DNA of 64,000 nucleotides, taken from positions 1,922,001-1,986,000 of the forward strand of contig NZ_CP043869.1 in assembly GCF_008630635.1 (NCBI RefSeq). The letters are read 5' to 3'. Both the position numbers and the translations under genes were made by a program. Positions within the stretch are counted from its first letter, which is position 1, and every line of letters starts with the position of its first letter. Shown piece after piece: positions 1 to 64,000 of this stretch. The DNA comes from Neptunomonas concharum. GTDB lineage: Bacteria > Pseudomonadota > Gammaproteobacteria > Pseudomonadales > Balneatricaceae. The notes under the pieces were generated by a model. It worked only from the letters and a program-made list of their open reading frames with translations, searched no databases and was not told where the DNA came from.

Positions 1-464
1 TGTCTTAGTCTTGCCATAGGGCCATTGCGATCCACCAGCATCGCTGCCGGTCGAAAAAAATCACCCGCCCAGATCACTTCACGCTTCACTTCAGGGTCAA
101 GCTTAAACTGAGAGCGGGAAGGCGTTGGCAGCCCTAACGATATACTATATCCGTAGGTATCCGTTGCAAAACCTAAGCGCAGCCGCTTCACCTCCTGCAA
201 GGGCCCACCCTGTACAGGCACTTCACCCGTACGCATTCGTTTGGATACTTTTTCAGGGCCCGCCCAATACGTAGAATGCAATCCACCCTCTTTTGCTAGC
301 GCATTGACTACGCCACCACCAGCCGTCTCAGCCAGTAGCCTTAGCGCTTTATAAAGGTTTGATTTGCCGGTGCCGTTTGGGCCCGTGATCACATTAAGAG
401 GCCCTAATGGAACCACTAGATTCAAAATTGAACGATAGTTATTAATCGCAAGCGCCGTCAACAT
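1..464 (-). CDS. AAA-family ATPase, RecF/SMC-like (3' end outside window)
   Basis: The reading frame starts with ATG at 464-462 and stays open to base 1, so only about 154 N-terminal residues are visible. A Walker A motif (GPNGTGKSN) lies near residues 29-37, after a beta strand and the NNYRSI turn that is typical of predicted ABC/SMC-like ATPases involved in DNA maintenance or phage defence. Walker B and the signature motif would lie outside the window. Its start is only 12 bases beyond the stop of the alpha/beta hydrolase gene, so it is probably the third gene of that operon. The exact role cannot be told from this fragment. Confidence 0.75.
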   Translation of the reverse strand, partial: MLTALAINNYRSILNLVVPLGPLNVITGPNGTGKSNLYKALRLLAETAGGGVVNALAKEGGLHSTYWAGPEKVSKRMRTGEVPVQGGPLQEVKRLRLGFATDTYGYSISLGLPTPSRSQFKLDPEVKREVIWAGDFFRPAAMLVDRNGPMARLR

Positions 465-476
465 ACAATGCTCCTT

Positions 477-1385
477 TTAGAAGGTCATCATAAGACGACG
501 AACTAACTGATAAGTTGCCTCAGGACTCTCTTGCATAAAGCAATGCCCTCCTTCTACCTGCGTTAATCGAATATGGGGATTCGCTTTTTCAGCCCGACGT
601 ACCGCCGGGGGTACAAAAGCATAGGTGTGCGTACTGTGCAAAATATGGGTGTTCACGGGCAGCTTGGCAATCGCAGACCACAGCCCTTTGGGGCAACCGG
701 CAAATATCCGAGCCTCTAACCAAGTGGGGCAACGTAGCTGCCACTCACCTGAGTCATCAGGAGCCGCCGCATGATCGATATAACTATCGAGTGCTTCATT
801 TGTCCAGCGCTTAAAGACACCTCTACCCTGCAAGTTTTGTCGTAATACTTCACGGTTAGGCCATTGACTACGCCGTCCTTTTGCTTGCTTAACGTGTGGC
901 AAGCGACGATTTAAGCCAAGCAGGCTTAAAAGCCTCATCAGGCCAATCATTGATTTTGGGTAGATCACAGGGTCTAAAAGGATATATTGATCAAATGGCC
1001 GCACTTGAGCATGTAACATTAACGTCGTTGAAACCGCACCAAAGCTATGAGCTAACGCAATAGTTGGCGGCGAAGGCCAATCCACACTGAGCGCTTCAAG
1101 TGCCGCTAAAGAGCGATCCGTCAGCATATTCCAATCATTAAATTGTTCACGCGCTGAATAATCACTATCACCATGGCCTTCGACACTGTTCAGAAACAGA
1201 TCGTATTCCGGCAGAAAGTGTTGCAAAAAGGGCCAATAGGTCAGATTAGATAAACCCGTCCCATGAAGGAAGTGAATGACAGGCTTATCATTAAAGCCGC
1301 AGCCCGGTGTCATCCACCCCCTCAGAGTAGAGCTACCATTATGGTGCTCCCAAGGAACTAGCTGTTCTTTCGCTCGACTAATCAT
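477..1385 (-). CDS. alpha/beta hydrolase
   Basis: A 302-residue soluble protein with the alpha/beta hydrolase fold. The oxyanion-hole strand HFLHGTG is at about 38-44, the nucleophile elbow AHSFGA places the likely catalytic Ser at 114, and the likely catalytic His is in EGGHCF at about 281. No signal peptide or membrane segment is seen. It starts 5 bases after the SlyD stop and is followed closely by the ATPase gene, so the three are likely co-transcribed. The substrate is unknown; the family includes esterases, lipases and C-C hydrolases, and nothing nearby narrows it. Confidence 0.85.
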   Translation of the reverse strand: MISRAKEQLVPWEHHNGSSTLRGWMTPGCGFNDKPVIHFLHGTGLSNLTYWPFLQHFLPEYDLFLNSVEGHGDSDYSAREQFNDWNMLTDRSLAALEALSVDWPSPPTIALAHSFGAVSTTLMLHAQVRPFDQYILLDPVIYPKSMIGLMRLLSLLGLNRRLPHVKQAKGRRSQWPNREVLRQNLQGRGVFKRWTNEALDSYIDHAAAPDDSGEWQLRCPTWLEARIFAGCPKGLWSAIAKLPVNTHILHSTHTYAFVPPAVRRAEKANPHIRLTQVEGGHCFMQESPEATYQLVRRLMMTF

Positions 1386-1390
1386 CAGAA

Positions 1391-1873
1391 TTAGTGGTGG
1401 TGTCCACCAACACCATGCGCATGACCGTGGGCAATCTCTTCGCTTGTTGCTTCTCGCAACTCACCCACCTCAATCTCAAAGGTTACCGTTTTACCTGCAA
1501 GCGGGTGATTGGTATCAACATCCGCCATAAACTTGCCTACTTTGATGATGCTCACCTGTCGTGCACCCTGGTCTGTTTGCACGGTGGCAACCATACCTGG
1601 CCTCCACTTTTTCGAACCCTGGAGATGTTTAACCGGCACGCGCTGAATAGCCTCTTCTTTGCGCTCACCATAAGCATCAGCAGGTTCGAGTGTTACGGCA
1701 AAAGCATCCCCCGTTTCTTTTCCTGCCATCGCCTCTTCTACTTTCGCAAACATATTATTGTGCCCATGCAAATACGCCATCGGCGCATCCTTTTCTGTAG
1801 ACTCAATAACAGCGCCATCGCTATCTTTTAATGTATAGAAAAACTGCACCACGGTATTTTCTGAAATAGGCAT
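1391..1873 (-). CDS. slyD: FKBP-type peptidyl-prolyl isomerase, SlyD type
   Basis: A 160-residue protein of the SlyD branch of FKBP prolyl isomerases, which catalyse cis-trans isomerisation and act as cytoplasmic chaperones and nickel-binding proteins. The N-terminal FKBP half (residues 1-65) contains YTLKDSDG and LHGHNNMFAKVEEAM, an insert-in-flap domain follows (about 70-125), and the chain returns with DVDTNHPLAGKTVTFE. The tail is rich in histidine (HGHAHGVGGHHH), a candidate metal-binding segment. The frame could also start at the GTG directly before the ATG; the AGGG sequence is better spaced for the ATG. It is the first gene of a probable operon with the hydrolase and the ATPase. Confidence 0.88.
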   Translation of the reverse strand: MPISENTVVQFFYTLKDSDGAVIESTEKDAPMAYLHGHNNMFAKVEEAMAGKETGDAFAVTLEPADAYGERKEEAIQRVPVKHLQGSKKWRPGMVATVQTDQGARQVSIIKVGKFMADVDTNHPLAGKTVTFEIEVGELREATSEEIAHGHAHGVGGHHH

Positions 1874-2070
1874 CACTTATAACCCTGCAAAATAATCAAT
1901 ACTCAGGATAGAAAACCCTGATAGCTAAGCACACAAACGTGCATACTTTGTTTAAACTCATCCCATAATATACTGATTTAGTATCGTTTTTTAGTACTAT
2001 ATTGGATAGCGACCTTGAAAAATGCCAGAATGGAATAACCTCCTAAAAAGAATAATCAAGGTATACATCA

Positions 2071-4584
2071 ATGAGCCAAATGGATGAAGTATTGACTCAT
2101 CTTCAGAAAGAGAATGCTGAGCTAAAACAACAGTTTCAATTCTACCGCGAGAGATACGAACTTAGTTTAGCTGCTTCTAATGATGGCTTATGGGATTGGG
2201 ACCCAAACACAAACCACCTATTTATATCTGAACGCTGGAAGAGGACCCTAGGGCTTGAGTCTGAAATCCTAGATCCTCACTTATCCATTTGGGAAAGCCG
2301 AGTGCACCCTGAGGACTTACCCGCCGTTAAAGAAGCACTGCATAACCACTTAGATGGCAAGACCGAACAGTATAGCGCTATCTATCGTATTAGAAGGCAA
2401 GATGGTTCTTACATCACCATACAAGACCGAGGTAAGGCCATATTCGATAACGACGCCAACCCGGTGAGAATGGCTGGCTGTATGACCGATATTAGCGAGC
2501 AGATTCAACAACAACTCGCGATTGAAAAGAACGAGCAACACCTTAGAACTATTCTCAATTGCATGAGCGAAGGCATCCTCGTACTCGACAAAGAAGGGCA
2601 GTTTCTTTATTCAAACCCCAGCTTCTCTAAAGTTGTCGGTTTAAGCGTAGAGCAAGTAGAAGGGAAAACACCTTTAGATCCTCATTGGCGGGTCATTCAC
2701 GCCGATGGCTCCCCTTATCCTGGCAGTGAGCATCCATCTTGGATAACGTTAAAGACCGGAAAACCGATTCATAACGATATCCAGGGCGTTTACACGCCTG
2801 ATGGAAAGCTTAACTGGATACTCGCCAACTCTGAGCCAATGTTAGCGCCATCAACAGAAAAAGAGATTCACGGTGTTGTTGTCACCTTCACTGACATTAC
2901 TGATCAGATAGAAAAAGAGAAAGAACTTAGTCTTTCTGCCAAAGTTTTTGAAAACTTGCGGGAATCCATTCTGATTTGCGATGCTCAGATGAAAATTGTA
3001 CGCGCGAATCCCGCCTTTATAGAATCCACAGGATTACATGAGTCTGTTATTCTTAGCGAGGCCATGCTTTTTCAATATGAGATGCAAGGTGGCGAGCGCT
3101 GTAAGATCTGTAATAGCGTCAAAGAAAATGGCCATTGGAGTGGTGAATGCGTTCGTATACGCAATCACCGCCAGCGCATAGACCATGTGTCGATCACTCT
3201 GACAAACGACACCTATGGGGATACGGCTTTTTACATAGTCCTCTCAAGCGATATTACACAACAAAAAGAGTCTGAACGAAAAATACAAGAACTCGCCTAC
3301 TTTGACTCCCTCACCGGTTTGCCTAACCGTTTGAATATGCTGCAAACTCTCACAGAAAAGCTGGTACACATCGATAAAAAAAACCAAATAGTTATCATCT
3401 TGATTGATATAGATCGTTTTAAAACGATTAATGACTCACTAGGTCATCTTATTGGCGATGAGCTGTTAATCATGGCTGCCAAGCGTATTAAAACAGTCAT
3501 TCGAACAAGCGACTTTGTATGTCGAATGGGTGGAGATGAGTTTATTGCAATCATCGATCATGTAAATGATCAGCAAACCTTTGAAACAACTAATCGAATT
3601 CTTCAGTCATTACGTATCCCTTACCACATCCACGGCAAGCGGATCATGATTACAGCTAGTTTAGGCATTAGCCGATCCCCCAACGATGGCCTGACGGTCG
3701 AAGAGCTGCTCAAACAAGCTGATAGCGCTATGTATCATGCAAAAGAAAACGGCAGAAACCGCGCCCAGTTCTTCGATAACGAAATTAGCAAAAATAACCT
3801 TTTCTACCTAAAAATAGAAAACGGATTACACGAAGCGGTCACTGGTGGGCAGATTTATATTCAATACCAGCCGCAATTCAATTATCAAACCCGAACCGTC
3901 ATTGGCATTGAAGCACTTATGCGCTGGAAACATCCCGAGGAAGGGATATTAAAACCTTCTGTTTTTATCCCGATAGCAGAAGAAACCGGCCTTATCACAT
4001 CACTGGGCTACTTTTTATTAGATATCGTATGTAAACAAATTGCAGAATGGCAGAAGCATATAACCAACCTACCAACGATCGCCATAAACTTATCACCCAA
4101 ACAGTTTCTAGAGCCTTCATTGGTAAAGCATGTACAGCAGCTCATTGAACATTATGAGATAAAACCAAACGCCTTAGAGTTCGAAATCACCGAAAGCGCG
4201 TTTATGCAGGAAACCGAAACAACACTCGCCAATATAAATGGGTTGGCAAACCTTGGCTGTCGCATCAGTATTGATGATTTTGGTACGGGCTACTCAAATC
4301 TTAGCTATCTAAAACGTTTTCCCATTCATATGATCAAGATCGACAAATCTTTTATAGACGATATCCGACACGATAATGATGATAAGGCCATCGTTGATGC
4401 AGTGATTCGCCTTGCAGAAGCACTCAATATCACCTGCCTCGCCGAAGGCGTAGAAACAAAAGAGCAATTAGAGATACTAAAAGGGATGGGCTGCGAGAAC
4501 ATACAGGGGTTCCTTTTCAGCAAACCCCTGCATCCTCGTCTTATAACAGAGCTCATCAAGCAACATCAGAGCGCAGATAATTAA
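2071..4584 (+). CDS. PAS-PAS-PAS-GGDEF-EAL cyclic-di-GMP protein
   Basis: An 837-residue signalling protein with no predicted membrane segment. Three PAS domains (about 20-145, 150-280 and 285-405) precede a GGDEF domain (about 410-575) and an EAL domain (about 590-830). The active-site signature GGDEF is intact at about 487-491, and an RxxD motif (RTSD) sits exactly five residues before it, the position of the product-inhibition I-site. In the EAL part the motifs EAL (about 614), NLSPKQF, EITES, DDFGTGYS and AEGVET are all kept. Both cyclase and phosphodiesterase activity are therefore possible; which one dominates cannot be read from the sequence. It is a single gene with an AAGG ribosome-binding site. 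Confidence 0.93.
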   Translation: MSQMDEVLTHLQKENAELKQQFQFYRERYELSLAASNDGLWDWDPNTNHLFISERWKRTLGLESEILDPHLSIWESRVHPEDLPAVKEALHNHLDGKTEQYSAIYRIRRQDGSYITIQDRGKAIFDNDANPVRMAGCMTDISEQIQQQLAIEKNEQHLRTILNCMSEGILVLDKEGQFLYSNPSFSKVVGLSVEQVEGKTPLDPHWRVIHADGSPYPGSEHPSWITLKTGKPIHNDIQGVYTPDGKLNWILANSEPMLAPSTEKEIHGVVVTFTDITDQIEKEKELSLSAKVFENLRESILICDAQMKIVRANPAFIESTGLHESVILSEAMLFQYEMQGGERCKICNSVKENGHWSGECVRIRNHRQRIDHVSITLTNDTYGDTAFYIVLSSDITQQKESERKIQELAYFDSLTGLPNRLNMLQTLTEKLVHIDKKNQIVIILIDIDRFKTINDSLGHLIGDELLIMAAKRIKTVIRTSDFVCRMGGDEFIAIIDHVNDQQTFETTNRILQSLRIPYHIHGKRIMITASLGISRSPNDGLTVEELLKQADSAMYHAKENGRNRAQFFDNEISKNNLFYLKIENGLHEAVTGGQIYIQYQPQFNYQTRTVIGIEALMRWKHPEEGILKPSVFIPIAEETGLITSLGYFLLDIVCKQIAEWQKHITNLPTIAINLSPKQFLEPSLVKHVQQLIEHYEIKPNALEFEITESAFMQETETTLANINGLANLGCRISIDDFGTGYSNLSYLKRFPIHMIKIDKSFIDDIRHDNDDKAIVDAVIRLAEALNITCLAEGVETKEQLEILKGMGCENIQGFLFSKPLHPRLITELIKQHQSADN

Positions 4585-4601
4585 AGCTCTACCTAGACGT
4601 T

Positions 4602-5651
4602 TCAACAAACACCTTTAGCCAACTCCTTGGTCAACATGCCTGCCGAAACCACTTTACACCCCGACGTATTCTGCCCACTCCATAGTGGAGAGAAATCAGA
4701 AGAACCTTGCTTTTCGGCGGCCGAACGCAGTTGCGTGATCTCGATCGCAGCATAAGGAAAGGTCGGAGCCGCATCACACATATATCCCAACTCCTGCATA
4801 ACGCGGTTAACAATCCCTCTTGCAGGCCTACCCGAAAAAACATTAGTCAGTGCCGTATGCTGAGCCTGACAGCTATTTAACGCAGTACGGTGCAGCGCAC
4901 TGGTCGTTGCTTCATCACATAGCAGGTAAGCGGTTCCAATCTGCGCAGCGCAAGCACCTAACGCCATCGCAGCACGAACGCCCTCACTATCAGCAATACC
5001 ACCTGCTGCAATCACGGGCAGATCAACCACTTTTACAATCTGTCGAACGAGCGCAAGCGTTCCCATCTGAGTTGAAATATCATCAGTCAAAAACATACCT
5101 CTGTGGCCACCCGCTTCTACACCTTGCGCGATAATGCCATCAACGCCCTTCGAAGCCAGCCATTGCGCTTCGGCCAATGTTGTTGCTGATGAGAGAACCT
5201 TTGTGCCCCAGCTTTTTACACGAGAGAGCAACTCATCATCCGGAAGGCCAAAATGAAAGCTAATAATCTCTGGGGTGAAGATTTCAATCGCATCCGCTAT
5301 TTCATGATTGAAAGGTACACGGCTGGCACCACCTGGCGAGCTTACAGATGAAATCCCCAGCTCTTCGAAATAAGGCTGAAGTTTCGCCTGCCACTGACTA
5401 TGTTGCTGCTCACTGTACGCAGGCATTTCATGACAGAAGAAGTTCAGATTAAAGGGACGGCTGGTACCCTTCCTGATAGCCCGAATCTCACTAACGATTC
5501 CATCGATACTCAACATACCGCACGGCAGAGATCCCAAGCCCCCCGCTTCACAGACGGCGACAACCAGCTTACTATCCTGAACACCTGCCATAGGCGCCTG
5601 AATAATAGGCAGGTCGGTCTTTAAAAGTGTTTTAAATGCTACATTCGCCAT
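4602..5651 (-). CDS. nitronate monooxygenase family protein (FMN, NPD/2-nitropropane dioxygenase type)
   Basis: A 349-residue TIM-barrel flavoprotein. The N-terminus IIQAPMAGVQD, the central GVEAGGHRGMF and the phosphate-binding VIAAGGIADSEGVRAAM segment are the conserved FMN-contact motifs of nitronate monooxygenases, which oxidise toxic alkyl nitronates. The same family also holds enoyl reductases of uncertain role. The gene is convergent with the GGDEF/EAL gene (17 bases between stops). On the other side lies the broken isochorismatase-family gene, whose stop is 33 bases upstream of this start on the same strand, so before the IS insertion the two may have been co-transcribed. Confidence 0.85.
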   Translation of the reverse strand: MANVAFKTLLKTDLPIIQAPMAGVQDSKLVVAVCEAGGLGSLPCGMLSIDGIVSEIRAIRKGTSRPFNLNFFCHEMPAYSEQQHSQWQAKLQPYFEELGISSVSSPGGASRVPFNHEIADAIEIFTPEIISFHFGLPDDELLSRVKSWGTKVLSSATTLAEAQWLASKGVDGIIAQGVEAGGHRGMFLTDDISTQMGTLALVRQIVKVVDLPVIAAGGIADSEGVRAAMALGACAAQIGTAYLLCDEATTSALHRTALNSCQAQHTALTNVFSGRPARGIVNRVMQELGYMCDAAPTFPYAAIEITQLRSAAEKQGSSDFSPLWSGQNTSGCKVVSAGMLTKELAKGVC

Positions 5652-5683
5652 TATTTCAATCCCTAATGTGCCGATCGTGTATG

Positions 5684-5901
5684 CTATTTTAGAGAGGAAA
5701 ATAGATCGCTACTATTAAGCTTAGGTAGTTTTCTGCATGCATCGAGTATCTGTCCAGAGGAGCAAACTCTACAGTACTCTTTATCTAAATTACTAATAAA
5801 GATCCAATGAATATCCTCACCGGAGAACTGTTTTCCATTGAGTGTCTGCATAGGGAAAGCAGCCGTTGTATCATGGGGGAGGTAAACATGAAAACCGAGG
5901 C
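5684..5901 (-). pseudogene. 3' part of isochorismatase-family hydrolase gene, cut off by the IS element
   Basis: Reading the minus strand from the IS edge gives GFHVYLPHDTTAAFPMQTL and continues to a TAG stop at 5684-5686, about 71 residues. This is the expected C-terminal third of an isochorismatase/nicotinamidase-like hydrolase, including the strand and DTTAAF region that follows the catalytic loop. It has lost its own start and promoter. It includes one copy of the target duplication AGGC (5898-5901). Joining base 7088 to base 5897 puts this part in frame with the 5' fragment and gives an intact 212-codon gene. Confidence 0.9.
5898..5901. repeat. target-site duplication AGGC, left copy
   Basis: The four bases AGGC directly before the left IS end match the four bases at 7088-7091 directly after the right end. 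Removing the element plus one copy restores the host reading frame. Confidence 0.88.
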
Positions 5902-5940
5902 GGTAATCCTCCCATTTTTAACTGCCGTTAAAAGTAGAAG

Positions 5941-6756
5941 TTAAGCCGCTTTCATCGGCGGCCTGCCGCCATTGGCTTTGTGTGGCCGTTCATGATTGTA
6001 AAACCATAGCCACTGCGTTGCATAATCCTGAACCTCTTCCAAGGTTTCGAACAGATGCTTACTTACCCAGCTATATCTCGCTGTGCGGTTAAAACGTTCG
6101 ATATAAGCGTTCTGTTGCGGCTTCCCTGGTTGAATATACTCAATCCGGATTGAGTGCTTACGAGCCCACTCCGTAAATTCATGACTGATGAACTCAGGGC
6201 CGTTATCGCAGCGGATAACACTCGGTTTTCCTCGCCACTCTATCAGCTGGCTCAGAGTCCTGATAACTCTTATCGCAGGCAATGAAAAGCCTGCTTCAAT
6301 CGCTAAACCCTCACGTCGGAAGTCATCCAGTACGTTGAAGAGACGGTATGTACGCCCATCCGAGAGCTGATCATGCATAAAGTCCATCGACCACACCTGA
6401 TTCTGACGCAGAGGCTGCTTTAGGGGTTCAGGCTTATGCCGATTTAACCGCCTACGAGGCCTCACTCTGAGATTTAACGCCAGTTCACAGTAAATGCGGT
6501 AAACCCGCTTATGATTCCAGACAAATCCCTTCTCGTTGCGAAGATAGTCAAAGCACAGACCAAATCCCCAGTCGGACTCCTGTTCTATCAGCTTGATCAA
6601 CCAGTCTGCGATCTCCGCATTTTCAGAGTCGAGCCTCGGGTGGTAACGATAACAGTTTTCACTGATACCAAAGGCATCGCATGCCAACCGGATGCTGATA
6701 CCTCGCGTTACTACTGCCTGTTGCGCCATCTCCTTACGGCGAGACGGCTTTACCAC
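5941..6756 (-). CDS. IS3-family transposase OrfB (DDE integrase core)
   Basis: A 271-residue rve-type transposase core. The three acidic positions sit in [18 protein letters not shown] and the [11 protein letters not shown] segment, giving the DDE triad with the usual spacing of about 35 residues between the last two. The C-terminal [15 protein letters not shown] motif is typical of this group. OrfB overlaps the end of orfA by 7 bases in the -1 frame, so the active OrfAB transposase should be made by -1 frameshifting at the A-rich stretch at 6756-6763. No frameshift or stop damages the frame. Confidence 0.95.
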
Positions 6757-7016
6757 TTTTTTTGCAAAGCCTCTTGGACAATCTCTGCCTTAAGGCGCTC
6801 CTCCGCATACATCTTCTTCAAACGGCGGTTTTCTTCCTCAAGCTCCTTCATGCGAGCCATCAAGGAAGCATCCATGCCTCCATACTTGGCGCGCCACTTA
6901 TAGAATGTAGCTGAGCTCATACCGTGTTCACGGCACAGCTCAGGCACTGGTGTGCCTGCTTCGGCTTGCTTCAAAATCGCCATGATCTGGCTGTCGGTAT
7001 AACGTGACTTTTTCAT
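6750..7016 (-). CDS. IS3-family transposase OrfA (helix-turn-helix)
   Basis: An 88-residue protein with an N-terminal helix-turn-helix (about residues 5-45, [17 protein letters not shown] followed by [20 protein letters not shown]) and a leucine-zipper-like coiled coil ([20 protein letters not shown], about 55-75). This is the standard OrfA of IS407/IS2-like IS3 elements; it binds the terminal repeats and is fused to OrfB after frameshifting. Its promoter would lie in the right terminal 70 bases of the element. Confidence 0.95.
6756..6763 (-). other. probable programmed -1 frameshift site (A7G) in the IS element
   Basis: On the coding strand, seven A residues followed by G lie at the orfA/orfB overlap. 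A slip of one base back changes the orfA reading QKKW-stop into KKVVKP, which leads into OrfB. This is the A-AAA-AAG type of slippery site used by IS3-family elements. Function is inferred from family knowledge. Confidence 0.75.
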
Positions 7017-7087
7017 GCAGAATCTCCTGCGCTTAGGTTACGAGAATATTCTACTTTTGAGGACCGTTAGTTTTCGGGGGGATTACC

Positions 7088-7512
7088 AGGCCACTCGCCA
7101 CCCTCACTGTCGCATCGATAGAGTTATTACAGAGTACTCCACAGACAATAATTTCCGATATCTCTTGCTCAGATAGTATCTGCTCTAGGTCTGTGTTTAT
7201 AAACGCACAGTTCTCTGATTTCGTTACGACTAGCTCATCCCCAATTGGCGCGACCGATTGTTTGAAAGGAAAACCAGCCGAACACTGATGGTAAGGGGAG
7301 TCTAAAAATTTAGATGAATGGCGGATATGAACAACAGGGAGAGACGCATGACGCCAGCGTGCCAATAAACTCGCAATCTTTTCTTCCGCGGATGGGTTAT
7401 TTCTCTTGTATGGTGAGAAACAATCAATTGCCTGCTGTACATCAACAATGAGTAAGGCAGGTTTGCAACTATTAAACATCATCTCTTCGGTATGAAAATT
7501 ATCCAGTGTCAT
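7088..7512 (-). pseudogene. 5' part of isochorismatase-family hydrolase gene, cut off by the IS element
   Basis: This part encodes about 141 residues of an isochorismatase/nicotinamidase-like hydrolase before the frame runs into the IS and stops at 7051. The likely catalytic Asp is in LLIVDVQQA and the Lys in VVTKSENCAF. The nucleophile loop reads GVLCNNSIDATVR, with Ser where the catalytic Cys usually stands and a Cys three residues earlier, so activity of the ancestral enzyme would have been uncertain. The frame continues exactly into the fragment at 5684-5897 if the IS and one AGGC copy are removed. It is divergent from the sodium/alanine symporter gene. Confidence 0.9.
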
Positions 7513-7713
7513 ACTCCTTATCGTAAAAAGTCATTTTATACTCTAATTTTTCGGCTATTTTTCCTCTAAAAGCAATAGAACGTTTAAATAAATTGCGATT
7601 TCTTCCCAAAAAGAACCGATAAATTGAAAAGGTTCTCTTCTCCCCTCTCGATAGAATATTTCCCACAATAATTCTAACAAGCGTGTACACGCCCCTTCAC
7701 GGAGATGTGATTT

Positions 7714-9219
7714 ATGCAATCAATTGTCGACTCTATTAATGGAGTTATCTGGAGCCCTTTCTTAGTCTATTTATGCCTTGGTGCGGGCTTATTTTATTCT
7801 ATTCGAACTCGCTTTGTTCAAGTTCGTATGTTCACAGAGATGTGGCGCTTACTTTTTTCTGGCGAAAGCTCTGAAAAAGGTATTTCTTCATTTCAAGCGT
7901 TAGCGGTTTCCTTATCTGGACGTGTGGGTACAGGTAATATTGCCGGGGTGGCGGCAGCTATCGGTTTTGGTGGTCCGGGTGCTGTTTTTTGGATGTGGGT
8001 CGTGGCTTTTTTAGGTGCAGCTACTGCTTACTCAGAGTCCACACTGGGCCAGATATACAAAGAAGAACACGAGGGTCAATACCGCGGCGGGCCAGCTTAC
8101 TATTTCGAGAAAGCGATGGGACAAAAGTGGTTTGCTTGGATATTTGCAATCGCAACACTTATTGCATGTGGTTTTTTATTACCCGGTGTTCAATCAAATA
8201 GCATTGGCAACGCAGTAGAAATTGCTTTTGGTTCCGGGCAGATGATCAGCACATCAATGGGCGACATCAGCTTTACGAAAATCCTGACAGCAATCGGAAT
8301 TGTACTCGTACTGAGCTTTATAATATTTGGTGGCGTTAAACGTATTGCTCACTTTACTCAGATTGTCGTGCCTTTTATGGCTCTGGCATACATCGTCATT
8401 GCATGTTCTGTTGTAGCCCTGAATTTAGAGCAAGTACCTATGGTGATTAGTTTGATTATTGGTGACGCTTTTACACCTATGGCTGGTATGGGGGCGGCCA
8501 TTGGTTGGGGAGTGAAGCGAGGCGTTTTCTCTAACGAGGCGGGTTTAGGTACAGGACCACATGCTGCTGCAGCCGCCGAGGTGGATCACCCTGCACAGCA
8601 AGGCTTAGTTCAGGCGTTTTCGGTTTATATTGATACCTTATTTGTATGCTCTGCTACTGCATTTATGATTATTATCACAGGGTCATTTAATGTGCACGGC
8701 GCAGGCGATGCATTTTTAGTTCAAAACTTAGCTAGCGATGTTGCAGCAAGTAGCCCAGCCTTTACACAGATCGCAGTTGAGAAAGTTATTCCTGGTGTAG
8801 GCCAGCCATTTATTGCGCTCGCCCTTTTCTTCTTTGCTTTTACCACATTACTGGCTTACTACTACATAGCCGAAACCAATCTTGCTTACTTAAAGCGAAC
8901 CATTAATATTCCAGGTTTAGATTTCTTCCTTAAAGTCGCTCTATTGTCTGCAACATTTTACGGCACCATTAAAACTGCAAACCTTGCCTGGGGTTTAGGC
9001 GATGTCGGCGTAGGTATTATGGCGTGGTTAAATATCGTTGGTATTTTACTTATCTTTTTCATGTCTAAACCCGCATTAAAAGCACTGAAAGACTATGAAG
9101 CCCAACGTAAAGCGGGAGTAAAAAGATACACCTTCGACCCACGTAAACTAGGTATTGAAAATGCCGACTTCTGGGTAAAGCGTTGTGAAGAAGAAACTAA
9201 CAAAACAAAAGTAGACTAG
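7714..9219 (+). CDS. sodium:alanine symporter family protein (AGCS)
   Basis: A 501-residue inner-membrane protein with about ten to eleven hydrophobic segments. The family signature region SLSGRVGTGNIAGVAAAIG followed by GGPGAVFWMWVVAFLGAAT (about 68-108) and the VFSNEAGLGTGPHAAAAAE motif (about 272-291) identify the alanine or glycine:cation symporter family. Members take up alanine or glycine, usually with Na+, which suits a marine cell. The start ATG has GGAG about 9 bases before it. It stands alone, followed by an inverted repeat at 9240-9270. Confidence 0.93.
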   Translation: MQSIVDSINGVIWSPFLVYLCLGAGLFYSIRTRFVQVRMFTEMWRLLFSGESSEKGISSFQALAVSLSGRVGTGNIAGVAAAIGFGGPGAVFWMWVVAFLGAATAYSESTLGQIYKEEHEGQYRGGPAYYFEKAMGQKWFAWIFAIATLIACGFLLPGVQSNSIGNAVEIAFGSGQMISTSMGDISFTKILTAIGIVLVLSFIIFGGVKRIAHFTQIVVPFMALAYIVIACSVVALNLEQVPMVISLIIGDAFTPMAGMGAAIGWGVKRGVFSNEAGLGTGPHAAAAAEVDHPAQQGLVQAFSVYIDTLFVCSATAFMIIITGSFNVHGAGDAFLVQNLASDVAASSPAFTQIAVEKVIPGVGQPFIALALFFFAFTTLLAYYYIAETNLAYLKRTINIPGLDFFLKVALLSATFYGTIKTANLAWGLGDVGVGIMAWLNIVGILLIFFMSKPALKALKDYEAQRKAGVKRYTFDPRKLGIENADFWVKRCEEETNKTKVD

Positions 9220-9239
9220 TTAAAGAGGTAGTTCCTTTT

Positions 9240-9270
9240 AAGGGCCACTTACATACCGGTAGTGGCCCTT
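9240..9270. terminator. inverted repeat between convergent genes, likely bidirectional terminator
   Basis: AAGGGCCACT and AGTGGCCCTT form a 10-bp stem with an 11-base loop between the stops of the symporter and AraC genes. There is no long T tract on either side, so efficiency is uncertain. Confidence 0.6.
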
Positions 9271-9291
9271 ATTGAGAGGCTATAGCAAAAA

Positions 9292-10296
9292 CTAATTTGT
9301 CCCTTCACGCCACAATCCTGGGCTATTACCCGTCCACCGTTTAAATGCACGAGAAAAAGCACTAACATCCGAGAAACCTAATAAATACGCAGTTTCTTCA
9401 AGGGATAAATCTTCTCTTTTCAAATAACCGTAGGATAGTTCTTCTCTTAAAAGATCCAGTACTTCCTGATATGTCGTATTCTCTTTTTGCAAACGACGAT
9501 GTAGCGTTCTATCGCTCATATTTAACGCATTTGCTACCGCTGCTCGGGTAGGCTCCCCTTTTGGTAACAGCGTAATCAGGGCAGATCTCACATCGCTTTT
9601 GAGAGAGCCCTCTTTACGGCTATGGAGATACTTCATTGCCAATTCATCCAAAACTGCAGCTAAGTCCTCATTGGCAACCGGCACAGGTAACTCCATAATT
9701 TTACGATCAAAAACCATGCTTGTTGTTTCTTGATCAAACCGCACAGGACACTGAAAAAAATGCTGATATACACTCCCCTCGTTATTAGGTGCAGCATGCT
9801 TAAATGACACACTTAAAGGTGCAAAGTGCTCATCTCCGCTAATCCATCGAAACAAAGTCACAATAGAGGCTAAGCAAAGATCATAGGCTTGATAGGCTGG
9901 TGGTTGGCCTTTAGTCTCAACATCAAGAGTGTAGGCTATGGTTTGGTCTTCTTCGGTAAAACTCATTACCGCCGCTTCAGCAAAAAGGTGTCGAAAACGA
10001 ATAAAGCGCTTTAACGCTAATTTTAACGAGCCGCTACAACTCATTGCGTGGCCAACAACATGCAAGTTAGCAGGCTTCATATGCTTGGCCGCTTTTAAGC
10101 CTAGATAATTATCCCCAGCGAACTCGTTGGCTTTAATCCATAACTGCGTCACTTGCTCCTGATCGATACGACAATCCAGTTTTTCTAGTTGCTGCCTGTC
10201 AATCTGTAAATCCCTTAACAGTTTCTCACAGTTATACGACTCCTCTTCCAACGTTCTGACGATCGCTAACACCCAACCGGAAAGTGATGTTTTCAT
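9292..10296 (-). CDS. AraC-family transcriptional regulator (OruR/ArgR-like, arabinose-binding-like N-domain)
   Basis: About 334 residues when started at the ATG at 10296-10294 (MKTSLSGWVLAIVRTLEEE). The open frame runs a further 99 codons upstream, but that stretch overlaps the divergent gene's start and looks non-coding. The N-terminal 200 residues match the ligand-binding half of the Arabinose_bd type regulators. The C-terminal HTH_18 has two helix-turn-helix units, ANALNMSDRTLHRRLQKE and ETAYLLGFSDVSAFSRAFKRW, followed by TGNSP. It is divergent from the indolepyruvate oxidoreductase gene with about 200 bases between starts, so it probably controls that gene; this is an inference. Confidence 0.9.
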   Translation of the reverse strand: MKTSLSGWVLAIVRTLEEESYNCEKLLRDLQIDRQQLEKLDCRIDQEQVTQLWIKANEFAGDNYLGLKAAKHMKPANLHVVGHAMSCSGSLKLALKRFIRFRHLFAEAAVMSFTEEDQTIAYTLDVETKGQPPAYQAYDLCLASIVTLFRWISGDEHFAPLSVSFKHAAPNNEGSVYQHFFQCPVRFDQETTSMVFDRKIMELPVPVANEDLAAVLDELAMKYLHSRKEGSLKSDVRSALITLLPKGEPTRAAVANALNMSDRTLHRRLQKENTTYQEVLDLLREELSYGYLKREDLSLEETAYLLGFSDVSAFSRAFKRWTGNSPGLWREGTN

Positions 10297-10460
10297 ATTG
10301 ACGGAATTGAGCACCTTTTTCCCCTTACATAAGCCTCGTTTTTCATGTTGGCACGAAATGATATCCGCTGTCCTGTTTCGCTCTCGATTTATCAGGCTCA
10401 CTTCACTTAAGTTGTTACATATCGGAAAGCTAATAAATATAACTCGATTTCCCAAATATT

Positions 10461-10479
10461 CTACGTTTGCAATACGTAG
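10461..10479. promoter_or_regulatory. short dyad upstream of the indolepyruvate oxidoreductase gene
   Basis: CTACGT and ACGTAG form a perfect 6-bp inverted repeat with a 7-base spacer, ending four bases before the GGAG ribosome-binding site of the gene starting at 10496. It could be an operator or an RNA hairpin next to the ribosome-binding site. It may also be chance. Confidence 0.3.
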
Positions 10480-10495
10480 TATGGAGACTTCCTTA

Positions 10496-13400
10496 ATGAC
10501 ACAGAACAACATAAGTCTTGATGACAAATTCACGATAACAAAGGGACGAATTTTCATCTCCGGTAACCAAGCATTGGTTCGGCTTCCTATCATTCAGAAG
10601 CAACTAGATGCACAGAAAGGGCTTAATACAGCAGGGTTTATTAGTGGTTATCGCGGCTCCCCTCTGGGCAATTATGATGCAGCCTTATGGAAGGCTAAAG
10701 ACCAACTTGCAGCGCATGAGATAATTTTCCAACCAGGCGTCAATGAAGACTTAGCTGCTACAGCCGTCTGGGGGACACAACAAATAGACAGCCTACCCAA
10801 TCCCACGGTTGATGGTGTGTTTGCAATCTGGTACGGAAAAGGACCTGGAGTGGATCGTAGCGGTGATCCTATCAAACATGGCAATATGAGCGGAACGCAC
10901 AAGAATGGCGGTGTTCTACTCATTTATGGGGATGATCATCCAGGAAAATCCTCTTCAATTGCACACCAAAGTGAACAAGCACTTATAGCTAACTCGGTCC
11001 CCTCCCTCTACCCAGCCAATGTAGAAGAGATCATTGAATTTGGGTTACTCGGATGGGCAATGTCTCGCTTTACCGGCTTATGGGTTGGCTTAAAAACTGT
11101 TAATGAGACCGTAGAACAAACAGCAACATGTGATATTGATTTAGACAACATCGAGGCTAATTATCCAGAAGACCCTATGTATCCTGCCGAAGGCGTTCAT
11201 CACCGCCCTCGACAGTTCACGCCCCTATTAGACGAGTCTCTAGTAACACGATATAAACTTCCTTTGGTACACCAGTTTATTCGCAAGAACAACATCGACA
11301 AATGCCCTATTCAAGCGGCAACAAAGAAGCTTGGTATTGTCACTGCGGGAAAAGCCTACCTAGATGTTCTTGAAGCGTTGGCAGAGCTAGGCTTAGATAA
11401 TCAAGCGGCAGAAGCTATGGGTATTTCGGTATATAAAGCCGGCTGTATCTGGCCTCTTGAACCTACAGGCCTAAAAACATTTGCGCAGGGCCACGAAGAA
11501 CTTTTGTTCGTAGAAGAAAAAAAATCTCTTCTTGAAGACCAAGCCGCTAAAATTCTTTATGCACAAATAGAGAGGCCGCGAATCATTGGCAAACAAGGCA
11601 CAGAAGGAGAGACATTATTACCCTCTGATATCCAGCTAGAGCCCGCTCTCATTGCTCGAATTATCGCGAATCGCCTAGAAGCCTTGAACATAGCGAACCA
11701 TTCAGTTCAGCGGAAACTGGCCGAGTTGCCATGCCTTCAAACAACCTCCGACGGAGCGACTAAACCGCTTATTTCTCGAACCCCTTATTTCTGCTCAGGC
11801 TGCCCCCATAACACCTCGACAAAAATACCAGACGGCAGCGTAGCGAGTGCCGGTATTGGCTGCCACGCCATGGCGGTCTATTCGCAACCTGATATATTAA
11901 TCTTTTCACAAATGGGCGGAGAAGGCGCTACTTGGTATGGCCTTTCCCAATTTACGAAAACACCTCACATATTCCAGAATCTAGGTGATGGAACCTACTA
12001 TCACTCTGGTTTACTTGCCATTCGAGGAGCAGTAGCAACCGGCGTAAACATCACTTACAAAATCTTATTTAATGATGTGGTTGCAATGACTGGCGGCCAA
12101 CCTGTAGATGGACCACTTTCTGTGGCAGACATTACCTATCAGGTGCTACATGAAGGCGTGAAAAAGTGCGTTGTTGTTACAGATAACCCCCAAAGCTACA
12201 AAAAAAGCAGTCGACTCGCAAAAGGTGTAAGGGTTTACCATAGAGATCAGCTTGATAAGGTACAGAAGGAGTTACGTGAAATATCTGGCTGTACTGTTTT
12301 GATCTATGAACAAACATGCGCAACAGAAAAACGCCGTCGCAGAAAACGTGGACTGCTTATTGATCCCCCCAAAAGAGCGTACATCAATGATGCTGTATGT
12401 GAAGGTTGTGGTGACTGCTCAGTTCAAGCCAATTGCGTTAGCATTCAACCAAAACAGACACCTCTTGGTCGTAAGCGCCAAATTGATCAGTCAAGCTGCA
12501 ATAAAGATTTTAGTTGCATCAAAGGGTTTTGCCCTTCATTTGTAACGGTTCATGGGGGGCAACTGAAAAAACCCGCTGAAGCGCAGATAGATGAATACAT
12601 CTTTGATGCCATTCCCAAAACCTCCTTAATACCTCTTAATAAAAACAATTACAGTATTATGGTATCTGGCATCGGTGGTTCGGGAGTTATCACGGTATCA
12701 TCCGTTTTAGGTATGGCTGCTCATTTAGAGGGAAAAGCCTGCTCTATTTACGATATGACCGGCTTATCTCAAAAAAACGGAGCTGTTTATAGTCATCTGA
12801 GAATTGCGGATAAGACTTCCTCTATTCGGGCTTCGAGAATTGGTGCTGGGCAGGCAGACCTATCCCTTGGCTTTGATATGGTGGCAGCTCTCGAAAAAGA
12901 TGCTGCACAGGCATTAAGCTTTGGGCGCACTCAGTTCATCGGCAACAGCAGTATTACCCCGACAGCTTCGTTCCAGAAAAATCCAAATCTTGTTACCAAC
13001 TCACAAGAGTTTATCCAACAAGCAGAGCATATCGTTGGCCCTGAAAACACTTATTTTGTCGATGCAACTCAAATAGGCCTTCAAATCTTAGGAGATACAA
13101 TTGCCGCAAACATGTTTATGGTTGGTTATGCAGCACAACTAGGGCTGTTACCTGTTGGAACTGATGCTATCGAGAAAGCTATTGAGCTGAATGGTGTGGC
13201 TATATCCTTTAATTTAAAAGCACTAAAACTAGGTCGTCTATGGGCTTGGAAGCCAGAAGCTTTAAAAGAATTTTTGAATGTCAGCCAAGAAAGTGAACCA
13301 AACACGAGCACACAAACTTTAGAAGCGATTATCAATCACCGCACTCAACTCTTGACCGACTATCAAGACCAAGCATACGCAGAGCGTTACCAAGCACTAA

Positions 13401-13993
13401 TACACACCGTGATTCATGCAGAACACAATATTGTTTCATTTGACCATCAAAACAAACTCAGCAAAGCGGTTGCACACAATTTCGCCAAACTCATGGCATA
13501 TAAAGACGAATATGAGGTTGCCCGTCTATATTCCGACCCTCTCTTTTTAGAGAAACTAAATGCTCAATTCGAAGGTGACTTTAAAATTAAGTTTCACTTA
13601 GCCCCCCCTCTTTTATCCCCGAAACACCCAGTAACAGGGAAACCAACTAAACGAGAGTTTGGTGGTTGGGTTATGCCAGTATTTAAGATGCTAGCTAAAA
13701 TGAAGAGGTTGCGAGGCTCACCATTTGATCTGTTTGGTTATACCCATGAACGTAAAACAGAGCGCCAGCTTATCGATGAGTATGAACAGCGTATTCTTTC
13801 TCTGGTAACAACTCTATCTGAAAACAACTACCGGATCGCTGTTAAAGTGGCAAACCTACCGGACGAAATACGAGGCTTTGGCCATGTAAAAGAAGAAAAT
13901 TTAAAGCGGGTTAAAGAGGAAGAAGCAAACCTATTAAAGCAATATAAACAAACTAGCGCTTGTGAATTTATTGAACTGCGACACGTAAGTTAA
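10496..13993 (+). CDS. indolepyruvate ferredoxin oxidoreductase, fused alpha-beta type
   Basis: A 1165-residue 2-oxoacid:ferredoxin oxidoreductase of the single-chain proteobacterial type. It oxidatively decarboxylates aryl pyruvates or related 2-oxoacids to acyl-CoA with a reduced acceptor. The pyrimidine-binding domain comes first (GFISGYRGSPLGNYD). A TPP-binding domain follows (GIGCHAMAVYSQ, SQMGGEGATWYG, LGDGTYYHSG). Next is a cysteine cluster (CEGCGDCSVQANC, then CNKDFSCIKGFC) fit for an iron-sulphur centre, and then a gamma-type domain (SGIGGSGVITVSSVLG). The start at 10496 (MTQNNISLDDKF) has GGAG nine bases upstream; the longer frame from 10298 overlaps the divergent regulator. It is probably regulated by the adjacent AraC protein. 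Confidence 0.92.
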   Translation: MTQNNISLDDKFTITKGRIFISGNQALVRLPIIQKQLDAQKGLNTAGFISGYRGSPLGNYDAALWKAKDQLAAHEIIFQPGVNEDLAATAVWGTQQIDSLPNPTVDGVFAIWYGKGPGVDRSGDPIKHGNMSGTHKNGGVLLIYGDDHPGKSSSIAHQSEQALIANSVPSLYPANVEEIIEFGLLGWAMSRFTGLWVGLKTVNETVEQTATCDIDLDNIEANYPEDPMYPAEGVHHRPRQFTPLLDESLVTRYKLPLVHQFIRKNNIDKCPIQAATKKLGIVTAGKAYLDVLEALAELGLDNQAAEAMGISVYKAGCIWPLEPTGLKTFAQGHEELLFVEEKKSLLEDQAAKILYAQIERPRIIGKQGTEGETLLPSDIQLEPALIARIIANRLEALNIANHSVQRKLAELPCLQTTSDGATKPLISRTPYFCSGCPHNTSTKIPDGSVASAGIGCHAMAVYSQPDILIFSQMGGEGATWYGLSQFTKTPHIFQNLGDGTYYHSGLLAIRGAVATGVNITYKILFNDVVAMTGGQPVDGPLSVADITYQVLHEGVKKCVVVTDNPQSYKKSSRLAKGVRVYHRDQLDKVQKELREISGCTVLIYEQTCATEKRRRRKRGLLIDPPKRAYINDAVCEGCGDCSVQANCVSIQPKQTPLGRKRQIDQSSCNKDFSCIKGFCPSFVTVHGGQLKKPAEAQIDEYIFDAIPKTSLIPLNKNNYSIMVSGIGGSGVITVSSVLGMAAHLEGKACSIYDMTGLSQKNGAVYSHLRIADKTSSIRASRIGAGQADLSLGFDMVAALEKDAAQALSFGRTQFIGNSSITPTASFQKNPNLVTNSQEFIQQAEHIVGPENTYFVDATQIGLQILGDTIAANMFMVGYAAQLGLLPVGTDAIEKAIELNGVAISFNLKALKLGRLWAWKPEALKEFLNVSQESEPNTSTQTLEAIINHRTQLLTDYQDQAYAERYQALIHTVIHAEHNIVSFDHQNKLSKAVAHNFAKLMAYKDEYEVARLYSDPLFLEKLNAQFEGDFKIKFHLAPPLLSPKHPVTGKPTKREFGGWVMPVFKMLAKMKRLRGSPFDLFGYTHERKTERQLIDEYEQRILSLVTTLSENNYRIAVKVANLPDEIRGFGHVKEENLKRVKEEEANLLKQYKQTSACEFIELRHVS

Positions 13994-14008
13994 AATCAAG
14001 CCACTAAG

Positions 14009-14052
14009 CCTGATCTGACAATCTACCATTGCAGCAATGTTGTCAGATCAGG
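14009..14052. terminator. long inverted repeat between convergent genes
   Basis: CCTGATCTGACAA and TTGTCAGATCAGG form a perfect 13-bp stem with an 18-base loop between the oxidoreductase and MCP stops. It is a likely bidirectional terminator, although T tracts are short. Confidence 0.6.
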
Positions 14053-14060
14053 TTCTACTA

Positions 14061-15998
14061 CTATACTTTAAACCGGCTTAATGTTGATTTCAGCCCCGTA
14101 GCCGTCTCATCCAATGCTTGGACAAGCTCACGGTTGCGACTTACCGACATAGAAGTAATACCTGACTCATGGCTAATATCAGACAGGTTGTGGCTAATCT
14201 CATCAGATACCTGAGACTGCTCCTCAGCCATGGCTGCGATATCATTGGTCAAATCGTATAAGTTTTGGATTGACGCCGACATCCCCTGAATCTGATCATC
14301 CGAACGCTGTATCTCATTAATCTCTTTTCCTGCGCGATCACTGGCCTGATTAATGACTGTAACAGCATGAGCAACTCCCGTTTGCAGTTCCGAGATCTGT
14401 TGTTGAATGCTCTCTGTAGATTGTTGGGTTTTACTTGCTAATGTGCGTACCTCATCCGCTACAACGGCAAAGCCTCGACCCGAGTCACCAGCACGGGCAG
14501 CTTCTATGGCCGCATTGAGGGCCAACAAATTTGTTTGTTCGGCTATGCCACTGATAATATCTAAAACACACTCTATTTGTGCACTCAACTCAGATACATT
14601 AGATACCGTTTCTGCTGCTCCTTGCACCTGAGCGACCATATCAGAGATCGAGTGAGACACCGATGTCGATATCTTGCTCGCATCATTCGCGGCACTGCGA
14701 ATGTTATCAACATTCACCAAGTTATCTTGTATCCGTTCGGAAACCTGATGAATCGTACTAACCATCTCCGACATTGCTGCTGATACCTGGCTCATTTTTT
14801 CTTCTTGACGATTCGAGGCCCCATCGGCATCTTCTGCGGCAAGATTCAACTCTCTCAGGTGCCCCGACACCTTCTCTGCTGCACCATTGGCTTGCAGTAC
14901 CAGTTCTCGAGTTTTTATAACAAACTGATTAACCGCCGCGGCCATATCGCCAATTTCATCATTACTTTTTATGTCAATTTGCTGGGTAAGATCACCTTCC
15001 CCTTCAGCCAATTCATTAAGTGAATCAGTTAAGCGATTGATTTTACTAACAACCCTGCTAGAAAAAACAACCGTTAGCAAGACGATAATAATGACGCCCA
15101 ACAGCATTAAAATACTGGATAGGTCTTTAAGTAAGCTGCCGGCTTCTTGAGCAATAGCCGCTTTGAGCGTCTCACTGGTTTTAGTAGAGATTTGATTAGT
15201 TTGGCTGATCGCTTGATCAACAGCATTTGATGTGACCTGAGCCTCTACTGCTACCGCTTGATTAACCTCCTTTTTACTCTGGCCAATCAATTGTGTAAAT
15301 CGGCCACTTAAGGCTTCAGAAGCTTGCAAAGCCTTATCATTTGAAACGCCCAACACAAAACGCCCAATGACTGCACCCCGTGGGTTTATCTCCACGTCGA
15401 CCACATAAACAGAAGGATCTTTAACGGCGGCATTAAGTAGTTTATTAAAAGAACCTCTCCCTTCTCCCGATTTAATAAGTGCCAACACTTTAGGTTTACG
15501 TTTATCCAAAAAACGGGTCAGAGGGTTGCCCTCTTTATCGTAGTAGCGAGCAAAAAGGACCATATCGTTGCGATGCAGATCATTGACTAAGCGTGTTAAA
15601 CGGGGGGAGTCACCATCCCATATTGCATTGGGTGCCGCCAGAGCCATCAGATTAGCCATTGCGTTAGCCGTATCCTGAAGTGACTCAACCAGCAGTTGTT
15701 CTACACGCTTCTGCTCCTCTCCTAATTGAGCTGATAAGGTGCTATTGAGCGCATTTTCGGTACCGCTTGATAAGTTATCAATCGCCAGACTAATAGTTTG
15801 TTTGGACTTGCCAAGGCTATCTGTCACTTGCTGGTCGCCATTTAATAATGTGCTCTGCACATCGTCTACCAAGCCATCGACACGATACTGCGTGACCCAC
15901 AAGGCGATGACGACTTGAAGTACAATCAACACTAAGACGGTAACTAAAATAGGAAGTAACAGACGGCTTTTTAGGTGCCTAAGAAAACTGCTAAGCAT
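14061..15998 (-). CDS. methyl-accepting chemotaxis protein
   Basis: A 645-residue transmembrane chemoreceptor. TM1 is near residues 14-35 ([21 protein letters not shown]). A periplasmic sensor of about 250 residues follows, with a cache-like centre ([26 protein letters not shown]). TM2 is near 290-312 and is followed by HAMP. The cytoplasmic signalling hairpin has its conserved tip around 485-521 ([19 protein letters not shown] then [13 protein letters not shown]). No C-terminal CheR-binding pentapeptide is visible; the chain ends [10 protein letters not shown]. The ligand cannot be told. It is a single gene, not next to che genes. Confidence 0.93.
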
Positions 15999-16072
15999 TT
16001 CTACAACCTTAGATTTATATTTTTTTATAGGTCTTTAGTTGTAGATCATGTCACTGAAAAGTCAAGTTTCTC

Positions 16073-17005
16073 CTATCCCAACCAGCTCATCCAAAGCGTG
16101 ACGCTTAGCAACGAAACCACTGTCGAAAAAACAACAATTTGAGACGTTTCTTTTTCAAACGTATCATATTTAAGTGCGACCACATGAGCCAATGCCCCTG
16201 TCGGTAGCGCAGACAAAAGCACTGCTGTTACTAGCCAGACAGAATCATCAACACCCAGCATCAAAAAAGCCAACCAGGTCATTAACGGGTGAACACAAAG
16301 TTTCAGTAGAATCATCCAACCCAGCTCACTGTAACGAATAGCTGTGCGCGTTAGTTGCAAACTGGCACCCAAACAAAACAGCGCGACAGGGACAGCTGCA
16401 GGCGCCAGCATATCCAGCACACTGGCGACTGCGCTAGGAATTGCTATATTATTGGCCGATACGGTTAAACCTAACACCGTCGAAATAAAAATAGGATTGC
16501 GTAGCAAAGAACGATCCAAGATTTGCAGTAGTGGTTTTATTCCCACCTCTTTCTGGCGGATCGTTTCCAGTAGCATTTGCGCGCCACCAATTAAAAAAAT
16601 ATTACCTGCCAAGATAATACTTACCGTAGCCCCATAAGCTGTTTCGCCAAGCACCGCAAATGTCAGAGGAATACCCATGTACGCATAATTGGAAAAGACA
16701 CCGTTTAAGCCGCGCATCACTAATTGTTCAGCTTGAGTTTCTCTAAACACAAAACGGCTAACTACAAAAGCCAGCAAACCAGTCAAAACCACGCCTGACA
16801 TGAAGGCCAGTAACGCTGGGATATTCAGTAAATTAGAGATAGATTCTTTACTTGATGCATTAAACAGCAACGCAGGTACAGCAAAGAAATAAACAAACTG
16901 ATTCAGCCCCGGTAACATTTTCGTATCAAATACCGTTCGCTTCGCGATATAACCGAGGGAGATCATTAAAAATAGGGGAAGAATGGATTGAAAACTAAGT
17001 AACAC
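16073..17005 (-). CDS. AEC family transporter
   Basis: A 310-residue membrane protein with about ten hydrophobic segments, beginning SFQSILPLFLMISLGYIAKR, the usual N-terminus of the auxin-efflux-carrier family. A central charged loop (LETIRQKEVGIKPLLQILD) separates two five-helix halves. Bacterial members export or import small organic acids such as malate or malonate; the substrate here is unknown. It follows the LOG-family gene by three bases and is probably co-transcribed with it. Confidence 0.9.
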   Translation of the reverse strand: MLLSFQSILPLFLMISLGYIAKRTVFDTKMLPGLNQFVYFFAVPALLFNASSKESISNLLNIPALLAFMSGVVLTGLLAFVVSRFVFRETQAEQLVMRGLNGVFSNYAYMGIPLTFAVLGETAYGATVSIILAGNIFLIGGAQMLLETIRQKEVGIKPLLQILDRSLLRNPIFISTVLGLTVSANNIAIPSAVASVLDMLAPAAVPVALFCLGASLQLTRTAIRYSELGWMILLKLCVHPLMTWLAFLMLGVDDSVWLVTAVLLSALPTGALAHVVALKYDTFEKETSQIVVFSTVVSLLSVTLWMSWLG

Positions 17006-17008
17006 CGA

Positions 17009-17569
17009 TTAACTCCACTTTTGTCTGGGAGGTATATAGGTTTCGAGCAGATCCAACAAGCGATCAGGCGCTGCATCAACCTGTACCATCGTGGCATATT
17101 CTTGTGCCATAAATTGTTTATCCGCAATGTGTTGGATGAAGTCCAAAAGCTGGTCGTAATAGCCATCCACATTTAGAAAGCCACAGGGCTTGGTGTGATA
17201 ACCCAACTGCCCCCACGTCCAGGCTTCAAATATCTCCTCTAGCGTCCCTATGCCGCCCGGCATCGCGATAAACGCATCCGCTAAGTCTGCCATTTTAGCT
17301 TTACGCTCATGCATGTCGTCCACAATATATAATTGTGTCACACCCGCGTGTTGAATTTCTTTGTCTCGCAAAGCTTTGGGCATAACACCGTAAACGTTAC
17401 CACCACGTTCAAGCACAGCATCAGCGATTGTGCCCATCAAGCCGGTTTTGCCTCCTCCATAAACCAACTCATGCCCTCGACTGACCATGGCATCCGCCAT
17501 ACCCACTGCAGCCTCTGCAAAAATGGCATCACTCCCAGAACCTGAACCGCAAAACACTGCAATTTTCAT
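17009..17569 (-). CDS. LOG family protein (cytokinin riboside monophosphate phosphoribohydrolase type)
   Basis: A 186-residue Rossmann-like enzyme. The family motif PGGIGTLEE is at 104-112, with MHERKAKM (about 86-93) before it, and the N-terminus VFCGSGSGSD matches the TIGR00730 group. Homologues hydrolyse nucleoside 5'-monophosphates at the N-glycosidic bond (lonely-guy or PpnN-like activity). It is first in a two-gene operon with the AEC transporter and divergent from creA, whose start is 94 bases away. Confidence 0.9.
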   Translation of the reverse strand: MKIAVFCGSGSGSDAIFAEAAVGMADAMVSRGHELVYGGGKTGLMGTIADAVLERGGNVYGVMPKALRDKEIQHAGVTQLYIVDDMHERKAKMADLADAFIAMPGGIGTLEEIFEAWTWGQLGYHTKPCGFLNVDGYYDQLLDFIQHIADKQFMAQEYATMVQVDAAPDRLLDLLETYIPPRQKWS

Positions 17570-17663
17570 ATCTTATTCACTTCTTTATGCGACAATGGTG
17601 GCAGCTTACCAAAAATATTCTGACTTGCTAGGCTCAAACCGATCAAGTTTTGATGAGGACACC

Positions 17664-18149
17664 ATGAAACGCTTACAAATATTTTTAGTAACACTGGGAC
17701 TGAGTATCCTCTTAGCCGGCTGTTCTGATAACGAAGTGGGTGAAGTTAGCCTTGGCGTGTTTACGACCAAAGATATCAAGCTGGATATGCTTCAAGACCC
17801 TATTGTTACCGGTGTGAGCTGTCATATTGCCCACGTCAAAGCAGACCTTGATTTTGCAGACCCCTCTGATATGTCTATCGCTTGCCGCCAAACAGGGCCG
17901 ATTACCCTCGCCATGATCAGCGCCATCGATAAAAGTAAAGATGGTGAAATTGTATTCAAAACCTCTAAAAGTATCTTCTTTAAGTCGTTGAAAGTAAGAA
18001 GAATTTACGATTCCGAAAACAAGACACTTATCTATGTCAGTTATTCAACAAAAGAGGTTCAGGGCAGCCACAAGCATTCGTTATCCACCGTTCCACTTTG
18101 GGGCAACCCTGTTTGGTCTCAAGTCGACCAGTTGGATAAACAGGGTTAG
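17664..18149 (+). CDS. creA: CreA family protein, lipoprotein-like
   Basis: A 161-residue exported protein. The start at 17664 (MKRLQIFLVTLGLSILLAGC) has GAGGA upstream and gives a signal peptide ending in LAGC, a lipobox with Cys20 and Ser at +2, so attachment to the outer membrane is likely. The mature part carries the CreA features GVFTTKDIKLDMLQDPIVTGVSCHI and PSDMSIACRQTGPI. The biochemical function of CreA is not known. The frame is open upstream to 17487, but that part overlaps the LOG gene and lacks protein character. The stop overlaps the LysR stop by four bases (convergent). Confidence 0.9.
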   Translation: MKRLQIFLVTLGLSILLAGCSDNEVGEVSLGVFTTKDIKLDMLQDPIVTGVSCHIAHVKADLDFADPSDMSIACRQTGPITLAMISAIDKSKDGEIVFKTSKSIFFKSLKVRRIYDSENKTLIYVSYSTKEVQGSHKHSLSTVPLWGNPVWSQVDQLDKQG

Positions 18150-19030
18150 TAAGATGTCAGTAAAACATCGACCAACTCTTTTGCAGCTGTTGATAAGGGA
18201 TAGCGCCGCCGGGTGATGACTCCCACTTGGCGGGTTATTTTGGGTGCCTCTAATTCACAACATACGGCACCTAGTTCGTTCATCTGCCCTCGGCATAACG
18301 AGGGCACCACGCTCACGCCAAGCCCCATAGCCACCATTCGACCAATGGTAGCGAGCTGATGAGTTTCAAATTGGGGGGATAGTGACAACCCTTCCCCTTC
18401 CAATATCCGCTCAACCAACAAACGTACACTGGAAGGCCGCTGAAGGATAATAAAGTCATCTTCCAGCAGCGCCTGCCAACCCACGACTTCGACACCAGCC
18501 AGAGGGTGTGCTTGGGGCAATACGGCGATAAACCGATCATCAAACAGTGGCTGGAAAACCAAATCCTCCGTATCTCCTGGGTCAAAGGAGACACCTAACT
18601 CAACCCGGCCACCCCGCACCATATCAACGACATCTTCTGCGATAACATCATGAATCATCATGTTGATCTTAGGGTAGCGTTCACGAAATGTTTTGATTGC
18701 CAGAGGCAGCTGATTAGAAGCAAATGAAGGCATGCTGGCAATAGCTACCTTCCCTCGGAAGAGTGAGAAACGATTATGCATCTCATCAAATGCTTCATCT
18801 AGGTCTGCTAATAATCGTTGCGCTGTTGGGTAAAAGGCTTCGCCTTCAGGTGTCAAAGCCAAAGTGCGGGTCGTTCTTGCCAACAACTGACCGCCTAAAG
18901 CCTCCTCTAGATTCTTAATAGCCACACTTAATGCAGGTTGCGACAGATGCACTTGTGCACAAGCCTCAGTAAAGCTTCGAGTTTTCGCCACCGCCACAAA
19001 GGCACGGAGCTGTTTAACGGTTATATTCAT
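18146..19030 (-). CDS. LysR-family transcriptional regulator
   Basis: A 294-residue LysR protein. The winged HTH is at about 3-60 (LRAFVAVAKTRSFTEACAQ, QPALSVAIKNLEEALG) and the periplasmic-binding-like effector domain at about 88-290. It is divergent from scoAB, with 145 bases between starts and an AT-rich perfect inverted repeat in between. The likely role is control of the CoA-transferase operon and of its own gene; the inducer is unknown. Confidence 0.9.
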   Translation of the reverse strand: MNITVKQLRAFVAVAKTRSFTEACAQVHLSQPALSVAIKNLEEALGGQLLARTTRTLALTPEGEAFYPTAQRLLADLDEAFDEMHNRFSLFRGKVAIASMPSFASNQLPLAIKTFRERYPKINMMIHDVIAEDVVDMVRGGRVELGVSFDPGDTEDLVFQPLFDDRFIAVLPQAHPLAGVEVVGWQALLEDDFIILQRPSSVRLLVERILEGEGLSLSPQFETHQLATIGRMVAMGLGVSVVPSLCRGQMNELGAVCCELEAPKITRQVGVITRRRYPLSTAAKELVDVLLTSY

Positions 19031-19036
19031 AAAAGA

Positions 19037-19061
19037 AATTTATTATTTGTTTGAATAAATT
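19037..19061. promoter_or_regulatory. candidate LysR operator between lysR and scoA
   Basis: AATTTATT and AATAAATT form a perfect 8-bp inverted repeat with a 9-base spacer, seven bases upstream of the LysR start codon and on the scoA promoter side. The size and the T-N-A type symmetry fit a LysR recognition or autoregulation site. The AT-rich composition raises the chance of coincidence. Confidence 0.5.
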
Positions 19062-19175
19062 CATTGGATAAATATAAAGGAGTAGTAGACACTTAACAAA
19101 CTCAAATTCAGCCCGCTCTGAGCGCATTTACAGTAGGGCATAATAAAAACAGATAACAAGGCATGGAGGAGTTCA

Positions 19176-19877
19176 ATGTCGGGTTTTAATAAAGTAGTTA
19201 ACAGCTACGAAGAAGCGATGGCAGGCTTGGAAGATGGCATGACCATTATCGCTGGTGGCTTCGGCCTTTGCGGTATCCCAGAAAACCTGATCGCCCAGAT
19301 CAAAAAAATGGGCACAAAGGATCTGACTATTGTTTCTAACAACTGCGGTGTTGATGGATTCGGCCTTGGCATCCTGCTGGAAGACAAACAAGTCAAAAAG
19401 ATGATCTCTTCCTATGTTGGCGAAAACGCCTTGTTTGAAAAGCAACTATTAGCAGGCGAATTAGAAGTTGAGCTAACGCCTCAAGGTACGCTGGCTGAAA
19501 AAATGCGTGCCGGTGGTGCTGGTATCCCCGCCTTCTATACAGCGACTGGGTACGGTACTGAAGTCGGTAAAGGTAAAGATGTAAAAGAATTCAACGGCCG
19601 CAACTATATTCTCGAAGAATCAATTACGGGTGAGTTTGCGATTGTTAAAGGCTGGAAAGCCGACCGTTATGGCAACGTTGTTTACCGCCATACCGCTCAA
19701 AACTTCAATCCAATGGCTGCAACCGCAGGCAAAATCACGGTAGTTGAAGTGGAAGAAATCGTAGAGCCAGGCGAGTTAGACCCAACGCAGATTCACACCC
19801 CAGGCATCTATGTTGACCGTGTGATTCAAGGCACATTCGAAAAACGTATTGAACAGCGCACCGTGCGCACAGCTTAA
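19176..19877 (+). CDS. scoA: 3-oxoacid CoA-transferase subunit A
   Basis: A 233-residue alpha subunit of a succinyl-CoA:3-ketoacid CoA-transferase, which moves CoA from succinyl-CoA to acetoacetate or similar acids in ketone-body and polyhydroxybutyrate breakdown. The family motifs [16 protein letters not shown] (about 22-37), [12 protein letters not shown] and the glycine-rich [21 protein letters not shown] are all present. AGGAGT precedes the start. The beta-subunit gene follows after 16 bases. AtoD-like specificity cannot be excluded from sequence alone. Confidence 0.93.
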
Positions 19878-19893
19878 GGGAGGAGAAAACATT

Positions 19894-20550
19894 ATGGCAC
19901 TTTCCCGCGAACAGATGGCTATGCGCGTTGCACGTGAGCTACAAGATGGTTACTACGTCAATTTGGGTATTGGTATCCCAACATTGGTTGCCAACTACAT
20001 CCCTGACGGAATGGAAGTGATGCTGCAATCAGAGAACGGCTTACTGGGTATGGGCCCCTTCCCTACCGATGATGAAGTCGATGCAGACATGATCAATGCC
20101 GGTAAGCAAACCGTCACAGCCATCACTGGCGCTTCTATTTTCTCATCAGCTGAGTCGTTTGCCATGATCCGTGGTGGTCATGTCGACTTAACTGTATTGG
20201 GCGCATTTGAAGTCGATGTTTCAGGTAACATCGCCTCTTACATGATCCCAGGCAAGCTGATTAAAGGCATGGGAGGCGCGATGGACCTCGTAGCCGGTGC
20301 GGATAACATCATCGTATTGATGACGCACGCCTCTAAACACGGCGAATCTAAACTACTGGATCAATGCTCTCTACCATTAACAGGTGCAGGCTGTATCAAA
20401 AAAGTTCTAACAGATCTTGCCTATTTGGAAATTGAAGATGGTGCTTTCATCCTTAAAGAGCGGGCACCCGGCGTCTCTGTAGAAGAGATCGTTTCTAAAA
20501 CCGCAGGTAAATTGATTGTTCCAGACCATGTTCCTGAAATGAGTTTTTAA
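19894..20550 (+). CDS. scoB: 3-oxoacid CoA-transferase subunit B
   Basis: The beta subunit, 218 residues when started at 19894, directly after an AGGGAGGAG ribosome-binding site; the open frame extends upstream into scoA but that part is not a separate protein. The catalytic Glu that forms the CoA thioester is expected in SENGLLGMGPFP (about 47-58). Other conserved blocks are GGHVDLTVLGAFEVD and the C-terminal KTAGKLIVPD. It forms the heterodimer with ScoA and ends the operon before a strong terminator. Confidence 0.93.
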   Translation: MALSREQMAMRVARELQDGYYVNLGIGIPTLVANYIPDGMEVMLQSENGLLGMGPFPTDDEVDADMINAGKQTVTAITGASIFSSAESFAMIRGGHVDLTVLGAFEVDVSGNIASYMIPGKLIKGMGGAMDLVAGADNIIVLMTHASKHGESKLLDQCSLPLTGAGCIKKVLTDLAYLEIEDGAFILKERAPGVSVEEIVSKTAGKLIVPDHVPEMSF

Positions 20551-20572
20551 CGCTTAACACTTGTAGCGCATT

Positions 20573-20596
20573 GCCCGGCCAGTCCGGGCTTTTTTA
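20573..20596 (+). terminator. rho-independent terminator after scoAB
   Basis: GCCCGG, a five-base loop and CCGGGC are followed directly by seven T residues (20590-20596). Confidence 0.85.
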
Positions 20597-20649
20597 TTAA
20601 TCCCCCACCTACGTTTAACACTCAGTACCGCCGCCCTGTTATGTTTTTC

Positions 20650-20666
20650 ATAGGAATAATTCCTAT
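20650..20666. promoter_or_regulatory. 17-bp perfect palindrome upstream of the DUF898/M48 operon
   Basis: ATAGGAAT, a central A, and ATTCCTAT form a perfect palindrome. It ends 15 bases before a possible -35 (CTGACA at 20682-20687) that pairs with TAGAAT at 20704-20709 over a 16-base spacer. This is the position expected for an activator site. No regulator is known to me for this sequence. Confidence 0.4.
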
Positions 20667-20745
20667 TTTTATGGTACTCCACTGACATTTATTTTTAGTC
20701 TGTTAGAATCCCGCATCCGAATATATACAGACAAGGATTTTTCTT

Positions 20746-21915
20746 ATGGATGAGCCTATCGTTCAAGAATCGACTACCCAGCCATTTAAATTCACTGGTA
20801 ATGGCCGTGAGTATTTCAAAATCTGGATTGTTAATATACTACTCTCCATTGTTACGCTAGGTATCTATTCTGCTTGGGCAAAAGTTCGCACGAATCGTTA
20901 TTTTTACGGTAACACATTCTTCAATGATGCAAACTTTGAATACCACGCCACTGGCTGGCAGATCTTTAAAGGGCGCATTATCGCTGCCATTGCTCTGCTC
21001 ATTTATGTTGCAGTAAGTGAGCTATTCCCTCAGGTCGGCTTCGGCTTGATGTTAATTATATTGCTTGCCACTCCGTGGATCATTTGGAACAGCTACCGCT
21101 TTAATGCTCGTATAACCAGCTATCGACAAGTCCGCTTTTCATTTGATGGCTCGTTAAGCAACGCCTATAAATACATGTTGTTATTACCTTTTTTACCTGC
21201 AGTCGCTATCGGGTTAATCGCTGGTACAACTTGGCTGCTGTTTGGCATGAATAGCATTATGGCAGTCTTCATTTTAGCCGCCCTCGCAATGATCAGCATC
21301 TATGCAATGGGGCCCTATGTACAGGCGCTCATGTACCGATACCGTTGGAACAACGCCCATTACGGACAGGGCGACTTTAGTGCCAATATAAGTATCAGCG
21401 TGTTTTTTAAAACCTACCTCTTCATCCTAGGGATCTTTTTATTATTTGCTGCAATTATTGCCGCTATAGGTTATGCAGCAGGAGCCGGGGCGATGATATC
21501 CGCTCAGAAAGAAGCAGGTACAGAACCAGGGCTGTTCAATATCTTTTTTCTGGTTGGTTACCTGTTTACACTTATGTTTAGTTTTTGGGCTAAAGCCTAC
21601 ATGGAGACACGTATTAATAACCATGTTTTTAACGAGTTGAAACTCGATAACGTACTTAACTTGCACTCCAATCTTCAAGTTAAACCGCTGTTTTGGATTC
21701 ATATAACAAATTTATTCCTGATTATTTTCACGCTCGGTTTAGCCATACCTTTTGCTAAAGTACGCTTAGCCAACTATCGCGCAGACTCAACATCGGGCAC
21801 GATAACTCAAGATCTAGCGCACTATGCAAGCTTACAACAACAGAAACAGTCTGCTTTAGGTGATGAACTAGGTGAAGCTTTTGATCTCCAAGGTGACTTA
21901 GGTATCAGCCTTTGA
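20746..21915 (+). CDS. DUF898 (YjgN family) membrane protein
   Basis: A 389-residue polytopic inner-membrane protein with about seven to eight hydrophobic segments. The YjgN signature appears twice: FTGNGREYFKIWIVNILLSI with TLGIYSAWAKVRTNRYFYG near the N-terminus, and HITNLFLIIFTLGLAIPFAKVR near the C-terminus, showing an internal duplication. The function of the family is unknown. The stop overlaps the start of the M48 protease gene (TTGA overlap at 21912-21915), so the two are translationally coupled and probably act together. Confidence 0.88.
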   Translation: MDEPIVQESTTQPFKFTGNGREYFKIWIVNILLSIVTLGIYSAWAKVRTNRYFYGNTFFNDANFEYHATGWQIFKGRIIAAIALLIYVAVSELFPQVGFGLMLIILLATPWIIWNSYRFNARITSYRQVRFSFDGSLSNAYKYMLLLPFLPAVAIGLIAGTTWLLFGMNSIMAVFILAALAMISIYAMGPYVQALMYRYRWNNAHYGQGDFSANISISVFFKTYLFILGIFLLFAAIIAAIGYAAGAGAMISAQKEAGTEPGLFNIFFLVGYLFTLMFSFWAKAYMETRINNHVFNELKLDNVLNLHSNLQVKPLFWIHITNLFLIIFTLGLAIPFAKVRLANYRADSTSGTITQDLAHYASLQQQKQSALGDELGEAFDLQGDLGISL

Positions 21916-22937
21916 TTTCTGGTTATTACTATCCCGCCAATCAGTCAGCCCGCTCGCGGGCTGACATTCACATCGAAGGTAGCCGATACACATTGATCCG
22001 CGCTGATGGTAAACCCTTACATGGGGATATTAGTGACCTCGATATTAGCAACCGAGTTGGGAATATTACTCGTCGTATTACCTTTCCTGACGGTACTCTG
22101 TTAGAGACTCATGATAACGAAGCGATTGATACATGGATTAAGTCCGCCGGCCAACCTCGAAACCTTTGGCTTCACACATTAGAGACGAATCTGTCTTTAA
22201 TCATCTTTTCTATTGTATTTGTGGTGACACTGACTCTTAGCTTCATTAAATGGGGCATACCCGCCATAAGTTATCAAGTTGCTCACGCACTCCCCGCCGA
22301 GCTGAGCATAGCGATTGGGGAACATAGTATAGCGGTGCTCGACTCCACACTCTTCACCCCTTCATCATTATCTGAAGAACAACAAGCCTCAATACGAAGC
22401 GAGATAACAAGCACACTTCTTAATCGGGTTGATATAGATATCCCTATCAAGTTCCATTTTCGTACGATGGAAAATAGCAACGGTCCTATCGCTAATGCAT
22501 TCGCACTACCCTCAGGCGATATTTTTGTTACGGATAAACTGGTGGAGCAGTTAGACCAACCTAATGAGCTTAACAGTGTCATTTTGCATGAAATTGGTCA
22601 TATCAAGCACCGCCATGGTCTACAACATGTCATACGCTCCTCAACCATCGCCTTACTGACCGTATTTATCGTGGGTGATAATTTATCGTTCGGCCAAGAC
22701 CTCATCGTTGCTTTCCCTACATTTTTAACGCAGCAAGGTTATTCACGAAAAGCAGAAGAGGAAGCGGACGAGTACGCTCTAGAGCATATGTTAAAACTAG
22801 GATTAGACACAGAAGCCTTTGCAACAGCGCTAGAAAAAATTATTCCAGACGCAGCGAAAACAAAAAACAGTGGCAACGTATATTTATCAACGCACCCTGA
22901 TACCCGAAAGCGAATAGAAGCCGCTAGGAAGTATTAG
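21912..22937 (+). CDS. M48 family metallopeptidase, membrane-anchored
   Basis: A 341-residue zinc protease. An N-terminal soluble domain (1-90) is followed by one clear membrane segment (about 95-117, LSLIIFSIVFVVTLTLSFI). The M48 domain has the zinc motif HEIGH at 226-230 and the third ligand region EEEADEYALEHM. The start is a TTG at 21912 that overlaps the upstream TGA; no in-frame ATG occurs before the protease domain is reached, and a weak TTAGGT lies upstream. Like other M48 proteins it may act in envelope quality control. The pairing with the DUF898 protein suggests a shared job. Confidence 0.88.
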   Translation: MISGYYYPANQSARSRADIHIEGSRYTLIRADGKPLHGDISDLDISNRVGNITRRITFPDGTLLETHDNEAIDTWIKSAGQPRNLWLHTLETNLSLIIFSIVFVVTLTLSFIKWGIPAISYQVAHALPAELSIAIGEHSIAVLDSTLFTPSSLSEEQQASIRSEITSTLLNRVDIDIPIKFHFRTMENSNGPIANAFALPSGDIFVTDKLVEQLDQPNELNSVILHEIGHIKHRHGLQHVIRSSTIALLTVFIVGDNLSFGQDLIVAFPTFLTQQGYSRKAEEEADEYALEHMLKLGLDTEAFATALEKIIPDAAKTKNSGNVYLSTHPDTRKRIEAARKY

Positions 22938-23023
22938 CGTGACAGTCATCACCCCGAGTGAATGAAGAGCTATCTAAATTTTCGCAACGTGTAAAATTTA
23001 CTATCCATCCACACAGTAACCCG

Positions 23024-23165
23024 TATAATCGCTACCGTTTACTCACTATGAGTATGTCCTAAGGGGTGGCAGTGCTATCTATTAGCCTGGCCTGAGATGC
23101 ACATGATGTGCGAACCCTCTGAACCTGATCCGGATGATACCGGCGTAGGAATAGGAACGATTACA
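23024..23165 (+). ncRNA. TPP (thiamine pyrophosphate) riboswitch, THI element
   Basis: The conserved parts of the aptamer are in order: GGGGTGGC at about 23063-23070, CTGAGATGC at about 23092-23100, GAACCCTCTGAACCTGAT and the GGATGATACCGGCGTAGGAA stretch ending at about 23150. The aptamer proper is about 23058-23152. A TATAAT at 23024-23029 is a likely -10 box. The RNA precedes a TonB-dependent receptor. Downstream, a hairpin covers the ribosome-binding site, so control is probably at translation: TPP bound means OFF. The aptamer call rests on its strongly conserved sequence; the mode is inferred. Confidence 0.95.
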
Positions 23166-23192
23166 AGCCTACTTTTCCCGCTACTCAACCGG

Positions 23193-23217
23193 GTCTCCAA
23201 GCATTATTATCGGAGAC
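23193..23217 (+). promoter_or_regulatory. ribosome-binding-site-sequestering hairpin of the TPP riboswitch
   Basis: GTCTCC (23193-23198) pairs with GGAGAC (23212-23217), and the second arm contains the GGAG that serves the ATG at 23222. There is no T tract, so this is not a terminator. It is a likely expression platform for the upstream TPP aptamer. Confidence 0.7.
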
Positions 23218-23221
23218 TTGT

Positions 23222-25318
23222 ATGCACTTTACGTTAAACCCGCTCTATCCATCTGTCTTGGCAATGGCTGTGCTTACTGCTAATGAGTCCGTGGCTACTA
23301 ATAGATCAATGAATAACGACTTACCTGTCATTTACATCACCTCAGGCGTCCGAGGTGCGGCATTGAATCAAGTCCCTGCTAGCCTGACTGCCGTGAATCA
23401 AGAAACCTTACAAAAACAACCCACATCACATACCGAAGCAATGCCCTCACTTGCGCCAAACGTCAACAGCAGTCATGGCGCATCCCGAGCACGCTTTTTC
23501 CAGATCCGTGGCATTGGCGAGCGTAGCCAGTTTATCGGGCCGGTTAACCCATCCGTCGGCGTGACGATGGATGGCATAGATATGAGTAATATCGGAGCGG
23601 CAGCAACACTGATGGATGCTCAGCAAGTGGAAATACTTCGTGGACCGCAAGGCACCTTGTATGGTGCTAACGCTCTAGCAGGACTCATTCATATTCGCTC
23701 TAACGATCCAACGACGAAGACTCAAGGTCGAGTAGAAACGACGCTAGCGACCTATAATACCCGCAGCCTAACAGCGGCTGTAGGCGGCCCAGTAAATGAG
23801 AACGTGGGGTATCGAGTAGCGATACAAAGCAACCGTAGTGACGGTTTTATGGAGAACGACTATCTCGATAAAAGTCACACTAACAATATCGATGAGACAT
23901 TTTTGCGCGGCAAGCTACGCATTCAAGCTAACGATCACCACATGCTCGATTTAACTGGCTTTTATGCCGATGTTGATAACGGTTACGATGCCTTTTCGCT
24001 AGATAACAATCGTCACACATTATCTGACCAGCCTGGGCATGACCGCCTAGAATCATCAGCCCTTGCGCTGAAATCAACCTGGACAGGACACAACGCATTT
24101 ACGCTGGAAACCAGCCTTAGTCACTCCTCAGCTGATCAGGAGTATGGCTACGATGAGGACTGGGCCTATCCTTTCTTTTTTACCAACCCGGATGACCCAA
24201 CCGAGGATTGGGGTTACAACTGGTTTGATAACTACAAAAGGGATATCTCTACAACAACAGCGGAGATGCGTTTCATTTCTGCTCCCGGTGCTGAGCTGTT
24301 TAATGGAACAACCGATTGGGTAACCGGCGTTTATTATTATCATCGAGAGACTGATCTGCTTCGCCAGCGCACCGACAATGCAGATTTTAATAGCGATTAC
24401 ACAACTTCACGTTTTGCAGTATATGGTCAGTTAGAATCACGCTTATCAGATGTTTTACGTCTAACCTCAGGATTACGCTTTGAGCAAAGCGAGTTTGATT
24501 ATAGCGACAGCGACAGCGTGACATCCGATGAAGACGACCTACTCGCTGGCGGACGCTTAGCACTTGAGTATTTAGCGAATCAAAACCGTACCTATTACGC
24601 GCTTGTCTCTGCTGGCTACAAAGTAGGCGGCGTTAATGCAGACACAAATTTACCCGAGGAGCAGCGCGCTTTTGAAACAGAGTCGTTGTGGAACTATGAA
24701 GTAGGCGCTAAGAGCAACCTGCTCGATAATCGTTTGCAGACACAAGTTGCACTATTTTATCAACGCAGAAATGATGCTCAGATCAAAGGCTACCGCACGA
24801 TATCTATGCCGAGCGGTGGCACCAGTTTTATCGACTATATCGATAATACGGATCAAGCCTACAGCTATGGTCTTGAAGCTGAAGCACAGTGGCAGGTTAC
24901 GCCAGCCATTAACCTGTTCGGCGGCTTAGGTTTACTGGAAACCCAACTAAACGATTCTGGCGCTGCTTTCGACGGCCGCGATTCTGCACAATCACCGAGC
25001 TATCAGTTTATGCTAGGTGCTGCCTTTAAGCATAGCCAGCATTGGTTCTCGGGCATTGAAGTAGAAGGCAAGGATGAGTTCTATTTCTCTGATAGCCACA
25101 ACCAGCGCTCCGATAGCTATACATTGGTTAATGCACATATCGGTTACCAAACGCCAGACTGGAGCATTCGTCTTTGGGGCCGCAACTTAACCAATGAGCA
25201 TTATGCCGTGCGTGGTTTCTACTTCGGAAACGACCCTAGAATCGATTGGGCAGAGACTCAATATACTCAGCTTGGCTCACCCCGCCAGATCGGTATTACT
25301 GCAGCAGTGAATTTTTAA
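23222..25318 (+). CDS. TonB-dependent receptor, probable thiamine (or precursor) outer-membrane transporter
   Basis: A 698-residue outer-membrane receptor. A short signal peptide (about 1-26) is followed by a possible TonB box (VIYIT near 35-39), a plug domain (about 45-155, with FFQIRGIGERSQ and VEILRGPQGTLYGANALAGLI) and a 22-strand barrel that ends in the usual C-terminal Phe (ITAAVNF). The TPP riboswitch directly upstream indicates that it is made when thiamine is scarce, so it likely imports thiamine, a thiamine phosphate or a precursor. No inner-membrane thiamine transporter gene lies beside it. Plug and barrel resemble many siderophore receptors, so the ligand is assigned by regulation alone. 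Confidence 0.9.
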   Translation: MHFTLNPLYPSVLAMAVLTANESVATNRSMNNDLPVIYITSGVRGAALNQVPASLTAVNQETLQKQPTSHTEAMPSLAPNVNSSHGASRARFFQIRGIGERSQFIGPVNPSVGVTMDGIDMSNIGAAATLMDAQQVEILRGPQGTLYGANALAGLIHIRSNDPTTKTQGRVETTLATYNTRSLTAAVGGPVNENVGYRVAIQSNRSDGFMENDYLDKSHTNNIDETFLRGKLRIQANDHHMLDLTGFYADVDNGYDAFSLDNNRHTLSDQPGHDRLESSALALKSTWTGHNAFTLETSLSHSSADQEYGYDEDWAYPFFFTNPDDPTEDWGYNWFDNYKRDISTTTAEMRFISAPGAELFNGTTDWVTGVYYYHRETDLLRQRTDNADFNSDYTTSRFAVYGQLESRLSDVLRLTSGLRFEQSEFDYSDSDSVTSDEDDLLAGGRLALEYLANQNRTYYALVSAGYKVGGVNADTNLPEEQRAFETESLWNYEVGAKSNLLDNRLQTQVALFYQRRNDAQIKGYRTISMPSGGTSFIDYIDNTDQAYSYGLEAEAQWQVTPAINLFGGLGLLETQLNDSGAAFDGRDSAQSPSYQFMLGAAFKHSQHWFSGIEVEGKDEFYFSDSHNQRSDSYTLVNAHIGYQTPDWSIRLWGRNLTNEHYAVRGFYFGNDPRIDWAETQYTQLGSPRQIGITAAVNF

Positions 25319-25326
25319 AGCCCTGT

Positions 25327-25356
25327 AAAAATGCCGACCTATTTAGGTCGGCATTT
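25327..25356. terminator. strong bidirectional terminator
   Basis: AAAATGCCGACCTA and TAGGTCGGCATTTT form a stem of about 13 bp with a 2-3-base loop and T tracts on both strands, between the receptor and the convergent cytochrome gene. Confidence 0.88.
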
Positions 25357-25382
25357 TTAGTCGTGACGGCAAAATAAAACTA

Positions 25383-25709
25383 TTACTGTGCAAACTTATA
25401 ATATTCACGATTTAGATAGGCCGCCACATCAGAAACATCTTCAGGGAACCAGCCAACATCCAAATTCGTATTGCAACCTTCCACAAAGCTTTCTAACTTC
25501 GCATAGCTTGTTACTTTTCGCTCTTCACGTTGATAAAAAGCCGGTTGATGGCATGTATCGCAGTTGGCATCCGTATAGTGCTCGCCACGAATAGTTCTTT
25601 CCAGCTCAACCTCCTTGTACAGTGCTTCGCCATTATCTGCATCAGCCGCTTGTAACGCACTTACAGGCAACCCAACAATTAGTAATGAAGCCAGCAATAC
25701 CTTTTTCAT
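25383..25709 (-). CDS. small periplasmic c-type cytochrome without an axial Met, possibly SHP-like
   Basis: A 108-residue precursor with a clear signal peptide (about 1-21, MKKVLLASLLIVGLPVSALQ). One heme site CDTCH lies at 50-54. The mature protein has no methionine at all, so the usual His/Met ligation of class I cytochromes is excluded. Near the C-terminus it has FVEGCNTN (C79, N80), then PEDVSDVAAYLN, which resembles the Asn-ligand region of the sphaeroides heme protein SHP; a His44 ligand or an open site are alternatives. The gene follows dsbD by 40 bases on the same strand and is probably co-transcribed with it, which fits because DsbD supplies the reductant for cytochrome c assembly. 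Confidence 0.88.
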   Translation of the reverse strand: MKKVLLASLLIVGLPVSALQAADADNGEALYKEVELERTIRGEHYTDANCDTCHQPAFYQREERKVTSYAKLESFVEGCNTNLDVGWFPEDVSDVAAYLNREYYKFAQ

Positions 25710-25749
25710 ATCATCCTCCGTGGCGACTAAAGGCCAGTTTTTCTATTTA

Positions 25750-27627
25750 TTATGATCCATCCAACCGCGTCAGATGGTTAAGGAAATCATCGGGGTCTAT
25801 CACCCCCACCAATGTCAGATCAGGGCGTAGCTGCCCTTGTTTGTCGTAAAAAATAAGCGCCGGCGGACCAATCACTTTATAAGCTTTATTGAGCGCTTTC
25901 GATGCCTCATCGTTTGCCGTAACATCCACCTTCACTCGGGCAAAGCCGGACAATGCCTGTTTTACTCCCTCATCGGCAAAGGTGACATGCTCAAGCTCAA
26001 TACAAGAGATGCACCAGTCCGCATAGAAATCCAGCATGACAGGCTGACCCACACGCTTAGCCTGCTCCAACACCGGCTCAAGCGCTTCTAAGGACGTCAC
26101 ATTGATAAAGCTCATTTCTGAAGATTGCGACGCATTCGCACTGTTCCCCGTCAGGCCTTTCAAAGGGTATAAAATACTTTTACCCCCTGACAACAAACCG
26201 ACTAAAAGCGCAGCACCATAGAGCAGGGCAATGATACCAACACCTTTCCATAGTTTATGCCAACCCTTTGCTTGGGTTGGGATAGGATCAATCGCCCGCA
26301 TGTAGATGGCGGATATAATCAAAACTACAGAAGTTAAAAGCATCGTTACCTGCACCGCAACCACACGATCCAGCATCCAAATGGCCATCAAAATCAGGAG
26401 TACACCAAAGCCTGCCTTGATAGCATCCATCCAGACGCCCGCTTTAGGTAGCAGTTTACCCGCTGATGCTCCCACCAGCAGAATAGGAACGCCCATACCC
26501 AAACTTAAGCTAAATAATGCTAAACCACCGAGTAATGGATCTCCTGATTGCCCAATATAGATCAAAGCTCCCGCCAAGGGTGCTGCCATACAAGGGCCGA
26601 CAATAAGCGCTGATAGTAGCCCCATAATGGCAACGCCGGTCACAGTACCCCCTTTTTGATGGTTACTCGCTTTGTTTAAGCGAGTTTGCCAACTATTGGG
26701 AAGCTGCAAGTCATAGAAGCCAAACATGGAGAATGCTAAAGCCACAAAAATCAGGCTAAAAAAGCCAATAATCCAAGGGTTTTGAAAAGCAGCTTGCAAG
26801 TTCTCGCCAAACAGCCCAGCCAAAACGCCAGCAATGGTATAGGTCACCGAAACAGCCAAGACATAGACCGCCGATAAAAATAGCGCTCGTCCAGTCGTGA
26901 TCCTATGACCATGCCCTGCAATGATACTCGAAATAATCGGAATCATCGGAAAGACACAAGGGGTTAGCGATAAGGCTAGGCCACCTAGGAAAAAGGCACC
27001 TAACGTTAGCAATAAACTTCCACCCGCCAAGATTTCTGCAAAATGATCCTGCTCGCTAACCACTGGCTGTTGGATGGTATTCGCAGTTGCGCCAACAGCA
27101 CTTGGTGTGATTTCAGCTGGGGGAACTGTTGCTTCTACGTCATGAGGAATTTGAGAGACAGCCAATGTTGTTGTAACCGGTGGGTAACATATCCCCCCTT
27201 CCCAGCAGCCTTGGTATGAGATCGATAAGGAGCCATCGGAAGGTTGATTCAACACACTCTTTAACTGCAAGGTAACAGCAGCCTGCTGGTGATAGACCTC
27301 AACACTGCCAAACAGTGGATCATCTTTGGTCTCTGTCACACCATTAATACGACTGAGCACCTCAATCTGATCAGAAGGCGTTACCGTGATACGGTCCCGA
27401 TATAAGTAATATCGGTCAGGGATATCCCAACGCAATACAACCTTACCGTTATTTCCGATCTCAGGAATAAAGATAAACGCTTCTTCAACGGGTAAAGGGC
27501 CATCATTTTGCTGACCTAGTGAGTTACTTTTACCATCAAAAAAGCCTGCATAGGCAATCCCAAAGCCAGCAGTTGAAATAATGACTGTAAAACACAGCCT
27601 CATAAATAGACTTAACAAATTCGGCAC
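25750..27627 (-). CDS. dsbD: thiol:disulfide interchange protein DsbD
   Basis: A 625-residue inner-membrane protein that passes electrons from cytoplasmic thioredoxin to periplasmic DsbC, DsbG and the cytochrome c maturation system. The signal peptide (about 1-27) is followed by the periplasmic alpha domain with its cysteine pair (GCWEGGICYPP, about 141-151), eight membrane segments with the conserved Cys in SLTPCVFPMIP and VGPCMAAPLAGALIYIG, and a C-terminal thioredoxin-like domain with WCISC (Cys539, Cys542). All three cysteine pairs are present. An in-frame ATG at residue 9 is an alternative start. It is divergent from the DAHP synthase gene. Confidence 0.95.
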   Translation of the reverse strand: MPNLLSLFMRLCFTVIISTAGFGIAYAGFFDGKSNSLGQQNDGPLPVEEAFIFIPEIGNNGKVVLRWDIPDRYYLYRDRITVTPSDQIEVLSRINGVTETKDDPLFGSVEVYHQQAAVTLQLKSVLNQPSDGSLSISYQGCWEGGICYPPVTTTLAVSQIPHDVEATVPPAEITPSAVGATANTIQQPVVSEQDHFAEILAGGSLLLTLGAFFLGGLALSLTPCVFPMIPIISSIIAGHGHRITTGRALFLSAVYVLAVSVTYTIAGVLAGLFGENLQAAFQNPWIIGFFSLIFVALAFSMFGFYDLQLPNSWQTRLNKASNHQKGGTVTGVAIMGLLSALIVGPCMAAPLAGALIYIGQSGDPLLGGLALFSLSLGMGVPILLVGASAGKLLPKAGVWMDAIKAGFGVLLILMAIWMLDRVVAVQVTMLLTSVVLIISAIYMRAIDPIPTQAKGWHKLWKGVGIIALLYGAALLVGLLSGGKSILYPLKGLTGNSANASQSSEMSFINVTSLEALEPVLEQAKRVGQPVMLDFYADWCISCIELEHVTFADEGVKQALSGFARVKVDVTANDEASKALNKAYKVIGPPALIFYDKQGQLRPDLTLVGVIDPDDFLNHLTRLDGS

Positions 27628-27891
27628 AGATCCGATGCTCCTGAATCTAATAAAGGTGTTCTATGGACTACGCGCTATTCCTTGAGTTCTGACACACTTC
27701 ATTAATTATGGAATAACATCATTCCCTAAAAGAATAAACAACTCAACTCTTGTACGCCATTGTAGCATTACTCTTTTGTTTCATACTGTCGGATTCGACC
27801 CTCTGTACCCTTATATAATTCACGGGTTTATGGTAAAAAGGCCTGCATTATGATTACGCACTTGCGTAGGAATCTGTTCAGGAAAAAGACA

Positions 27892-28959
27892 ATGACTGAT
27901 AATCGCGTAGAAAACCTCAACATCGAATCACATTCGGTTCTTATTACGCCAGAAGCTCTGAAAGATAAACTCCCTATCAGCGAAGCTGCAGCCAGCGCTG
28001 TCATGGAAGGTCGTCAGGTTATCCGTAATATTTTAGACGGCAGTGATAAGCGCCTCTTTGTTGTTATTGGGCCATGCTCTATTCATGATATCGACGCCGC
28101 TATTGAATATGGTCAACGCCTGAAAGCATTAGCAGAGCAGGTCAAAGATTCTATCTACGTTGTCATGCGCGTTTATTTTGAAAAGCCACGAACCACCGTT
28201 GGCTGGAAAGGCCTGATCAACGACCCTCACCTGAATGACTCCTTTGATATCGAAGAAGGCCTTCATATTGCGCGTAAGCTGCTACTCGATCTATCTGAAA
28301 TGGGATTACCGTTAGCCACGGAAGCGCTGGATCCTATCTCGCCGCAGTATATGCAAGACCTGATCTCATGGTCTGCTATTGGCGCACGCACGACCGAATC
28401 TCAGACTCACCGTGAAATGTCTTCAGGCCTGTCTTGCGCCGTTGGATTCAAAAATGGTACGGATGGCGGTTTGGCCGTAGCAACTAATGCGCTGAAGTCG
28501 GTTAAGCATCCACACAACTTCCTCGGTATCAGTCCGGACGGACAAGTGTCCATCATCCGCACAAAAGGCAATCAGTATGGCCATGTGGTATTGCGTGGAG
28601 GCGACGGAAAACCTAACTATGACTCTGTAAACGTCGCAATCTGTGAACAAGCGTTAGAAAAAGCAGGTCTTGAGAAGAACATCATGATCGACTGTAGTCA
28701 TGCTAACTCCAACAAAGATCCTGCCTTGCAACCACTCGTTGCAGAAAACGTCGCTAACCAGATACTAGAAGGTAACCGCTCGATTGTTGGTTTAATGATT
28801 GAGTCTAATCTGGCATGGGGCAACCAATCTATCCCAGAAAACTTGGATGAGCTGAAATACGGTGTCTCTGTAACAGATGCCTGTATCGATTGGGATGCAA
28901 CTGAGAAATGCTTGTTGGATATGCATCATAAACTAAAAGATGTTTTGCCCAACCGATAA
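27892..28959 (+). CDS. 3-deoxy-7-phosphoheptulonate (DAHP) synthase, class I AroF/G/H type
   Basis: A 355-residue first enzyme of the shikimate pathway, joining phosphoenolpyruvate and erythrose 4-phosphate. Conserved blocks are VVIGPCSIHDIDAA, YFEKPRTTVGWKGLINDP, GARTTESQTHREMSSGLS and IMIDCSHANSNKD, which carry the metal and substrate ligands. The start at 27892 has AGGA nine bases upstream; a longer frame from 27850 is less likely. No TyrR or trp-type leader was recognised, so the feedback isozyme (Phe, Tyr or Trp sensitive) is not assigned. Confidence 0.93.
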   Translation: MTDNRVENLNIESHSVLITPEALKDKLPISEAAASAVMEGRQVIRNILDGSDKRLFVVIGPCSIHDIDAAIEYGQRLKALAEQVKDSIYVVMRVYFEKPRTTVGWKGLINDPHLNDSFDIEEGLHIARKLLLDLSEMGLPLATEALDPISPQYMQDLISWSAIGARTTESQTHREMSSGLSCAVGFKNGTDGGLAVATNALKSVKHPHNFLGISPDGQVSIIRTKGNQYGHVVLRGGDGKPNYDSVNVAICEQALEKAGLEKNIMIDCSHANSNKDPALQPLVAENVANQILEGNRSIVGLMIESNLAWGNQSIPENLDELKYGVSVTDACIDWDATEKCLLDMHHKLKDVLPNR

Positions 28960-28967
28960 AACATCAG

Positions 28968-28988
28968 GGCCCTTCGGGGCCCTTATAT
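28968..28988 (+). terminator. hairpin after the DAHP synthase gene
   Basis: AGGGCCC, a TTCG tetraloop and GGGCCCT form a stable hairpin, followed by a mixed AT-rich tail rather than a clean T tract. Confidence 0.6.
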
Positions 28989-29066
28989 AACCAAATTTTT
29001 AAACTTTTTTGCTTGAATAACGTCTTAATGTCTCCACCCACTTTTATCCTCGGGAAATGACTGTCA

Positions 29067-29594
29067 ATGCTGGCTTTTCTTAACTGCGCTAACCGCTCTC
29101 CCCTCTTTTGGATCGTACTCATATTGGCTTGTGTCATCATGGAATCGATTGCACTCTATTTTCAGTACGTTTTAGATTATGGTCCGTGTGTGCTTTGCGT
29201 GCATATTAGAGCGTGGATTTTAGCAATATTGATACTTGCTATTGCCGCCTTAGTTACACGTAAATGCGCTAAAGCCAGAACGGCTCTCAACGTGCTTTTA
29301 CTGGCAGCATCTGTCGGCATGCTGGAGCGTTCTTACCTTACATTAGGCATAGAACGTGGCTTTGTTGATGGCAGCTGTACGTTGAATGCAGGGTTCCCAG
29401 CGTGGTTGCCATTGGAAAAGTGGCTACCGACATTCTTCGAACCTTGGGAGGCTTGTGGTTATACCCCAGAAGTGTTGTTTGGTATAACCATGGCTGAAGG
29501 TCTGATCTTAGCTTCAGCTGGTTTGCTCATTGTATTTGCCGCCATGGTTGTAGCTAATCTCTTCAAAAAAGATAGCGCTACGGCTAACGGATGA
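29067..29594 (+). CDS. dsbB: disulfide bond formation protein DsbB
   Basis: A 175-residue inner-membrane protein that re-oxidises DsbA and passes electrons to ubiquinone. It has four membrane segments. The first periplasmic loop has the CxxC pair Cys41/Cys44 (CVLCVHIRAW) and the second loop the pair Cys104/Cys130 (GSCTLN, EACGYTPE). The conserved Arg after the first pair, which stabilises quinone binding, is present (IRAW). It lies only 1.4 kb from dsbD, with the DAHP synthase gene between them. Confidence 0.93.
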   Translation: MLAFLNCANRSPLFWIVLILACVIMESIALYFQYVLDYGPCVLCVHIRAWILAILILAIAALVTRKCAKARTALNVLLLAASVGMLERSYLTLGIERGFVDGSCTLNAGFPAWLPLEKWLPTFFEPWEACGYTPEVLFGITMAEGLILASAGLLIVFAAMVVANLFKKDSATANG

Positions 29595-29681
29595 AGTAAT
29601 TAGCTCTTTAGTACTCTACCCCTTACTCGCAAGAGATGAACAATAGGCTATAACGATTCATCTTCGAGTGAGGGGATCCCC

Positions 29682-30545
29682 TTGTTACGATCTCTGTTAC
29701 TAAGCTGTTTTTTACTGATTAGTCATGCTTCACACGCCACTGAAGCACTCCCTTATGAGTTCCTCAGCGCTCCCCTTCGCGTCAAACTCTATATGGCTTA
29801 TGCAGAATTTAAGATGGCCCACCATACAACCGCGCGACTGATGTGGGAGCACTTGGACGCTGAGCAGTCAGCAGAGGCTGCTTTCAACCTCGGAATACTG
29901 TACGAACAAGGGCTAGGCCTTAAAAAGGATATTGCCAAATCCCTGCAACTTTATGAACGAGCAGGGAAACGAGGAAGCAGAGCTGCCGCATACCAACTAG
30001 GACTACTTTATAAAAGCCATCCAGAGCACCAAAACAAGGCTAAAGCACACTTCTGGCTCACAACCGCTGCTATCGATGGTGATCATGATGCGGCTATGCT
30101 CTTAGAAGAACTTAATAATCATACTGATCAGGCAAGTGACCCTATAACCAAAGTCAACCAGCTGTTAATGGAAGATAAAGCCGCAGAAGCTATCGCACTA
30201 CTTCATCAGTTCTCTACTGCGCCGAATATAGACTATCGCGCAGTCTCCCGTTTAGCTTGGCTGTATGAAGCAGGTATTGGTGTAGAGCGAGATCTTTATG
30301 AATCAGCGCGACTCTTTCTATTAGCTGCTCAAGCGGGGCGCCCAGAAGCACAATATGCTATCGCCGTTATGAGCGAAACAGGTAAAGGGCAGCCACAAAA
30401 CACTAGTATAGCCAAAGAGTGGCTTTACCGTTCAGCTTGCCAAGAATACCCACCTGCCCTTCAAAAATTGAGCGAGATAGAGCTCAGTAAACTGACACAA
30501 CATTGCCCAACCAAAGTCATCAGGCAAAGACCTTCCTCTGAGTAA
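29682..30545 (+). CDS. Sel1-repeat (TPR-like) exported protein
   Basis: A 287-residue protein with a signal peptide (MLRSLLLSCFLLISHASHA) and several Sel1-like helical repeats, for example AAFNLGILYEQGLGLKKD, AAYQLGLLYKS, AVSRLAWLYEAGIGVERD and AQYAIAVMSETGKGQPQN. Such repeats are protein-binding scaffolds, often in envelope or secretion settings; no enzyme function is seen. The start is a TTG at 29682 with AGGGG at a good distance; no in-frame ATG would keep the signal peptide. It is convergent with the Lrp gene, with only six bases between stops and no terminator seen. Confidence 0.85.
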   Translation: MLRSLLLSCFLLISHASHATEALPYEFLSAPLRVKLYMAYAEFKMAHHTTARLMWEHLDAEQSAEAAFNLGILYEQGLGLKKDIAKSLQLYERAGKRGSRAAAYQLGLLYKSHPEHQNKAKAHFWLTTAAIDGDHDAAMLLEELNNHTDQASDPITKVNQLLMEDKAAEAIALLHQFSTAPNIDYRAVSRLAWLYEAGIGVERDLYESARLFLLAAQAGRPEAQYAIAVMSETGKGQPQNTSIAKEWLYRSACQEYPPALQKLSEIELSKLTQHCPTKVIRQRPSSE

Positions 30546-30551
30546 GCAAGC

Positions 30552-31052
30552 TTACTCATATTCAACATACTTCAAAGGCAGAATGTTCTTATCACTGATT
30601 TTCCTCATAACAAAGGATGAATTAACACCAGTAACACCTTGAATACGCGTGATTTTTCCCAATAAAATATCGTGATAACTATCCATATCCGGTACGACAA
30701 TCTTTAATTGATAATCCGCATCATTCCCTGTGATTAAAAAACATTCCTGCACCTCTGGAATCTGGTTTATTGCCTCTTCAAAGGCTGTGAAACGCTCTGG
30801 GGTATGCTGATCCATACTAATATGCAAAATGACAATCAGGTTAAGATTCAACAAGCGTTCATCAAGACATACCTGGCGCCGCCGAATAACCCCTACATCT
30901 TCAAGACGTTTCACTCGACGCGAACATGGCGCAGCCGTAAGCCCTACATACTCAGCAAGGTCCTGATTAGATAAACTGCCATTTTCCTGTAGGGCCTGCA
31001 AAATTTTGAGATCAAACCGATCAAGAGAGACACTCTTTTTCACAATAACCAC
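30552..31052 (-). CDS. Lrp/AsnC-family transcriptional regulator
   Basis: A 166-residue feast/famine regulator. The N-terminal HTH (LDRFDLKILQALQENG, QDLAEYVGLTAAPCSRRVKRLE) is followed by the RAM ligand-binding domain (about 75-155), with the turn VQECFLITGNDADYQLKIV. It is divergent from leuA with a 345-base gap, so control of leuA in response to an amino acid is a reasonable guess, given the known link of Lrp to branched-chain metabolism. Confidence 0.9.
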   Translation of the reverse strand: MVIVKKSVSLDRFDLKILQALQENGSLSNQDLAEYVGLTAAPCSRRVKRLEDVGVIRRRQVCLDERLLNLNLIVILHISMDQHTPERFTAFEEAINQIPEVQECFLITGNDADYQLKIVVPDMDSYHDILLGKITRIQGVTGVNSSFVMRKISDKNILPLKYVEYE

Positions 31053-31397
31053 CTTATTAGCAATTTTTTATAATAGTTAAAGCACTATCCTTTTATAGTA
31101 TTGCGCAAATTATCATATAAAAGCCAATTTAGTTAATTAATTGCGCTAACAATTCTCTACACTATGCTCGTCGGTTGATAAAACCGTTAAGACAGATCGG
31201 CTGCAGATTACACCTCTGCAGGTGCCTAACAGCTACCCGCTGGTAACGCAGAATTCTGTTGAAGCTTATCGAGCTTACCCAAAGTGCCAGAAGTGCTTAC
31301 CAATCCAATGCCCCGGATGATTCAACCAAACGGGGCACTAGGATATCCCTAATAAATATCAGTTTTATGCTAACTCAACTTTTTGCAGGATGCCGTC
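31053..31397 (+). other. leuA leader / lrp-leuA intergenic region with three hairpins
   Basis: The 345 bases hold no convincing gene. A weak promoter (TTGCGC at 31141-31146, TATGCT at 31163-31168, 16-base spacer) would give a leader of about 220 bases. It contains three hairpins in order: CGGTT/AACCG (31172-31186), CTGCAG/CTGCAG (31201-31221) and TGCCCCG/CGGGGCA (31309-31337). There is no T tract after the last one, and no leucine-rich leader peptide was found (the nearest ATG gives only MLVG). It may be an untranslated control element for leuA. Confidence 0.5.
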
Positions 31398-33059
31398 ATG
31401 TTTGATCATCGCAAGTACCGCCCCTTTACGCCGATTACGTTAACTGATCGCCAGTGGCCGAATAAACAGCTTACAACAGCACCCCATTGGTGCAGTGTTG
31501 ACCTTCGCGATGGCAACCAAGCGCTAATCAATCCTATGTCGGTTGAAAAGAAAACTGAACTCTTCCAACTTCTGGTCAACATCGGATTTAAAGAGATTGA
31601 AGTGGGTTTCCCCTCCGCTTCACAGCCTGATTTCGATTTTGTAAGAAAGCTGATCGAGGAGAAGCATATTCCTGATGATGTCACAGTTCAGGTGCTAGTT
31701 CAGGCCAGAGAAGAGTTGATCAGCCGTACATTTGAGGCACTGAAAGGTGTCAAGCAAGCTATAGTACACGTTTACAACTCCACTTCAACAGTACAGCGGG
31801 AGCAAGTTTTCGGGCTTGACCGTGAAGGCATCAAAGCGATTGCCGTTAAAGGGGCTACGCTACTCAAAACCTATGCAGCCCAATATCCGAATACTCGCTG
31901 GGAGTTCCAATACTCCCCTGAGAGTTTCACTGGTACTGAGTTGGATTATGCTGTCGATGTCTGCGATGCCGTCATTGATGTATGGGAGCCGGAAAAGGGT
32001 CAACAGGTCATTATTAATCTACCATCTACCGTTGAGATGTCGACTCCTAATGTGTTTGCTGATCAGATCGAGTGGTTCTGTCGTCATTTGAAAAAACGTG
32101 ATCAGGTACGCATATGCCTGCACACTCATAATGATCGTGGCTGTGCTGTCGCCGCTGCTGAATTGGGCATTCTTGCTGGAGCAGATCGAGTGGAAGGCAC
32201 ATTAATGGGCAATGGTGAACGTACCGGCAACATGGATGTGATCACGATGGCGATGAACCTTTATTCCCAAGGTATTGACCCTAAGCTGGATCTTTCCAAT
32301 ATCAAAGAGATCAACCGCACGGTAGAGCACTGTACCGAACTGCCGGTTCCTGCACGGCACCCTTGGGCAGGCGAGCTGGTTTACACTGCATTTTCGGGCA
32401 GCCATCAGGACGCTATTCGTAAGTCCATTGCCTACCATAAAGATCACAACCTACCTCACTGGGAAGTGGCTTATTTACCAATTGATCCTTTAGATATTGG
32501 CCGTGAATATGAAGCCGTTGTGCGTATTAATAGCCAAAGCGGTAAGGGGGGCGTTGCTTTGGTCTTAGAACGGGACTTCGGTATAACCCTACCTAAGTGG
32601 CTTCACGCCCCTATCAGTCAGGTGGTTCAAAAAGCAACCGAGTCAACAGGACAAGAGATAAGTTCACAGCGTATTCGCGAGTTGTTTGATCAATATTTTG
32701 TGGCAACACCTCATGCGCAAAAACTCCAGGGTTATGAACTTCATACCGAGCACGGAGGGGTTATGCTGAACGCAGAGATCGGTACTCTCCATTTAAAAGG
32801 ACAAGGAAATGGCGCCATCGAGGCTTTAACTCAAGCACTGTCAGAATCTGCAAGTTGCTCAATGAAGGTGACTCACTTTGATGAAAACGCCCTAGGCTCT
32901 GGGAGTGATGCAACGGCGCGCGCCTGCGTTGCCCTGAATGTAGACGGTATTGACGTATATGGTGTCGCTGAAGCTACCGATACAACAGCGGCATCGTTAC
33001 AAGCCCTGCTCTCTGCATTTAGCCGCTCACCTGCAGCAGACAAGCAGCAAGCGGCTTGA
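31398..33059 (+). CDS. leuA: 2-isopropylmalate synthase
   Basis: A 553-residue first committed enzyme of leucine synthesis, joining acetyl-CoA and 2-oxoisovalerate. It is of the long LeuA form beginning MFDHRKYRPFTPITLTDRQWP. The HMGL-like TIM barrel (about 30-310) has DLRDGNQALINPM and the metal ligands in CLHTHNDRGCAVAAAELG. The C-terminal regulatory LeuA dimer domain (about 430-550) follows, which gives leucine feedback inhibition. The ATG at 31398 is preceded by AGGA; a TTG at 31383 is possible but worse placed. A strong terminator follows. Confidence 0.95.
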   Translation: MFDHRKYRPFTPITLTDRQWPNKQLTTAPHWCSVDLRDGNQALINPMSVEKKTELFQLLVNIGFKEIEVGFPSASQPDFDFVRKLIEEKHIPDDVTVQVLVQAREELISRTFEALKGVKQAIVHVYNSTSTVQREQVFGLDREGIKAIAVKGATLLKTYAAQYPNTRWEFQYSPESFTGTELDYAVDVCDAVIDVWEPEKGQQVIINLPSTVEMSTPNVFADQIEWFCRHLKKRDQVRICLHTHNDRGCAVAAAELGILAGADRVEGTLMGNGERTGNMDVITMAMNLYSQGIDPKLDLSNIKEINRTVEHCTELPVPARHPWAGELVYTAFSGSHQDAIRKSIAYHKDHNLPHWEVAYLPIDPLDIGREYEAVVRINSQSGKGGVALVLERDFGITLPKWLHAPISQVVQKATESTGQEISSQRIRELFDQYFVATPHAQKLQGYELHTEHGGVMLNAEIGTLHLKGQGNGAIEALTQALSESASCSMKVTHFDENALGSGSDATARACVALNVDGIDVYGVAEATDTTAASLQALLSAFSRSPAADKQQAA

Positions 33060-33074
33060 AACAGTCATCTTTAT

Positions 33075-33106
33075 CAAAAAAGCCCCTTATTATGAGGGGC
33101 TTTTTA
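33075..33106. terminator. bidirectional terminator after leuA
   Basis: AAAAAGCCCCT and AGGGGCTTTTT form a stem around an ATTATG loop, with T tracts on both strands. It serves leuA and the convergent M48 gene. Confidence 0.88.
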
Positions 33107-33115
33107 ATTGTAGGT

Positions 33116-34315
33116 TTAATCTAGTTCAGGGTTCTCGTTGAGTAACTGATCCACGAAAAAAGCAGGTATTTCGAGACGATGAGCAATCTCTTTTAACACG
33201 ACTATCTCAGCATGGCTAGCCTTACCCTCTGCTTTTGCCATAGTACATAGGTCACGCACCACCTGCATACGTTTTGGCAGCGTGTTATGCTTTTTCACCA
33301 ATTCCGCACGTTTAGGCAATTCTTCTTTGAGCTTCTCTAAATTAAAATTGTCCTTATATTCATAACGGCCGAAGAAGCGCTCAAACACATTTATCTCGTG
33401 CTCGGAGATCTCTCCATTGGCATTCGCAACCAGCAGCGCGCCTGCAAACAGGAGGTGTCTCATGGATAAAGCTGCATCCGTTTTCGCATCGAGATAGCTG
33501 GGCTCCATCAGCGCCATAATACCCTCGACACCCAACTCTAGAGTTGCCACATCGACACCAGCAGGGAGCATGTGCTGTGAATGATGGAATAACTGTAGCG
33601 CTTTAACCCGCAAAGGACTAAATGGATGCGTCATAAACCAATCTTCCATAGGCGCACCTGCGCCTGGAGCACCGTCCACCAGCTGCATATCATCCACTTG
33701 TTTTAAGAAATCCTGAAGATTAAAGCGAACAACCGAGCTGGTAACACCCGAGGATAATTTAAATAAAGCTCTTGCAACCGCATGTAAATTTTGTGTGCAG
33801 AACGCCCCAGCTCGATCCGCCGAAATCTCTGCAAAGCGCGACCAACTGGTGAGTTTTAACGCAAGATCAGGTGATACCGGTGACTCGCCCTTTAAGAGGT
33901 ACCCTACTGGAATATCATGATGCTGATAAATAAAGTGGCCGAGTTCATGCCCCATCACAAAACGTAGCTCCTCTTCATCGAAGCTATCTAATAAACTTGA
34001 GGAGAACATGATAAACAACCGCCCCTCCTCAGGTTTCACACACGCAGCATTAAAGTGAGGGCTAGAGTAGGCGTAAAGTTCTACCGGTAAATCAACACCA
34101 AGCTTTGCAATACAATCTTGCGCTATACGCGTTAAACCTGGGGCCATAGCTGGGCTGAGTCGAACTGAGGTAGATAACAAACGGCGACGCACTCCCTGCA
34201 CGCCCTGCGCTTCCATCTGCGCTAGCTTTTGATTCAGGCTTATAACTTCTGGGGTCTGCATCAGCTGTTCGGCTAGTGCAAGGTCATGTTGTGATCGTAT
34301 CTGCTCTGCGTTCAT
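33116..34315 (-). CDS. soluble M48 metalloprotease with C-terminal TerB-like domain
   Basis: A 399-residue protein when started at 34315 (MNAEQIRSQHDLALAEQ) after an AAGAAAG ribosome-binding site; the longer frame adds 17 unlikely residues. The peptidase domain (about 50-265) has the zinc motif HELGH at 123-127 and a third ligand in FAEISADRAGAF. Unlike most M48 proteases it has neither a signal peptide nor a membrane segment, so it should be cytoplasmic. Residues from about 285 to 390 are all-helical (LLFAGALLVANANGEISEHE, then VVRDLCTMAKAEGKASHAE) and look like the TerB tellurite-resistance fold, with two DG-E-type acidic turns. Substrate and role are unknown. Confidence 0.85.
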   Translation of the reverse strand: MNAEQIRSQHDLALAEQLMQTPEVISLNQKLAQMEAQGVQGVRRRLLSTSVRLSPAMAPGLTRIAQDCIAKLGVDLPVELYAYSSPHFNAACVKPEEGRLFIMFSSSLLDSFDEEELRFVMGHELGHFIYQHHDIPVGYLLKGESPVSPDLALKLTSWSRFAEISADRAGAFCTQNLHAVARALFKLSSGVTSSVVRFNLQDFLKQVDDMQLVDGAPGAGAPMEDWFMTHPFSPLRVKALQLFHHSQHMLPAGVDVATLELGVEGIMALMEPSYLDAKTDAALSMRHLLFAGALLVANANGEISEHEINVFERFFGRYEYKDNFNLEKLKEELPKRAELVKKHNTLPKRMQVVRDLCTMAKAEGKASHAEIVVLKEIAHRLEIPAFFVDQLLNENPELD

Positions 34316-34410
34316 ATCAATTTCTTTCTTCTTATTGAGAGTAAGTGCGATAAGCTTACCGCACATTTACCCCAATACTAAAGAAGTAGAGATGAACCTA
34401 GTCTGATAGA

Positions 34411-37400
34411 TTAGACCGTTTTTCGACGCAACAAACTGTAATACAGTAGCGGAATAACCACTAGCGTTAACATAGTTGAAACCAACAATCCAAAAATCAA
34501 ACTCACCGCCAATCCATTAAAGATAGGATCATCTAGTATAAAGAAAGCGCCCATCATCGCTGCCAGCGCGGTCAGTATAATAGGTTTGGCTCGAACACTG
34601 GCAGCACTAATAACCGCCTCTTCTAACACCATACCGGTTGCTAACTGATGGTTAATAAAGTCCACCAACAAAATAGAGTTGCGAACAATAATTCCCGCCA
34701 GTGCAATCATGCCTATCATCGAGGTCGCGGTAAATTGTGCACCTAACAGAGCGTGCCCTGGCATGATGCCAATCATTGTTAATGGAATAGGCGCCATAAT
34801 CACCAAAGGAACACGATACGAACCGAACTGCCCAACCACTAATAGATAAATGAGAATCAGACCAACAGAGTAGGCAGCTCCCATATCCCTGAAAGTTTCA
34901 TAGGTAATCTGCCATTCACCGTCCCACTTAAGTGAGTAGTCGAAGGTGTTTTCAGGCTGACTGATAAACGTCTGCGTGAGGTTATCTAGCTCTCCTACCA
35001 TAGAGAACATTCCATAAAGTGGGCTATCGAGTCCACCCGCCATATCTCCTGTGACATAAACCACCGGTAATAAGTCTTTATGATAAATACTCGTTTCCCA
35101 CGGTTGTTCTACAACATTCACCACTTCCGATACGGGCACTAGCGCCCCCGAGCGGCTACGCAGTTTCATATCCAATAAGCTATTAAGATCCCCTTTCGCA
35201 GCAACCGGTAGCTCAAGACGAACCGGAATAGGATATTTTGCATGACCTGTATGTAGAAAGGTCACATCTACACCTGCCAAGGCCATCGCGATTGACTGAG
35301 TTACATCTGATTGGCTTACACCCAGCATAGCGGCTCGGCTGCGATCTACATGGACCACGATACGCTCACTGGGCGCTTCGATACTGGTATCAATATCAGA
35401 TAGACCTTCGGTTTCAGTAAACAACTGCGAAATCCGATGCGCCGTTTCGATTTGTCCCTGATAATCAGGCCCGTATACTTCTGCCACTAACGGTGCCATC
35501 ACCGGTGGGCCAGGAGGAACCTCAACCACCTTGACTGATGCGACGTGCTGTTTAGCTATTTCAACTAGCGCTGGACGCACCGCTAGGGCAATCTCGTGGC
35601 TAGAGCGCTCTCGATCAGCTTTGCTAGCCAAATTAACCTGCAACTCCCCCTGATGAGGTTGCTGGCGAAGATAATATTGCCTCACTAATCCATTGAAACC
35701 GATGGGCGCTGCCGTACCAGCATAGGCCTGAATGTTTCTAACCTCCTGCACCGTTAACAAGTAATCCGCCAAATCCGTCAAGACGCGGTTAGTTTCTTCT
35801 ACCGGTGTCCCTTCTGGCATATCGACCATCACTTGAAACTCACTCTTGTTATCAAAAGGTAGCATCTTCAATACAACCAACTGAACAACGGCCAAGCCAA
35901 TGGCTCCAGCAATCAGCCCAATCAGAGAAAAGCCAAGTAAGTAACGACTTAGTCGCTTTTGTGCACCCAGAAAAGGGGTCATCAAACGTCTAAAAAATTG
36001 ATGACTTTTTGTTTCAATAGGCGTTTCGCTTTCAGATGTATGATGAGACCCATCACTTTTAAACAGTTTCGCGGATAGCCATGGTGTAAAGGTAAAAGCG
36101 ATAATCAGTGATAACATCATACCCATTGATGCATTGATAGGGATCGGGCTCATATAGGGCCCCATCAAACCGGATACAAAAGCCATGGGTAACAACGCAG
36201 CAATAACGGTTAAGGTTGCTAATATCGTAGGTCCACCCACCTCATCAACGGCAACCGGTATCGCTTCTAGTAAGTTCTTTTTCCCTAACGCCATATGTCG
36301 ATGAATGTTCTCCACCACAACAATGGCATCATCCACCAAAATACCGATGGAAAAGATCAAGGCAAACAGCGAAACGCGGTTCAACGTAAAGCCCCATGCC
36401 CACGATGCGAACAGTGTCACCATCAAGGTCAACACAACAGCGGAACCAACCACGAACGCTTCTTTACGACCAAGCGTGAAGAGCACTAAAGCGATCACAG
36501 AGATCGTAGCGAAAATAAGTTTCTGAATTAGCTTATTCGCCTTGTCGTTAGCCGTCTCACCGTAGTTGCGCGTCACGGTGACTTCGACATCATCCGGAAT
36601 GAAATGTCCTTTTAACTGAGTCACACGTGATAAGACCTGATCAGCAATATCGACAGCGTTTTCCCCCGGCTTTTTACTAATCGATAAAGTTACTGCCGGA
36701 CGACGATCAGTCTCACTAGCTTGGGTATGCCAGACATAGTTTTTATTCTCAGCCGATGCCGCCGTTATATCAGCGACATCTTCAAGGTAGATAGGACGCC
36801 CACCTGCCATACCGACCACAAGCTCTGCTATCTCATCTTGCGTAGAAAGGTAAGCACCTGCCGTCACAGGGGTGTAATGATTATCTGCCACAACAGCGCC
36901 TGCTTGTGTGGCGATATTACTCAGCATTAATGCTTGCTGCAGCTCAAAAACAGAGAGATTTCTTGCCGCCATCTTCTGCGGGTCTAGCAAAATCCGAACG
37001 ACTTGTTCCGGCCCACCTATTGTCTCAATATCTCGCGTGCCGGGTACACGCTTCAGTTCGGTTTCCAGCGCATGGGATATTTGTCGTAGTTCATACGCTC
37101 CCACCGTTGGTGTTTTGCTATGCAAGGTTAGCGCGACAATCGGAACATCATCAATTCCCTTAGGCTTAACAAGTACAGGGCCTATACCTAAGTTTGCGGG
37201 CCTCCAATCCATATTGGAATAGATCGCATTGTATAAACGCACCAGTGCCTCCGTGCGTTCCACACCCACTTTAAATTGAATCGTCAAAATAGCCTGACCA
37301 GGAGATGAGACAGAATAGATATGCTCTACATCTTTTATCTCTCCTAAGAGCTGCTCCAGAGGGGTGGATACCAGCATTTCGACATCCTTGGCGGATGCTC

Positions 37401-37575
37401 CTGCGAAGGGCACCATAACATTTGCCATAGTGACATTGATTTGAGGTTCCTCTTCACGAGGTGTGATTAGTGCAGCAAATAAACCCAACAACAACCCCAC
37501 AATGGCAAGCAAGGGCGTAAGCTGGGAACGCATGAAGTAGTTGGCGATTCTGCCAGAAAAGCCGAGCGCTGACAT
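34411..37575 (-). CDS. RND efflux transporter permease (AcrB/HAE-like)
   Basis: A 1054-residue inner-membrane proton-driven pump subunit with twelve membrane segments and two large periplasmic loops. The TM4 region FSIGILVDDAIVVVENIHRH carries the conserved acidic pair of the proton relay. The N-terminus (RSQLTPLLAIVGLLLG, then TPREEEPQI) matches a subgroup that works with a single adaptor. The N-terminal half shows PFAGASAKDVEMLVSTPLE, which is typical of the porter domain. It starts four bases after the adaptor stop, so it is in the same operon. No outer-membrane factor gene is nearby. The substrate is unknown. Confidence 0.93.
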   Translation of the reverse strand: MSALGFSGRIANYFMRSQLTPLLAIVGLLLGLFAALITPREEEPQINVTMANVMVPFAGASAKDVEMLVSTPLEQLLGEIKDVEHIYSVSSPGQAILTIQFKVGVERTEALVRLYNAIYSNMDWRPANLGIGPVLVKPKGIDDVPIVALTLHSKTPTVGAYELRQISHALETELKRVPGTRDIETIGGPEQVVRILLDPQKMAARNLSVFELQQALMLSNIATQAGAVVADNHYTPVTAGAYLSTQDEIAELVVGMAGGRPIYLEDVADITAASAENKNYVWHTQASETDRRPAVTLSISKKPGENAVDIADQVLSRVTQLKGHFIPDDVEVTVTRNYGETANDKANKLIQKLIFATISVIALVLFTLGRKEAFVVGSAVVLTLMVTLFASWAWGFTLNRVSLFALIFSIGILVDDAIVVVENIHRHMALGKKNLLEAIPVAVDEVGGPTILATLTVIAALLPMAFVSGLMGPYMSPIPINASMGMMLSLIIAFTFTPWLSAKLFKSDGSHHTSESETPIETKSHQFFRRLMTPFLGAQKRLSRYLLGFSLIGLIAGAIGLAVVQLVVLKMLPFDNKSEFQVMVDMPEGTPVEETNRVLTDLADYLLTVQEVRNIQAYAGTAAPIGFNGLVRQYYLRQQPHQGELQVNLASKADRERSSHEIALAVRPALVEIAKQHVASVKVVEVPPGPPVMAPLVAEVYGPDYQGQIETAHRISQLFTETEGLSDIDTSIEAPSERIVVHVDRSRAAMLGVSQSDVTQSIAMALAGVDVTFLHTGHAKYPIPVRLELPVAAKGDLNSLLDMKLRSRSGALVPVSEVVNVVEQPWETSIYHKDLLPVVYVTGDMAGGLDSPLYGMFSMVGELDNLTQTFISQPENTFDYSLKWDGEWQITYETFRDMGAAYSVGLILIYLLVVGQFGSYRVPLVIMAPIPLTMIGIMPGHALLGAQFTATSMIGMIALAGIIVRNSILLVDFINHQLATGMVLEEAVISAASVRAKPIILTALAAMMGAFFILDDPIFNGLAVSLIFGLLVSTMLTLVVIPLLYYSLLRRKTV

Positions 37576-37579
37576 GATA

Positions 37580-38605
37580 TTACTCTCCTGCCGGAATTCG
37601 CGGATTGGCCAGATGAATACCAGCAGCGATAGGATCGTAGGCTACTTTCTCGCCTGCAGATAGTCCCGCTAAGACTTCAACTCTATCCCCTAAGAGTTTA
37701 CCTAAGCGCACCTGACGCAGTTGCGGCTGAGCATCGTTTAAAATATAAACTGCTGCAACCTCCGAACGGTGAACCACTGCTTCAGCTGGAATCAGCAAGC
37801 GCTCTTTTTCTCCTGTCTGAACAGCGACTTTCACAAGCTGCCCAGGGTACGCAAACTGCAGATCAGCGGGCAGTTCTAAACGCGCCCGAACCGTACCTGT
37901 AGCACTGTCAGAAATAGGGAAAAACACCACGTTAAGCGGTTCGATTACGCTATCTTGATCTAATAGAACACGTACCTTCGGCGCTTGAGCAGACATTCGC
38001 GCTATGCGCTGTGGAAGGTCGGTATAAACACGCAAGCGCGCGGGATCAAAACCACTCATCAGCGGCATACCAGGCTGTACCGCTTCACCTACTTCAACAT
38101 GCCTAGCGCTAACAACGCCCGAATATGCCGCTTTAATTTCTGTGTACGACAGCTGCTGTTGTGCCTTTTTCAAAGCAGCCTCTGCACTAGCGACCCGTGC
38201 ACTTGCGCTATCAAATCGCGCTTTTGCCTCGTCAAAGTTTGCCTTAGAAAGTAACTGTCTCTCATATAACGCCTTGACTCTTGTGTACTGTTTAGATTCT
38301 GCCGAACGGGATGACAGGGCTTCAGCAAGCGCGGCCTCTGTTTGATTTAAGCTTGCCTGTTGATCAATACCCACAAGACTTAGGATCGTTGCACCCGCAG
38401 GCACATGGTCCCCCACATCAACAAAAATCTTATCAACCCGTCCACTGGTTTCTGCAGAAACCGTTGCACTTGCGATAGCTTCAACCTTCCCTTCAAAAAC
38501 ACGCTCTACCGGTGTCTTTATCAGACTAACTTGATAGGAATCGAGCTCAGCTGTTTGAGCCATTAACGATGTGGATAGGAGCATCGCCAGTAGTAAGCGC
38601 CTCAT
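37580..38605 (-). CDS. RND efflux periplasmic adaptor subunit (membrane fusion protein)
   Basis: About 341 residues when started at the ATG at 38605, six bases after GAGG; a TTG four codons upstream is less likely. The signal peptide (MRRLLLAMLLSTSLMAQTAE) is followed by a split lipoyl domain (VEAIASATVSAETSGRVDKI and YSGVVSARHVEVGEAVQPG), an alpha-helical hairpin (about 75-145, rich in Ala, Ser and Lys) and a beta-barrel. It joins the permease to an outer-membrane channel. It is the first gene of the two-gene operon. Confidence 0.92.
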   Translation of the reverse strand: MRRLLLAMLLSTSLMAQTAELDSYQVSLIKTPVERVFEGKVEAIASATVSAETSGRVDKIFVDVGDHVPAGATILSLVGIDQQASLNQTEAALAEALSSRSAESKQYTRVKALYERQLLSKANFDEAKARFDSASARVASAEAALKKAQQQLSYTEIKAAYSGVVSARHVEVGEAVQPGMPLMSGFDPARLRVYTDLPQRIARMSAQAPKVRVLLDQDSVIEPLNVVFFPISDSATGTVRARLELPADLQFAYPGQLVKVAVQTGEKERLLIPAEAVVHRSEVAAVYILNDAQPQLRQVRLGKLLGDRVEVLAGLSAGEKVAYDPIAAGIHLANPRIPAGE

Positions 38606-38634
38606 TGGATACCTCAAAGCGTAAAGAATATTAT

Positions 38635-38648
38635 TTAGAACATTCTAA
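38635..38648. promoter_or_regulatory. palindrome in the RND operon promoter region
   Basis: TTAGAA, CA, TTCTAA is a perfect 14-base palindrome starting 30 bases upstream of the adaptor ATG, within an AT-rich likely promoter. It has the size of a TetR or MarR-type operator. No such regulator gene is adjacent. Confidence 0.4.
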
Positions 38649-38859
38649 TATATACTTTATTGATTTAACAGACTCGTGCCATGTTTAAAACAGATGTATT
38701 TGGCAAGCGTTAAGCTTTCAGTCAGTAAACTTCGGCCGCCTTGATGGACATATTGAACGTTTGTTAAAAATAAGTGACAAACTAATCATGGTTAGCGTAT
38801 TAATATATCGGAATGCAGGCCGATAACATCCGTTAAAGCGGTACGGAGCGACCCGATAA

Positions 38860-39513
38860 ATGACTTTATTAATATATGACAATGGCAATCTGGTTAAAAA
38901 CCTTTCCGATGCTCAGTTTCCTCAGCGTGGCGTTACGCCTGCTCAAGGCAGCCCTATAGCACGGGATGTTACACAACAGAATATGACTACTAGCGGTCAG
39001 GCAGCTTCTATTCCCTCGCCAACGGCATATCAGCCCTCGGTGACCCAAACCCGCAGCACAACAACCTCATCCAGACTTTACGAAGAAACAGGCAGGAAAT
39101 CCGACTCCCTACAAGATCGTCGAAGGCTCATGGCGCTACATGTAATGAGTTCTCCCCCCATTACAGTCGGCCAGTTTGAAACGGTCAAGAAAGCTTGGGA
39201 AACCCTACAGAGCGAAGAAATTGACCACTTAATCGTTGTCAACAGCCGAGGCTTTCCTTTGGGTATCATTACGGGAGGAGACTTGCTGCGCTACGGATCT
39301 CATTCAGAAAGCTTTATCGAGAATCTACTCCACCCACCTCTAGTAGCTGTTAGCCCAGAAACGTTAGTGAGAGAGATCGCTTTAATTTTTATGGAGCAGA
39401 AAGTTAGTTCCGTGCCTGTCGTCAACAAAGCGCATCAAGTAGTTGGTATCGTTTGTCGCAGTGACCTACTCCGTTTACTGGTCAGCGGGCCCAACCTAGA
39501 GCAGAGAGTTTAG
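38860..39513 (+). CDS. CBS-domain pair protein
   Basis: A 217-residue soluble protein. The first 80 or so residues are low in structure, rich in Ser, Thr, Gln and Pro. Two CBS domains follow (about 88-145: HVMSSPPITVGQFETVKKA to HLIVVNSRGFPLGIITGGDLL; about 152-210: PPLVAVSPETLVREIALIF to SVPVVNKAHQVVGIVCRSDLL). CBS pairs bind adenosine ligands or c-di-AMP-like nucleotides and act as energy sensors. No enzyme domain is fused, so this is a stand-alone sensor with an unknown partner. Confidence 0.9.
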   Translation: MTLLIYDNGNLVKNLSDAQFPQRGVTPAQGSPIARDVTQQNMTTSGQAASIPSPTAYQPSVTQTRSTTTSSRLYEETGRKSDSLQDRRRLMALHVMSSPPITVGQFETVKKAWETLQSEEIDHLIVVNSRGFPLGIITGGDLLRYGSHSESFIENLLHPPLVAVSPETLVREIALIFMEQKVSSVPVVNKAHQVVGIVCRSDLLRLLVSGPNLEQRV

Positions 39514-39573
39514 TCAAAAAACTCTCTGCTCCTGTATGCATACTCACCTTCCTAGCAGGGCAACGGCTACACC

Positions 39574-40107
39574 TTAAAGCAGTCTTTCAAAGGCTAAGGT
39601 GAGTTGGAGATCATTCTGGTTAAGATAGATTTCATTACCTGTGATGGTCATCGTAATAGACATGTTACGACCAACCAAAGCGGGCAGCTGGGCTGTTTGT
39701 TCGTTATTAAACTGCCAAACTTCAACCCGTGGTAAAGCTTTAAATGCTTCTTGAGAGCGGCTCCACCATATGTCAGATTCACGACCATAAGCATACAAAG
39801 ATACCTTTGGTGAACGGCTCACTCCTTTACGAATTCTATCTGCTGAAGCTTGGCCGACTTCGATCCAATGATGGACCTGACCATCAGGCGCGACTTCCCA
39901 TAGATCTGCCTCATCCGTGGCAGAAAGCCCCTTACAAAACTGAAGACCTGGATGGTAGTTAAGACCAAAAGCCATTAACCTTACCATCATACGCTCTTGA
40001 GTTTCTGAAGGATGCAGCGCCAGCGTCAACTTACAGCCGGTATAAATATCGCGATTCATATCAACCAGCTGCAACTCAACTTTATAAATTGTCGGTTTTA
40101 ACGCCAT
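39574..40107 (-). CDS. yaeQ: YaeQ family protein
   Basis: A 177-residue conserved protein with the YaeQ start MALKPTIYKVELQLVDMNRD and the motif LALHPSETQERMMVRLMAFGL, plus IWWSRSQ and a beta-rich C-terminus. YaeQ has a PD-(D/E)XK nuclease-like fold; E. coli YaeQ was once linked to suppression of RfaH loss, but its activity is not settled. It lies three bases downstream of the TIGR02647 gene, so they form an operon. Confidence 0.93.
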   Translation of the reverse strand: MALKPTIYKVELQLVDMNRDIYTGCKLTLALHPSETQERMMVRLMAFGLNYHPGLQFCKGLSATDEADLWEVAPDGQVHHWIEVGQASADRIRKGVSRSPKVSLYAYGRESDIWWSRSQEAFKALPRVEVWQFNNEQTAQLPALVGRNMSITMTITGNEIYLNQNDLQLTLAFERLL

Positions 40108-40110
40108 GAT

Positions 40111-40368
40111 TTAAGAGGTTGTATCGATCTGTACAGGCGTCGTTAGAATTGTTTGTAAGCTCTGTGAGTGCTCAGCCGCTTCGTGCCCCAAATCCGTTAA
40201 ATAACCACCATCCATTTGGGTAATCAAACCTTTATCAAACAAGCGCTTAGCTGCTTCGATCATTTCAGGCGCTGCGTTATGGTGCACCTTAATGCCCTCT
40301 TGCGTTGTACCTAAATTAAAATGATTCAACAGATTTAGCTCAGCAACGAGTTCAGCATTATAGGGCAT
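40111..40368 (-). CDS. TIGR02647 family protein
   Basis: An 85-residue protein matching the small gammaproteobacterial family TIGR02647 throughout (ELVAELNLLNHFNLGTTQEG, VHHNAAPEMIEAAKRLFDKG, GYLTDLGHEAAEHSQSLQTIL). The fold looks like a winged helix and database entries often call it DNA-binding, but its function is not established. It is the first gene in an operon with yaeQ. Confidence 0.88.
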   Translation of the reverse strand: MPYNAELVAELNLLNHFNLGTTQEGIKVHHNAAPEMIEAAKRLFDKGLITQMDGGYLTDLGHEAAEHSQSLQTILTTPVQIDTTS

Positions 40369-40481
40369 AGTACAACTTCCTTTACGAATGTTTTAAGTGC
40401 ACTCAGCATAGTGTTAAACCCTATAGGAGTACAGAAGCAAAACAGACAAAGTTCTCAAAAAAACGTCTTTCACGTCATAGA

Positions 40482-41378
40482 TCAACTTTTAAAAGTATTA
40501 CAGCTCTCTACTTGCCCGGAACCAAACCCTTCACGGAACCACTTCACACGTTGAGCTGACGTGCCATGAGTAAAGGAGTCTGGAACAACATATCCTTGGC
40601 TGCGCTTTTGGATCGCATCATCACCAATCTTACTTGCAGCATTCATAGCCTCATCGATATCACCTGGCTCAACCACTTGCCGCACTCGATTAGCATGATG
40701 AGCCCATATTCCAGCCAAACAATCAGCCTGCAACTCAAGCTTTACCGACAGAGCGTTTGCTTGAACTTTCGGCATCCCCTGCTGCATCTGATGAACTTTC
40801 TGTAAAATACCAAACTGTTGTTGCACATGATGCCCAACCTCATGAGCAATAACATACGCCTGTGCAAAATCACCCGGCGCCCCAAAAGCATGTTTCAACT
40901 CATCATAAAAGCTTAAATCTATATAAACCTTTTGATCAGCTGGACAGTAAAATGGCCCCATCGCCGATTGCGCTAAACCACACGCAGAACGAACAGAGTT
41001 ACGAAATAAAACTAAACGCGGTTGCTGATACTGTTTCCCCATCTGTTGAAACAGTGGTATCCAAGTATCTTCGGTATCCGCCAGCACAACGGAAACAAAG
41101 TCCGCCATTTCATCATTGGGGGCCGGTGAGGAACGAGAATTAGGTATTTGCTGTGTTTGAGTAGGAATAGATGCTCCTCCTCCCCCCAAAAGCATATTCA
41201 AAATAGTGGATGGATCCCCGCCCATGATCAACACGATAACGGCAATCACAATAATGCCTATTCCGCCCTTTTTCTTACCGCCACCTATGCGGAACCCACC
41301 ACCAGAGCGGCCAAAACCACCAGAATCTGAACGTTGGTCTTCTATATTTGAGCTGCGACGACCGCCTTTCCAGCGCAT
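40482..41378 (-). CDS. ypfJ: neutral zinc metallopeptidase, YpfJ family
   Basis: A 298-residue protein starting [16 protein letters not shown], with GGAG nine bases upstream; an ATG five codons earlier lacks a good site. A glycine-rich cytoplasmic head precedes one membrane segment (about 40-56, [16 protein letters not shown]). The peptidase domain carries [12 protein letters not shown], the zinc site, and [15 protein letters not shown] with the third ligand. YpfJ proteins are membrane-anchored putative proteases of unknown substrate. It stands alone, divergent from yejK. Confidence 0.92.
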
Positions 41379-41544
41379 GGCCTTCTCCTGCATTTAAATA
41401 AAAAAGTATATGATGCTTCCAGCGTATTTACGCTGGCTGAATTTCACCAACTGTATCTCTATCCTACCCCAAGACAATGGTCGCTGACATCTCTTGTACT
41501 TTCCAATAGAATTCAGGGTTTAGTAACGCAATTGAGAATTAAAC

Positions 41545-42612
41545 GTGGAACTTAAGCACCTGGTTATTCGAGAACTCCATAAAGAGGAAGATCAATCTAC
41601 TGTCATCAGTGAAAAAGGTGGACTTGTTAATACACATAACAGCGTTGTGCCTGATATGGTTGACTCTCTAAATAATGCGCTTGCTAGGCGCTCCACGCTC
41701 ACTCACGGCTCATTCAATCAGGAAAACCAAGAAGGTTACCCCTTTATTAGCGCCTTCAGCAGCTATCTTAAGAGCGAGCAACAAGACGGCGACTTTTTAC
41801 GTTTAGCAGATCAAGGCATTGCGCAACTGGCAGCCGCTATGGATGCACCATCATCCCGAAGCGCGACAGGCGGTTACATTATATTCTCACACTACCAACA
41901 AGAGCGTTATGAGTATTTACTTATCGCACTGGTAAAAAACCGCTCAGCCATCTCACTAAACGATCAGCTTAAACCAACCGAGGTGGCAGAAGTGGACCTT
42001 GATCGCCTACACCAAGCTGCGAAAATCAACATCACCTCTTATCGAAAAGGCAAAGAAAGTTACTTGAGCTTTATGGGGACAAAAGAAAAAGGCGATGTTA
42101 CCCACTATTTCTCAAACGCCTTTGGATGTACAGACGTTACACCCTCAAAAAAATCAACCGGTGATCTGATCAAGGCAGCGCAAGACTTTTGCACACAAAA
42201 TGGTTTATATGAACAGAGAGAACAAGTCGTCGAGGACGTTGTGAGCTATTTAAGCCGACAACGTGCGGATAAACAAACGGCAAATCTACCAGAAGTTGAA
42301 CAAATTTTTGATCAGCATATACCCGCCGAACAGGCTGAAAATTTAGCAGGCACTTTTAGCCGTTTTGCCAATAGCGAGCAATATAAAGTTAGCCATGAGT
42401 TCCAACCTCACACCCATACATTGAACTCACTCACCAAGCTCAAGGCAAAAGCGGATAACTGGCAGTTGGATTTCTCTAAGAAGTCGCTGGGTGCTGTATC
42501 ATCCGGTAGCGAAATCGAATTTGATGAAGATAAACAGACCCTGATTATTCGCCGCTTACCAAGCCGAGTCGTGGAGCAGATCCGCCGCACACTCAAAGGC
42601 GAAGAGGAATAA
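41545..42612 (+). CDS. yejK: nucleoid-associated protein NdpA/YejK
   Basis: A 355-residue protein of the NdpA/YejK family, seen from the N-terminus LKHLVIRELHKEED and from the YEYLLIALVKNRSAISL, LTKLKAKADNWQLDFSKKSLG and LPSRVVEQIR blocks. Family members bind the nucleoid. The start is a GTG at 41545; the only in-frame start near the conserved N-terminus. It is convergent with clpX and shares a terminator with it. Confidence 0.92.
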   Translation: MELKHLVIRELHKEEDQSTVISEKGGLVNTHNSVVPDMVDSLNNALARRSTLTHGSFNQENQEGYPFISAFSSYLKSEQQDGDFLRLADQGIAQLAAAMDAPSSRSATGGYIIFSHYQQERYEYLLIALVKNRSAISLNDQLKPTEVAEVDLDRLHQAAKINITSYRKGKESYLSFMGTKEKGDVTHYFSNAFGCTDVTPSKKSTGDLIKAAQDFCTQNGLYEQREQVVEDVVSYLSRQRADKQTANLPEVEQIFDQHIPAEQAENLAGTFSRFANSEQYKVSHEFQPHTHTLNSLTKLKAKADNWQLDFSKKSLGAVSSGSEIEFDEDKQTLIIRRLPSRVVEQIRRTLKGEEE

Positions 42613-42633
42613 CTCTCGCTAAAGAATCAACAG

Positions 42634-42662
42634 TAAAAAAGGACGCTGCTGCGTCCTTTTTA
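42634..42662. terminator. bidirectional terminator between yejK and clpX
   Basis: AAAAAGGACGC, TGCT and GCGTCCTTTTT form a stem of about 11 bp with A and T tracts that serve both strands. Confidence 0.9.
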
Positions 42663-42671
42663 GTCGTACTA

Positions 42672-43955
42672 TTACTTCTCTGCGGTTTTCGCTTCTTCTG
42701 ACGACTCATAGATGAGAATGGGTTCCGATGTCCCCTCAATCACACCTTCATCAATCACAACCTTGCTGACATTTTCCATAGAAGGCAGCTGATACATGAT
42801 ATCCAATAAAGTCGCTTCTAAAATAGAACGCAAGCCTCGAGCACCCGTTTTACGCTCCAACGCCTGACGAGCCACGGCACGTAGTGCATCTTCACGAAAG
42901 TCGACTTCGGCACCTTCCAATTCAAACAACTTAGAATATTGTCGAGTCAGACTGTTTTTCGGCTCTGTGAGAATTTGAATCAGCGCATCAGTATCCAGTT
43001 CCGCCAGCGTCGCAATCATAGGTAAACGCCCGACGAATTCAGGAATCAAGCCAAACTTAACTAGATCTTCTGCTTCAATATCCAACAGCGTATCAGTAAT
43101 TGAGCGCGAATCATCTTTGCTCTTAACTGTCGCGCCAAAACCAATCGAACTTTTCTCCGAACGATCACGAATAATCTGTTCAAGGCCAGCAAAAGCCCCA
43201 CCACAGATGAATAGGATATTAGAGGTATCAACCTGCAAAAATTCTTGCTGAGGATGCTTACGCCCCCCCTGAGGAGGCACAGACGCCACCGTACCTTCTA
43301 TCAGCTTCAGCAACGCCTGCTGTACACCCTCGCCTGACACGTCTCGTGTTATAGACGGGTTATCTGATTTACGAGAGATTTTGTCAATCTCATCAATATA
43401 AACAATACCTAGCTGTGCACGCTCGATGTCGTAGTCACATTTTTGCAACAGTTTCTGAATAATATTCTCAACATCTTCACCCACATAACCAGCTTCTGTC
43501 AGTGTGGTTGCATCAGCGATAGTGAAGGGGACATTGAGCATACGGGCTAATGTTTGCGCCAACAATGTCTTACCGCTGCCGGTTGGTCCGATTAAAAGGA
43601 TATTACTTTTACCCAGCTCAATATCTTTGTTCGCTGAACTACTTTGGAAACGCAGGCGCTTATAATGATTATAGACCGCCACAGCCAGCACTTTTTTAGC
43701 ACGGTCCTGACCAATGACATATTCGTCCAGCTTTGCCTTTATCTCAGCAGGGATCGGCAGGCTATCCTGCGCTTCCTGCTCTTCAATATCCTGAATCTCT
43801 TCACGAATAATATCGTTACACAGATCAACACATTCATCACAGATAAAAACCGATGGGCCTGCAATCAATTTTTTTACTTCGTCCTGATTCTTTCCGCAGA
43901 ACGAGCAAAACAGCTTACCCTGTTCATTGTCTTTATCTTCGATATCATCGCTCAT
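42672..43955 (-). CDS. clpX: ATP-dependent Clp protease ATP-binding subunit ClpX
   Basis: A 427-residue AAA+ unfoldase that feeds substrates to ClpP. The N-terminal zinc domain has Cys17, Cys20, Cys39 and Cys42 ([20 protein letters not shown]). The AAA+ module has Walker A GPTGSGKT (about 121-128) and Walker [10 protein letters not shown]. The ClpP-binding IGF loop is present as SSIGFGATV. The length is usual. It lies 96 bases downstream of clpP. The following gene is yejK on the other strand rather than lon. Confidence 0.97.
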
Positions 43956-44051
43956 CGAACTTCCTCATACGTGCCAAAGCGGTAAAATAATTAATAGTGG
44001 CTGGTAATGCTTTTTTCAACCCACAGCCACCCAACACCCCACTTTCGGTGC

Positions 44052-44684
44052 TTATTCAGCTGAACGCTTTTCTAGGACCTGATCAATCAGACCGTACTCA
44101 GCCGCTGTCTTAGGATCCATGAAATTATCGCGATCGGTATCGCGCGCGATGGTCTCAATATCTTGGCCTGTATGCTCAGCAAGTTTACGGTTTAGCTTAT
44201 CCCGAATATTAAGAATCTCTTTCGTATGGATCTCGATATCGGTCGCCTGCCCTTGATATCCTCCCAAAGGCTGATGGATCATTACGCGTGCATTCGGTAA
44301 TGCATAACGCTTACCTTGAGCGCCAGCAGCTAATAGAAAAGCTCCCATGCTTGCCGCCTGACCAATACACATCGTGCTAACGTCTGGTTTAATAAACTGC
44401 ATGGTGTCGTAAATAGCCATACCTGCAGTAACCGAGCCACCTGGAGAGTTGATATAAAGATGAATATCTTTATCAGGATTTTCCGCTTCCAGGAACAACA
44501 ACTGAGCCACAATCAAGTTAGCCATATGGTCTTCGACCTGACCCACAAGAAAAATGACACGCTCCTTCAGTAAGCGCGAGTAAATATCATAAGCGCGCTC
44601 ACCCCGAGCCGACTGTTCGACAACCATCGGCACCAAACCGGAGTTTTCGATAATCTGAGAACCGCCCTGATGGATTACTGACAT
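44052..44684 (-). CDS. clpP: ATP-dependent Clp protease proteolytic subunit ClpP
   Basis: A 210-residue serine protease. The catalytic triad is Ser112 (GQAASMGAF), His137 (VMIHQPLGG) and Asp186 (RDTDRDNF). The start at 44684 ([13 protein letters not shown]) has AAAGGAG eight bases before it; the longer frame is less likely. The N-terminus would be trimmed as in other ClpP. It forms the tig-clpP-clpX group, with a terminator-like hairpin between tig and clpP. Confidence 0.97.
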
Positions 44685-44715
44685 GCTAACTTCTCCTTTA
44701 AAACCTGATAAAACA

Positions 44716-44750
44716 AAAAACGACAGCCGGATAAGCACCAACTGTCGTTT
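44716..44750 (-). terminator. hairpin between tig and clpP, attenuator or terminator
   Basis: On the minus strand AACGACAG and CTGTCGTT enclose a 15-base loop and are followed by six T residues. It is likely to end many tig transcripts and separate tig from clpP. Confidence 0.7.
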
Positions 44751-44786
44751 CTCATTCAGTCAATGCGCCAAACGACGCGAGACAGA

Positions 44787-46106
44787 TTACGCTTCGTCGT
44801 TTTGCTGCTGTGCTGGCTTGATTGCTTCTTCGTAAGCAACAGCAACTTCAGTCACTTTAGCAGAAGCTAACAACTGATCAACAACCTGATCTTCCAATAC
44901 CAAGCTCTTAACCTGATTTAGCATATCTTCGTTGCTGTAGTACCAATCGATAACTTCTTTTGGCTCTTGGTAAGTCTGAGCCATCTCTTCGATAGTCGTA
45001 CGAACACGCTCATCATCAGCTTTAATATCGTTGGTTTTAATCACTTCCTGAACCAACAAGCCAACGGTTACGCGTCGCTTAGCCTGATCTTCAAACATCT
45101 CTTTTGGTAACATATTGAAATCGATGTTTGCACCGCCGCCAAACTGCTGCACAGCTTGCTTACGCAGGTTATCAATTTCACTACCGACTAATGCTGAAGG
45201 TACCTCAATACCGTTGATTTCAACCAACTTAGTGAAAACCTGATCCTTAAGCTTCATTTTCAAAGCGTTTTTCATTTCACGTTCCATGTTAGAACGCACT
45301 TCCACTTTGAATGATTCTAAATCTGTTGCTTCTAAACCAAACTTAGAAAACAGCTCTTCGTTTAATTCTGGCAACGTAGGTGTAGATACAGACTGTACTT
45401 TGACCTTAAATACAGCTGCCTTACCTTTTAGGTTTTCAGCATGGTACTCTTCAGGGAAAGTAACGTTCAGTTCAACGTCATCACCTGCTTTGGCACCGTT
45501 CAGACCATCTTCAAAGCCTGGGATCATTGAGTTGGAACCCAATACTAAATCATGACCTTCTGCTTTACCGCCTTCAAATGCTTCACCATCGATGAAACCT
45601 TCAAAGTTGATTTTAACGCGATCACCTTCAGCTGCGGCTGAATCAGTCTCGTTCCATTCAGCCTGTTGCTTGCGAAGTGTTTCAATCATCTGCTCAAGAT
45701 CTTCATCTTTTACGTCAGAAGTCGCTTTTTCGATCTCAACAGATGAATAATCTGCTAATTCAATTTCAGGGTATACTTCAAACGTAGCAGTGAACTGGAA
45801 ATCTTCACCGTCTTTGTCGTTTTTCAGGTCGATCTGTGGACCACCCGCTGGCGTGATTTTCTCTTGCTGAACCGCTTCATAGAAGCTCTGCTGAATCACT
45901 TCACCAATAACGTCTTGGCGAATACCGGCGCCATAGCGCTGCTTAACGACCTTCAAAGGTACTTTACCCGGACGGAAACCATCCAAACGTACAGTGCGCG
46001 CTGTCTGCTGCACACGCTTATCTACATCGTTCTCAATGCGCTCTGCTGGCACAGTGATTGTCATCTGACGCTCAAGAGCGGAAGTCGTTTCAACAGAAAC
46101 TTGCAT
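44787..46106 (-). CDS. tig: trigger factor
   Basis: A 439-residue ribosome-associated chaperone and prolyl isomerase. The ribosome-binding domain is N-terminal, with its signature (GFRPGKVPLKVVKQRYG, about 43-59). The FKBP-like domain is at about 160-245 (GDRVKINFEGFIDGEAFEGG). The helical chaperone arms follow. The start at 46106 (MQVSVETTSALERQ) has GAGG seven bases upstream. The 340 bases upstream to the tRNA genes hold its promoter region. It leads the tig-clpP-clpX group. Confidence 0.97.
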   Translation of the reverse strand: MQVSVETTSALERQMTITVPAERIENDVDKRVQQTARTVRLDGFRPGKVPLKVVKQRYGAGIRQDVIGEVIQQSFYEAVQQEKITPAGGPQIDLKNDKDGEDFQFTATFEVYPEIELADYSSVEIEKATSDVKDEDLEQMIETLRKQQAEWNETDSAAAEGDRVKINFEGFIDGEAFEGGKAEGHDLVLGSNSMIPGFEDGLNGAKAGDDVELNVTFPEEYHAENLKGKAAVFKVKVQSVSTPTLPELNEELFSKFGLEATDLESFKVEVRSNMEREMKNALKMKLKDQVFTKLVEINGIEVPSALVGSEIDNLRKQAVQQFGGGANIDFNMLPKEMFEDQAKRRVTVGLLVQEVIKTNDIKADDERVRTTIEEMAQTYQEPKEVIDWYYSNEDMLNQVKSLVLEDQVVDQLLASAKVTEVAVAYEEAIKPAQQQNDEA

Positions 46107-46446
46107 GGAATTCCTCACCAAAAAAATACTATCTACCGGTTGATCTTAGCCTAAGAATCTATTCACCGGAGCTTAACTGAATCAGACCTAAAACACCTGA
46201 TTTATCCAGACTCGATTATAGTTCGAAGCCAAAAATTCTAAAGCGCAAAATTCTCCGGCACTTGAACCTATTAGTCAAGTAATAAACACAAATGAAATAG
46301 TGACACAGAACATCAGAAAGGCATTAAACGCACATCAGCGCAAAACGACCTATACACCATAAACATGGCATTACATAAGATATATCTAAAAGGAAATATT
46401 TAATACTGAAGAGATTTGCGAAGCACCACTTAGTATGACTAATAAA
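46107..46446. other. non-coding stretch between tRNA-Leu and tig
   Basis: I see no gene, no strong hairpin and no clear repeat in these 340 bases. They are AT-rich and presumably hold the tig promoter and the end of the tRNA transcript. Confidence 0.6.
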
Positions 46447-46531
<85 letters not shown>

Positions 46532-46544
46532 ATATTACCTGGAA

Positions 46545-46620
46545 TGGGGTGGACGATGGGGCTTGAACCCACGACCGCCGGAATCACAATCCGGAGCTCT
46601 GCCAACTGAGCTACGCCCAC
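46545..46620 (-). tRNA. tRNA-His (GUG anticodon)
   Basis: A 76-base cloverleaf begins GTGGGCGTAGCTCAGTTGG, with the extra 5' G of tRNA-His, and ends GTCCACCCCA with encoded CCA. The anticodon arm CCGGA-TTGTGAT-TCCGG has the anticodon GTG. It lies 13 bases upstream of tRNA-Leu and is probably transcribed with it. Confidence 0.96.
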
Positions 46621-46828
46621 CATAACCAGATACACTTAATAAGGAAAGAAAACTTTGAGTTATCTGACCACCTGTTGGCGACCCCTCGTTAAGATGGGGC
46701 GTATTCTATGGAGCATACCTAAGCCTGTCAACCTATTTCCCACGATTTTTTTAATAAAGTTGACATTTATTTTGAAACTTCGTTTTTTGATTATTTTTTA
46801 TACAATTTCTTTTAATAACAAATACCTA

Positions 46829-47224
46829 TCACAGGTCGCAACCGTTCAATTTATCAAGTATCGGGCAAGCTGTACCCTCATCACCCGCACACTGCACTAC
46901 AACTGCTTCAAGTACTGCTTGCATACTCTGTAATTGCGCAATCTGATCTTTTATTTGCTGCAAGTGCTTTTCCGCTTTTCCCTTCACTTGTGCACTGGTT
47001 CTGTTGGGCATCATCGACAACTGTAGTAGGCTGCCACTATCTTCTAGAGAAAAACCAAGGTCCCTCGCCCTTTTAATAAAGCATAATCTGTCCAATTGAA
47101 CTTCGTTGTATGTTCTATAGCCGTTTGCGCTGCGCTGAGCGGGCGGTATAACACCTTGCTGCTCATAAAAGCGAATTGTCTTACTGCTCAATCCACAATA
47201 TTTTGCTGCTTGGGAAATATTCAT
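46829..47224 (-). CDS. cueR: Cu(I)-responsive MerR-type regulator CueR
   Basis: A 131-residue MerR protein. The winged HTH is at 1-70 (MNISQAAKYCGLSSKTIRFY, RTYNEVQLDRLCFIKRAR) and the dimer helix follows. The copper loop has Cys112 and Cys120 (CAGDEGTAC), and Ser77 marks the monovalent-metal class, the same positions as in E. coli CueR. It is divergent from copA and should activate it when Cu(I) binds. Confidence 0.95.
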   Translation of the reverse strand: MNISQAAKYCGLSSKTIRFYEQQGVIPPAQRSANGYRTYNEVQLDRLCFIKRARDLGFSLEDSGSLLQLSMMPNRTSAQVKGKAEKHLQQIKDQIAQLQSMQAVLEAVVVQCAGDEGTACPILDKLNGCDL

Positions 47225-47252
47225 ACCTTCACCTGATTAATCCGAGACCCTC

Positions 47253-47283
47253 TTGACCTTACCGTAACGGTAACCTCTAAACT
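47253..47283 (+). promoter_or_regulatory. CueR-controlled copA promoter with 19-bp spacer
   Basis: TTGACC (47253-47258) and TAAACT (47278-47283) are 19 bases apart, the long spacer typical of MerR-family promoters. The spacer holds the dyad TTACCGT-A-ACGGTAA (47259-47273), the expected CueR binding site. It lies about 70 bases before the copA start. Confidence 0.85.
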
Positions 47284-47355
47284 CTTCTCTACGTTAACAT
47301 GTAACTTTATTTTTGTACGCCCTCTTAAGTTCTTAGGGCATGATGAGGTAAGGAT

Positions 47356-49572
47356 ATGAGCACAACATTACTGCTGGAAAATGTATCCTGTGCAGGGTGC
47401 GTTAAAAAAATAGAAGCCCGCGTCGCACAAATCCCCGAAATTAACCAAGCCGAAGTTAATTTCCCGATGAGAAGACTGATTATTGATGGCTCGGCCACGC
47501 CTGACTCTGTCATTACTGCTTTAGATGAAATTGGCTATCGTGCACGCTTAGTGATCAGTGAAGAGGAAGCACGGAAAGAACAAAAAGCCTTAGCGCTTCG
47601 CCAGTATCACCAAAAGCTGATGCAATCCGGTATCGCGCTCGCCCTAGGCATTCCCATGATGATCGCGGGCTTCTTTATGGATGATATGAGTGTCGATACG
47701 CCACAAGATCAGTGGCTATGGGGTATTCTTGGCCTACTCACTTTGGCTATCCTCTATTATTCAGGCCGTCATTTTTTTATCAGTGCGCTAACTTCGTTAC
47801 GCAATGCTACCTCGACGATGGATACGCTGATCTCTGTAGGCACTGGCAGTGCTTGGTTATTCTCTATGCTGGTCGTTGTTATGCCAGATCTATTCCCTGA
47901 CGGCGCTCGACACGTCTACTTCGAGGCCGCCGTCATGATTATTGGTCTGGTCAATCTTGGACAGGCCCTTGAACTTCGCGCCAGAAGCCACACCTCTGAC
48001 GCGGTAGAAAGACTGCTCGATCTTCAACCCAAAACAGCCAGAGTAGTGAAAGACGATAAAGAGCAAGAACTGCCTTTAGAACTGATTAACCAAGGCGACC
48101 TTATCCGCATTAGGCCCGGAGAGCAGATTCCTGTAGATGCTCTTGTTATCGAGGGAGAAAGCTATGTGGATGAGTCCATGCTCACCGGCGAGCCACTACC
48201 TGCCGGAAAGAAGGTTGGCGACGCAGTGTCAGGCGGCACATTAAATACATCTGGCAGCCTGTTAGTCGAAGCTGTCCATGTCGGTGAAGATACCGCTTTA
48301 AGTCGTATCATCGCTATGATTCGCCAAGCACAAAACAGCAAACCAGAAATCGCTCATCTGGCTGATAAGATATCTGGCATCTTCGTCCCTGCTGTCATTG
48401 TAATCAGTGTATTAACAGCGCTGATTTGGTATCTGTTTGGCCCTGAGCCTCGCATTGCTTATATGCTGGTTACAGCCATGACCGTCCTTATCATCGCCTG
48501 CCCTTGTGCTTTAGGTCTAGCAACACCCATGTCTGTGATGGTGGGCGTCGGTAAAGCCGCCGACTATGGCGTGCTGGTTCGCAATGCCCAAGCTTTGCAA
48601 ACAGCGGCAAACATCACCACACTGGTACTGGACAAAACAGGCACCATTACAGAAGGCCGCCCTAGTGTTGATAGTATTCAAAGCTTCTCTAAGCTCGGCG
48701 AAAACGAGCTGCTTGGCTTAGTTGCTTCCTTGGAACAGCGCTCTGAACACCCCTTGGCCGCAGCGATTGTTAACCAAGCACAGTCACTCGGCATCGCGCT
48801 TTACCCTGTCGATAACTTTATCTCCATTACCGGTAAAGGGGTTAGTGGCATAGTACAAGCGCAATCGCTCATTTTAGGTAATCGTGCTTTTATGGAAGAA
48901 AAGCAGATAGACATCACTGCCAGTGAAGCGCTGTTCCACCAGCAAACAAAACTAGGTAAAACCCCTGTCTTTATTGCAAACGAGAAGGAGCTACTCGGCC
49001 TGATCTTTATATCCGATCCTATCCGAGAAGACGCGCTCGCTGCCATCACTCGGCTACAAGATAAAGGCATTAAAATCGTTATGATGACAGGCGACAATCA
49101 GCAAACAGCCGCAGCGGTAGCCTCCCACGTAGGAATTCAGGATTATATCGCCGAAGTACTGCCAGAAGACAAAGCGAATCATGTCAAGCAATATCAACAA
49201 CAAGGCGAGATCGTCGCCATGGCGGGTGATGGAATTAATGACGCGCCAGCCTTAGCTCAAGCCGATGTTGGTTTCGCTATAGGTCAAGGTACGGATGTCG
49301 CCATCGAAAGTGCCGACATGATCTTAATTCGTAACTCGTTACATAGCGTTGTGGATGCCATCGCGCTCTCTAATGCTACCTTAAGAAATATCAAACAGAA
49401 CTTGTTGGGTGCTTTCTTATATAACAGCTTAGGCATCCCAATTGCCGCCGGTGTCCTATTCCCATTTACCGGCCTATTGTTGAGCCCTATCATTGCAGGT
49501 GCCGCTATGGCCTTTTCATCAGCGACAGTGGTTGGTAATGCAAATCGCTTAAGGCTGTTTAAGCCTCGCTAA
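47356..49572 (+). CDS. copA: Cu(+)-exporting P-type ATPase
   Basis: A 738-residue P1B-type ATPase. One N-terminal heavy-metal domain (about 1-68) has the pair Cys12/Cys15 ([10 protein letters not shown]). Eight membrane segments follow, with the ion-binding CPC ([12 protein letters not shown], about 381) in the sixth. The phosphorylation site DKTGT, the TGE motif (LTGEPLP) and the hinge [11 protein letters not shown] are all intact. It exports Cu(I) to the periplasm. CueR control is shown by the adjacent gene and promoter. Confidence 0.95.
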
Positions 49573-49593
49573 GCACTCGGACGAACAACGCAA

Positions 49594-49620
49594 TGGCCTG
49601 TTTACCCTACAGGCCTTTTT
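49594..49620 (+). terminator. rho-independent terminator after copA
   Basis: GGCCTGT and ACAGGCC enclose a seven-base loop and are followed by five T residues. Confidence 0.85.
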
Positions 49621-49625
49621 CAAAC

Positions 49626-50579
49626 TCATGATTCGGTTTGCGCTGCAAATTGTTGCCGATACTGTACCGGAGAGATACTTAACTGCTTTCTAAAATGGTG
49701 ACGCAGGGTGGTCGCGTTATCAAAACCACTCATATCCGCCACTTTTTCTACACTGATAATATCACTCTCGAGTAAACGTTTTGCTTTCTCTAAGCGCTGC
49801 TGAATTAACCATGCCTTAGGACTCAAATTGAAACTGGAACGAAACTTTCGGTCAAACGTGCGCCGCGACATATTTGCACGTGAGGCGAGATCGTTAACAT
49901 CAATATCCTCTTTCAGATGAATAAGCGCCCAATCGATCGCTTCAGAGAACTGATTCGGTACTTCCAGAATAGGAGTCTCCACAAATTGGGACTGCCCACC
50001 CAGACGATGAGCCGAAACCACTAAACGCCTCGCCACCTGATTCGCAACTGCATAACCAAAGTCTTGGCGAATAATCTCAAGTCCTAAATCAATACCAGCA
50101 GCACTACCGGCTGAGCACCCCACTCGCCCATCATAGATATATAAGACATCATCCACATAGTTCAGATGCGAAAAGCGAGATTTAAAAATATCCGCATAAC
50201 GCCAATGCGTGGTTACTGATCTATCTTCAAAGATGTCTAGCTCAGCCAGCAAAAACGCACCTGAACAAAAAGATAAAATACGCTTGCCGCTGGTATGAAA
50301 AGCGCCGATAGACTCAGCAATTTCAGCCGAAATCATCTCTGAATTTACTGGCCAGCTCGGCACAACTAACATGTCGTAATCTGCCAGATCTTTCACCTTT
50401 CGTGACTGCAGCAATAAGCCTGCTGTTGTTTCTAATGCGCCCTCTTCAAACGTAACAACATCACACCGATACCAAGACCCAAACTCTGGACGGGGTAAAC
50501 CAAACAACTCTACCGCGCAAGCCAACTCAAACAGAGCAACATGAGGGTAGCTTAGAATAGCCACTCGTTTTACAGGCAT
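49626..50579 (-). CDS. GlxA-type AraC regulator with DJ-1/PfpI domain
   Basis: About 317 residues when started at the ATG at 50579 (MPVKRVAILSYPHV), with GGAG six bases upstream; the frame is open 19 codons further. An N-terminal DJ-1/PfpI-like domain (about 1-180, including ILSFCSGAFLLAELDIF with the nucleophile-elbow Cys) is fused to an AraC DNA-binding domain (about 215-310). Such GlxA/FtrA regulators usually sense small amines or amino-acid derivatives; the ligand here is unknown. It is convergent with copA. Confidence 0.9.
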   Translation of the reverse strand: MPVKRVAILSYPHVALFELACAVELFGLPRPEFGSWYRCDVVTFEEGALETTAGLLLQSRKVKDLADYDMLVVPSWPVNSEMISAEIAESIGAFHTSGKRILSFCSGAFLLAELDIFEDRSVTTHWRYADIFKSRFSHLNYVDDVLYIYDGRVGCSAGSAAGIDLGLEIIRQDFGYAVANQVARRLVVSAHRLGGQSQFVETPILEVPNQFSEAIDWALIHLKEDIDVNDLASRANMSRRTFDRKFRSSFNLSPKAWLIQQRLEKAKRLLESDIISVEKVADMSGFDNATTLRHHFRKQLSISPVQYRQQFAAQTES

Positions 50580-50712
50580 TGATATCTCCACTACGGGGCA
50601 TGGCTGGAAGTTAACGCTATTTGTATTTTGCGCCATTTTCTCATATCAAAGCAACTAACCTTCCACTGAAGGCCCTGCTCTTTGTAAAACCTCACAAAGA
50701 GCAGGGTTACCC

Positions 50713-51753
50713 CTAACCTTTCTTGCGTTGTATTACGTCATTCATGACAGAGCGCACATGCCGACTGAATGAACGATCTTTAGCTCGCTTTTCAGCAAGG
50801 CTAGCTCCGTTATGAGCCTGCTCACGTTTTAGTTTCTGATAGCTTCGTAAACGACGCTCATCAAACTTTGACGCTCGAATAGCCTCTTGGACAGCGCACC
50901 CTGGCTCAGACTGATGCTGGCAATCACTATACCGGCATTGAGAAGCCAACTCTGAGATTTCAGAAAACGTCTCATCAATGCCGGACTCGCAATCCGCCAA
51001 CTGTAACTCACGCATACCCGGCGTATCTAATAAGATACCGCCAGTCTTCATTAGATGAAGTGTACGCGTTGTTGTGGTATGTCGTCCCTTATCATCCGCT
51101 TCTCGTGCTGAAGCAGTCGCCTGCGTTACCTCACCTAGGAGTGTATTAACTAAGGTGGACTTACCTACACCGGAGGAACCTAACACAGCCACTGTGTTTC
51201 CGGCACGACACCAAGGCTCAAGTACCTCAGTACAACATGCATCGCGCGCGTCTAAAGCTTCAACCATAAGCATAGGATCGAGAGCCTGGACTTGATTAAC
51301 ATAGCTACTAGGCTCATCGCACAAATCAGATTTAGTCAACACAATCACTGCTTCTGCACCAGCATCTTTGGTCAAAACCAAATAACGCTCAATCCTGTTC
51401 AGCGAAAAATTCTGATTTAACGCTACAACGATGAACACGGTATTGATATTTGATGCAATTAACTGCTCTGAAACCTTTCGTCCAGGTGCTTTACGAGAAA
51501 AGATGGACAAGCGGTCTAACTGCCTATGAAAAGCGCCGTCAACCGTTAAGAGAACCCAATCACCTACTGCCAATATAGGCATGGATGCCAACAAGGGTAA
51601 TTCCTGTTTGCCCCTTTCGGTATAAAGCACTAAATAAGATCGATGCTGAGAGACAACTCTAGCAGGAACACAGGCTTCGCATTCATCCAGAGAAAGCTGT
51701 TGCTGAAAAAAAGGCGACCATCCCAATTGGGAAAGCGTATAAATTGTAGTCAT
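50713..51753 (-). CDS. rsgA: ribosome small-subunit biogenesis GTPase RsgA
   Basis: A 346-residue circularly permuted GTPase that helps mature the 30S subunit. The N-terminal OB domain (about 35-100) is followed by G4 (VLTKSDL), then G1 (LGSSGVGKST) and G3 (LLDTPGM), in the permuted order. The C-terminal zinc site is CRYSDCQHQSEPGC. The length is usual. The upstream 210 bases hold three hairpins. Confidence 0.95.
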   Translation of the reverse strand: MTTIYTLSQLGWSPFFQQQLSLDECEACVPARVVSQHRSYLVLYTERGKQELPLLASMPILAVGDWVLLTVDGAFHRQLDRLSIFSRKAPGRKVSEQLIASNINTVFIVVALNQNFSLNRIERYLVLTKDAGAEAVIVLTKSDLCDEPSSYVNQVQALDPMLMVEALDARDACCTEVLEPWCRAGNTVAVLGSSGVGKSTLVNTLLGEVTQATASAREADDKGRHTTTTRTLHLMKTGGILLDTPGMRELQLADCESGIDETFSEISELASQCRYSDCQHQSEPGCAVQEAIRASKFDERRLRSYQKLKREQAHNGASLAEKRAKDRSFSRHVRSVMNDVIQRKKG

Positions 51754-51763
51754 AGAAACCCCT

Positions 51764-51865
51764 GACGTTTACCTAAGTAACGTCCGATAAATAATTCATC
51801 GGGGGCTAAAGAGCCCCGGCTTTATAAACCGGGCAGTGAAATAGTTATTTCAGCTAACTGCCCGG
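51764..51865 (-). other. three tandem hairpins upstream of rsgA
   Basis: The minus strand carries three stems in about 100 bases: CCGGGCAG/CTGCCCGG (51829-51865, with an inner TGAAATA/TATTTCA), GGGGCT/AGCCCC (51802-51817) and GACGTT/AACGTC (51764-51784). None has a long T tract. They may end the yhiN transcript or form a structured rsgA leader. Confidence 0.5.
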
Positions 51866-51965
51866 AAGGGTTTGACTACAATCATGTTTGCCCTCCAGTG
51901 CGAGGTTGGTTAGTAACTGGGCCAATTTATCAGATGCGACAGGCTTGTCAACTGTAGACGTAATA

Positions 51966-53141
51966 TCAAACTGCTTGCCCTGCGACAAAGCCACTCGCCC
52001 AAGCCCACTGAAAGTTGTGGCCACCTAAATGGCCCGTTACATCAAGGCATTCACCGATAAAGTAGAGGCCCGCGGCTTTATTAGCTTCCATGGTTTTTTG
52101 GGAGACCTCTTTAGTTGAGATCCCCCCTAGAGTGACTTCGGCGGTACGGTAGCCTTCGGTTCCTGAGGGTTTGATCAGCCATTTGGTAAAAGCGGTCGTG
52201 ATTTGCTCAAGGGTTTGGTTGCTTAAATCCGCCATGTTGCCACTAAAGCTAAAGAGTTCGCAGAGAATTTGCGCCATGCGCTTACTCATTTTCTGCGACA
52301 TGATGGTAGCAACATCTGCTTTTGGGCGTTCTTGACGCTGCACTTTAAGCCAACCCAGTAAGTCCTCTTCCGGAAAGAGGTTAATGCTGATAGCTTGACC
52401 AGGCTCCCAATAGGAGGAGATTTGCAAAATCGCTGGCCCGCTGAGGCCACGATGAGTGAAGAGCATACTCTCCTTAAACGAGGTGCCCCCGCAACTGACT
52501 TCTACAGGGTGAGACACCCCCGATAAAGGCTTGAGGGGGACGAGTAGATCAGGTTGTAACGTTAGAGGTACCAGCGCTGCTCGGGTAGGCAGCACTTCCA
52601 TTCCAAACTGGCGGGCAACTTCGTAGGCAAAAGGGGTTGCACCACCATTGGGAATGGAGAGACCTCCGGTTGCAATCACGAGCGATCCGGCAACAATATC
52701 CCCCCGGCTGGTTTTTAGCAGATAGCCGTTTTCGGCCTTTTTAACGTAATTAACAGTGAGTTCTGTTTGTATCTCGACACCCGCCCATTCGGCTTCTGTC
52801 ATTAAAACTTGCAGGATCTCTTTGCTTGATTCATTGCAAAACAACTGACCTAGCGTCTTTTCATGGTACTCAACACCATGACGCTCTACCAAATCGATAA
52901 AATCTTGAACACGATAGCGGCTCAGTGCCGATCGACAAAAATGTGCATTTTCTGAGATAAAATTCGAAGCATCATTGTGAATATTCGTAAAATTACAACG
53001 CCCTCCCCCTGACATCAGAATCTTCCTGCCAATCTTTTTGGTGTGTTCGATCACCAGAACAGAGCGGCCGCGATATCCAGCCGTCGCTGCGCACATCAGC
53101 CCTGATGCGCCCGCACCAATCACAACAACATCATATTTCAC
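51966..53141 (-). CDS. NAD(P)/FAD-dependent oxidoreductase, HI0933/YhiN family
   Basis: A 391-residue flavoprotein. The N-terminal dinucleotide fold is VVIGAGASGLMCAATAGYRG, and the family motifs SGGGRCNFTN and ATGGLSIPNGGATPFAYE follow. The C-terminus GECLDVTGHLGGHNFQWAWASG is highly conserved in the HI0933 family. Its physiological reaction is not established. It is preceded by the small charged protein on the same strand. Confidence 0.92.
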   Translation of the reverse strand: MKYDVVVIGAGASGLMCAATAGYRGRSVLVIEHTKKIGRKILMSGGGRCNFTNIHNDASNFISENAHFCRSALSRYRVQDFIDLVERHGVEYHEKTLGQLFCNESSKEILQVLMTEAEWAGVEIQTELTVNYVKKAENGYLLKTSRGDIVAGSLVIATGGLSIPNGGATPFAYEVARQFGMEVLPTRAALVPLTLQPDLLVPLKPLSGVSHPVEVSCGGTSFKESMLFTHRGLSGPAILQISSYWEPGQAISINLFPEEDLLGWLKVQRQERPKADVATIMSQKMSKRMAQILCELFSFSGNMADLSNQTLEQITTAFTKWLIKPSGTEGYRTAEVTLGGISTKEVSQKTMEANKAAGLYFIGECLDVTGHLGGHNFQWAWASGFVAGQAV

Positions 53142-53167
53142 AGGAGTATGTCTCTTGAGGATCAGAA

Positions 53168-53455
53168 TTATTCGTCTGAGGTTTTTTCTTGTTTGGCGTT
53201 TTTGGCATTAAGCGCCTTTATTTTGTCGGCAAGACGCCCACCCCGCGATGCTGACTTTACAGGCTCCGATTGCTCGGCTAATTGCTTTTCCCGCTCTTTT
53301 TCATACACTGACTTGTGCTTTTTCTTCTTTTCTAAAGCGCGCTTTTTGCGGCTTTCATAGCTTTCGTCATCTACTAACAGTTCTGCTTTACTAGGTTGCT
53401 TTTCAGCAGGAAGATACTGCCTGACAAAGCTACGTTTTTTCTTAATTCGAGACAT
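53168..53455 (-). CDS. small, highly charged conserved-looking hypothetical protein
   Basis: 95 residues, very rich in Lys, Arg and Glu, with an extended coiled-coil-like stretch (about 30-60, YESRKKRALEKKKKHKSVYE). No membrane segment or known motif is seen. It lies 26 bases upstream of yhiN and about 55 bases downstream of the YlqF GTPase gene, all on the minus strand. Position between two ribosome-assembly GTPases and its basic character hint at RNA or ribosome binding; that is only a guess. Confidence 0.6.
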   Translation of the reverse strand: MSRIKKKRSFVRQYLPAEKQPSKAELLVDDESYESRKKRALEKKKKHKSVYEKEREKQLAEQSEPVKSASRGGRLADKIKALNAKNAKQEKTSDE

Positions 53456-53510
53456 GCTTTTATTTGCCTATCTATACATGGGACTAGGGGTTGCTTTAGC
53501 AACCCAAAGG

Positions 53511-54428
53511 TTAGCGTTGTGTTTTTTGCTGAGCTTCAAGTGCTTCAGCTTCTTCGGCCTCTATCCGCAACCGCTCGGCTTCGGCCGCTTTAACAAGCCA
53601 CTCTTCAACGGTTTCAAAAGTGATTGGCCCAAGTTTACCGGATCGCATATCGTGCAAAAGCACTTCAGATGCTTTATGGCGATCAATGACGCCACCCGGC
53701 CTTAACCCACCTCTCTTGCGACCAATTTCGTCAAGCAACTCATTATCCGAGAGCGGAAGCGCTTTTAACTTATAGCGCTCAAGCAGCCGATCTGGGTAAT
53801 CGGATAACATAAACTGCGCCGCATAAGTGGCGACCAATTCATACTCAATGGCTGTATCACGAATAGCGCCGCTGGCAGCCAAGCGATAACCAGAGTCGAT
53901 ATCCTCTATCTTAGGCCATAAAAACCCCGGCGTATCCGATAAAGCCATACCGTTTTTAAGGGTGTAGCGCTTTTGATTTTTAGTCACGGCTGGCTCATTG
54001 CCCACTTTGGCAATACGTCGTCCTAACAAGGCATTGATCAGCGTAGACTTACCGACATTAGGTATGCCCATAATCATGGCTCTTACTGGTCGGTCATGAT
54101 TGGCACGCGTGGGCACCATTTGCTTACAAAAGTCTGGGATTTTCTGGATCACTTTTTTCTCTTCCTGGCACAAGGAGATCGCTTTAATCCCCTCTTGGCT
54201 ATTAAAATAGTCCAGCCAGGCCTGAGTTTTAACAGGATCTGCCAGATCGCTCTTATTCAGAATCTTAAGTACCGGCTTGCCCTTACGCAGTGATTCGACC
54301 AATGGATTTTCGCTCGACAACGGCAAACGCGCATCCAGTACCTCTATCACGGCATCAATTTCATCCATGACTTTGGCTATTTCTTTACGCGCTTTGTGCA
54401 TATGGCCGGGAAACCAATTGATCGACAT
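53511..54428 (-). CDS. ribosome biogenesis GTPase YlqF/RbgA
   Basis: A 305-residue circularly permuted GTPase. It begins MSINWFPGHMHKARKE, the typical RbgA/YlqF start. G4 (LNKSDLAD) comes before G1 (MGIPNVGKST) and G3 (LSDTPGFLWP), the permuted order. It assembles the large ribosomal subunit in Bacillus; the gammaproteobacterial role is less studied. It is on the same strand as, and near to, rsgA with two genes between them. Confidence 0.93.
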   Translation of the reverse strand: MSINWFPGHMHKARKEIAKVMDEIDAVIEVLDARLPLSSENPLVESLRKGKPVLKILNKSDLADPVKTQAWLDYFNSQEGIKAISLCQEEKKVIQKIPDFCKQMVPTRANHDRPVRAMIMGIPNVGKSTLINALLGRRIAKVGNEPAVTKNQKRYTLKNGMALSDTPGFLWPKIEDIDSGYRLAASGAIRDTAIEYELVATYAAQFMLSDYPDRLLERYKLKALPLSDNELLDEIGRKRGGLRPGGVIDRHKASEVLLHDMRSGKLGPITFETVEEWLVKAAEAERLRIEAEEAEALEAQQKTQR

Positions 54429-54563
54429 ATCTCTCTCCTAGATCAGTTGGCAGCATTATAACAGTTAGGTCACTTTTTGGAGGTGATATTTTTCAAAGGG
54501 GGAATGGCACAACCGTGCTTGGCGGTCTAAACTGGTGTTGTGATTTTTGCAGGAACGCATTTG

Positions 54564-55790
54564 ATGAGTACACCGATGACAGACAGCCAAATATTAATGG
54601 CAAGGCAACCTATTTTTGATCAACAGCAACGGGTTGTTGCTTATGAACTACTTTATCGAACAGAAGGATCTGAGGAACATGCCGTCTTTAGAAATAGTCA
54701 CGCAACCAGTGATATTTTACTAAACGCTTATACCTCGATCTCAGATCAGGGTGAGGTAAAGCGTGTACCCGCTTTTATCAATCTTACATATGACATTGTT
54801 GTCGGCGGAAATATACCAGATCTCCCTAAAAAGCAGATTGTGCTTGAGTTACTTGAGGACGCAACCGTTGATGAAGCCTTCATTCAAGGGGTGCGAAACT
54901 TGGTGAATGAAGGTTATCGCATCGCTTTGGATGATTTTGTCTATAGCCCCGAATTTGATCCACTCCTTGAGATGGCGCATATCGTTAAGATTGACGTTCT
55001 GGAGCATTCGTTAGATGAACTCAAAAAACTCATCCAGATCATCAAGCCATTCAAAGTTACACTTCTGGCTGAGAAAATCGAAACTCATGAGAAGCTTGAA
55101 GAGTGTGTGCAACTTGGATTTAAGTTATTCCAAGGCCATTTTTTAAGTCGCCCTAAAGTTATCAAAGGTCGCAAAATTGATGCAGGCCAAGTCACACTTT
55201 TGCAGCTTATTCAGGCATTGCAAAATCCTAACGCCAAACCCGAAGAGCTTGAAGATCTAATTATTCGAGATCCTGTACTCACCTATAAGCTATTACGCAT
55301 CGTGAACTCTGCCGCGTATTCGTTAGTTCGAAAGGTAGAGTCTATCTCAGAAGCCGTTGTTTTATTAGGGATTCCTCAGATTAAAAAATGGGCAACCCTA
55401 ATTGCCATGTCCGCAAACTCTAACAAACCGGAGGAGTTATCCCGCACACTACTCATCCGCGGCAGAATGGCTGAACAAGTCGCTGAGCATCAAAAGCAAA
55501 GCAATGCCTCTAGCTACTTTATGGCAGGTATGATGTCGGGACTACATGCATTATTGGATCTACCTCAAGACCAAATGCTGGAAGAGGTGCCTTTAGGGGA
55601 TGACATTAAAGAGGCAATTCGTGAAGGCAAAGGTGCAATTGGTCAAGTATTGAGCAACGTCATCCATTATGAGGCGGGAGACTGGGATCTCTTACCCATG
55701 GACTTTGATGGCGATATTTACGAGAGTTCCTACCGCGAAGCGATGGACTGGGCCAAAGAAGCGATGCAATCCATGGCCGAGTCCGATTAG
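54564..55790 (+). CDS. EAL-HDOD domain protein (YuxH type), EAL degenerate
   Basis: About 408 residues starting at 54564 (MSTPMTDSQILMARQPIFDQ) with AGGA nine bases upstream. The N-terminal EAL-like domain has ELL where EAL is required (VVAYELLYRTE) and DDFVYSPEF instead of DDFGTGYS, so it is unlikely to break down cyclic-di-GMP. A C-terminal HDOD domain follows (about 200-400: PVLTYKLLRIVNSAAYSL). YuxH-like proteins act in signalling as non-catalytic adaptors. It is a single gene, divergent from the YlqF gene. Confidence 0.9.
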   Translation: MSTPMTDSQILMARQPIFDQQQRVVAYELLYRTEGSEEHAVFRNSHATSDILLNAYTSISDQGEVKRVPAFINLTYDIVVGGNIPDLPKKQIVLELLEDATVDEAFIQGVRNLVNEGYRIALDDFVYSPEFDPLLEMAHIVKIDVLEHSLDELKKLIQIIKPFKVTLLAEKIETHEKLEECVQLGFKLFQGHFLSRPKVIKGRKIDAGQVTLLQLIQALQNPNAKPEELEDLIIRDPVLTYKLLRIVNSAAYSLVRKVESISEAVVLLGIPQIKKWATLIAMSANSNKPEELSRTLLIRGRMAEQVAEHQKQSNASSYFMAGMMSGLHALLDLPQDQMLEEVPLGDDIKEAIREGKGAIGQVLSNVIHYEAGDWDLLPMDFDGDIYESSYREAMDWAKEAMQSMAESD

Positions 55791-55806
55791 AGTATAAGAA
55801 TAGAGA

Positions 55807-56445
55807 TCACGCCCCGGGCTGAAGGTTCGGGTGCGCCTTTGCAAAAGCGTCTAAACTTTGGCAACGATCGTTGATTTGAGTAATCAACGGATAAGCGGAC
55901 ATATCAAGCTGAAAGCGGTTAGCATTAAACACTTGGGGAACTAAGCAGACATCTGCCAGCGTTGGTTGCTGAGCAAAACAAAAATCTGTTTGCTCCTCTC
56001 TGTTTTCTAAAATGGTTTCAAGTGCAGCAAAGGTTTTGTGTATCCAGTGATGGTACCACTGCATTTTTTTCTCTTCATCAACGCCCATTTCGCCCACTAA
56101 ATACTGCAAAACCCGCAAATTATTGACAGGATGAATATCACACGCAATCGCTTGCGCAAAGCTGCGCTGCTGTGCTTTTTCTACTGGGGTTCCCCGCACC
56201 AACGCAATACTACGAGGATATGCCTCATCCAGATACTCACAGATGGCGAGTGACTGGGTAATCTGCATCCCTTGATCCTCCAACACTGGCACTAATGCTT
56301 GAGGGTTTCTTTCTTGATGGATCGCTTCCCGATGCTCGCCAGATACAAGATTAACGGGTATTTGTTCGTAGCTTAGCTCTTTTAAGTTAAGTGCGATACG
56401 CACCCGATACGCTGCCGAAGAGCGGCAATAATCATATAGAATCAT
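55807..56445 (-). CDS. maiA: maleylacetoacetate isomerase
   Basis: A 212-residue glutathione S-transferase of the zeta class. The active-site motif SSAAYRVRIAL is at about 9-19, and a GST C-terminal domain follows. It isomerises maleylacetoacetate (homogentisate route) or maleylpyruvate (gentisate route). It lies at the end of a cluster with an MhpA-like hydroxylase. Neither a homogentisate or gentisate dioxygenase nor a fumarylacetoacetase is in the window. A hairpin at 56493-56520 separates it from the DUF2783 gene. Confidence 0.93.
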   Translation of the reverse strand: MILYDYCRSSAAYRVRIALNLKELSYEQIPVNLVSGEHREAIHQERNPQALVPVLEDQGMQITQSLAICEYLDEAYPRSIALVRGTPVEKAQQRSFAQAIACDIHPVNNLRVLQYLVGEMGVDEEKKMQWYHHWIHKTFAALETILENREEQTDFCFAQQPTLADVCLVPQVFNANRFQLDMSAYPLITQINDRCQSLDAFAKAHPNLQPGA

Positions 56446-56492
56446 ACGTTATCCTCTAGGGAGTATTCTTAAATATACTATTTACAAAAAAC

Positions 56493-56520
56493 ACTAAAGC
56501 CCGGCATAGAGCCGGGCTTT
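56493..56520 (-). terminator. terminator after the DUF2783 gene
   Basis: AAAGCCCGGC and GCCGGGCTTT form a stem around a four-base loop on the minus strand, followed by AGTGTTTTTTG. Confidence 0.8.
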
Positions 56521-56539
56521 ATTACTAACGCAAAACTAT

Positions 56540-56737
56540 TTAGGCAATATGCTCTCGTGCAATATGCATCGCTTCTTCAAGTACGCGTTGATCACCAATG
56601 TGGTTGCTGAGTAACAGTATAAGGCGCGCATTCACATCTGCACTCTGTTCATCACTCAAGTCACGGTGCATATCCATGAGCACCTGATAAAAGTCATCGG
56701 GGCGTGGTAAATTTGGTTCTGTAATTAACTTGGTCAT
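56540..56737 (-). CDS. DUF2783 family protein
   Basis: A 65-residue protein that matches DUF2783 across its length (PNLPRPDDFYQVLMDMHRDL, LILLLSNHIGDQRVLEEAM). The family is small, helical and of unknown function, and is commonly found next to MhpA-like flavin monooxygenases, as here with 15 bases between the genes. It could be a partner or accessory subunit of the hydroxylase. It is part of the same transcript as the hydroxylase. Confidence 0.88.
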   Translation of the reverse strand: MTKLITEPNLPRPDDFYQVLMDMHRDLSDEQSADVNARLILLLSNHIGDQRVLEEAMHIAREHIA

Positions 56738-56752
56738 AGTGATTATCTCCGA

Positions 56753-58429
56753 TTACTTACCCAGTGCTTTATTTTGTGCTGCAACAACCGCTGCTTTATC
56801 AAACTGACGCATACGCGCAGTGACCAGCTGATCAGGACGTGTAAGATAGAAGGTTCCAGGCTTTGCATCTAAGCGCTGGTTGACTGCACCTACTTGATCT
56901 ACCAGCAGTTCAACCCCCGCTGGTAAACTAACATCCATCTCATGAGTTGCTATCACAAACGTTTTGACCGGCACTTCTTGAGTAGCAAGCTGACCAAGTT
57001 CATCGATCAAGGAGGGTGTAAGATCCTGACGCCCTTCTACAAACAATAAACCATTAAATTCATTACCCACACAGCTTAATAAGAAGTCATTCTGACCGTT
57101 ACGAATAACAGGGCCATCTGTGCAAGGTGCACCCGGTACAACTTTACAGTTAAATACTGAGGTATCTTCTGTGTTTAGCGGAGATTCGGTCAAAAACGGC
57201 GGAACAGATAAACGACCACTGTTTACCAAAGGGCGTGCAAAGTTATAGTTCTTCGCAAGCTTAAGCACTGCATCACGGAAAACACGACTTACAGCACTTT
57301 TTGGCGTAATAAAATCAGTACTGCGCGTAGAGTTGAGTATGTTCTCATCAGCGGCGAAAACCCGCTCCGGCGAATAGCTATTCAATAATGACGCTGGTGC
57401 TTTACCTTGTAGTACCAGTTTGATCTTCCACACCAAGTTATCAATATCTTCAATTCCTGAGTTAGCACCACGAGCACCAAATGGTGACACTTGGTGGGCA
57501 GCATCCCCTGCGAAGAAGATACGCCCTTGACGGAACTCATCCATACGACGGCAGGTAAAGGTATATACCGATGCCCACTCCAACTCAAACTCAACATCTT
57601 CCCCTAAAAAGGCTTTAACACGAGGAATGATATTTTCAGGTTTTTTCTCCTCTTCAGGATCGGCATCCCAACCCAAATCAAAGTCGATACGCCATACGTT
57701 ATCAGCCTGACGATGCAAGAGTGTCGATTGTCCTTCGTGGAAAGGCGGGTTAAACCAGAACCAACGCTCAGGCGGGAACTTTTTAGGATCCATAACAACA
57801 TCAGCGATCAAAAAGCGATCTTGGAAGATCTGCCCTTTTGATTCTAAGCCGCACATTGCACGCACTTTTGAATTGGCACCATCACAGGCCACCACATAAT
57901 CCGCTTGGATCTGGTACTCACCTTCAGGCGTATCGACTGTCAGGATAACAGCATCGTTTTCTTCTTTAATATTGACGACTTTATTTTTCCAACGCAGATC
58001 CGCTTTATCCAACTCAGCGATACGATCGACGTAGTACTCCTCAAGGTAGTACTGCTGAAGATTGATAAAGCCCGGGCGACGATGATGCTCTTCAGGCAAC
58101 ATATTAAAGCTATAAATCTGTTCATCATCTAAGAACACTTTACCAATGTTCCATGTAACGCCTTTATCAACTAGGCGCTGCCCAACCCCTAAGCGGTCAG
58201 AGATATCTAAAAAGCGTTTTGCGTAGCAAACCGCACGAGAACCAACACTCACCGTGTTATTATCATCCAGAACCACAACCGGAACGCCATGTTGCGCAAA
58301 GTCCACTGCGGCTGCCAAACCCATAGGGCCAGCTCCTACAACAACGACAGGATGTTTTACAGGTTTAGCCGCATCCTGATCGGGCGACCTTTGGTAATCA
58401 AATTCGGGAAAGGTGTAAGTATTCAGCAT
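56753..58429 (-). CDS. FAD-dependent aromatic hydroxylase (MhpA-like, PHBH family)
   Basis: A 558-residue group A flavoprotein monooxygenase. The N-terminus has VVVVGAGPMGLAAAVDFAQH and the conserved middle DG motif VVACDGANSKVRA, then the flavin GD motif RIFFAGDAAHQVSPFGARG. It should hydroxylate an aromatic ring using NAD(P)H and O2; the substrate is not known (a phenylpropionate or hydroxybenzoate-type acid is likely). It sits in an operon with DUF2783, and upstream on the same strand lie a LysR gene and the MBL gene. Confidence 0.9.
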   Translation of the reverse strand: MLNTYTFPEFDYQRSPDQDAAKPVKHPVVVVGAGPMGLAAAVDFAQHGVPVVVLDDNNTVSVGSRAVCYAKRFLDISDRLGVGQRLVDKGVTWNIGKVFLDDEQIYSFNMLPEEHHRRPGFINLQQYYLEEYYVDRIAELDKADLRWKNKVVNIKEENDAVILTVDTPEGEYQIQADYVVACDGANSKVRAMCGLESKGQIFQDRFLIADVVMDPKKFPPERWFWFNPPFHEGQSTLLHRQADNVWRIDFDLGWDADPEEEKKPENIIPRVKAFLGEDVEFELEWASVYTFTCRRMDEFRQGRIFFAGDAAHQVSPFGARGANSGIEDIDNLVWKIKLVLQGKAPASLLNSYSPERVFAADENILNSTRSTDFITPKSAVSRVFRDAVLKLAKNYNFARPLVNSGRLSVPPFLTESPLNTEDTSVFNCKVVPGAPCTDGPVIRNGQNDFLLSCVGNEFNGLLFVEGRQDLTPSLIDELGQLATQEVPVKTFVIATHEMDVSLPAGVELLVDQVGAVNQRLDAKPGTFYLTRPDQLVTARMRQFDKAAVVAAQNKALGK

Positions 58430-58555
58430 GAGTAAGGCTCTCGTTTCTTTTTATCAGATTCCATTTCAACATCGATCTTTCTAATACAACGATACCCTAA
58501 AGCCAGGCTTTGATAATCGGCCGCGGTTGAATAAGATTCTTTCTAAATTCGAAAC

Positions 58556-58602
58556 AAAAAAGCGCATGTCAGTAGCATTAACTGACTAAATCCGCACTTT
58601 TA
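58556..58602 (-). terminator. imperfect terminator after the LysR gene
   Basis: On the minus strand GTCAGT and ACTGAC form the inner stem and AAAAG-GCG/CGC-CTTTTTT the outer one, ending with a T tract. It would separate the LysR and hydroxylase transcripts. Confidence 0.5.
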
Positions 58603-58606
58603 GTCA

Positions 58607-59530
58607 TCAATCCACACCCGACCATAGGTCTGCATTAGAGTGCTTATCGAGCCACACCTTAAAGAACTCAATAAAAGAGCTGACTTTAGGAGAGATAAAT
58701 TTTCGATCTGGGTAGACCGCAAAGATAGATAAACGCTCAGGTTCATAAGAGGGGAACACACGTACTAAATCCCCTGACTCCACAAAGCGAGCGATCACAA
58801 AGTCAGCTAGATTCGCAATCCCCCTGTGCTGCAGTACGGATTCTCTTACCACGAGGCTGTTATTGGCTTTTAAATCTCCACTCACCTGTACCGTACAGCG
58901 TTTGCCCTTTCGCTCCAAAGACCATTGATTAGCATTCGCTGCATGCACAAAAATCAGACAATTATGTTTTTTTAGATCTTCTGCTGTTTGCGGATGCCCA
59001 TGGGTTTTCAAATATTCGGGGGTTGCACAGATATACATCGGGATCTTAGATATCTCACGCGCAATCATACTGGAATCAGGCAGCTGAGGGTCCGCTATCC
59101 TCAGCGCCATATCAAAGCCATCACGGATAAGGTCAGGAGGCCTATCATCCAACGTAATATCAACCTGCACATCAGGATGAAGGCTCATAAACTCCGGTAT
59201 CGCTTTTGAGAGCTGCATTTGACCAAAGGTCATGTTACAGGTGATACGCAGCGTACCACGAGGGTTACCTTGCAACTGAGATACAAGATTCTCAGCCTCT
59301 TCTACCTCTGATAGGATTGATTGACACTTTTCGTAATAAGCCGCGCCAACCTCTGTTACAAACAAACGCCGAGTAGTGCGCTGCAACAGCCGAGCACCGA
59401 CATGCTGCTCCAGCTGTGATACCTGCTTACTGACAGAAGAACTAGAGATACCTAGCTCTGATGCAGCCAGAGAAAAGCTTTTGAGATCCACAACACGTAC
59501 ATAAACGCTCATGGCCGATAGAACATCCAT
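58607..59530 (-). CDS. LysR-family transcriptional regulator (aromatic cluster)
   Basis: About 307 residues when started at 59530 (MDVLSAMSVYVRVVDLKSF) with GAGGTG upstream; nine more codons are open upstream. The winged HTH is at about 5-62 and the effector domain at about 90-295 (GTLRITCNMTFGQMQLSKAI). It belongs to the CrgA/DsdC-like subgroup with short effector loops. It lies between the MBL gene and the hydroxylase gene, all on the same strand, so it probably controls one or both. Confidence 0.9.
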   Translation of the reverse strand: MDVLSAMSVYVRVVDLKSFSLAASELGISSSSVSKQVSQLEQHVGARLLQRTTRRLFVTEVGAAYYEKCQSILSEVEEAENLVSQLQGNPRGTLRITCNMTFGQMQLSKAIPEFMSLHPDVQVDITLDDRPPDLIRDGFDMALRIADPQLPDSSMIAREISKIPMYICATPEYLKTHGHPQTAEDLKKHNCLIFVHAANANQWSLERKGKRCTVQVSGDLKANNSLVVRESVLQHRGIANLADFVIARFVESGDLVRVFPSYEPERLSIFAVYPDRKFISPKVSSFIEFFKVWLDKHSNADLWSGVD

Positions 59531-59610
59531 AGACACCTCGCTCAATGCGATTAGCAATCAGCTCAACGTAACAAGTGTTAGGAAAAGTTACAACGGTTTG
59601 ATTTGGATGG

Positions 59611-59642
59611 AAAAAATCAGGCCCTTTCAAATGAAAGAGCCT
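59611..59642 (-). terminator. terminator after the MBL-fold gene
   Basis: AGGCTCTTTC and GAAAGGGCCT form a 10-bp stem with a short loop on the minus strand, followed by GATTTTTT. Confidence 0.75.
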
Positions 59643-59679
59643 AAAGGAAGGAACTATTCTCAAATTAAGCCGTTTAGGC

Positions 59680-60642
59680 TTAGTCCTGTAAGCTATCCCA
59701 CACTTCTTGATCACGCTCATCTGTCCAGATGCGTGGCCAATCAATGCCTTCAAATTCATCCCATAGACGCTGTACGTCAAATGGTAGGCAGTGTTCAAAA
59801 ATTGGCCACATGCCAAACTTAGGATTCAGATGCTCATGGGTGGCTTCAAACGCTTCTTTCACGCTACCACCGCGCTTATGAACCTCACCAACTTTCTCGA
59901 TCATACCGGTCAGGAAGCCTCGGGTTTGCTCGATAGCCGCATCCACTTCGTCGCGACCGCGAGCAACCGCACCACGACCACCAACTAAAATTTCAGCTTC
60001 ATAAGCTTTTACTTTATCCAGTGTCTCTGTAGACCAATCAAAGTGGAATGCATCCCCGGTATAGAGAGCCGCTGCTGCCTCAACCAAATCACCAGCAAAT
60101 AAGATTTTGTGCTTAGGAATCCACGCAACGATATCACCTGCAGTATGACCGCGGCCACAATACTCCAGAATCAAGCTACCACGATCGCCACCTAATGGAA
60201 TTTCCATACGATCATTAAATACGATATCTGGGTGAGTCAAACCGGGAATACCATCTGGCTCACGGAATAAGCGCGGCATACGACCAAATTCGCTTGCCCA
60301 GTCTTGCATACCACGTTCTTCAATCAAGAACTTGGTTTTCTCATGCGCAATAATAGATTCTGCTTTATAGGCAGATGCACCCAGAACACGAACAGCATGA
60401 TAGTGAGATAGCACAAGGTATTTAACCGGCTTATCAGTATGCTCACGCAGCTGCTCTAACCAGTCGTTAGCTGCTTTTGGCGTTGCACGAGCTTCAAATG
60501 CGATGATGAAATCTTCCGCTTCAATAGCACAAACGTTTGGGTCACCCTCAGCCGTCAGGGCATATACACCATCCGCCAGAACTTCTAGGGTTTCTACTTT
60601 CACGCCAAGATCCGCTGAGGATGCAAAAGGCTTCTTCGCCAT
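59680..60642 (-). CDS. MBL-fold metallo-hydrolase with altered second metal site
   Basis: A 320-residue metallo-beta-lactamase-fold protein. The usual HxHxDH motif reads HYHAVR here (His80, His82, Val84, Arg85). His166 (CGRGHTAGD) and the bridging Asp185 (FAGDLVEA) are kept, and the last His is replaced by Arg223 (VGGRGAV). First-site ligands therefore remain, while second-site Asp and both His are lost. It is the first gene of the aromatic block. Its function is unknown; a thioesterase or lactonase role is possible, as is a structural one. Confidence 0.88.
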   Translation of the reverse strand: MAKKPFASSADLGVKVETLEVLADGVYALTAEGDPNVCAIEAEDFIIAFEARATPKAANDWLEQLREHTDKPVKYLVLSHYHAVRVLGASAYKAESIIAHEKTKFLIEERGMQDWASEFGRMPRLFREPDGIPGLTHPDIVFNDRMEIPLGGDRGSLILEYCGRGHTAGDIVAWIPKHKILFAGDLVEAAAALYTGDAFHFDWSTETLDKVKAYEAEILVGGRGAVARGRDEVDAAIEQTRGFLTGMIEKVGEVHKRGGSVKEAFEATHEHLNPKFGMWPIFEHCLPFDVQRLWDEFEGIDWPRIWTDERDQEVWDSLQD

Positions 60643-60803
60643 AATTAATACCTACCGTCAATTCTGATTATATAGTTAGCAGCATAGAATGGCTCAGCCA
60701 GATATTGCCTTGCTGAGCCATGTTGTGACAACTAGAATACAGAAATCATTGTTTCTAAATAACCACCTAAAAAGAACAATATTGTTTCCTTTAAGGAATT
60801 AAA

Positions 60804-61289
60804 TCATTTAAGCGGGATAATCAGTACAGGTCGTTTAGTACGCTGCATAACCCGGTTGGCTGTCGAGCCTAAAAAGAATTGCTCAACACTGGAGTGGGTA
60901 CGAGTACCCATGACAATTAAGTCTGCATTGATTTCATCCGCTACCCGAAGAATCACTTTTTCAGCAACGCCCTCTTCCACACGAGGGATAACTTGATCAT
61001 CACGCATTTTTTCGTTGTCATCTAACTCCGAGCTACAAAAACGCTCGATCCGCTCAACCAGTTTGTTCTTTAGGTTGTTGACGCTTTCTTGATGCATCTC
61101 ATTAAGAGATTCATCATTCATCATGGTCTTAAGTAAGTTTTTTGCAGAGGCACTCAAAGGCTCAATTACATGTAAAAAGGTAATCTCTGCATTGTAGTGC
61201 CCAGCCATACTAACTGCTGCCCGAAAAGCAGGGCGGGATCCCTCTTCAATATCGGAAGCGTAAACAATTTTTTTTACATCAGGTAACAT
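60804..61289 (-). CDS. universal stress protein (UspA family)
   Basis: A 161-residue single-domain USP. It starts KKIVYASDIEEGSRPAFRAAVSMAG and has the ATP-binding pattern GTRTHSSVEQFFLGSTANRV (about 125-144). It lies downstream of the TRAP transporter genes on the same strand. In Halomonas, TeaD is a USP encoded directly after the TeaABC TRAP transporter for ectoine and modulates it. A strong terminator stands between dctM and this gene here. Confidence 0.93.
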   Translation of the reverse strand: MLPDVKKIVYASDIEEGSRPAFRAAVSMAGHYNAEITFLHVIEPLSASAKNLLKTMMNDESLNEMHQESVNNLKNKLVERIERFCSSELDDNEKMRDDQVIPRVEEGVAEKVILRVADEINADLIVMGTRTHSSVEQFFLGSTANRVMQRTKRPVLIIPLK

Positions 61290-61334
61290 AAAAGCACCTC
61301 ATTAATCTTAGATGTAACAACCATCTGTCGCGAA

Positions 61335-61360
61335 GAAAAAAGGGTGCCTTCGCACCCTTG
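61335..61360 (-). terminator. rho-independent terminator after the TRAP operon
   Basis: AAGGGTGC, a four-base loop and GCACCCTT are followed by TTTTCTTCG on the minus strand, between dctM and the USP gene. Confidence 0.88.
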
Positions 61361-61371
61361 AATTAGTTAAC

Positions 61372-62700
61372 TTACCGATAGAGCAGCTCAGGAAGAAACA
61401 GCGAAATCTGCGCTACCAGCGTAATCAGCAATAATCGGAATATGTCAGCACACCAGAAAGGCGTAACCCCTTTAAAAATGGTTGAAGCCTTCACATCGGG
61501 CAACACCGCACTTAAAACGAATACGTTCATCCCCACCGGTGGAGTAATCAGACTGATCTCTGTTACAACTACGACAACAATTCCAAACCATACTAGGTCA
61601 AAACCTAAGCTCTGCACCAAAGGGAAGAAAATTGGTACAGTTAATAGCAACATCGAAAGGCTTTCAAAAACCATGCCTAGCACGATGTAGATCAACAAGA
61701 TGGCAAAAATCACCATCATCGGAGAGACATCCAGCCCAGACACGAAGGTCAATAAATCAGCAGGAAGACCTGCCCGATTGATGAAGTTTGAGAATATCAA
61801 TGCACCGATCAAAACAGCAAACAACATCGCTGAAGTACGAGCGGTATCGGTCAGAATATCGAACAAACTGCCAAAACTAAGAGAACGACGCGCCAAAGCG
61901 ATAACAAATGCGCCACCGGCACCGATACCTGCCGCCTCTGTTGGCGTAAAGATACCTAAATAGATGCCACCCATTACTACAGTAAACAGGATCAAAACAC
62001 CCCATACACCGTTTAGAGCCTGAAGGCGCTCTTTCCAAGTAAACTTTTCACCACAAGGGCCCGCTTCAGGATTGCGCCATACAACCCAACGAACCGCAGC
62101 TAAGTAAAGCAGAATACCCAGAAAGCCTGGAATAAAACCTGCCGCAAACAGTTCTCGAATACTGGTTTCCGTTAACAAACCATAAATAACCAAGATAACA
62201 CTAGGCGGAATCAAAATACCCAGAGTACCACCAGCGGCGATAGAAGCTGTCGCTAAAGAATCAGCGTAACCGTACTTACGCATCGGCGGCATAGCTACCT
62301 TCGCCATCGTCGCAGAAGTAGCTAAGCTCGATCCGCAAATAGCAGAGAAACCACCACAAGCAACGACAGTCGCCATAGACAGACCACCTTTACGGTGCCC
62401 TAAAAAAGCATAAGACGCTCGGTATAGTTCTTGCGATAATCCGGATTTCGTTACCAGATTACCCATTAAAATAAATAAAGGAATGACTGACAGGCTATAT
62501 TCCTGAGCCGTATCCACAATTCGTTTCGACGCCATACTAAGCGACGAATTCCAATTAAAGTCAGCGATGTTATCGAAGGTCAGCCCTTGAACTGCCGCAA
62601 AACCAAAGAAGCCTACAATACCCATTGAAAAGGCAATGGGTATCCTCACAACAACAATCAGTAACAGTAGAATGGCAAAACCGATTAACGCAGTTGTCAT
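61372..62700 (-). CDS. TRAP transporter large permease (DctM type)
   Basis: A 442-residue inner-membrane protein with about twelve hydrophobic segments. The family motifs are SVIPLFILMGNLVTKSGLSQ (about 67-86), GGFSAICGSSLATSATMAKVAMPPM (about 115-139) and the second-half repeat LITPPVGMNVFVL. It forms the transport channel with the DctQ subunit and uses the Na+ gradient. It is the third gene of dctP-dctQ-dctM, 40 bases after dctQ. Confidence 0.95.
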   Translation of the reverse strand: MTTALIGFAILLLLIVVVRIPIAFSMGIVGFFGFAAVQGLTFDNIADFNWNSSLSMASKRIVDTAQEYSLSVIPLFILMGNLVTKSGLSQELYRASYAFLGHRKGGLSMATVVACGGFSAICGSSLATSATMAKVAMPPMRKYGYADSLATASIAAGGTLGILIPPSVILVIYGLLTETSIRELFAAGFIPGFLGILLYLAAVRWVVWRNPEAGPCGEKFTWKERLQALNGVWGVLILFTVVMGGIYLGIFTPTEAAGIGAGGAFVIALARRSLSFGSLFDILTDTARTSAMLFAVLIGALIFSNFINRAGLPADLLTFVSGLDVSPMMVIFAILLIYIVLGMVFESLSMLLLTVPIFFPLVQSLGFDLVWFGIVVVVVTEISLITPPVGMNVFVLSAVLPDVKASTIFKGVTPFWCADIFRLLLITLVAQISLFLPELLYR

Positions 62701-62740
62701 ACTGTGATACCTATAATATTAATAAAGACAAGACGCGGAA

Positions 62741-63256
62741 TTAATCGCGATTCTGAATAATCTGATGGTAAATACCGTAGGTAATCATCAAAGCAGCCGT
62801 AGCCCAACTCATCACAGCGATATACTGAACAATGTAACCCACCGGAATTTCCAGCAACTCAGTAATTTCATCCCGACGCAGTGAGCGCTCAGCTAATTCA
62901 AAAATTCGAACGCCTAAAAAGTACATAGCAGACGACATCAAAAACGCTGATAACAGCCCAAGTACTTTCAATGCAACGCTGCCCCACATTTTGTCTAAAA
63001 TATCGACAACAACATGCCCGCCACGCCAAGTAATTACAGGCATCTCAGCAAAGACCAATATTGCAATACCGATCTCTGTTAACTCGGTTGTACCATCTAC
63101 AGAATTACCGAAGAAATAACGACCTACCACATCCGCGCAGGTCAGGAACATCAATAAGAACAACGTAACGGCAGCCACCAATTCCAGAGCAAAGGCCAGC
63201 CAACGGACTGGCCCTTTCTCTTCATAGTGCGCTGTTAACCAGGCACTAAATGCCAT
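62741..63256 (-). CDS. TRAP transporter small permease (DctQ type)
   Basis: A 171-residue membrane protein with four hydrophobic segments and the DctQ features FLLMFLTCADVVGRYFFG, VFAEMPVITWRGGHVVVDIL and RRDEITELLEIPVG. It starts 11 bases after the binding-protein stop and pairs with the large permease. Confidence 0.93.
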   Translation of the reverse strand: MAFSAWLTAHYEEKGPVRWLAFALELVAAVTLFLLMFLTCADVVGRYFFGNSVDGTTELTEIGIAILVFAEMPVITWRGGHVVVDILDKMWGSVALKVLGLLSAFLMSSAMYFLGVRIFELAERSLRRDEITELLEIPVGYIVQYIAVMSWATAALMITYGIYHQIIQNRD

Positions 63257-63267
63257 AGTAAAACTCC

Positions 63268-64000
63268 TTACTTACCGTAGCTACGTGCGATTTCACGTAA
63301 CTCTTCAAGGGCTGCTTTCGCATCCACTTTACGGTCAGCCACATGTGCAACCCATTCATTATCCATGCCTTTTACTAGATCACGGAATTCCTGAGCCATT
63401 GCGCCATCTTCTGCTACCTGGTTTACAGAAACACCATCCGCCAGAGCGGCTTCTAAGCCCTCTTTATCTGCAGCATCCCATGCAGCACCCGCCATTGCAG
63501 ATAGTTTTTCACCCGAAACAGAACGGATTGCCTCGCGATCTTTTTCGCTTAATCCATCCATGAAATCAGGACTGATGAACATGGCAAAGCTTCCTAAGTA
63601 CATACCACCTGGCAACGCGACAACGTGCTTAGCTACTTCCTTCAAACGAAGAGATTTCTGCTCACCCATTGGGATAAAGACGCCATCGATCACACCCTGT
63701 TGCATCATTTCGTATACTTTAGGTGCCGGTGCGCCAACAGCTGTCACATCCATACGCTTACCTAGCTCACCCTGAACACCACCGCCTAAACGAATCTTCT
63801 TGGACTTAAGGTCAGCCAAGCTGTTAATTGGGTTTGCCATATGGATCTGGCCCGGGCCATGGGTAAATAGTGCTAACACTTCAAGGCCATCATGTTCTTG
63901 CGCCTTGGCAAAATATTTATTGTGGACACGCCAATGAGCAACGGAAGCCGCCTCTGCGCTTGCTCCCATCAGTGGCTGCTCAACCCCCTGGGTCAACTTA
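63268..64000 (-). CDS. TRAP transporter substrate-binding protein (DctP type), N-terminus outside window
   Basis: The last about 243 residues of a periplasmic binding protein; the frame remains open at base 64000 (Lys-Leu-Thr-Gln-Gly). It contains the DctP pattern PINSLADLKSKKIRLGGG and the ligand-carboxylate region YEMMQQGVIDGVFIPMGEQKS. The substrate, an organic acid, is not identified. Given the aromatic-catabolism genes close by, an aromatic acid is plausible but unproven. Confidence 0.9.
   Translation of the reverse strand, partial: KLTQGVEQPLMGASAEAASVAHWRVHNKYFAKAQEHDGLEVLALFTHGPGQIHMANPINSLADLKSKKIRLGGGVQGELGKRMDVTAVGAPAPKVYEMMQQGVIDGVFIPMGEQKSLRLKEVAKHVVALPGGMYLGSFAMFISPDFMDGLSEKDREAIRSVSGEKLSAMAGAAWDAADKEGLEAALADGVSVNQVAEDGAMAQEFRDLVKGMDNEWVAHVADRKVDAKAALEELREIARSYGK

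Follow-up and report, generated by a model that had tools for sequence, protein, structure and literature searches.

What does a TPP riboswitch do in front of a TonB-dependent receptor gene that stands alone, and where does the cargo of such a receptor go once it has crossed the outer membrane? We addressed these questions for a locus of Neptunomonas concharum within a 64,000-nucleotide stretch of DNA, hereafter the window, for which we computed the aptamer, the adjoining hairpin, the conserved alternative pairings and the gene content. Our overall reading, which we consider likely, is that the riboswitch controls the translation of a TonB-dependent receptor for thiamine or a close derivative through a thiM-like lever, and that the cargo travels onward via the importer ThiBPQ. 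The argument refers to the following features.

23052–23168, plus strand: TPP riboswitch aptamer (THI element), paired part 23057–23156; RF00059, 74.5 bits
23057–23061, plus strand: 5′ strand of P1, whose partner is 23152–23156; from the Infernal alignment
23127–23133, plus strand: GATCCGG, a strand of aptamer P4/P5 and the proposed ligand-free anti-sequestor strand; complementary to 23189–23195, with folding of truncated transcripts as further basis
23189–23195, plus strand: CCGGGTC, the putative lever, predicted to pair with 23127–23133 (ON) or, by its last five nucleotides, with the sequestor 3′ arm (OFF); CCGGNTC in 47 of 61 leaders
23191–23198, plus strand: sequestor hairpin 5′ arm, GGGTCTCC; base pairing maintained among relatives through compensating changes
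23212–23219, plus strand: sequestor hairpin 3′ arm, GGAGACTT, with GGAG at 23212–23215; 6 nt before the ATG at 23222
23222–25318, plus strand: TonB-dependent outer-membrane receptor of 698 amino acids, a probable thiamine (B1) receptor; PF07715 Plug and PF00593 barrel domains, and the operon context of its orthologs

The match to the TPP riboswitch model RF00059 (Rfam/Infernal, E 7.7e-13) is full-length, covering model positions 1–105 of 105, and its score lies above the gathering score of 54.3 bits; in the Infernal alignment, 27 of 28 consensus pairs are standard. The complete THI element proposed in a first-pass annotation is thus upheld by the Infernal check suggested there, the score not being low, though its start had been placed at 23024, about 30 nt too early. 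A scan found no promoter-like site upstream of the aptamer and receptor. The folding energy of the leader is not unusual relative to shuffled sequence (z −0.29), so the argument depends on the covariance model and on what relatives show.

For this comparison, receptor orthologs were sought in whole genomes and found in 13 of 57 relatives, in 118 of 390 genomes of the order and in 22 of 369 genomes of the class, each count including the window's own genome. These searches provided loci from 12, 29 and 21 new genomes, respectively (62 in all), and a single-protein scan of genome contigs added only one more, the Pseudoalteromonas contig L017, bringing the set to 63. An aptamer is present at 60 of these 63 orthologous receptor loci (12/13 with L017, 20/20, 20/20 and 8/10 in successive sets); 88 order-level receptor genomes had no locus from their own search, five of them had loci from the search among relatives, and 83 therefore lie outside this count. 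The three misses are L114, L017, where the receptor gene is part of a thi operon, and L115, whose receptor match lacks residues 1–247 and stops at a contig end.

Ahead of the receptor start codon, GGGUCUCC (23191–23198) pairs with GGAGACUU (23212–23219) in a hairpin of eight pairs, two of them G-U, built around a six-pair GTCTCC/GGAGAC core. The ribosome-binding site GGAG lies inside its 3′ arm. The masking hairpin described in the first-pass annotation is therefore present and extends beyond the core seen there, and among orthologous leaders it is kept by compensating changes. An intrinsic terminator was rejected, as the terminator scan found no terminator-like site on the plus strand between the aptamer and the ATG – a result that fits translational control. 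We conclude that the TPP riboswitch upstream of the receptor is real and that it very probably shuts off translation when vitamin B1 is sufficient.

The linker between aptamer and start codon contains CCGGGTC, some 32 nt after P1. We searched 61 leaders (60 orthologs and the window) for CCGGNTC up to 170 nt from the aptamer match and found it in the linker of 47, compared with 5% of shuffled leaders; it is absent from the remaining 14. Together with the aptamer at 60 of 63 loci, this frequency argues against a chance origin. The last five bases of the motif and the next two pair with the arm preceding the start codon at 6 or more of 7 positions in 46 of the 47 leaders, and at all seven in 28. 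These 3′ arms were picked as best matches, a choice that favours pairing, so controls matter: shuffled sequence gave seven pairs in 5% of cases and at least six in 55%. Across the 46 distinct hairpins, pairing is seen in 93.8% of cells, compared with 30–63% when slid by one to three bases and 91.4% when the 3′ arms were dealt anew among leaders, with 93.8% reached in 0 of 2000 deals. The variable N of the motif pairs in 87% of leaders against 70% after dealing anew, a value likewise reached in 0 of 2000 deals; at this position, the 47 leaders have G-C (34), A-T (3), T-A (3) or G-T (1), with six unpaired.

CCGGNTC is also complementary to GATCCGG in the P4/P5 arm of the aptamer, which includes 23130–23133/23140–23143. 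In leaders with CCGGTTC, the other P5 strand reads GAACCGG in three of three cases, compared with 0 of the 58 others; the three are related, belonging to one family, and the complementarity of linker and aptamer has been kept in them. Five leaders that lack CCGGNTC (L096, L097, L099, L101 and L107) have a linker CCTGT(C) that is complementary, by eye, to GGGACAGG near the aptamer 3′ end, and this looks like another switch design within the one receptor family.

When truncated window transcripts were folded, aptamer P5 had a probability of 1.0 at 23160 and 0.85 at 23185. In a transcript ending at 23196, with CCGGGUC just out, the anti-sequestor pairing had a probability of 1.0 and the aptamer 0, and at 23222 the sequestor competed again, giving a decision stretch of about 40 nt along the growing transcript. 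The anti-sequestor probability exceeds 0.8 in 33 of the 47 motif-bearing leaders, the window included; L087, L093 and L094 were mismeasured in this set of leader calculations, the 3′ P5 strand having been taken, and were scored as misses.

The alternative pairing that would exclude the sequestor, strongly predicted in these truncated transcripts, is not so predicted at full-length equilibrium. GGAG is there unpaired with a probability of 0.04 in the free state and 0.00 with the aptamer locked, and in only 2 of 47 leaders does its opening differ by more than 0.2 between the two states. In the unconstrained minimum free energy fold, four bases of the lever, CCGG, pair with the aptamer while the six-pair core of the sequestor still forms. 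Folding with and without an aptamer constraint, as the first-pass annotation had proposed, thus did not open the ribosome-binding site in the unconstrained state; its idea of translational control by TPP is backed by the masked site and its conservation, and the equilibrium folds, which leave the site paired either way, count against it. Because the free fold (−50.4) lies below the aptamer-bound fold (−41.1), binding must win kinetically, and with GGAG paired in both equilibrium states the response to ligand must be kinetic or need ribosome competition. We infer ligand dependence and kinetic control from the rival pairing predicted to arise in the growing transcript.

We propose that, without TPP, newly transcribed CCGGGUC would pair with the aptamer strand GAUCCGG, breaking the aptamer and occupying the sequestor 5′ arm, and ribosomes would start at 23222. 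With TPP, the aptamer would retain GAUCCGG in its own P4/P5 helix and the freed linker arm would pair with GGAGACUU, blocking initiation. In E. coli thiM, as outlined in excerpts of PMC3280964, stabilisation of the aptamer by ligand allows a sequestor to mask the ribosome-binding site, a competing fold forms in the ligand-free state, and kinetic control has been proposed. The aptamer, sequestor, competing fold and decision stretch of the window leader appear, by analogy, to follow a similar scheme. The window differs from the thiM scheme as described there in its competing strand, which is the P4/P5 strand GAUCCGG acting with a linker copy, CCGGGUC.

The riboswitch might instead act mainly on transcription, for example by Rho-dependent termination exposed when translation is off, with the hairpin being secondary. 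Some proteobacterial TPP riboswitches combine transcriptional and translational levels, E. coli thiC among them, and equilibrium folding of our leaders does not separate two states at the ribosome-binding site. We nevertheless consider this explanation quite unlikely, given the lack of a plus-strand terminator-like site from aptamer to start codon and the pairing of the pre-start-codon arm with the lever, which is present in nearly all motif-bearing leaders and is kept through compensating changes. Translational control thus remains our preferred reading of the switch.

The receptor itself consists of a PF07715 Plug (60 bits) followed by a PF00593 barrel (104.5 bits), both over cut-off. The NCBIfam models that match it best are those for siderophore and haem receptors, and among PDB sequences only the pesticin receptor matches at E up to 1e-10 – as might be expected of an ordinary siderophore or metal receptor that stands behind a TPP riboswitch by chance. 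We regard such a coincidence as extremely improbable: all 22 NCBIfam matches fall below their cut-offs, which led us to reject a siderophore receptor function, and orthologs of the receptor have the aptamer at nearly every locus and PnuT beside 45 of 62.

Within the window, no inner-membrane transporter adjoins the receptor gene, as the first-pass annotation had stated. Upstream, at 20746–22937 on the plus strand, a DUF898 membrane protein is followed by an overlapping M48 peptidase with an N-terminal DUF7092 domain. Downstream are DsbD and, convergent with the receptor gene, a 108-amino-acid protein with a CxxCH haem-binding motif (25383–25709, minus strand), which has no Pfam match at E 0.001. 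We rejected all of these as partner genes.

In relatives, the receptor is linked to thiamine transport and synthesis genes, neighbours that the window copy is without. In 45 of 62 loci, one of the first three ORFs downstream of the receptor encodes PnuT on the same strand, and a small YkoF-like protein is similarly placed in 39; both are present in 36 loci, the YkoF-like protein alone in 3 and neither in 13, some of which are at contig ends. A thiamine-kinase-like gene lies beside the receptor in 6 of 62 loci. The flanks behind these counts are short, at 1.5 kb for 50 loci, and one locus (L105) had no assigned receptor ORF.

The YkoF-like protein, conserved and single-domain with about 85 amino acids, has its gene between those of the receptor and PnuT in 36 of the 62 loci, and relatives have 37 such ORFs of 75–105 amino acids. 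Its profile matches the Bacillus subtilis YkoF structures 1s7h/1s99 (E 3e-9), and at E up to 1, 16 of 18 members have a match to PF07615 and 16 of 18 to PF01910. The copy at L017 8270–8521 misses Pfam and NCBIfam cut-offs, though a profile finds YkoF structures. At this Pseudoalteromonas locus, the run of genes is thiC, a thiO-like oxidase, thiG, a thiD/thiE fusion, a thiF-like gene, the receptor, ykoF, pnuT and a thiamine-kinase-like gene; ThiC, ThiD, receptor, PnuT and kinase were named by searches and thiO, thiG, thiE and thiF by inspection.

The first-pass suggestion of a role in uptake of thiamine or a precursor is backed by this conservation and gene context, from which the cargo itself can be predicted. 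The TPP-controlled receptor might import a precursor or degradation product (HMP, thiazole or phosphorylated thiamine) rather than thiamine. TPP riboswitches also govern precursor salvage genes, the related genome G006 has a salvage-like cluster, and precursors could be of use to the window's organism, whose genome contains thiC and thiG. Such a cargo seems to us rather doubtful, as the PnuT, YkoF-like and, within short flanks, thiamine-kinase-like neighbours point to intact thiamine. The receptor is also over-represented where a genome has no ThiC match (75 of 118 receptor-bearing genomes versus 53 of the other 272 in the order), a bias that fits intact thiamine as well as HMP. We retain thiamine, or a close derivative, as the favoured cargo.

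We then considered the inner membrane. A scan of the window's genome (3.56 Mb, one contig) found three TPP riboswitches: that of the receptor, one preceding thiD-thiC, and one of 72.3 bits directly preceding a thiB-thiP-thiQ operon; thiG lies apart from these loci. ThiB is over its NCBIfam cut-off, and for ThiP and ThiQ the models of that name are the best matches, though below cut-off. PnuT (PF04973) has no match in this genome. At the two other riboswitches (G000:C1:2211448-2211545 and G000:C1:3116969-3117060), the start codon lies within the last 8–12 nt of the aptamer match, leaving no separate expression platform, so only the receptor has a long linker switch. Another genome of the genus has a fourth TPP riboswitch (L061, G006:C43:97000-107000) before thiD, a thiXYZ-like ABC importer, tenA, thiM and thiE; the cluster, named by inspection except for thiD, looks like a precursor-salvage operon.

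The first-pass annotation had left the import route blank. Although none adjoins the window receptor, candidates exist in ThiBPQ, whose genes lie at another locus of the genome behind a TPP riboswitch of their own, and, in relatives, in the PnuT gene right behind the receptor. The receptor would move its cargo over the outer membrane using TonB energy, and in N. concharum ThiBPQ would take it over the inner membrane. Most likely, the receptor imports thiamine and passes it on to ThiBPQ.

The phylogenetic distribution bears on this change of partner. Across the 390 genomes of the order, the receptor occurs in 118 and ThiB in 62, with both in only two (the window's own genome, G000, and G406) where 18.8 would be expected, a comparison that joins two listings taken to be of the same 390 genomes. 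Within the window's family, nine of nine receptor-bearing genomes examined have ThiB; in other families, ThiB is absent from five of five. PnuT is over cut-off in one of the nine family genomes (G029), with G002 and G007 at about 22 bits, below cut-off. Seven of eight genomes of the genus have ThiB, each with a TPP match just upstream, six over cut-off and one at 44.7 bits; G004 has ThiB without the receptor, and G003 has neither. These counts come from related genomes and do not represent independent events. In a midpoint-rooted tree of 61 receptor sequences, with L105, L111 and L115 left out, the Neptunomonas receptors group with that of G406 in one clade (0.999), which in turn falls with G015 and G029, the latter operon-bearing (0.999), amid receptors of the operon type. 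With the solo clade nested in this way, the solo state of the receptor looks derived.

On balance, we lean towards the view that, in this genus and one neighbouring genus, the receptor was uncoupled from an ancestral PnuT operon and re-paired with ThiBPQ, TPP riboswitches at two loci of the genus keeping receptor and importer in step, and that the receptor leaders of many gammaproteobacterial families have in common a lever that switches by means of the linker copy of the P4/P5 strand. To our knowledge, ThiBPQ has classically been described without a dedicated TonB receptor, and in the window's genome this thiamine ABC importer, with ThiB over cut-off, is under its own TPP riboswitch.

A comparative paper by Rodionov from 2002 reportedly lies behind the predictions of thiamin TonB-dependent receptors. 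Such receptors have been predicted from riboswitch control or PnuT linkage (PMC2771747, in part), and omr1, a putative thiamin TonB-dependent receptor, has been described close to TPP riboswitches in marine SAR86 and Flavobacteriales (PMC10881298, in part); our locus shares this arrangement of riboswitch and receptor, and the portions of both accounts consulted describe neither a switching mechanism nor a ThiBPQ pairing. OMthi (BT2390) of Bacteroides thetaiotaomicron is, according to excerpts of PMC5613172, a TPP-riboswitch-controlled TonB-dependent outer-membrane thiamine receptor, also covered in a review (PMC6977713, in part). Its deletion in a biosynthesis mutant raised the EC50 for thiamine from 2.8 to 15.8 nM, and the OMthi and PnuT operons showed no significant RNA-seq change with thiamine (PMC5613172, same excerpts). 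The window receptor, likewise TonB-dependent and behind a TPP riboswitch, was compared with OMthi by description rather than by the BT2390 sequence. It differs from OMthi, a Bacteroidota receptor with PnuT as partner, in standing alone in a genome where PnuT was not found and ThiBPQ is present. In Shewanella, pnuT has been annotated (PMC5955497, in part). The excerpts of these five sources (PMC5613172, PMC6977713, PMC10881298, PMC2771747 and PMC5955497) describe neither the conserved linker lever nor the pairing of receptor and ThiBPQ. TPP-controlled TonB thiamine receptors of the OMthi/Omr1 kind are thus already known, and the Neptunomonas receptor probably belongs among them; its different inner-membrane partner is the less expected part.

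Vitamin B1 is commonly regarded as crossing the outer membrane passively, and a widespread TPP-controlled receptor argues for active B1 uptake in such bacteria. In marine systems, B1 is scarce (PMC8552899, in part). The combination of aptamer and receptor may serve as a marker for active B1 uptake, and the linker lever offers a compact, conserved switch. In the solo-receptor genus, nature offers a way to test if a single receptor can work with two inner-membrane systems that are unrelated; if our reading is true, the receptor and ThiBPQ would be the B1 analogue of BtuB-BtuCDF.
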